DNA of 20,914 bases, taken from positions 1-20,914 of the forward strand of contig JBHIEG010000027.1 of NCBI GenBank assembly GCA_046760505.1. The letters run 5' to 3'. Within the stretch, counting starts at the first letter, position 1. Each line of letters begins with the position of its first letter. Of the stretch, positions 1 through 20,914 are shown piece after piece. The stretch comes from CAYFZR01 sp046760505 [NCBI: Candidatus Hydrothermarchaeota archaeon] (GTDB taxonomy: Archaea > CAYFZR01). Position numbers and translations under genes: made by a program. The notes beneath the pieces were generated by a model, which worked only from the letters and a program-made list of their open reading frames with translations, ran no database searches and had not been told where the DNA came from.

Positions 1-52
1 ATTCAGGGTCCTGTCTCATAGGAGTTCGAGGGTTCAAATCCCTCCCCCCGCA
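1..52 (+). tRNA. tRNA-Leu (anticodon CAG), 3' part only
   Basis: The window opens inside a class II tRNA. The anticodon loop is bases 2-8 with CAG at 4-6, and the 3' anticodon strand is 9-13. A long variable arm follows (CTC at 15-17 pairs with GAG at 22-24). The T-stem is GAGGG 28-32 with CCCTC 40-44 around the loop TTCAAAT. The acceptor 3' strand is CCCCCGC (45-51), with discriminator A at 52. The long variable arm, CAG anticodon and A discriminator all point to leucine, serving CUG codons. No CCA is encoded. The 5' half and promoter lie outside the window. Confidence 0.93.
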
Positions 53-97
53 CTTCTTAAGTGATTAAAACTGAAAATAATGAGTATTCCATAGAAT

Positions 98-113
98 GGT
101 CCTTGGTAGGACC
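98..113 (+). other. Small hairpin in the leader before the 6-phosphogluconate dehydrogenase gene
   Basis: GGTCC (98-102) and GGACC (109-113) form a perfect five-base-pair stem with a six-base loop, TTGGTA. It lies between a possible TATA element (ATTAAAAC, about 64-71) and the ribosome site of the next gene. No T-run follows it, so it does not look like a terminator. It could be chance. Confidence 0.3.
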
Positions 114-169
114 TGTATGTAGGGATGACTAAAGATACCGAATGTAGAGATTGTACAGGAGGGTTTGAT

Positions 170-1105
170 ATGGAACTGGGCATTATAGGCCTCGGCAGGA
201 TAGGTGGAAATCTTGCTCTTCAATGCACAGAAAAGGGTATCTGGGTAGTTGGGAAGGCGAGAAGCCCAAAGCCTTATCTAGCAGATAAAAGCGTAAAAGT
301 AGTTGAAGAGTACGAAGAGTTCGTTAATTCTTTAAAAAAACCCAGAGTGATATTCCTGTCTCTTCCTGCCGGGAGAACAATAGACAATGTGTTAAAAGAA
401 CTCGTACCTCATTTAGATAAGGGGGATGTCGTCATAGATGGTGGAAATTCTTACTACAAGGATTCTATCAGGAGAGAGGCCGAGCTTTCTAAACTCGGAA
501 TTCATTTCGTCGATTGTGGAACCAGTGGAGGAGTTGAAGGCGCTCGTAATGGCGCTTGCTTCATGGTTGGCGGTAGGTATGAAGGCGTTAAACTCTGCAA
601 ACCTATATTAAAGGCTCTTGCTGTTGAAGGAGGATATCTACATACCGGACCTCCAGGAAGTGGGCATTTCGTAAAGCTAGTACACAACGGTATTGAATTC
701 GGTATGTTCCAAGCAATAGGCGAAGGGGTTGAACTCTTGAAGAGGAGTAACTTTAATCTCAATCTTGAAGAAATATTCAGGAACTGGTCAAACGGCTCTG
801 TAATTAGGGGCTGGTTAATAGAACTGATGGAAAGAGGTTTAAGGGAGATAGATGATCTCGCTGAGATTCCTGATTATGTTGAGGATACCGGAGAGGTAAA
901 CTGGCTTGTTCAAGAAGCTATAGAAAAAGAGATTCCTATCCCGGTTATTACCCATTCAGTTATCGAGCTTTTTAGATCTAGGGAAGGAGAAAACAACTCT
1001 GCTAGGGCAATAGCCATAATGCGCCATGGTTTTGGAGGACACCCATACGGTAGGGATGAATATATAGCTAAAGAGAGAAAGACCAGCAGAATTCATCCTA
1101 TCTAA
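170..1105 (+). CDS. gnd: 6-phosphogluconate dehydrogenase, decarboxylating, short form
   Basis: Predicted to oxidise and decarboxylate 6-phosphogluconate to ribulose 5-phosphate with NAD(P)+, in the cytoplasm. The N-terminus carries the Rossmann glycine motif (GIIGLGRIGGN). Then come the DGGNSYYKD substrate motif, the GTSGGVEGARNGACFMVGG block, and the catalytic stretch KLVHNGIEFG, which holds the lysine and glutamate used for acid-base catalysis. The C-terminus, with HGFGGHPYG, matches the roughly 300-residue form (GndA/YqeC-like) rather than the 470-residue form. I start it at ATG 170 (311 residues): a strong AGGAGGG lies at 157-163 and the glycine motif follows at once. The in-frame ATG at 125 would add a non-conserved 15-residue leader. 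It converges with the aldehyde oxidoreductase gene. This enzyme is patchy in archaea, many of which make pentoses by the ribulose monophosphate route instead. Confidence 0.9.
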   Translation: MELGIIGLGRIGGNLALQCTEKGIWVVGKARSPKPYLADKSVKVVEEYEEFVNSLKKPRVIFLSLPAGRTIDNVLKELVPHLDKGDVVIDGGNSYYKDSIRREAELSKLGIHFVDCGTSGGVEGARNGACFMVGGRYEGVKLCKPILKALAVEGGYLHTGPPGSGHFVKLVHNGIEFGMFQAIGEGVELLKRSNFNLNLEEIFRNWSNGSVIRGWLIELMERGLREIDDLAEIPDYVEDTGEVNWLVQEAIEKEIPIPVITHSVIELFRSREGENNSARAIAIMRHGFGGHPYGRDEYIAKERKTSRIHPI

Positions 1106-1165
1106 CCAATTTCTCAATTTTTATCATGGAATGCTTGCACACATGCTTTTGGTTATATGGGAAAT

Positions 1166-2896
1166 CTACAATCCTACCTTCTCCCTGTAAAGCGTGAGCA
1201 TTTTTTCTATGTCTTCTTTCTTAAGTTTCCCTGTCATGCTTGGAGTTTCAAAGAATCTGGATGGAATTTTTATTTTATCTAAAGTGAATCCTTCTCTCTT
1301 TTTAAATTCCCACTTTGTTTTCCAGTTCTCTTTACCAATGCTCCAGAGATCCTCTTTAGTTTTTTCTATTCCCACAGAATCCAGAGTCTGCAAAACTATT
1401 TCTTCAGTGTATATGTTTCTCGCGAAAAGACATATGATCAATGAATTAACCAGACACCTCCAGTACTCTTCATTTATGATCTGTTCAACTTGCTTTTCCA
1501 AGGGTGTTTGAGCCGAGGCTGCCTTCTGATCTATGCTGTATCCTGCGTTATCAAGATGAGAATGCCTTGCTCCTACGATCTGACCCACTATGCTAGATGC
1601 ACCTGTGTGGTATCCTGAAACCTCCAACCCTCCTAAGGTCATACCGAATTCCTCTCCACCCCAGTGCTCTGATGAGTGATCTATCCCTTTCGCTAGTTCC
1701 TGATAGAAATGATTTTTTTGGAGTATTATATTGTCGATTGCCTTTGAATAACTCTCGGCATTGTCCCATGCAAGGGGGATTCCTAGGGTCTCACTCGCTG
1801 AAATGAGATCTTTCTCGTACATCTCAGTTGCCCAGGCAAGGCATACGCCCGTGCTCATCGCATCCAAGCCGTATCTCTCGCATTTTTCTATGAGCATGAG
1901 CACCTTCGAAGAATCTGTCATCCCCAAGAGAGATCCTAGAGCGTAGATTGGCTCATAATCATATGACATGTGAACAGTAGCATACTCATGCTGAGGAGCA
2001 TACAAAAACCTCATTGAGGCTATATGGATACATCCTACTGGACAAGGAATGCAAGCAGTTTTTCTAGTGAGATGTTTTTCGGCAAAAGTTTCTCCAGATA
2101 TGTGTTGGGCATGCGCAAATTGAGAAGATTTGAAGTTCCTTGTGGGCAATGCTTTAAGGTAGTTGAGGGGAAGAATGTTTGCTGAAGTACCAAGATCGTG
2201 GTATTTCTCCATGATGTCTGTATTAACGGTTATATTCATTACGTTTCTCCAGATTTTATTGAATTTGGTCATGTCTGGCGGTTTGAATTCTTTCTTTCCC
2301 GAGATTACAATACCCTTTAAGTTTTTACTGCCAAAAACAGCGCCAAGACCTAATCTACCGAAGTGTCTGTAGGAGTCCACGATTACGGAAGCATACCTAA
2401 CTCCTTTTTCCCCGGCAGGACCTATTCTAATTATGCTTCTTCTCCCGGCGCCAGGCTCTCTTTCCCTCAGTATACGTCCTACCGCGTAAGTGTCCTTTAT
2501 GCCCCAGAGAAGGGTGGCATCCTTGAATCTTATATCGTCATCGTGTATGGAAAGATAAACAGGCGTTTCAGACCTTCCTTTTATGACAATTGCTTCATGA
2601 CCGCTGAATCTCATCGCGGCTGCTAGTCTACCCCCGGCATATGACTCGCCGTATTCATTTGTAAGGGGAGACTTAAATGTTGCAACCACCTTGGTGCACA
2701 TGGGAAATAGCCCGCTAAGAGGTCCTATTGCCAGCACTATTACGTTTTCAGGGGATAGGGGATCTATGTTCTTGGGGCATTCTTCTAGCAATAGTTTTGC
2801 CGCGGCCCCAACTCCACCGAGATGTATTTCTTCTATGTCTTCTCTTTCCCTTTCCTCGTAATCATGATTCTCGAGATCAATATAAAGAACCTTCAT
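1166..2896 (-). CDS. aor: Aldehyde:ferredoxin oxidoreductase family protein (tungsten or molybdenum bis-pterin enzyme)
   Basis: This 576-residue protein covers all three domains of the AOR family, which oxidises aldehydes (or related substrates) to acids and reduces ferredoxin with a W/Mo bis-pterin and one [4Fe-4S] cluster. The N-terminal domain contains the pterin-binding motif AIGPLSGLFPMCTK (about 56-69) and SYAGGRLAAAMRFSG. The cluster ligands appear to be C282, C285, C289 (CIPCPVGC) and C489. The family's usual Asp five residues before the last Cys is N484 here. The start is ATG 2896: it overlaps the stop of the upstream ferredoxin gene as ATGA, giving translational coupling, and the MKVLYIDL beginning is typical. 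The longer frame from 2974 would only read through the ferredoxin gene. A small polyferredoxin partner is typical of AorA/WOR5-like heteromeric enzymes and of BamB-type enzymes. The substrate cannot be read from the sequence. Confidence 0.88.
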   Translation of the reverse strand: MKVLYIDLENHDYEEREREDIEEIHLGGVGAAAKLLLEECPKNIDPLSPENVIVLAIGPLSGLFPMCTKVVATFKSPLTNEYGESYAGGRLAAAMRFSGHEAIVIKGRSETPVYLSIHDDDIRFKDATLLWGIKDTYAVGRILREREPGAGRRSIIRIGPAGEKGVRYASVIVDSYRHFGRLGLGAVFGSKNLKGIVISGKKEFKPPDMTKFNKIWRNVMNITVNTDIMEKYHDLGTSANILPLNYLKALPTRNFKSSQFAHAQHISGETFAEKHLTRKTACIPCPVGCIHIASMRFLYAPQHEYATVHMSYDYEPIYALGSLLGMTDSSKVLMLIEKCERYGLDAMSTGVCLAWATEMYEKDLISASETLGIPLAWDNAESYSKAIDNIILQKNHFYQELAKGIDHSSEHWGGEEFGMTLGGLEVSGYHTGASSIVGQIVGARHSHLDNAGYSIDQKAASAQTPLEKQVEQIINEEYWRCLVNSLIICLFARNIYTEEIVLQTLDSVGIEKTKEDLWSIGKENWKTKWEFKKREGFTLDKIKIPSRFFETPSMTGKLKKEDIEKMLTLYREKVGL

Positions 2897-3315
2897 GACT
2901 CTATTACCTCTACTTTTTCGAAGGCAATCACATCGTGGGGGCATATTTTTGCACACTGACCGCAGTGAGTGCATATAAGGGGCTTATTCTCATCTGGATC
3001 CCAGAATACTGCTCCTATTATGCATGCTTCAACGCAATCCCTACAACTGGTACATTTTTCTGGAATCAATTTAACCCCAATATTACCTTCTCTTGGAACT
3101 AATGCGCCTGTTGGACATGCCTTAGCACATGGCGCTGGATCAGGACATGCTCTGCATGCAATTACCACAAAATCTCCTTCTAACCCTCCAGCAGTTTTTA
3201 CTTGGATTCTGGTCTTCACCTGAGACATAGTTCTTTGTCTGTATCTAGCGCATGCAAACATGCATAGTTGACAGCCTATGCATCTCTCCAGATTGACTAC
3301 GCGTATCTTTGAGAT
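2893..3315 (-). CDS. Four-cluster polyferredoxin, electron-transfer subunit of the AOR-family enzyme
   Basis: An iron-sulfur protein with 16 cysteines in four motifs: C12/15/18/22, C54/57/63/67, C88/91/94/98 and C115/118/121/125 (numbered from the start used here). It probably carries electrons from the AOR-family subunit to soluble ferredoxin. The first motif (RCIGCQLCMFAC) is in the same open frame but upstream of the first ATG (3261). Starting at that ATG would remove three cysteines of cluster one, so the true start must be earlier. No ATG, GTG or TTG exists in frame before the promoter. A purine-rich GGGGGGAAGG (3321-3330) precedes ATA (3318) and ATC (3315); from ATC the protein reads ISKIRVVNLERC, very like normal ferredoxin N-termini. 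I use 3315 as the best guess (140 residues). A TATA-like AAGTTTATC lies near 3365-3373. A sequencing or assembly error is the alternative. Confidence 0.8.
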   Translation of the reverse strand: MSKIRVVNLERCIGCQLCMFACARYRQRTMSQVKTRIQVKTAGGLEGDFVVIACRACPDPAPCAKACPTGALVPREGNIGVKLIPEKCTSCRDCVEACIIGAVFWDPDENKPLICTHCGQCAKICPHDVIAFEKVEVIES

Positions 3316-3402
3316 TATTTCCTTCCCCCCGATCCGAGTTCTAAATGAGTGATCAGAGATGTTTGATAAACTTTTTGTTACTAATCCTATTTTTATCTGA
3401 CC

Positions 3403-3576
3403 CTATTTATTGTATCTGAGGAAAGCTATATAGGCTACAATGAACATCAATATGAAGCCCACAACCGTTAGATCATGATACGCACGTACCGTATAGGTTG
3501 GACCGTAAATGACTACACCGCTTACAAATAAAGTGACTGTTATTAAAAGTCCAATAAACCTCAACTTGGAATTCAT
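3403..3576 (-). CDS. Small two-helix membrane protein, 57 residues
   Basis: Translation from ATG 3576 gives 57 residues ending in LRYNK and a TAG stop. Two hydrophobic segments (about residues 5-24 and 37-53) are joined by a short loop, GPTYTVRAYHDLTVVG, so it is probably an integral membrane hairpin. The start is supported by a TATA box (AATATATAT on this strand, 3598-3606) centred about 26 bases upstream, which fits a leaderless transcript. It ends just upstream of the polyferredoxin promoter and reads in the same direction. I do not recognise the family, and no function can be assigned. Confidence 0.6.
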   Translation of the reverse strand: MNSKLRFIGLLITVTLFVSGVVIYGPTYTVRAYHDLTVVGFILMFIVAYIAFLRYNK

Positions 3577-3597
3577 GTCTTTAAACCATTCATTCAG

Positions 3598-3606
3598 ATA
3601 TATATT
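3598..3606 (-). promoter_or_regulatory. TATA box of the 57-residue membrane protein gene
   Basis: AATATATAT on the minus strand, centred about 26 bases before ATG 3576. This is the spacing expected for an archaeal TATA box driving a leaderless mRNA. Confidence 0.5.
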
Positions 3607-3817
3607 CTATTCTCGGCATATTTTTAAAAAACGATATTTCTAAATAAAATAATTTTTAGATTTAAATAAAACAATAAAATCTAACTGGTTACAATTGAAC
3701 TAAAAATATATGACGTCCGTCTGACAAAAAGAACGCATATATTAAATTTTTTTTGATTTTTTCTCGCATATAACAATCTTAGGAGAAAATAATAATAAAA
3801 TTATTTTTATATTTAAA

Positions 3818-3866
3818 GGTGAGGGTACCTCGGGCTTCCCATCCCTCTCACTCGGTGCCCTCCCTC
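3818..3866 (+). ncRNA. Candidate structured RNA or regulatory hairpin in a GC-rich island
   Basis: GAGGGTACC (3821-3829) pairs with GGTGCCCTC (3854-3862) over nine base pairs, including one U-G wobble that works only on the plus strand; on the minus strand it becomes a C-A mismatch. The 24-base apical part contains GGGCTTCCC, which can fold further. The flanks are almost pure A/T, and a T-run (3876-3880) follows. TATA-like strings lie upstream (near 3768 and 3806-3817). GC-rich islands of this kind in AT-rich thermophile genomes often mark non-coding RNAs. I do not recognise the family, and the exact ends are unknown. Confidence 0.35.
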
Positions 3867-4108
3867 ATTCTCTGATTTTTGATATATGAAATAAAATTTT
3901 ATCATAGAAAAAACTATTAACGAGTAGTCTCCTGCTCCACATTTTTAGAATAATTTTTCACAGGAAGATTTTCCAGAAAGATTTTTTTTCTAAACGATTG
4001 TTTCACAGGACTTTTTTAGGCATCTGATTTAGTGTCCGACAAAAAATTACCATATATGAACCGATAAAGACTTCTACCAGTTTCATCATAATGTTAAGAG
4101 TGATCTAA

Positions 4109-4858
4109 TTGGGAGGTCATAGATTAAGCGATGAAGACATGAAACTGGTGGAGGAATTTTCGAATTGTTATGATGTAGTGAAAAATCTGCCAAAGTTTCT
4201 TTATGCGCAGTATGAACTCGGAGATTTGGGAGAAGTTACCGAAGAGATAGGAAAAGATCTTAAAAGACATTTATCTGAGAAAATAGACTCTAAAGAAGTT
4301 GAAAAAATAATTTCTGAGTCAATAAAAGAGATAGAAACTAGAAGAAAAGTTTTTGGACTATATGAAGTAGTTCCTTATTTCAGGAGGAAGGAAATTGATT
4401 TTCTGATAAATCTCCACAAAAAAGCGTTAGATGTTTCAATTCTTGTAGTTTTAAATGCGGAAGGCATAATATCTTTACCAAAGGAGAAAGAAGAATCTAT
4501 AAAAAATAAAATTTGGCTAGGAATAGAGTTAAAGATGTATGCCATGCTTGGAGGAATCGAAATACCTGACGCATCTACTTTTTCAAACGAAATAATTGGA
4601 AAGATATCCAAAGAATGCGTAAATATTTTGTACTCACGAATAAAAGAAGACAGAGAAAAGTACCTCAGACATGTTCTGAGTGTGCTCGACTTCAAACAAA
4701 AGGTCGCACTCTATGATTTGGATGAGGATCTATGGCGTTTTTTTGTTGTAATAGAGGCTGTAAGATTACTTGATGTTACGGGGGAGTTTGTACACGATTT
4801 GATTGAACTTTCTGAATTGCTGATGAAATTAGAGGTAATAGAGAAAGAGTTACCATAG
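4109..4858 (+). CDS. Unrecognised helical cytoplasmic protein, 249 residues
   Basis: I do not recognise this family. The sequence is rich in Glu, Lys, Leu and Ile with amphipathic helical spacing throughout, has no signal peptide or clear membrane segment, and contains few cysteines. The middle (about 80-120) has the run YEVVPYFRRKEIDFLINLHK followed by a hydrophobic helix, DVSILVVL. The start is probably TTG 4109: GTGATCTAA precedes it directly, resembling the GGTGA-ATTAA-TTG arrangement of two other genes in this window. The GGAGGT just inside the frame (4112-4117) leaves open an initiation further in, for example at ATG 4139. It stands alone, preceded by a gene-poor region and followed immediately by a palindromic repeat that begins at its stop codon. 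Confidence 0.7.
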   Translation: MGGHRLSDEDMKLVEEFSNCYDVVKNLPKFLYAQYELGDLGEVTEEIGKDLKRHLSEKIDSKEVEKIISESIKEIETRRKVFGLYEVVPYFRRKEIDFLINLHKKALDVSILVVLNAEGIISLPKEKEESIKNKIWLGIELKMYAMLGGIEIPDASTFSNEIIGKISKECVNILYSRIKEDREKYLRHVLSVLDFKQKVALYDLDEDLWRFFVVIEAVRLLDVTGEFVHDLIELSELLMKLEVIEKELP

Positions 4859-4920
4859 AAGGGGGTTTTAAAGTATTTTATACTGAATTTACACTATTTT
4901 ACCCTATCACCCCCTTTCTA
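4856..4920. repeat. Palindrome-bounded repeat, copy 1
   Basis: The unit begins with TAGAAGGGGG (4856-4865), which overlaps the stop codon of the preceding gene. It ends with CCCCCTTTCTA (4910-4920), nearly the inverted complement with one extra T. The interior includes AAAGTATTTTATACTG, itself containing the small palindrome AGTAT/ATACT. Similarity to copy 2 continues to about 4945. No protein is encoded. It resembles a non-autonomous repeat or a large hairpin at a gene's 3' end. Confidence 0.6.
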
Positions 4921-5002
4921 AACCCCCATATAATAAACGGAGACGGTAAAGATAATTTTAGTCCAAAATTATATTATCTATCCTCTACTCCTCTCTAAAC
5001 CC

Positions 5003-5066
5003 TAGAAGGGGGCTTTATATAATTTATACTCAAATTATTCTACCTTACCTTGTCACCCCCTCTCTA
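5003..5066. repeat. Palindrome-bounded repeat, copy 2
   Basis: TAGAAGGGGG (5003-5012) and CCCCCTCTCTA (5056-5066) bound the unit just as in copy 1, with an AT-rich interior (TTTATATAATTTATACT). The downstream part, CACCCCCTTATAAAATAGAGGGTGG split at 5069-5091, also parallels copy 1. The high similarity of the ends and the looser interior suggest that selection or mobility acts on the inverted termini. Confidence 0.6.
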
Positions 5067-5220
5067 CACCCCCTTATAAAATAGAGGGTGGAAATAGGGT
5101 GAATAAAAAGTTTAGAACGGAAAAAGAGTAAAAAAGTAGAAAACAACCCTCTTGTCTCAGTAATAAAATAATTTTTGATAAAATTGCGGATGCAACGAGC
5201 CACGTTGCCAAGATAAAAAA

Positions 5221-5228
5221 TTATATAT
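5221..5228 (+). promoter_or_regulatory. TATA box of mobB
   Basis: TTATATAT, preceded by an A-run, is centred about 25 bases before ATG 5250. This indicates a leaderless transcript. Confidence 0.55.
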
Positions 5229-5249
5229 GATCCCTCAGTTATATGTTCC

Positions 5250-5759
5250 ATGCATAAGAAAAGAACACCGCCAGTTGTTTCTATTGTAGGAAGATCTGGT
5301 TCTGGCAAGACATTTTTAATCGAGAAATTGATTAAAGAATTTAAAAAGAGAGGATATAAAGTAGGAACAATAAAACATCACTTTCACAAAGACTTTGAAA
5401 TAGATATAGAGGGTAAAGACTCGTGGAAACATGCAAAAGCAGGGTCTGATGCTGTAGTCATTTCTTCTCCTAGTAAATTTGCAATGGTGAAAAAGGTGGA
5501 AAAAGAGGCTTCTTTGGATCACATAATAGATAACTTCTTGCTAGATATGGATATTGTATTGACCGAGGGATTTACCAAAGAAAACAAGCCGAGAATTATA
5601 ATTTTAAAAAAGCCAGAGGATCTTGAAATTTTTTCTCTGGGGTTTGAGGTTCTGGCAGTTATAAACGAGAAGGGTTTTAGTGTGCCCTATCCAAGTTTTA
5701 AGTTTGATGAAACCCGTTTACTCGTTAATTTTATGATAGATAGACTCAAAATTGAGTGA
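5250..5759 (+). CDS. mobB: Molybdopterin-guanine dinucleotide biosynthesis protein MobB
   Basis: A P-loop GTPase-type protein of 169 residues. MobB assists attachment of a nucleotide to molybdopterin, or handling of the finished cofactor, in the cytoplasm. The Walker A motif GRSGSGKT is at residues 14-21. The family signatures KKRGYKVGTIKHHFH, the DSWKHAKAGSDAVVI stretch and the DIVLTEGFTKENKPRIII stretch follow in the expected order. The length is normal for single-domain MobB. The start at ATG 5250 is supported by the TATA box about 25 bases upstream. It is monocistronic. The AOR-family gene nearby uses a W/Mo-pterin cofactor, so the two may be connected, although characterised archaeal AORs carry pterin without a nucleotide. 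Confidence 0.9.
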   Translation: MHKKRTPPVVSIVGRSGSGKTFLIEKLIKEFKKRGYKVGTIKHHFHKDFEIDIEGKDSWKHAKAGSDAVVISSPSKFAMVKKVEKEASLDHIIDNFLLDMDIVLTEGFTKENKPRIIILKKPEDLEIFSLGFEVLAVINEKGFSVPYPSFKFDETRLLVNFMIDRLKIE

Positions 5760-5836
5760 AAAATTTCTTCTCTATGTTTATTAAAGAAAAAAATTTTTTG
5801 AGAATAAAAAAGTTATTGGATGGAAGTCTCAAAAGA

Positions 5837-5844
5837 TTTTTATC
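5837..5844 (+). promoter_or_regulatory. TATA box of htpX
   Basis: TTTTTATC is centred about 27 bases before ATG 5868. This spacing argues for the internal ATG as the real, leaderless start rather than the ATG at 5820. Confidence 0.5.
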
Positions 5845-5867
5845 GAAGGTTATATTTTCTTATCAGC

Positions 5868-6821
5868 ATGAGAATGATCGGATTACAGGTAAGGATTTGG
5901 TTGACCGTGGTTGTCCTCTTTGGATTGCTCTATGCACTGATAAGCATAATAGCCTACGTTAGAGGAATCAGTGCCCCATTCTTCTACATAGTGCTTGCAC
6001 TGATTATAATTGGAATTCAGTACTTAATTGGTCCAAAGATCGTCGAAATGACAATGAGAATAAGGTACATTACTCCATCCGAGTATCCAAGGCTCTATTC
6101 CATGGTTGAGAGGCTTGCGAGAGATGCAAAGATACCGATGCCAAAGGTAGGGATATCTGAAATACCAATTCCGAATGCATTTGCCTTCGGAAGAACCAAG
6201 GGCGATGCGAGAGTATGTGTTACAAGAGAGTTACTCAACATCCTTGACGAAAAAGAGCTGGAAGCGGTTCTGGGACACGAAATATCCCACATTAAACATA
6301 GAGACGTGGTCGTGATAACTATGCTGAGCGTAATTCCATTGGTATGCTACTATGTTTTTCTTAGCACCTTGTTCTCCGGGGATCGAGAAAGCAGGGGGAG
6401 TACCGCGCTAATAGGAATCGCGGCTTTCATCTTGTACTTTGTAACGAACCTATTGGTACTATATGCTAGCAGGATAAGAGAATATTACGCTGATTCAGGA
6501 AGCGTGGAGCTGACAAAAAATCCAACTGCATTGGCATCCGCTCTGTATAAGTTAATCAGGGGTAGCGCGAGAGTTGATAAAACAACTCTCAAGCATGTCG
6601 AGGGACTAAAGGCTTTCTTTGCAAGCGACCCATCAAATGCAAGGAAAGAGATAACAGAGTTAAGTATGATGGACCTAGACAGAAGTGGAGACATAGATGA
6701 ATATGAGTTAAAAGCCTTTGGAGAAGCAGAGATAAAGTTGACCGCCTTTGATAAATTCTTAGAATTTTTGTCCACACATCCAAATCCTGCCAAGAGAATC
6801 CAAAGACTTGCCCACATGTGA
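5868..6821 (+). CDS. htpX: HtpX-like membrane zinc metalloprotease with an EF-hand loop
   Basis: An M48-family integral membrane protease, presumed to degrade damaged membrane proteins. Two hydrophobic segments (about 10-30 and 36-56) precede the catalytic domain. The zinc site is HEISH at 137-141 with a third ligand, E205, in REYYAD. Further hydrophobic segments lie at about 147-168 and 178-201. Near the C-terminus, residues 269-280 read DLDRSGDIDEYE, a complete canonical calcium-binding EF-hand loop (D at 1, 3 and 9, S at 5, G at 6, E at 12), which is not part of the basic HtpX fold. The start at ATG 5868 (317 residues) is chosen because a TATA box lies 27 bases upstream and the first hydrophobic segment follows at once. 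The downstream GAD-domain gene starts 11 bases after its stop, so they are probably co-transcribed. Confidence 0.92.
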   Translation: MRMIGLQVRIWLTVVVLFGLLYALISIIAYVRGISAPFFYIVLALIIIGIQYLIGPKIVEMTMRIRYITPSEYPRLYSMVERLARDAKIPMPKVGISEIPIPNAFAFGRTKGDARVCVTRELLNILDEKELEAVLGHEISHIKHRDVVVITMLSVIPLVCYYVFLSTLFSGDRESRGSTALIGIAAFILYFVTNLLVLYASRIREYYADSGSVELTKNPTALASALYKLIRGSARVDKTTLKHVEGLKAFFASDPSNARKEITELSMMDLDRSGDIDEYELKAFGEAEIKLTAFDKFLEFLSTHPNPAKRIQRLAHM

Positions 6822-6831
6822 GGTAATCGAT

Positions 6832-7194
6832 ATGAAAGATGTCACGAATTTGTTGAGTGATTCAAAATCCAAGATTATACAACGCTGCATCGGAAGCGGT
6901 GGTTCGATTCTAGGCATAAAAATTCCAGAGTTCTATGGAGTTTTAATAGAAGACAAAGAATTCGCAAACGACTTAGCGAAAAGAGTAGAGGAGAAATTTG
7001 GGGTAAGGGGATACATCTCAACCGATGAACTGCCTGCATACGGCATTTCAAAGAAAGAGAAAGAAGAAATAGAAAGAGCCTTTGATGTAAAAGGCGAGGA
7101 TGTAGTGATCCTTGTTGCAACCGAAAGAGAAAAGGGAGAAGATGCACTGAGGTTCATTGTGAATGAAATCGAGGAATACAAGGTGATCAGATAA
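6832..7194 (+). CDS. Free-standing GAD-domain protein
   Basis: A 120-residue protein that looks like the GAD domain otherwise found inserted in archaeal Glu-tRNA(Gln) amidotransferase subunit GatE and in bacterial-type aspartyl-tRNA synthetase. Recognisable GatE-like blocks appear in order: DVTNLLSDSKSKII, GGSILGIKIPEFYGVL, the characteristic STDELPAYGISKKE, and VVILVATEREKGEDALRFI near the C-terminus. The enzyme's amidotransferase core and tail are absent on both sides, so it is a single-domain protein rather than a GatE gene. The frame is intact with a good ribosome site (TGAGGT, 6819-6824) before ATG 6832, so it does not look like a decayed fragment. It follows htpX by 11 bases and overlaps the end of the convergent unknown gene by eight bases. 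Its function is unknown; a tRNA-related role is possible by homology only. Confidence 0.72.
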   Translation: MKDVTNLLSDSKSKIIQRCIGSGGSILGIKIPEFYGVLIEDKEFANDLAKRVEEKFGVRGYISTDELPAYGISKKEKEEIERAFDVKGEDVVILVATEREKGEDALRFIVNEIEEYKVIR

Positions 7195-7633
7195 CGTTGA
7201 TACCCCTCTTATAAAGCTCGTATTGTATGGGGATAAACAAGAATACCAGTCTACAATCATTTCGATCTAGTTTTTTTACTTTTTCTCTCACTTTTTCAAA
7301 ATCGTATTCTCCGATGTATCCGACAGTTGAGAGTACCAGCGATAGATAAATCTCATCCACCTTTAGTTCTTTAGTATAGGTCCCCATGAGCACATTTGTA
7401 AACCTGTCAGTTTGAGAAAATTCTATCAGGGGAGTTATTACTTGAGCAAAATCTCCTTCTTGTGCCTTTATTTCAACAAAATTTTTGGCGAACGTTGGAT
7501 AAATGTCTTCCAATTTTTCGCACAGGATATTAAAATCTTCTTCGTCAATGATTTTTTTCTTGAATGCCTCTTCTATAAAAATTCTTGCTGTAGAAAAGAA
7601 AGTTCTTATGCTCTGTTCTAACTCTGGATCCAT
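7187..7633 (-). CDS. Unrecognised helical protein, 148 residues
   Basis: I do not recognise this family. The protein is acidic and helical, with no signal peptide or membrane segment and two cysteines (LCEKL and DCRLV). The ATG at 7633 is preceded by GGGATC, a weak archaeal ribosome-site match, and by an AT-rich TATA element shared with the divergent S-layer-type gene (7673-7684). The C-terminus overlaps the end of the GAD-domain gene by eight bases, tail to tail. The reading frame is long and free of rare features, so I consider it a real gene, but nothing in its context suggests a role. Confidence 0.68.
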   Translation of the reverse strand: MDPELEQSIRTFFSTARIFIEEAFKKKIIDEEDFNILCEKLEDIYPTFAKNFVEIKAQEGDFAQVITPLIEFSQTDRFTNVLMGTYTKELKVDEIYLSLVLSTVGYIGEYDFEKVREKVKKLDRNDCRLVFLFIPIQYELYKRGINVI

Positions 7634-7672
7634 ATTTGATCCCTTTTCGGTATTTCAACAATTATTTCACCA

Positions 7673-7684
7673 CATTTATAATTG
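7673..7684. promoter_or_regulatory. TATA element between divergent genes
   Basis: CATTTATAATTG is nearly symmetric. On the plus strand it is centred about 26 bases before ATG 7705 (leaderless). On the minus strand it is about 46 bases before ATG 7633, which leaves a short leader holding GGGATC. One element may serve both directions. Confidence 0.45.
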
Positions 7685-7704
7685 AGTTGTGTGTTAATCT
7701 ATTC

Positions 7705-8322
7705 ATGAAAAAAGGATACTTGCTTATAGGTTTTATGATAATGGTAATGGCCACCATATGTAATGCAGAGATGGAAAAAGTTCAGTTCCTGCCCAGTGAA
7801 TCTGCGGTGAAGAAATTTGATTTTATCGAAAATTACTCTTTAAATTCGTTGGTGGTCGTTGGAAGTAAATCTCCGGCCCTTGATGTGGTGAGCGCCTGCG
7901 ATATAGCCAGTGCATTGGGTTCTTTAACCGTTCCATATGTAGAGACATCTTATCCTGAAGAGTCTTTTGAGTACATGAACGTTGTGATAACTCTCGTGAA
8001 GACAGAGATTACCAAGGAAATTTCATTACTAAAAACACCTATATCAAGACTAGATACAGAATTAACTCCCGAAGACTTTGAAAACTACAACTTAATACTC
8101 GTGGGAGGTCCCAAGGTAAATATTCTCGTTCATGAGCTGCAGGAAGAAGGGAAACTGCCGTTTAACATAACTGCAGAGAAGCCAGGACCAGGTAAGGGCG
8201 CTGTGATGTTTCTGGATAATCCCTATGGAACAGGAAAAGATGTCCTAATCGTTGCAGGGAGCGATAGGGAAGGTACAAGAGAAGCCTCTCTCGCCTTGTT
8301 CAATCTCATCTTGAAGAACTGA
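7705..8322 (+). CDS. Secreted S-layer-type domain protein
   Basis: A 205-residue exported protein. Residues 1-21 form a classical signal peptide: lysines at 2-3, a hydrophobic core (YLLIGFMIMVMAT) and a CNA cleavage site before EMEK. The mature part resembles the repeated domain of archaeal S-layer and related surface proteins: VVVGSKSPALDVVSACDIASALG, then NLILVGGPKVNILVHELQEEGK, and the closing GKDVLIVAGSDREGTREASLAL. It has only one such unit and no C-terminal anchor or threonine-rich stalk, so it is unlikely to be the main lattice protein. It may be a soluble or lattice-associated surface component. The start at ATG 7705 fits the TATA spacing and the signal peptide. Its end overlaps the convergent DUF362 gene by 17 bases. 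Confidence 0.75.
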   Translation: MKKGYLLIGFMIMVMATICNAEMEKVQFLPSESAVKKFDFIENYSLNSLVVVGSKSPALDVVSACDIASALGSLTVPYVETSYPEESFEYMNVVITLVKTEITKEISLLKTPISRLDTELTPEDFENYNLILVGGPKVNILVHELQEEGKLPFNITAEKPGPGKGAVMFLDNPYGTGKDVLIVAGSDREGTREASLALFNLILKN

Positions 8323-9076
8323 AAAGATCGATGAAATGCTTTATGTGCAAAATATCTTCAGCTTCCTTCTCCTTTAGTTTAGGCTCAACTCTCTTCAATA
8401 ATTTTAAACCGAGGAGATCGATTTCCAGAGGATCAGTTCCTCCTATCATGTATCCCAAATCTCTTTTTGTCCCACCGTGCCTTATTTCTTGAGCCCCTAT
8501 CAAGACGCATATCGCATCCAATATGTATAGATCTGCTTTTCTCAAAAGATTTAACTCTGCTATTGATTTGTGTATATCTTTTAATCTCATGTGCATCTTT
8601 ATTCTTTCAAATCTAGGCAAGAAACCGAAATGATTCTTTAATGCCCCGGTTATTCCGCATGCACGATGAGTTTTTAGCACTGGAAGAGATACAACATAAT
8701 CTGCTTCGAGTAAAATCTTGAAAACTCGAATAGAATATTTATCAGGTTTTACTGTCTTTTCTTTGTATAAATTCAAAAGTTTTATTCCATATCTCTCGCA
8801 TACCTCGTTTAAAGCATGTTCTTTTATTATCCTATCTGAATTTCTTGCATCTACCGCTGGTGCATCCCCCACAATTATATCATTGCCTTCCAATTCTTTT
8901 ATAACTGTCTCCAAGGTTATAGGATGAGTTGTAGTTGGATAATCTTCGTATGATACGATATTTGGCTTAATGAGTATTTTTTTACCTTCAATTTCTTCCA
9001 TTTCTTCTCTAAACTTGTAAAAAATCTTCTTAACGAATTTTTCTCTATCTTTGGTCTTCTCACATATGGTTTTCAT
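8306..9076 (-). CDS. DUF362-family protein without a ferredoxin domain
   Basis: A 256-residue member of the DUF362 group. Characteristic stretches are GKKILIKPNIVSYEDYPTTT (about 33-52), DIIVGDAPAVDARNSD, and VVSLPVLKTHRACGITGALKNHFGF, the family's most conserved block. Many relatives carry a C-terminal pair of [4Fe-4S] motifs; this one ends at FIDLFSSSR without them. The family's biochemical role is not settled. I start it at ATG 9076, where the typical N-terminus begins; the longer frame from 9142 would run into the divergent ferredoxin gene. It is divergent from the 2-oxoacid oxidoreductase operon, with about 37 bases between start codons, so the two promoters must overlap and may be co-regulated. 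The tail overlaps the S-layer-type gene by 17 bases. Confidence 0.8.
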   Translation of the reverse strand: MKTICEKTKDREKFVKKIFYKFREEMEEIEGKKILIKPNIVSYEDYPTTTHPITLETVIKELEGNDIIVGDAPAVDARNSDRIIKEHALNEVCERYGIKLLNLYKEKTVKPDKYSIRVFKILLEADYVVSLPVLKTHRACGITGALKNHFGFLPRFERIKMHMRLKDIHKSIAELNLLRKADLYILDAICVLIGAQEIRHGGTKRDLGYMIGGTDPLEIDLLGLKLLKRVEPKLKEKEAEDILHIKHFIDLFSSSR

Positions 9077-9113
9077 CGAAATCCCTTTAAGGTTCTTGCG
9101 ATATGATAATTTT

Positions 9114-9317
9114 ATGATAATCATTGAAAAAGACCTCTGCAAGGGATGTCATATATGCGTGGAATTCTGTCCGAGAGGCGTTTTGAAGATATCTGATAAA
9201 CTAAATAGGATAGGATACTTTTATGCTACTGTAAAGGATAAGGAAAAGTGCAATAAATGCAAAATATGCGAGAATTACTGCCCGGATTTTGCAATAAGGA
9301 TTGAGGAAAATGAGTGA
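9114..9317 (+). CDS. korD: 2-oxoacid:ferredoxin oxidoreductase, delta (ferredoxin) subunit
   Basis: A 67-residue 2x[4Fe-4S] ferredoxin with motifs CKGCHICVEFCP and CNKCKICENYCP. As the delta subunit of the four-subunit 2-oxoacid oxidoreductase, it passes electrons from the beta-subunit cluster to free ferredoxin. ATG 9114 is the first codon of the conserved MIIIEKDLCKGC beginning, and the upstream in-frame extension would overlap the divergent gene. CTTTAAGG (about 9083-9090) could be a TATA element about 27 bases away, giving a leaderless mRNA. It is the first gene of the operon and overlaps the alpha-subunit start by eight bases. Confidence 0.88.
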   Translation: MIIIEKDLCKGCHICVEFCPRGVLKISDKLNRIGYFYATVKDKEKCNKCKICENYCPDFAIRIEENE

Positions 9318-10401
9318 GACAAGATTCATCCAAGGCAATACGGCATGCGCCGAAGCATCTCTGCTAGCAGGATGCAGGTTCTTCGCTGGGTATCCTATTA
9401 CTCCTTCTACAGAGATAATGGAAAGGCTTGCAATAAGGATGCCTGAGGTAGGAGGAGTCTTCATCCAGATGGAAGACGAAATAGGAAGTATAATGGCAGT
9501 GATAGGGGCTTCGTGGGCAGGAAAGAAGGCTATGACCGCTACATCAGGTCCAGGGCTCAGCCTTATGCAGGAAGGCATAAGTTATGCATGCATGACCGAA
9601 ACTCCGTGCGTTATAGTTGATGTACAGAGAGGAGGTCCGGCAACAGGAATGCCTACGTTGCCTTCCCAGTCAGATGTGATGGCATCAAGATACGGAGGTC
9701 ATGGAGACTATGAAACAATCGTATATGCTCCATCCAGCGTTCAGGAGATGTTTGATTTTACTGTTAGATGTTTCAACATGGCAGAAAAATACAGAGTGCC
9801 ATGCATTCTTCTCTCCGATGCTATCGTGGCACATTTAAGAGAAAAAATAGAAATACCTACAGAAGTAGAGGTTTATGAGAGAAAAGAACCAAAAAAAGGA
9901 GAAAATTATTTTTTACCCGATGAAAGTCTTGTTCCAAAAATGCCCACATTAGGTAAAGGATTTAGGGCGCACATAACAGGCTTAACCCATGATACGAAAG
10001 GTTTTCCTACTCCATCAGATACCGGGATACATCAAAATCTCGTTCAAAGGTTGAAAGATAAAATAAGAAAGAACATAGACGATATTTCTGATATAGAGGT
10101 CATCAACGAAGATGCCGACATATTTTTACTCTCCTACGGATCTGTCGCTAGATCATGTCTTCAAGCATTAATGGAAAAAGGAAGTCTCAACATAGGTATG
10201 GTAAGATTGAAAAGCATCTGGCCTTTCCACTATGAAAAGATCTCAGAGATACTAGAGGGTAAAAAGGTCTTGGTTGTGGAGATGAATCTCGGGCAAATTT
10301 TCAATATCATACGACTGATTTCTAAAAAAGCAACTTTAATGAGTTTTTTTGGAGATATACCAAGTCCTGAGGATATACTGAAAAAAATAAGGAGCATTTG
10401 A
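9310..10401 (+). CDS. korA: 2-oxoacid:ferredoxin oxidoreductase, alpha subunit (2-oxoglutarate type)
   Basis: A 363-residue alpha subunit containing the pyrimidine-binding domain I and domain II of the oxidoreductase. The conserved opening FIQGNTACAEASLLAGC and GYPITPSTEI is followed by QMEDEIGSIMAVIGASWAGKKAMTATSGPGLSLM, and by QRGGPATGMPT. The delta-alpha-beta-gamma gene order and alpha length fit the 2-oxoglutarate (Kor) class, where the enzyme makes succinyl-CoA and reduced ferredoxin. A branched-chain 2-oxoacid (Vor-type) enzyme remains possible from sequence alone. The start is ATG 9310, inside the end of korD, giving translational coupling; the TTG at 9301 is less likely. The beta gene starts one base after its stop. 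Confidence 0.9.
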   Translation: MSETRFIQGNTACAEASLLAGCRFFAGYPITPSTEIMERLAIRMPEVGGVFIQMEDEIGSIMAVIGASWAGKKAMTATSGPGLSLMQEGISYACMTETPCVIVDVQRGGPATGMPTLPSQSDVMASRYGGHGDYETIVYAPSSVQEMFDFTVRCFNMAEKYRVPCILLSDAIVAHLREKIEIPTEVEVYERKEPKKGENYFLPDESLVPKMPTLGKGFRAHITGLTHDTKGFPTPSDTGIHQNLVQRLKDKIRKNIDDISDIEVINEDADIFLLSYGSVARSCLQALMEKGSLNIGMVRLKSIWPFHYEKISEILEGKKVLVVEMNLGQIFNIIRLISKKATLMSFFGDIPSPEDILKKIRSI

Positions 10402-10402
10402 G

Positions 10403-11230
10403 ATGTACATGGATTTGATAAGGAGAGATAGGCTTCCACACATATGGTGCAGGGGTTGCGGTATAGGAACTGTATTAAAGTGCTTGCTAAGAGCTATTTC
10501 AGATAGAGACCCTGAGAAGATAGTTTTAGTCTCGGGAATAGGATGTAGCGGGAGAGCAGGAGGATACGTATTTGCTGATTCCATTCATACTCCTCATGGA
10601 AGAGCCATACCTATTGCAACTGGAATTAAGCTATCAAATCCTGATTTAGACGTAATTGTATTCTCTGGCGACGGAGACCTAGTAGCGATAGGAGGAAATC
10701 ATCTTATCCATGCTGCGAGGAAGAACATAGATGTTACATGTATATGCATAAACAACGGAATCTTTGCCATGACTGGCGGTCAGATGGCTCCAACAACTCC
10801 AAGCGGGGCGATAACTAAAACAACTCCATACGGAAACACCGCAAGTAAAATAGACATTGCAAAGTTGGTAGTTGCTTCGGGCGCAAATTATGTTGCAAGG
10901 TGGACTACCTATCACGCGAACGATATCACGAAATCAATAAAAAAAGCCCTCGATAAAGAAGGATTTAGATTTATAGAGGTTTTGACTCAATGTCCCACCG
11001 TATTTGGAGTTTATAACTTGATGCCAGAGGGTTACGAAGCGATGAGGTGGTATAAGGAAAATTCTGTGAGGATTGAGAAGATTAAGGAGGAAAAAGAACC
11101 TTCATTAAGATTAGAAGAGAAAATAATCATCGGAGAGTTCGCCGATAGAGATAGGCATGGCTTGGTAAGAGAATTCAGGGAGAGAATCCAGATGCTGAGG
11201 TGGATGGAGATTGCAAAAAAGAGAGGTTAG
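10403..11230 (+). CDS. korB: 2-oxoacid:ferredoxin oxidoreductase, beta subunit
   Basis: The thiamine-diphosphate and [4Fe-4S] subunit, 275 residues. The cluster ligands are visible as C16 and C19 (WCRGCGIG), C48 (GIGCSG) and C197 (LTQCPTV), the standard pattern of this enzyme family. The thiamine-diphosphate motif is SGDGDLVAIGGNHL (about 88-101), with NNGIFAMTGGQ closing it. It works with the alpha, gamma and delta subunits to decarboxylate a 2-oxoacid and transfer the acyl group to CoA. Two ATG codons lie close together (10403 and 10409); the first is one base after the alpha-subunit stop and has GGAG (10391-10394) upstream. The 3' end overlaps the gamma gene by 20 bases. Confidence 0.92.
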   Translation: MYMDLIRRDRLPHIWCRGCGIGTVLKCLLRAISDRDPEKIVLVSGIGCSGRAGGYVFADSIHTPHGRAIPIATGIKLSNPDLDVIVFSGDGDLVAIGGNHLIHAARKNIDVTCICINNGIFAMTGGQMAPTTPSGAITKTTPYGNTASKIDIAKLVVASGANYVARWTTYHANDITKSIKKALDKEGFRFIEVLTQCPTVFGVYNLMPEGYEAMRWYKENSVRIEKIKEEKEPSLRLEEKIIIGEFADRDRHGLVREFRERIQMLRWMEIAKKRG

Positions 11231-11741
11231 ATTCTCAGGCATAGGAGGACAAGGAATAGTCCTGATGGCATTGCTTTATGCGAGAGGTGCATCTTTGAAG
11301 GGATTAAACGTATCTCAGACCCCAAGTTATGGAGCAGAGAAGAGAGGAACATTTTCTCAAGCAGATGTGATTATATCAGAGAACGAGATAGTCTATCCAA
11401 AGGCTCGAGGACTGGATCTATACGTCTCGATGCATCAGGAAAAATTTGATGAAAATCTAAGATTCTTAAAGAAAGAAGGAGTCTTATTCGTTGATGAGGA
11501 TCTTGTTTTTACAGAGAAGAATGCATATAAGGTTCCTTCTACAAAACTTGCTCATAAAATAGGAAACAAGATGGTGGCAAACGTAATAATGCTCGGTGCA
11601 CTCTCCGTTATAGATAATATCGTAGACGAAAGAGTTTTAAAAAAGGCTATAAATGACACCCTTCCAGAGGCATTTATAGATGTCAACATCCAAGCCTTAA
11701 AAGAGGGTATCAAGTATGCAGATGAATTTTTGAGGAGGTGA
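11211..11741 (+). CDS. korC: 2-oxoacid:ferredoxin oxidoreductase, gamma subunit
   Basis: The 176-residue gamma subunit, recognised by VRFSGIGGQGIVLMALLYARGA at the N-terminus, the SYGAEKRGTFSQADVIIS block, and NVIMLGALSVI near the end. It forms the CoA-binding part of the 2-oxoacid oxidoreductase. The start is TTG 11211, with the purine-rich GGATGGAGA directly before it. No ATG gives the same conserved N-terminus, and the start lies inside the end of korB, as expected for a coupled operon. Its TGA stop is part of the ribosome site GGAGGTGA of the next gene. Confidence 0.9.
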   Translation: MQKREVRFSGIGGQGIVLMALLYARGASLKGLNVSQTPSYGAEKRGTFSQADVIISENEIVYPKARGLDLYVSMHQEKFDENLRFLKKEGVLFVDEDLVFTEKNAYKVPSTKLAHKIGNKMVANVIMLGALSVIDNIVDERVLKKAINDTLPEAFIDVNIQALKEGIKYADEFLRR

Positions 11742-11749
11742 ATTAATTG
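11734..11749 (+). promoter_or_regulatory. Ribosome binding site fixing a TTG start
   Basis: GGAGGTGA, five bases and TTG. The same 16-base string, GGAGGTGAATTAATTG, occurs again at 13829-13844 before an unrelated gene. The korC stop codon is the TGA of the ribosome site itself. Confidence 0.7.
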
Positions 11750-12040
11750 CCTGTGTTTTATGTTGAAAAAGAAAACTACAAAAAGGTAAGATCGATAGTG
11801 GAGAAAGATCCCTTTATCAGACACACCGTCTATCTGAAAGATGCAGGTACATTGGGATTTGAAAAAACCGGCTACTACTTGTATCTCTCGGCTCCACCAG
11901 ACATAGTTGAAGAAGCAAAAGAAAAACTTGAAGAACTTGCAAATCTTGTGGAAGAGAAAGAGAGCGAAAAAGTCATTGAAGCAATTAAAAGCGAAGAGGA
12001 AAAGGTTGAAGAAGGCGTAGGATTTTTATTCGGCGATTGA
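11747..12040 (+). CDS. Unrecognised 97-residue protein within the kor operon
   Basis: I do not recognise this family. The first 60 residues look like a small alpha/beta domain (MPVFYVEKENYKKVRSIVEK, then a KTGYYLYLSAPPDIVEEAKE segment). The rest is a highly charged Glu/Lys helix ending in GVGFLFGD. The start is TTG 11747, set by a perfect GGAGGTGA five bases before it. It lies five bases after korC and one base before the MazG-like gene, so it is certainly part of the same transcript. Its position suggests an accessory or regulatory link to the oxidoreductase, but nothing in the sequence proves this. Confidence 0.75.
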   Translation: MPVFYVEKENYKKVRSIVEKDPFIRHTVYLKDAGTLGFEKTGYYLYLSAPPDIVEEAKEKLEELANLVEEKESEKVIEAIKSEEEKVEEGVGFLFGD

Positions 12041-12041
12041 A

Positions 12042-12365
12042 ATGGATTTAGATCTTTTCCAGAAGAGAATGAATGAAATATTTGGGGACTTTGATAGAGA
12101 AAGCGGTCCCTTCTTTCTTGCCACCGTTTTGATGAGTGAGATCGGAGAACTCGCAGATGCTATTAAAAAAGATGAAAAGAGCGCAATAGAAGAGGAATTA
12201 TCAGATATAATTTTTTCTACGGTGGCAATAGCAAATTTATACCAAATAAGAATATCTGAAAAGTTAAAGGAAAAATACATTGATAGGAATGTAAGGGAGA
12301 TAATTGAAGGCTGGAACGAGCCTTACATAAAGGATAGACTGAAGAGACTTAGGAACAGCCTTTAA
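12042..12365 (+). CDS. MazG-like nucleotide pyrophosphohydrolase
   Basis: A 107-residue all-alpha protein with the MazG/dUTPase-superfamily metal site. E33 and E36 (SEIGELADA) plus E52 and D55 (EEELSDIIF) form the ExxE...ExxD motif that binds magnesium. Such enzymes hydrolyse a nucleoside triphosphate to monophosphate and pyrophosphate, often clearing abnormal nucleotides. It is the single-domain form, about half the length of the two-domain bacterial MazG. The start at ATG 12042 is one base after the preceding stop, so it belongs to the kor transcript. Why a nucleotide-cleaning enzyme follows kor is not evident. Substrate unknown. Confidence 0.78.
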   Translation: MDLDLFQKRMNEIFGDFDRESGPFFLATVLMSEIGELADAIKKDEKSAIEEELSDIIFSTVAIANLYQIRISEKLKEKYIDRNVREIIEGWNEPYIKDRLKRLRNSL

Positions 12366-12383
12366 GTTAAGGAAGACTGTACT

Positions 12384-12707
12384 ATGATTTCAGATCTCAG
12401 TTTGTGGAAAAAGGGGTTGATTGTGGGTTTATTAATCGGAATTTTATCCTCCTCTGCATGTTCACTGGTGGCAAAATCAAACCCCTCGCAATATCTGGGT
12501 TTTACCGTGGCCCTCTTTTATCTGCCTGTCTATCCCATCACAGTTCTATTCCTTTTTGGTTTGTTTTATCCTGCTCTGTTCATACTCGGAGAGTCGAATA
12601 TTGAGATTCTAACTATTTGGTTCTTCGTAGTTTGCGTGCTTAGTTGGGCTGTAGGAGGTATCATCTATGCCTATATATTCTCCTATGCACGTAAGTTTCT
12701 CAGATGA
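12384..12707 (+). CDS. Small integral membrane protein, 107 residues
   Basis: I do not recognise this family. Three hydrophobic segments are visible: about residues 11-30 (GLIVGLLIGILSSSACSLVA), 39-68 (a long run including a PVYP turn) and 76-100. The C-terminus, ARKFLR, is basic and probably cytoplasmic. ATG 12384 comes 18 bases after the MazG-like stop with a weak GGAAG upstream, so it is likely the last gene of the kor transcript. A pyrimidine-rich tract (12751-12761) some 45 bases after its stop could end transcription. Confidence 0.65.
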   Translation: MISDLSLWKKGLIVGLLIGILSSSACSLVAKSNPSQYLGFTVALFYLPVYPITVLFLFGLFYPALFILGESNIEILTIWFFVVCVLSWAVGGIIYAYIFSYARKFLR

Positions 12708-12750
12708 CTTATTTAAATCCTCTAAAGATGTCAAAAATGCATGAGAATCA

Positions 12751-12761
12751 TTTTTCTTTTT
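12751..12761 (+). terminator. Possible T-rich terminator of the kor-operon transcript
   Basis: TTTTTCTTTTT lies between the last gene of the operon and the opposing tRNA-Gly gene. Archaeal termination commonly uses such T-runs without a hairpin. The assignment is by composition only. Confidence 0.3.
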
Positions 12762-12778
12762 AAACTCTAAAGAAGAGG

Positions 12779-12850
12779 TGCGGCCGCCGGGATTTGAACC
12801 CGGGTCGTTGGCTTGGAAGGCCAAAGTCCTAACCACTAGACTACGGCCGC
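12779..12850 (-). tRNA. tRNA-Gly (anticodon TCC)
   Basis: On the minus strand the 72-base gene begins GCGGCCG and ends CGGCCGC plus discriminator A at 12779; the acceptor pairs perfectly. The anticodon arm is TTGGC-CTTCCAA-GCCAA with anticodon TCC, reading GGA/GGG glycine codons. The T-arm is CCGGG-TTCAAAT-CCCGG. The following bases are CCT, so no CCA is encoded. No intron is seen. A TATA box lies about 30 bases upstream. Confidence 0.95.
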
Positions 12851-12868
12851 CCAAAAACTTGGTGTACA

Positions 12869-13750
12869 TCACAGATTTATATATTTGTTGCTTAAGTATT
12901 CTTCTAATCTACTGTTTACTTCTTTCTCTGTAGGTATTTTTGAACATCCCATACTTTCAAGGACTATTGATGCCAGTGAAGATGCAAATAAACCGCATTT
13001 TTCTATATCTTCTCCTTTAATGAACTTATAAAGGAAACCCGTTATAAAAACGTCTCCAGCACCAGTTGGATCTACCACCTCTCTGGGTGGTATAACTGGA
13101 ATATCTATCCTTTTTTTCTCATAAATAGTAGATCCTCTATCTCCCTTTGTCACGATTACTAAATCACAGTACTTTTTTATCTTTTCTACTGCTCTTTCTT
13201 CATATTTAGAAACATTCCTCAATTCTTCATCACTTATTTTTATTAAATCCACGTGTTTTAGAAATAAATCCATATCTTCCCATTTTTTCGAAACAACTGA
13301 GTTTTTCTCTATTTTTCTAAAAAAACCCTGAGGATCTAATGAAATAAATTTGTCTCCTAGTTCTTGAAATACACCGAGAGAAATCTCATCCAATACTGGA
13401 CATAAATGGATATAATTTATTTTTTTGTATCTCTCGGGAAAATCTTCTATTTTTATTTTGGTACATTTGTGCATAACTCTCTGAGTTCTTCTAAAATTTT
13501 TGTCGTAGAAATTTATGAATGTCGTCGTTTGGTTTTCTTTTTTCACACCCTCTACATCTATGCCTCGAGAGATAAATTCATCGAGTGCAAAATCCCTTCC
13601 AACCTTTGAGACAATTCCGCACCTTAATCCGAGATTGGAGGCACAAAGAGATCCATATGTTACGGAGCCTCCTATGCTGAAATTTTTTTCATTCTCAATT
13701 TCTATGATGTCACGAGTAATATGTCCGCAGAATATGATATCTAACTTCAT
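12869..13750 (-). CDS. PfkB-family carbohydrate or nucleoside kinase
   Basis: A 293-residue ribokinase-fold kinase that transfers phosphate from ATP to a sugar or nucleoside hydroxyl. The N-terminal substrate-binding signature GGSVTYGSLCASNLG is at about 27-41. The C-terminal motif DPTGAGDVFITGFLY contains the catalytic aspartate and anion hole. VTKGDRGSTIY precedes it. The substrate is not determined: it could be a sugar, sugar phosphate, inositol or nucleoside. The start at ATG 13750 has a TATA box (GTGTTTATAAGG, 13774-13785) about 29 bases upstream, consistent with leaderless or near-leaderless expression. The C-terminal codons carry the tRNA-Gly promoter. Confidence 0.85.
   Translation of the reverse strand: MKLDIIFCGHITRDIIEIENEKNFSIGGSVTYGSLCASNLGLRCGIVSKVGRDFALDEFISRGIDVEGVKKENQTTTFINFYDKNFRRTQRVMHKCTKIKIEDFPERYKKINYIHLCPVLDEISLGVFQELGDKFISLDPQGFFRKIEKNSVVSKKWEDMDLFLKHVDLIKISDEELRNVSKYEERAVEKIKKYCDLVIVTKGDRGSTIYEKKRIDIPVIPPREVVDPTGAGDVFITGFLYKFIKGEDIEKCGLFASSLASIVLESMGCSKIPTEKEVNSRLEEYLSNKYINL
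12874..12886 (-). promoter_or_regulatory. TATA box of tRNA-Gly inside the 3' end of the PfkB kinase gene
   Basis: AAATATATAAATC on the minus strand is centred about 30 bases before the tRNA 5' end. The same bases encode the kinase's final Lys-Tyr-Ile-Asn residues, so promoter and coding sequence overlap. Confidence 0.6.
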
Positions 13751-13828
13751 GAATTTTAGTTATGTTTTTCTTCCTTATAAACACTCAGAATCAAAATTAA
13801 TATATACATTAAAGTTCCAAAAAAAGAT

Positions 13829-13844
13829 GGAGGTGAATTAATTG
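13829..13844 (+). promoter_or_regulatory. Ribosome binding site fixing a TTG start (DUF3566-like gene)
   Basis: GGAGGTGAATTAATTG is identical to 11734-11749. The TATA element TTAATATATACA (13797-13808) predicts transcription beginning at about 13829, so the mRNA would begin almost exactly with the ribosome site. Confidence 0.6.
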
Positions 13845-14174
13845 TTTGAAGAGAGGGAAATCAAAAGATTTGGCGTCTTTTCAGTTTTCAAGATATCATT
13901 CGTCATATATTTCGTAATATTTTTGATCTTCGGATTGATCATGGCCTTAATACTAGCCCTGGGGATTGGTGGCGCAATGATGCCTGCCTTCCATCATCAA
14001 TTTGGCCTTCCAACCGGAGGGGGAACCTCCATGACATTTGCCATTGGGGTAGCAAGTGCTATCATAGGCTCTATAGTATACGGGATTTTTGGCGGCATCA
14101 TGCTCGCTATCATGGCGTTGGTCTATAACATAGTTGCTTCTCTGGTAGGCGGGGTGAAGGTAAAGGTAGAATGA
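13842..14174 (+). CDS. DUF3566-like small transmembrane protein
   Basis: A 110-residue protein. A short charged N-terminus (MFEEREIKRFGVFSVFK) is followed by a long hydrophobic segment (about 18-43), a glycine- and proline-rich loop (FHHQFGLPTGGG), and a glycine-rich second membrane region (about 64-103) ending VGGVKVKVE. This layout matches archaeal and bacterial DUF3566-type membrane proteins, whose function is unknown. The start is TTG 13842, set by GGAGGTGA five bases upstream; no better start exists. It is divergent from the PfkB kinase. Confidence 0.68.
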   Translation: MFEEREIKRFGVFSVFKISFVIYFVIFLIFGLIMALILALGIGGAMMPAFHHQFGLPTGGGTSMTFAIGVASAIIGSIVYGIFGGIMLAIMALVYNIVASLVGGVKVKVE

Positions 14175-14257
14175 TCTATACTATGTTATACTACATCGTA
14201 TCTATATTACATTGCATCTACTCGAAATATCAAAAGTATGAGAGGAATTAAAATAAT

Positions 14258-14279
14258 CTGTCATAAAATAACCTGTCAT
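14258..14279 (+). promoter_or_regulatory. Direct repeat CTGTCAT flanking a TATA box
   Basis: CTGTCAT occurs at 14258-14264 and 14273-14279, around the TATA element CATAAAATAACC (14262-14273), which is centred about 26 bases before ATG 14293. A 15-base period and this placement would suit an operator for a repressor. It is only a seven-base repeat and could be chance. Confidence 0.35.
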
Positions 14280-14292
14280 TGAATTGATATAA

Positions 14293-14697
14293 ATGAAAGG
14301 TAGAGAAAACCTACTGTTGGACTGGCTTACAGGCTTGGTTTTGGTAATAGAGAAATTCTGTGGAAAAGAAGCCTCATTTTTAATGAGAAAAACCGGAGAG
14401 AATACCGCGAAATTATTGATAGAAAGGAGATGCCCTAAAAACCTTAAAGAATTAATTGAAGATGATGTGATGAAAAAACATGGTATGAAATTCGAATTAG
14501 AAGAGAGAGAAGATGGGATTATAGTAAGAATGTTTGAGTGTCCTTTTAATAAAAATAACCCAAACAAACTTTTTTGCCACTTCACAGATTCTTACTGGGG
14601 AGAGATAGGAAAGTACTACGATCATGAGGTTGAAGTAAAAAAAAGAATAGCAGACGGAGAAGATTATTGCGAGTTAATACTTAGAAGGAGATTTTAA
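14293..14697 (+). CDS. V4R / methanogen-output-domain-like protein
   Basis: A 134-residue protein with five cysteines. The N-terminal helix (WLTGLVLVIEKFCGKEASFLMRKTG, split over about 11-35) is followed by RRCPKNLKELIEDDV and an alternating beta segment, EDGIIVRMFECPF. The end, VEVKKRIADGEDYCELILRR, resembles the closing signature of V4R (4-vinyl reductase-like) and related archaeal output domains, which bind small molecules or metals and act as sensors; the first cysteine of that signature is replaced by arginine. FCHFTDSYWGEIG is also reminiscent. The identification is tentative. The start at ATG 14293 fits the TATA spacing, implying a leaderless mRNA. Its stop codon lies within a repeat related to the one after the gene at 4109. 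Confidence 0.6.
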   Translation: MKGRENLLLDWLTGLVLVIEKFCGKEASFLMRKTGENTAKLLIERRCPKNLKELIEDDVMKKHGMKFELEEREDGIIVRMFECPFNKNNPNKLFCHFTDSYWGEIGKYYDHEVEVKKRIADGEDYCELILRRRF

Positions 14698-14713
14698 AGT
14701 ATTTTATACTGAA
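14682..14713. repeat. Dispersed copy (left part) of the palindromic repeat
   Basis: Thirty-two bases match 4856-4887 with two differences, beginning TAGAAGG and continuing through AAAGTATTTTATACTG. The right terminus CCCCC is missing. As in copy 1, it sits on a stop codon: here the TAA at 14695-14697 is part of the repeat. Confidence 0.65.
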
Positions 14714-14745
14714 ATGTTTATTTTTATTAATCAAAATTTAAAATC
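14690..14745 (+). terminator. Inverted repeat across the stop codon of the V4R-like gene
   Basis: GATTTTAAA (14690-14698) and TTTAAAATC (14737-14745) are perfect inverse complements separated by 38 AT-rich bases. A T-rich tract (TTTTTG, 14751-14756) follows closely. It may act as a 3'-end hairpin or terminator, but it is AT-only and weak. Confidence 0.35.
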
Positions 14746-14798
14746 CTAATTTTTGTAGTCGGTAACTTTATGTAAGGATAGAAACAAACTACATTAAG

Positions 14799-14996
14799 AT
14801 GTCTGAAGAGAGATTAAGGCTAATCGAGAAAAGATTATCAGAAAATGAAAAGAAGTTAACGGAATTAGACAAATTATTTAAGAATGGGGAGATTACAGAA
14901 GACGAATATACAGCCCACCTGTACACACTCGAAAAAAATAAGGAGTCTCTGAAGGACATGGTTGAAATTCTTAAAAAAGACATGACTGATAAGTAA
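14799..14996 (+). CDS. Small coiled-coil protein with a SHOCT-like motif, 65 residues
   Basis: A short, highly charged helical protein. Residues 24-39, LDKLFKNGEITEDEYT, resemble the SHOCT short helical motif (LxxLxxxGxITxEEF), which is common at the ends of membrane or nucleic-acid-binding proteins but here stands alone between two coiled-coil stretches. ATG 14799 has a TATA-like CTTTATGT (14766-14773) about 29 bases upstream. It is a single gene between the V4R-like gene and the DMT transporter. It probably mediates oligomerisation or protein contacts; the partner is unknown. Confidence 0.65.
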   Translation: MSEERLRLIEKRLSENEKKLTELDKLFKNGEITEDEYTAHLYTLEKNKESLKDMVEILKKDMTDK

Positions 14997-15092
14997 TTTT
15001 CCAGAATCTTCTCCTTCGTTGTTAAAGTATATAAGGTATAATCTCGAGAGAGTAATTTTCCGTAAACTCTTTACAAAATACCCAATATTTTC

Positions 15093-15965
15093 ATGGATTT
15101 GGAGATGGAAATGGATGAATTCGAGGGATATGTAAAGATAGCTCTCGGAGCAATTTTAATGGGTTCTGTTGGAATATTTGTAAAGAGCACCACCGGAATG
15201 AATGTAGGATCAATAGTCTTCTTCAGAACGTTCATCGGGTTTGTCATCCTATTCTCAGTTTTTTACTTTTCTAGGCATTTAACTATCTTTAAGGATAAAT
15301 CAGATCTTAAATATTTGGTTTTGTCAGGAATACTCACAGGATCTACAATTTTTTTATATTTTAAAACTATGAAGGAGATTTCGATATCGGTTGCGATTCT
15401 GTTATTGTACACCGCGCCTGTTTTTGTGGCAATACTTTCTCCGGTGTTGATTAAAGAGGGAATCACAAAAATAACCTTGGTATCTCTATTTTTCTCAATT
15501 TTAGGTATAGTTCTCATCGCTGAACCATATAAATTGGGCTTAGGTTCACAATACTTTTTTGGAATCTCTATTGGAGTCCTCTCTGGTCTTACATATGGTC
15601 TAGAAATGATAACCGCGAGGTATCTCTCTCAAATGTACTCTGGTATTACATTAGCGGTTTGGGTGAATCTGATCACATCTTTCATGTTTTTCCCCTTTGC
15701 TTTAAAAACCCCATACCATGTGATAATGGAAAATGCGGTGATTTTAGTCTTCCTTGGATTGATACCAACTGCAATAGCCTTTTCTCTGTACTTCTCTGGG
15801 TTTAAGAAGGTGAAAGCTTCAAATGCGAGCATAATATCTCTGTTGGAGCCTGTAAGTGGGGTCTTTTTGGCATTTTTAATAATGAATGAGGAATTGAAAA
15901 TGAATGTGGTGTTAGGTGGCTTTCTTATTTTATTTAGCGTGTATTTATTAGTTAGAACCGATTAA
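15093..15965 (+). CDS. EamA/DMT-superfamily transporter
   Basis: A 290-residue integral membrane protein with two EamA repeats of about five helices each. The first begins ALGAILMGSVGIFVKS (about 17-32) and the second begins GISIGVLSGLTYGLEMITARYL (about 156-177). Typical signatures are the FFRTFIGFVILF helix early in repeat one and ASIISLLEPVSGVFLAFLIMNEEL near the end. Members export or import amino acids and other metabolites; the substrate cannot be inferred. The start at ATG 15093 gives an acidic N-terminal tail (MDLEMEMDEFEG) before the first helix; alternative ATGs at 15105 and 15111 are possible. It converges on the UspA gene, eight bases apart. Confidence 0.88.
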   Translation: MDLEMEMDEFEGYVKIALGAILMGSVGIFVKSTTGMNVGSIVFFRTFIGFVILFSVFYFSRHLTIFKDKSDLKYLVLSGILTGSTIFLYFKTMKEISISVAILLLYTAPVFVAILSPVLIKEGITKITLVSLFFSILGIVLIAEPYKLGLGSQYFFGISIGVLSGLTYGLEMITARYLSQMYSGITLAVWVNLITSFMFFPFALKTPYHVIMENAVILVFLGLIPTAIAFSLYFSGFKKVKASNASIISLLEPVSGVFLAFLIMNEELKMNVVLGGFLILFSVYLLVRTD

Positions 15966-15973
15966 ATATAATT

Positions 15974-16414
15974 TCAGCCTTTTCCTCCTCGCCAAACAAG
16001 TATTGGTATTTCTCTTGGCGCCTTCTTTAAAACGCCTTCGGTAACGCTCCCAAAGAAAAATCTCTCGGTTGGCTCGGTATGAGTAGCCATCAAAATTACA
16101 TTTGCTCCGATTTCTTTTGCTACCGTCAATATCTCTTCTACAGGTTTGCCCTTTCTTATAATGGTTTTAATTTTTATTCCACGCTCCGTTGCAATTTTTT
16201 CAGCCTCTTCCGTTATTTTTTTGGCGTATTCTCTTAAAATATTATCTGTTAAACCAATCTCCCTGTAATATCTGAATGGAGGTTGATACTTAACGTCGCA
16301 TACCGTTAACACTATAATTTCTGAGTCTTTGAACAACTCGATCGCTTGTTCTAATACAAAGTAGCTGCTTTTGGATCCATCCACCGGGACGAGAATTTTT
16401 TTGAACATGTTCAT
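15974..16414 (-). CDS. Universal stress protein UspA family
   Basis: A 146-residue single-domain Usp protein. The opening FKKILVPVDGSKSSYFVLEQAIEL and the closing GSVTEGVLKKAPREIPILVWRGG are typical, as is NVILMATHTEPTERFFFGS. The usual nucleotide loop GxxGx(9)GS has lost its first two glycines (THTEPTERFFFGS), so ATP binding is doubtful. The start at ATG 16414 has a TATA box (AAAATTATATATGTG, 16432-16445) about 24 bases upstream; the second ATG (16408) is a close alternative. It is divergent from the MFS transporter and shares its short upstream region. The role is likely stress response, with no more specific clue. Confidence 0.85.
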   Translation of the reverse strand: MNMFKKILVPVDGSKSSYFVLEQAIELFKDSEIIVLTVCDVKYQPPFRYYREIGLTDNILREYAKKITEEAEKIATERGIKIKTIIRKGKPVEEILTVAKEIGANVILMATHTEPTERFFFGSVTEGVLKKAPREIPILVWRGGKG

Positions 16415-16487
16415 TTGGAAGTGGCTCCTTCACATATATAATTTTCCGAGGTTAAGTCTTTTTATGTAAATTGTCAGAATCATTACC

Positions 16488-17654
16488 ATGAGGGCAAACT
16501 TCAAGGGAATTGACATAAACATCATATTGCTTGGCATAGTAAGTTTTCTAACAGATGCTAGCACCGAGATGATTTTGCCTGTCTTACCCATGTTTATCAC
16601 CACTTTAGGCGGTTCTGGACTGATAATAGGCTTAATAGGTGGGCTCGGAGATAGCATTGCCAGTGTACTAAAGGTTTTCTCTGGTTACTGGTCAGATAGA
16701 CTTGGAAGAAGAAAGATCTTCGTTTTCTCTGGCTATGCAACATCATCGATCTCAAAGTTAATCCTTCCCTTTTCAAAGACATGGCACTATGTTTTGATCT
16801 TAATTCCATTAGAAAGAGTTGGAAAGGGATTGAGAACTGCTCCAAGGGATGCAATAATAGCAGATTCTGTAAGTAGTGAAGTAATTGGTAAATCTTTTGG
16901 AATTCACAGGGCCATGGATACTTCCGGTGCTATCTTAGGTTCTATACTTGCATTTGTTCTGATATATTTCCTAAACTTAGACATAAGGAACATACTTCTG
17001 ATCGCAGGAATTGTTGCCCTTACAGCACTCTTTCCTATACATTTAGTAAGAGAGGAAGTGAAAAAGAAAGAACACATAAAAATAACTTTGAACGGATTTT
17101 CAAGGTCATTTTGGCTATTTATCATCGTAGCATCCATATTTGCTCTTGGCAACTTTACATACATGTTCTTTATACTTAGGGCTCAGGATTTCTTTACCGG
17201 AGATTATGCTGTTTCAATGCCTGTTCTTCTCTATGTTTTGTACAATATTTTCTACTCTGCCTTCTCCATACCATCTGGCATCTTGTCCGACAAATTTGGT
17301 AGGAAGAATGTCATACTTATTGGATACTCTCTTTTTGCCTTTACTTGCTTGGGCTTTGCATTTCTAGGATCTCTGACTCTTCTTATAGTTTTCTTCGCCT
17401 TTTACGGTCTTTCCTATGCATTCATAGACGGACAGCAAAGAGCCTTTGTTGTCGATTTATCTCCAGAAAAATTAAGAGGAACTGCACTGGGAATTTTTCA
17501 TACCGTGAGTGGAATTGCAACTTTTCCTAGTAGTTTGATTGCAGGATTTATCTGGCAGTTTATTAACCCCGAGATTACGTTTCTCTACGGATTTATAGTT
17601 GTGTCAACAAGTATTTTATTGTTCATCGTAGCAGACATAAAGTACTTCGAGTAG
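16488..17654 (+). CDS. Major facilitator superfamily transporter
   Basis: A 388-residue, roughly 12-helix MFS protein. The opening ILLGIVSFLTDASTEMILPVLPMF and FSGYWSDRLGRRKIFVFSGY are distinctive: the latter is the MFS signature between helices two and three. The second half repeats it as SIPSGILSDKFGRKNVILIGY. RVGKGLRTAPRDAIIADS after helix four places it in the subgroup of putative drug or metabolite exporters with this motif. The substrate is unknown. The start at ATG 16488 has a TATA element (TTTTTATG, 16459-16466) centred about 26 bases upstream, so it is leaderless. It is monocistronic. Confidence 0.9.
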   Translation: MRANFKGIDINIILLGIVSFLTDASTEMILPVLPMFITTLGGSGLIIGLIGGLGDSIASVLKVFSGYWSDRLGRRKIFVFSGYATSSISKLILPFSKTWHYVLILIPLERVGKGLRTAPRDAIIADSVSSEVIGKSFGIHRAMDTSGAILGSILAFVLIYFLNLDIRNILLIAGIVALTALFPIHLVREEVKKKEHIKITLNGFSRSFWLFIIVASIFALGNFTYMFFILRAQDFFTGDYAVSMPVLLYVLYNIFYSAFSIPSGILSDKFGRKNVILIGYSLFAFTCLGFAFLGSLTLLIVFFAFYGLSYAFIDGQQRAFVVDLSPEKLRGTALGIFHTVSGIATFPSSLIAGFIWQFINPEITFLYGFIVVSTSILLFIVADIKYFE

Positions 17655-17735
17655 ACAAAAAATTTATATCCATATTTATTTTTAATTAGCGAAAAACAAT
17701 TAGTTTTAACAAAGATTTGGGAAGAGGAATTTTTT

Positions 17736-18890
17736 ATGAGAATAGAAACCTTGAGGAAAAAAATGGAGGAAAAAAACATAGATGCTGCAATTCTAATTTA
17801 TTCTAGGGACGTTTTATATTACGCTGGAACTTCTCGTCCTTGCAACCTATTGATAACGAGAGACGATGCTTTCCTTTTTGTTAGAAGGGCATACGAATTC
17901 GTAGAAAAAGAGACTTACGTAAAGAATTTGATTAAAGGAGGGAGTTTTAAGTTAATAAAAGAAAAACTAGATGAATACGGAATTAAAGAGGGAGTAATAG
18001 GACTTGAGTTAGACATAATTCCAGCGAAACTATATCTAAGCCTAAAAAAGGTGTTCCCAAATTTTGCTTTCTTGGATATTTCGCCTTTAATTTTAGAGCA
18101 AAGGCTGATAAAAGATAAAGAAGAGATCAAATACACAAAGAAATCTGCCAAAATTACAGACAGAGGACAGTCTATAGCTAGAGAAGCAATCAGAGAAGGA
18201 ATGACCGAACTCGAACTGGCAGTAGAAGTTGAATCCGAGATGAGAAGAAACAGACACGAAGGAATCATATTTAATAGAAGGTTCGATGCAAATCTTCACT
18301 ATGGATTGATATCTTCTGGAGACAATTTAGATAAGATGACCGGATTTGCAAACGTTGTTACTGGAGTCGGATTGAGCAAATCGTTTCCACAGAGTGCCTC
18401 TGAAAGGGTTATTAAAAAGGGAGACATGATAGTAATCGATATAGGCGGAGTATACAAAGGATATCATTCCGATAATGGAAGGACCTATGTTATAGGAAAA
18501 ATTGAAAAGAGGCAAGTCGAAGTTTTTGATGAATTGAAAGAAGTTCAGCAAGAGATCTTAGATAATGTTTGTAATGGATTAAAATCCAGTGAACTATATG
18601 AGATCGCATTAAAAAAAGCAAATGAAGGCAAATATAGCGAATTTTTCATGGGATATGGCGAGAATAAAGGAAATTTTGTTGGACACGGTTTAGGTCTTGA
18701 GATAGATGAACCTCCAACCATAGGTCCCTACGATCAAACGGTTTTGAGGAAAAACATGATACTGGCAATTGAACTGAACACAATAATTCCAGAGTGGGGA
18801 GCGGTAAAACTTGAGGATACTATTTTAATTAAAAAGGATGGATACGAAGTATTGACCGATACTGAGAGGGAAATATTCAGCGTGGGATAG
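17736..18890 (+). CDS. pepQ: M24-family metallopeptidase (Xaa-Pro dipeptidase/aminopeptidase type)
   Basis: A 384-residue cytoplasmic peptidase with the usual two-domain layout: an N-terminal creatinase-like domain (about 1-130) and a C-terminal pita-bread catalytic domain. All five metal ligands are recognisable: two aspartates in IDIGGVYKGYHSDNGRT, the histidine in FVGHGLGLEIDEPP, the glutamate in LAIELNTIIPEWG, and the glutamate in KLEDTILI. These enzymes release residues next to proline, using two metal ions. The sequence does not separate dipeptidase from aminopeptidase. ATG 17736 follows a GAGG site (17724-17727), and a TATA-like AATTTATATCC lies at 17663-17673, so this mRNA has a leader of several tens of bases. 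Confidence 0.88.
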   Translation: MRIETLRKKMEEKNIDAAILIYSRDVLYYAGTSRPCNLLITRDDAFLFVRRAYEFVEKETYVKNLIKGGSFKLIKEKLDEYGIKEGVIGLELDIIPAKLYLSLKKVFPNFAFLDISPLILEQRLIKDKEEIKYTKKSAKITDRGQSIAREAIREGMTELELAVEVESEMRRNRHEGIIFNRRFDANLHYGLISSGDNLDKMTGFANVVTGVGLSKSFPQSASERVIKKGDMIVIDIGGVYKGYHSDNGRTYVIGKIEKRQVEVFDELKEVQQEILDNVCNGLKSSELYEIALKKANEGKYSEFFMGYGENKGNFVGHGLGLEIDEPPTIGPYDQTVLRKNMILAIELNTIIPEWGAVKLEDTILIKKDGYEVLTDTEREIFSVG

Positions 18891-18963
18891 TTTTTTCTAA
18901 TTTCATAGATTTCAACCCGAAAGTACAAAAAGAAAAACTCCCTTGGTATTTAGGGTGTTGTGA

Positions 18964-19785
18964 TTGACCCTAAAAATTGTCAGCATAAATAAAAATGGAA
19001 TAGAAGACCACATGTCTATATGTGGCAATTTTCCTCAAATGGAGGGAAATCCTGACTTTATAGAGGGAAAAAAGAACAGAAAAAAATGGCTGGAAGATAC
19101 GATAGAAAAATTCGGTACTGTAGGAATGATTGCCTATGATAAAGGAAAACCTGCTGGTTTTGTTGAGTGCGTGCCCAGTTACTATCATCCCCTGAAAAAA
19201 TATGCTGAAAAGGCAAATTCTGTTACCATAAACTGTGCATGGTATCTCGAAGAATATGGTCTTCCCGTTAGAAAGGCGATATTGGACGAGATGTTTGGGA
19301 GAAATTTTTTTGATGTTTTCTTCAAGGATAAAGAAGATAAAAAGTGCAGGTTTGTGGACGTTTTAGCGGTAAAAGGTGCCCCAGTTATGCAATATGATTT
19401 TTACATTGAATATGGATTTCAAGAGGCAATTGAGTTCAAACAGGGAGCAATTCAATTTTTCCTGTTAAGATATCTCATGGATGGAGGTAAGGTGGAAAAG
19501 AAGACATTCGAAATTCAATATAAAAAGGAAGTAAAAAGACCATACGAATTAACTCTGAGCACGAGTAGACAATGCTGGTTTACGAATGTTTTAGCAGGCA
19601 AAGTAAAGAGAGCAGCGCTTGACCTAGGTGATATAAACATCATTGAAAAAGACTACTGGGAAAAAGGCGAGCCATTGTTTAATGAGGTCTTATTAAACGG
19701 AGTTCCAGCGTTCAAAGAGCCTATTTTCATGAAAGACGAAGAAGAAATCAAGGAGTTACTTAAAAAAGCCATGGAAGAGTCTTGA
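18964..19785 (+). CDS. GNAT-fold protein with a C-terminal thioredoxin-like (YoaP-like) domain
   Basis: A 273-residue protein. The N-terminal half resembles GNAT acetyltransferases of a distinct group: RKKWLEDTIEKFGTVGMIAYDKGKPAGFVECVPSYY split across about 41-80, and a later DVLAVKG...YIEYGFQEAIEF region. The C-terminal part (from about 185) looks like a thioredoxin-fold tail, with one cysteine (TSRQCWFTN) in place of the usual CxxC, and VLLNGVPAFKEPIF near the end, as in YoaP-type proteins. The start is TTG 18964: an in-frame stop lies directly upstream, and GGGTG precedes it. The acetyl-group acceptor is unknown. The gap to RNase HII is 55 bases. Confidence 0.65.
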   Translation: MTLKIVSINKNGIEDHMSICGNFPQMEGNPDFIEGKKNRKKWLEDTIEKFGTVGMIAYDKGKPAGFVECVPSYYHPLKKYAEKANSVTINCAWYLEEYGLPVRKAILDEMFGRNFFDVFFKDKEDKKCRFVDVLAVKGAPVMQYDFYIEYGFQEAIEFKQGAIQFFLLRYLMDGGKVEKKTFEIQYKKEVKRPYELTLSTSRQCWFTNVLAGKVKRAALDLGDINIIEKDYWEKGEPLFNEVLLNGVPAFKEPIFMKDEEEIKELLKKAMEES

Positions 19786-19840
19786 TAAGGAGAGATCGAG
19801 CATAGGCGATAAAATAAATCTGAAAGACGAGAGATCCCAA

Positions 19841-20512
19841 ATGATCGTGGGAATAGATGAGGCTGGGAGAGGTCCTGTAATTGGACCCCTTGTGATCTGC
19901 GGAGTTGCGGTTAAAAAAAATGAGATATTTAAATTAGAAGAAATAGGGCTGAGAGATTCGAAAAAAATCTCTTCAAGGAGAAGAATTGAATTAAGAGAAG
20001 TACTAGAGGAAATAGTTGAAAAATATCATGTCAGGATAATTTCTCCTAGAGAATTAGATGAAAAAAGGAAAAGAACCACATTAAACAAAATAGAGGCATT
20101 GGAATTTGCAAAGATAATCAGTGAGCTCTCTCCAGAAATTGCTATAGTTGATGCCTGCGATAGAGACCCAGTGAACTTTTTGTCAGATATCAATCATTAC
20201 CTGAGAAACCAATTCAGGATAGAAAATCAAAAAATAATATGTGAACATTTCGCAGATGAAAAATATCCCATAGTCTCTGCTGCCTCTATATTTGCGAAAG
20301 TAATCAGAGATTTGGAAATAGAAAAAATAAGAGAAAGATATGGAGACGTTGGAAGCGGATATACATCGGATCCTGTTACGATAAATTTCTTGAAAGAATG
20401 GATCAAAATCAATGATGAATACCCTGATTTCGTGAGAAAATCTTGGATCGCTGCCAAAAAAATAAAAGAGGCTAAATTTCAGAGGAAGCTGAGTGAATGG
20501 GGACCGATTTAA
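19841..20512 (+). CDS. rnhB: Ribonuclease HII
   Basis: A 223-residue enzyme that cleaves the RNA strand of RNA-DNA hybrids and removes single ribonucleotides from DNA. The four catalytic acids are present: D6 and E7 in GIDEAGRGPVIGPLV, D104 in AIVDACD, and D157 in SAASIFAKVIRD. The C-terminal GSGYTSDPVTINFLKEW and FVRKSWIAAKK segments, which help bind substrate, match archaeal RNase HII. The length is normal. ATG 19841 begins exactly at the conserved N-terminus. It may be co-transcribed with the GNAT-like gene. Its stop abuts the opposing acidic miniprotein gene with no gap. Confidence 0.95.
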   Translation: MIVGIDEAGRGPVIGPLVICGVAVKKNEIFKLEEIGLRDSKKISSRRRIELREVLEEIVEKYHVRIISPRELDEKRKRTTLNKIEALEFAKIISELSPEIAIVDACDRDPVNFLSDINHYLRNQFRIENQKIICEHFADEKYPIVSAASIFAKVIRDLEIEKIRERYGDVGSGYTSDPVTINFLKEWIKINDEYPDFVRKSWIAAKKIKEAKFQRKLSEWGPI

Positions 20513-20668
20513 CTAATCTTCTGTTGTTTCTTCTGCTTCTTCTACTTCCTCTTCAACCTCTTCCGCGGTCTCTTCGGTAATATCTTCCTCTACAATATCT
20601 TCTTTTTCATATACCTCTTTTTTTTCCTTTTTTTTGAAAAGAGATTTTATCGAATCTAATATTCCCAT
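20513..20668 (-). CDS. Acidic miniprotein with a basic amphipathic N-terminus, 51 residues
   Basis: Translation from ATG 20668 gives MGILDSIKSLFKKK followed by a strongly acidic tail (over half of the last 35 residues are Glu or Asp), ending ETTED and TAG. A good ribosome site, TAGGTGAG, lies just before the start. The N-terminal helix has hydrophobic residues on one face and lysines on the other, which suggests a peripheral membrane contact with an acidic extension reaching into the cytoplasm. The opening recalls the N-terminus of proteins such as FtsY, but no GTPase follows. The family is unknown to me. It is convergent with rnhB and separated from it by nothing. Confidence 0.62.
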   Translation of the reverse strand: MGILDSIKSLFKKKEKKEVYEKEDIVEEDITEETAEEVEEEVEEAEETTED

Positions 20669-20900
20669 ATTTCTCACCTAACCTGCAAGTGCGCTTAGAG
20701 TGTGGAATTGTCCTAGGTCTGCGACACTTCGTGCACTCAGGAATCGGGCGTTGATACCATGACTAGAAGAATCGATGCAAAAAGTAGACCTGTCATCAAC
20801 CACCTCATACCATCCCTTGACGGTATGATGGCAGGTAGAATATAAAATTTTCCTTTTTCTCTTCTGTTAAATTAATGTTGCTAACGTTTTTATAGTAGTT
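20669..20900. other. GC-rich structured region of uncertain status at the window end
   Basis: Bases from about 20685 to 20838 are clearly richer in G and C than the surrounding DNA. CCTGTCATCA (20793-20802) pairs with TGATGGCAGG around 20826-20835 over ten base pairs (one wobble on the plus strand), with an inner TACC/GGTA pair. On the minus strand a TATA box (ACTATAAAAACG, about 20885-20897) could drive a transcript through this region into the acidic miniprotein gene. That strand also has an open frame of nearly 60 codons ending GQFHTLSALAG but no normal start, and a 23-residue hydrophobic mini-frame starting MRWLMTGLLFASILL. Non-coding RNA, mRNA leader and small gene all remain possible. 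Confidence 0.4.
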
Positions 20901-20914
20901 AAACAAACTTAACT

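What the first reader, a model, noticed from the sequence alone, without database searches (positions are those of the whole stretch)
6832..7194. Orphan GAD domain as an independent gene
The GAD domain is known as an insertion in GatE and bacterial-type AspRS. Here it is a complete 120-residue protein with its own ribosome site, co-directional with htpX. A free-standing version could bind tRNA or regulate the amidotransferase, and its link to a membrane protease is unexplained.
Basis: partly seen in the sequence, partly recalled or inferred. Interest (0 to 1): 0.6.

Follow-up and report, generated by a model that had tools for sequence, protein, structure and literature searches.

The report
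Free-standing GatE-type GAD domain gene
A gene, probably archaeal, encodes on its own a small domain otherwise found inside a tRNA-amidating enzyme; it looks like a genuine, long-independent gene, but no second case was found and its job is unknown.

Summary
Window 6832-7194 is an intact 120-codon gene with a GAGGT ribosome site 7 nt before its ATG, 10 nt behind htpX on the same strand. Its product is a GAD domain (Pfam above cut-off) of the archaeal GatE kind. No other part of GatE was found in the window, so it is not a frameshifted GatE. Codon usage is gene-like.

Most likely a GatE domain became a separate gene. It falls among GatE GADs on a very long branch; the exact place is not firm. 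It keeps the core and the DELPxYG loop but has lost G45, H63, F92 and R112, which 31 of 31 typical GatEs and at least 5 of 6 divergent ones keep (F or Y at 92). It probably no longer does what GAD does inside GatE.

No second stand-alone GAD appeared among listed matches in at least 451 genomes, nor in phages, plasmids or viral contigs. No GAD was found in 20 htpX neighbourhoods. Whether this genome has GatDE could not be tested. tRNA binding, amidotransferase control and a protease link remain unsupported guesses.

The parts
6832..7194 (+). stand-alone GatE-type GAD gene, 120 aa
   Evidence: Pfam GAD above cut-off; GatE profile positions 282-398; intact ORF; codon score like the other genes
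6886..7149 (+). Pfam GAD match (residues 19-106)
6820..6824 (+). Shine-Dalgarno-like GAGGT, overlapping the htpX stop codon, 7 nt before the ATG
   Evidence: sequence read
7024..7047 (+). kept DELPAYGI loop (residues 65-72)
   Evidence: alignments
5820..6821 (+). htpX-type M48 membrane protease, upstream neighbour, with an EF-hand-like loop
   Evidence: Peptidase_M48 E 1.9e-42; loop DLDRSGDIDEYE

Best explanation
The gene is a GAD domain released from an archaeal GatE. The inserted domain was copied or moved out at its natural borders, gained its own start, ribosome site and stop, and now lies behind htpX. It has been kept by selection as a folded protein: the core and the DELPxYG loop are kept. 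It has lost residues that GatE holds almost invariant, so it most likely no longer docks into, or works like, the GAD of GatE. The mechanism I think most likely is a small soluble binding protein that uses the retained DELPxYG face to contact one partner, perhaps a component of tRNA-dependent amidation or another translation protein. Shown: gene, domain, GatE kinship, loss of GatE-invariant residues. Inferred: excision, selection, fold. Guessed: partner and function.
For: Pfam and NCBIfam profiles and solved GatE chains. tblastn of GatE frames against the window: every match better than E 0.1 is the GAD stretch, within 6799-7182. Codon score in frame 0.297, the other five frames negative. In the tree it falls inside GatE GADs with G170, G174, G177 and G180 (95/93; end branch 1.59 against a median of 0.25). 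Of 13 columns invariant in 31 typical GatEs (among the 24 columns I listed), 8 are kept: A49, G57, G60, D65, E66, L67, P68, G71. Changed are G45 to A, E47 to D, H63 to S, F92 to V and R112 to E. Six GatEs with very divergent GADs keep G45 in 5 of 6, H63 in 5 of 6, F or Y at 92 in 6 of 6 and R112 in 6 of 6. If a quarter of the branch had been without selection, about 3.5 stops would be expected (p of none 0.03); for the whole branch p is 8e-7.
Against: No orthologue was found, so selection is inferred from one sequence. The tree place is not firm: AU tests do not reject the alternatives (p 0.37, 0.38, 0.11). The single-sequence model is poor (pLDDT 61, pTM 0.54) and its structure search gave no match at E <= 0.001, and no GatE or AspRS among the 50 rows shown, so the fold is inferred from profiles only. 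The own genome is not held, so GatE in the same organism is unknown. The long branch may include time spent inside a fast-evolving GatE.
Confidence: 0.6

Rival explanations
1. A relic: a GatE fragment, duplicated or left behind when GatE was lost, that is still translated but drifting towards loss.
For: No second stand-alone GAD among listed matches in at least 451 genomes; very long branch; loss of GatE-invariant residues. Lineages without a detectable GatE exist: G318, the genome with the nearest KorA, has GatA and GatB side by side and no GAD hit.
Against: Intact ORF, proper ribosome site, gene-like codon use; 8 of 13 invariant residues kept (p 0.009 under a neutral expectation of 27%, a rough figure of mine); clean domain borders.
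Confidence: 0.17
2. A split GatE: in this lineage GatE lacks its inserted domain and the GAD is supplied in trans by this gene, rebuilding the amidotransferase.
For: The protein covers GatE profile 282-398, the inserted domain. The own GatE is unknown.
Against: Residues kept in most of the divergent GatEs (G45, H63, F or Y at 92, R112) are lost here. In the 37 GatE frames aligned the region is present in the same chain.
Confidence: 0.12
3. A trans-acting tRNA or transamidosome factor, for instance helping the archaeal Asn-transamidosome, whose AspRS lacks a GAD, to release its product.
For: PMC9499178 (passage read) says that the archaeal Asn-transamidosome lacks the GAD domain and releases Asn-tRNA more slowly (it cites Suzuki 2015, which I did not read).
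Against: The sequence is GatE-type, not AspRS-type (E 1e-22 against 5e-5). None of the window proteins scanned is a gatCAB subunit or AspRS. tRNA contacts named for GatDE are made by other domains (PMC4810234, passages).
Confidence: 0.1

Closest known systems
GAD domain of archaeal GatE (PF02938 inside NF003107/TIGR00134; solved in 1zq1 and 2d6f)
   Same: Same domain, same borders, DELPxYG loop, core glycines
   Different: Free-standing gene; G45, H63, F92 and R112 lost; no cradle, helical or tail domain (domain names recalled); next to htpX
GAD insertion of bacterial-type AspRS
   Same: Same Pfam family
   Different: Much weaker match (PRK12820 E 5.1e-5). Four GAD-bearing frames from Methanomassiliicoccales genomes (one confirmed as AspRS) align to the GatE-type GAD profile only over its N-terminal part

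Membership tests
Pfam GAD domain (PF02938) | Score above Pfam's curated cut-off over the whole model | tested here: met
   30.7 bits against 23.4, model positions 4-95 of 95
Pfam GAD domain (PF02938) | GAD three-dimensional fold | tested here: inconclusive
   Single-sequence model pLDDT 61, pTM 0.54; no structure match at E <= 0.001
GatE (Glu-tRNA(Gln) amidotransferase subunit E) | Full-length protein of about 600-660 aa with the catalytic and C-terminal domains | tested here: not met
   120 aa; 80.2 bits against a cut-off of 456; no other GatE part found in the window
GatE (Glu-tRNA(Gln) amidotransferase subunit E) | GatE-invariant GAD residues G45, E47, H63, F92, R112 (numbering of this protein; set found here, not from the literature) | tested here: not met
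   31 of 31 typical GatEs have them; here A, D, S, V, E
GatE (Glu-tRNA(Gln) amidotransferase subunit E) | GatD partner encoded in the genome | not testable with these tools
   No whole genome is held for the window
Bacterial-type AspRS | Class II synthetase catalytic core around the GAD | tested here: not met
   120-aa protein, no tRNA-synt_2 match

The most novel reading that the evidence does not exclude
A GAD domain has become a stand-alone translation factor: it acts in trans on tRNA-dependent amidation in an archaeon (for example on the GAD-less archaeal AspRS-GatCAB complex, or in a lineage that swapped GatDE for GatCAB) through the retained DELPxYG face, and is co-expressed with a membrane protease that carries an EF-hand-like loop.
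Probability: 0.08. Interest if true: 0.65.

Novelty: new variant of a known kind. Interest (0 to 1): 0.32.

Why it matters
What GAD does inside GatE and bacterial AspRS is, as far as I know, still unclear. A natural protein that is only this domain, with the GatE-specific residues gone and the DELPxYG loop kept, separates two sets of residues and would be a simple test object for what each set does. As one case without orthologues it remains a curiosity until relatives or the rest of the genome are seen.

Tried and rejected
Frameshifted or broken GatE: rejected, since GatE frames match only 6799-7182 of the window at E below 0.1. Chance ORF: rejected. Viral or plasmid origin: no match in phages; one match in plasmids, not significant (44% of the query, E 0.2); none in viral contigs. 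Conserved htpX-GAD pair: no GAD in 20 loci (in L120 the contig ends about 230 bases behind htpX). Defence gene: no PADLOC match. RNA genes: only a tRNA-Gly in the window.

Short-frame hits in G324, G308 and G314 (195, 195 and 189 aa; E 0.001-0.05) looked like candidate stand-alone GADs. Fetched, the G324 one is a rubrerythrin (Pfam E 1.2e-16); the other two read alike but were not scanned. They share only a short SDELPP-like stretch. Rejected.

Genomes with no GAD hit (G316, G321, G299, G305, G294, G136) turned out to have a divergent GatE below the NCBIfam cut-off, not a moved GAD. GatD lies in the same locus in G321, G299, G305 and G294. Other genomes without a GAD hit, such as G145, G280, G287 and G311, gave no GatE match either.

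Structure: single-sequence AlphaFold2 and Foldseek against PDB gave nothing usable. Placing the organism: KorA points to G318 (58%, 80 genomes), RNase HII to G323, G180, G174 and G318 (49-50%, 80 genomes), HtpX to G271, G136, G274 and G294 (39-43%, 80 genomes; best in an earlier set of 101 genomes G065, 44%). The phylum stays open. Genome-contig scans found no relative of the protein and only distant KorB hits (best identity 49%). Paper searches on GAD, GatE and transamidosome listed no title on a free-standing GAD; I saw listings plus passages of four papers, and the library holds open-licence PMC papers only.

Full report
What is there. The gene at 6832-7194 (+) is an intact 120-codon frame with ATG start and TAA stop. 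GAGGT at 6820-6824 lies 7 nt before the ATG and overlaps the stop codon of htpX (5820-6821), so translation of the two may be coupled (inference). The product matches Pfam GAD above its cut-off (30.7 against 23.4 bits). In NCBIfam it matches the middle of GatE, profile 282-398 of 630, E 1.1e-22, but far below GatE's own cut-off (80.2 against 456 bits). A bacterial AspRS fusion model matches much more weakly (5.1e-5). Solved GatE chains 1zq1 and 2d6f match over residues 3-114.

Not a broken GatE. GatE frames over 560 aa from other genomes (with GAD-bearing AspRS-like frames, and four of the divergent GatEs, L099, L100, L101 and L103) were compared with the whole window by tblastn. The confident matches all fall within 6799-7182, the GAD; scattered others have E above 0.1; L097 matches the GAD at E 0.02; L099, L100, L101 and L103 give no match at E 1. 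No other part of GatE was found. Codon usage in frame scores 0.297, at the upper end of the other genes (0.16-0.30), and the other five frames are negative (the gene itself was not in the training set). GC is 0.40, htpX 0.42.

How rare it is. The protein was searched in six scans of 150, 200, 120, 200, 300 and 400 genomes. The sets overlap; handles run to at least G451. They are unnamed, reached from a Methanomassiliicoccales locus, so presumably archaea. Genomes with a match at the E limit of each call: 139 of 150 (E 0.001), 172 of 200 (0.001), 100 of 120 (1), 162 of 200 (1e-5), 260 of 300 (0.01) and 289 of 400 (1e-6). Among the listed matches with E <= 0.001 the smallest open frame is 307 aa (G165), so none of them is a free-standing gene of this size. 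The lists are cut at the weak end, so weaker matches there were not seen. Phages: none. Plasmids: one match, not significant (E 0.2). Viral contigs: none. Genome contigs: none. No whole genome is held for the window.

Where it comes from. In a tree of 35 GatE GADs plus this protein it falls with GatEs of G170, G174, G177 and G180 (95/93), on an end branch of 1.59 changes per column against a median of 0.25. AU tests do not reject trees in which those four GatEs (p 0.38), or the 15 GatEs of that wider group (p 0.37), form a clade without it, or in which it joins the sister group (p 0.11). So descent from a GatE is the likely reading and the exact place is open; no AspRS GAD was in the tree. RNase HII of the window (Pfam) is nearest G323, G180, G174 and G318 (49-50%); KorA (2-oxoacid:acceptor oxidoreductase alpha) nearest G318 (58%); HtpX nearest G271, G136, G274 and G294 (39-43%). 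The markers do not agree on one lineage and no close relative was met.

What is kept and lost. Thirty-one typical GatE frames and six with very divergent GADs (L097 of G310, which is over the GatE cut-off, and L099-L103 of G316, G136, G321, G299, G305, which are below it) were aligned with the protein. The typical ones are among its best matches, so the sample leans towards similarity. Among the 24 columns that I listed, 13 are invariant in the 31. The protein keeps 8 (A49, G57, G60, D65, E66, L67, P68, G71) and changes 5 (G45 to A, E47 to D, H63 to S, F92 to V, R112 to E). The divergent GatEs tend to do the reverse. In four of six the DELPxYG loop is not recognisable; G136 reads EEMPALG and G310 DEVPLGP. 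Yet they keep G45 (5 of 6), E or D at 47 (6 of 6), H63 (5 of 6), F or Y at 92 (6 of 6) and R112 (6 of 6). Alignment of the divergent ones is less certain. I read this as two sets of residues: one needed inside GatE and lost here, one that serves the fold or the loop and is kept here. The structural place of these residues was not examined.

Selection. From single-base changes of this ORF, 61 give stops and 791 missense. If all of the branch had been without selection, about 14 stops would be expected (p of none 8e-7); for half of it 7 (p 0.0009); for a quarter 3.5 (p 0.03). Keeping 8 of 13 invariant columns has p 0.009 under a neutral expectation of 27% (the 27% is my rough figure for that branch length). 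The branch may include time inside GatE, so these are guides, not tests with orthologues.

htpX link. In 20 htpX neighbourhoods of other genomes (14 picked from the strongest full-length HtpX matches, 6 others), a GAD profile built here finds no GAD (best E 0.4). In L120 the contig ends about 230 bases behind htpX, so its downstream side is hardly tested. In G174, G177 and G180 a HIT-like gene follows htpX (the G177 one confirmed by Pfam).

Function. The literature at hand does not assign tRNA binding to GAD in GatDE: tail and helical domains are named as the tRNA contacts (PMC4810234, passages); [quoted passage not shown] The latter also states that the archaeal Asn-transamidosome lacks GAD and releases its product more slowly, which leaves room for a GAD acting in trans, but nothing here tests that. 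PMC3532385 (passages) mentions a possible editing role of GAD in bacterial AspRS. The structure model is too poor to help. My commitment: a kept, GatE-derived binding protein that no longer works as the GAD of GatE; the partner is unknown.

Verdict. Real and unusual, with a known domain in a new setting; one case, no orthologue, no testable partner. Interest 0.32, new variant of a known kind.

Noticed in passing
window 5820-6821, loop DLDRSGDIDEYE (HtpX residues 285-296); L120-L132: HtpX carries a canonical-looking EF-hand calcium loop between the protease core and the C-terminal STHP stretch. By motif, 13 of 20 fetched htpX loci have it (L120-L132, all among the 14 picked for the strongest HtpX match). 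Pfam EF-hand hits are weak and below cut-off (best E 0.0008-0.007 in the three scanned; 0.08 in the window). Paper searches for HtpX with EF-hand listed one unrelated proteomics paper and none with archaea added.
   Followed up: partly
L099-L103, L104 and L109 (G316, G136, G321, G299, G305, G294): Divergent GatE proteins below the NCBIfam cut-off. In four of the five aligned the DELPxYG loop is unrecognisable; G136 reads EEMPALG. GatD lies in the same locus in G321, G299, G305 and G294.
   Followed up: partly
G318 (L105): GatA-type amidase and GatB lie next to each other and no GAD hit was found, so GatDE may have been replaced by GatCAB.
   Followed up: partly
window 14293-14697: 134-aa protein with a match just below cut-off to Methanogen output domain 1 (PF18546, 22.0 against 23.8 bits).
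   Followed up: no
window 7187-7633 (-): 148-aa ORF without Pfam match, tail to tail with the GAD gene (overlap of 8 bases).
   Followed up: no
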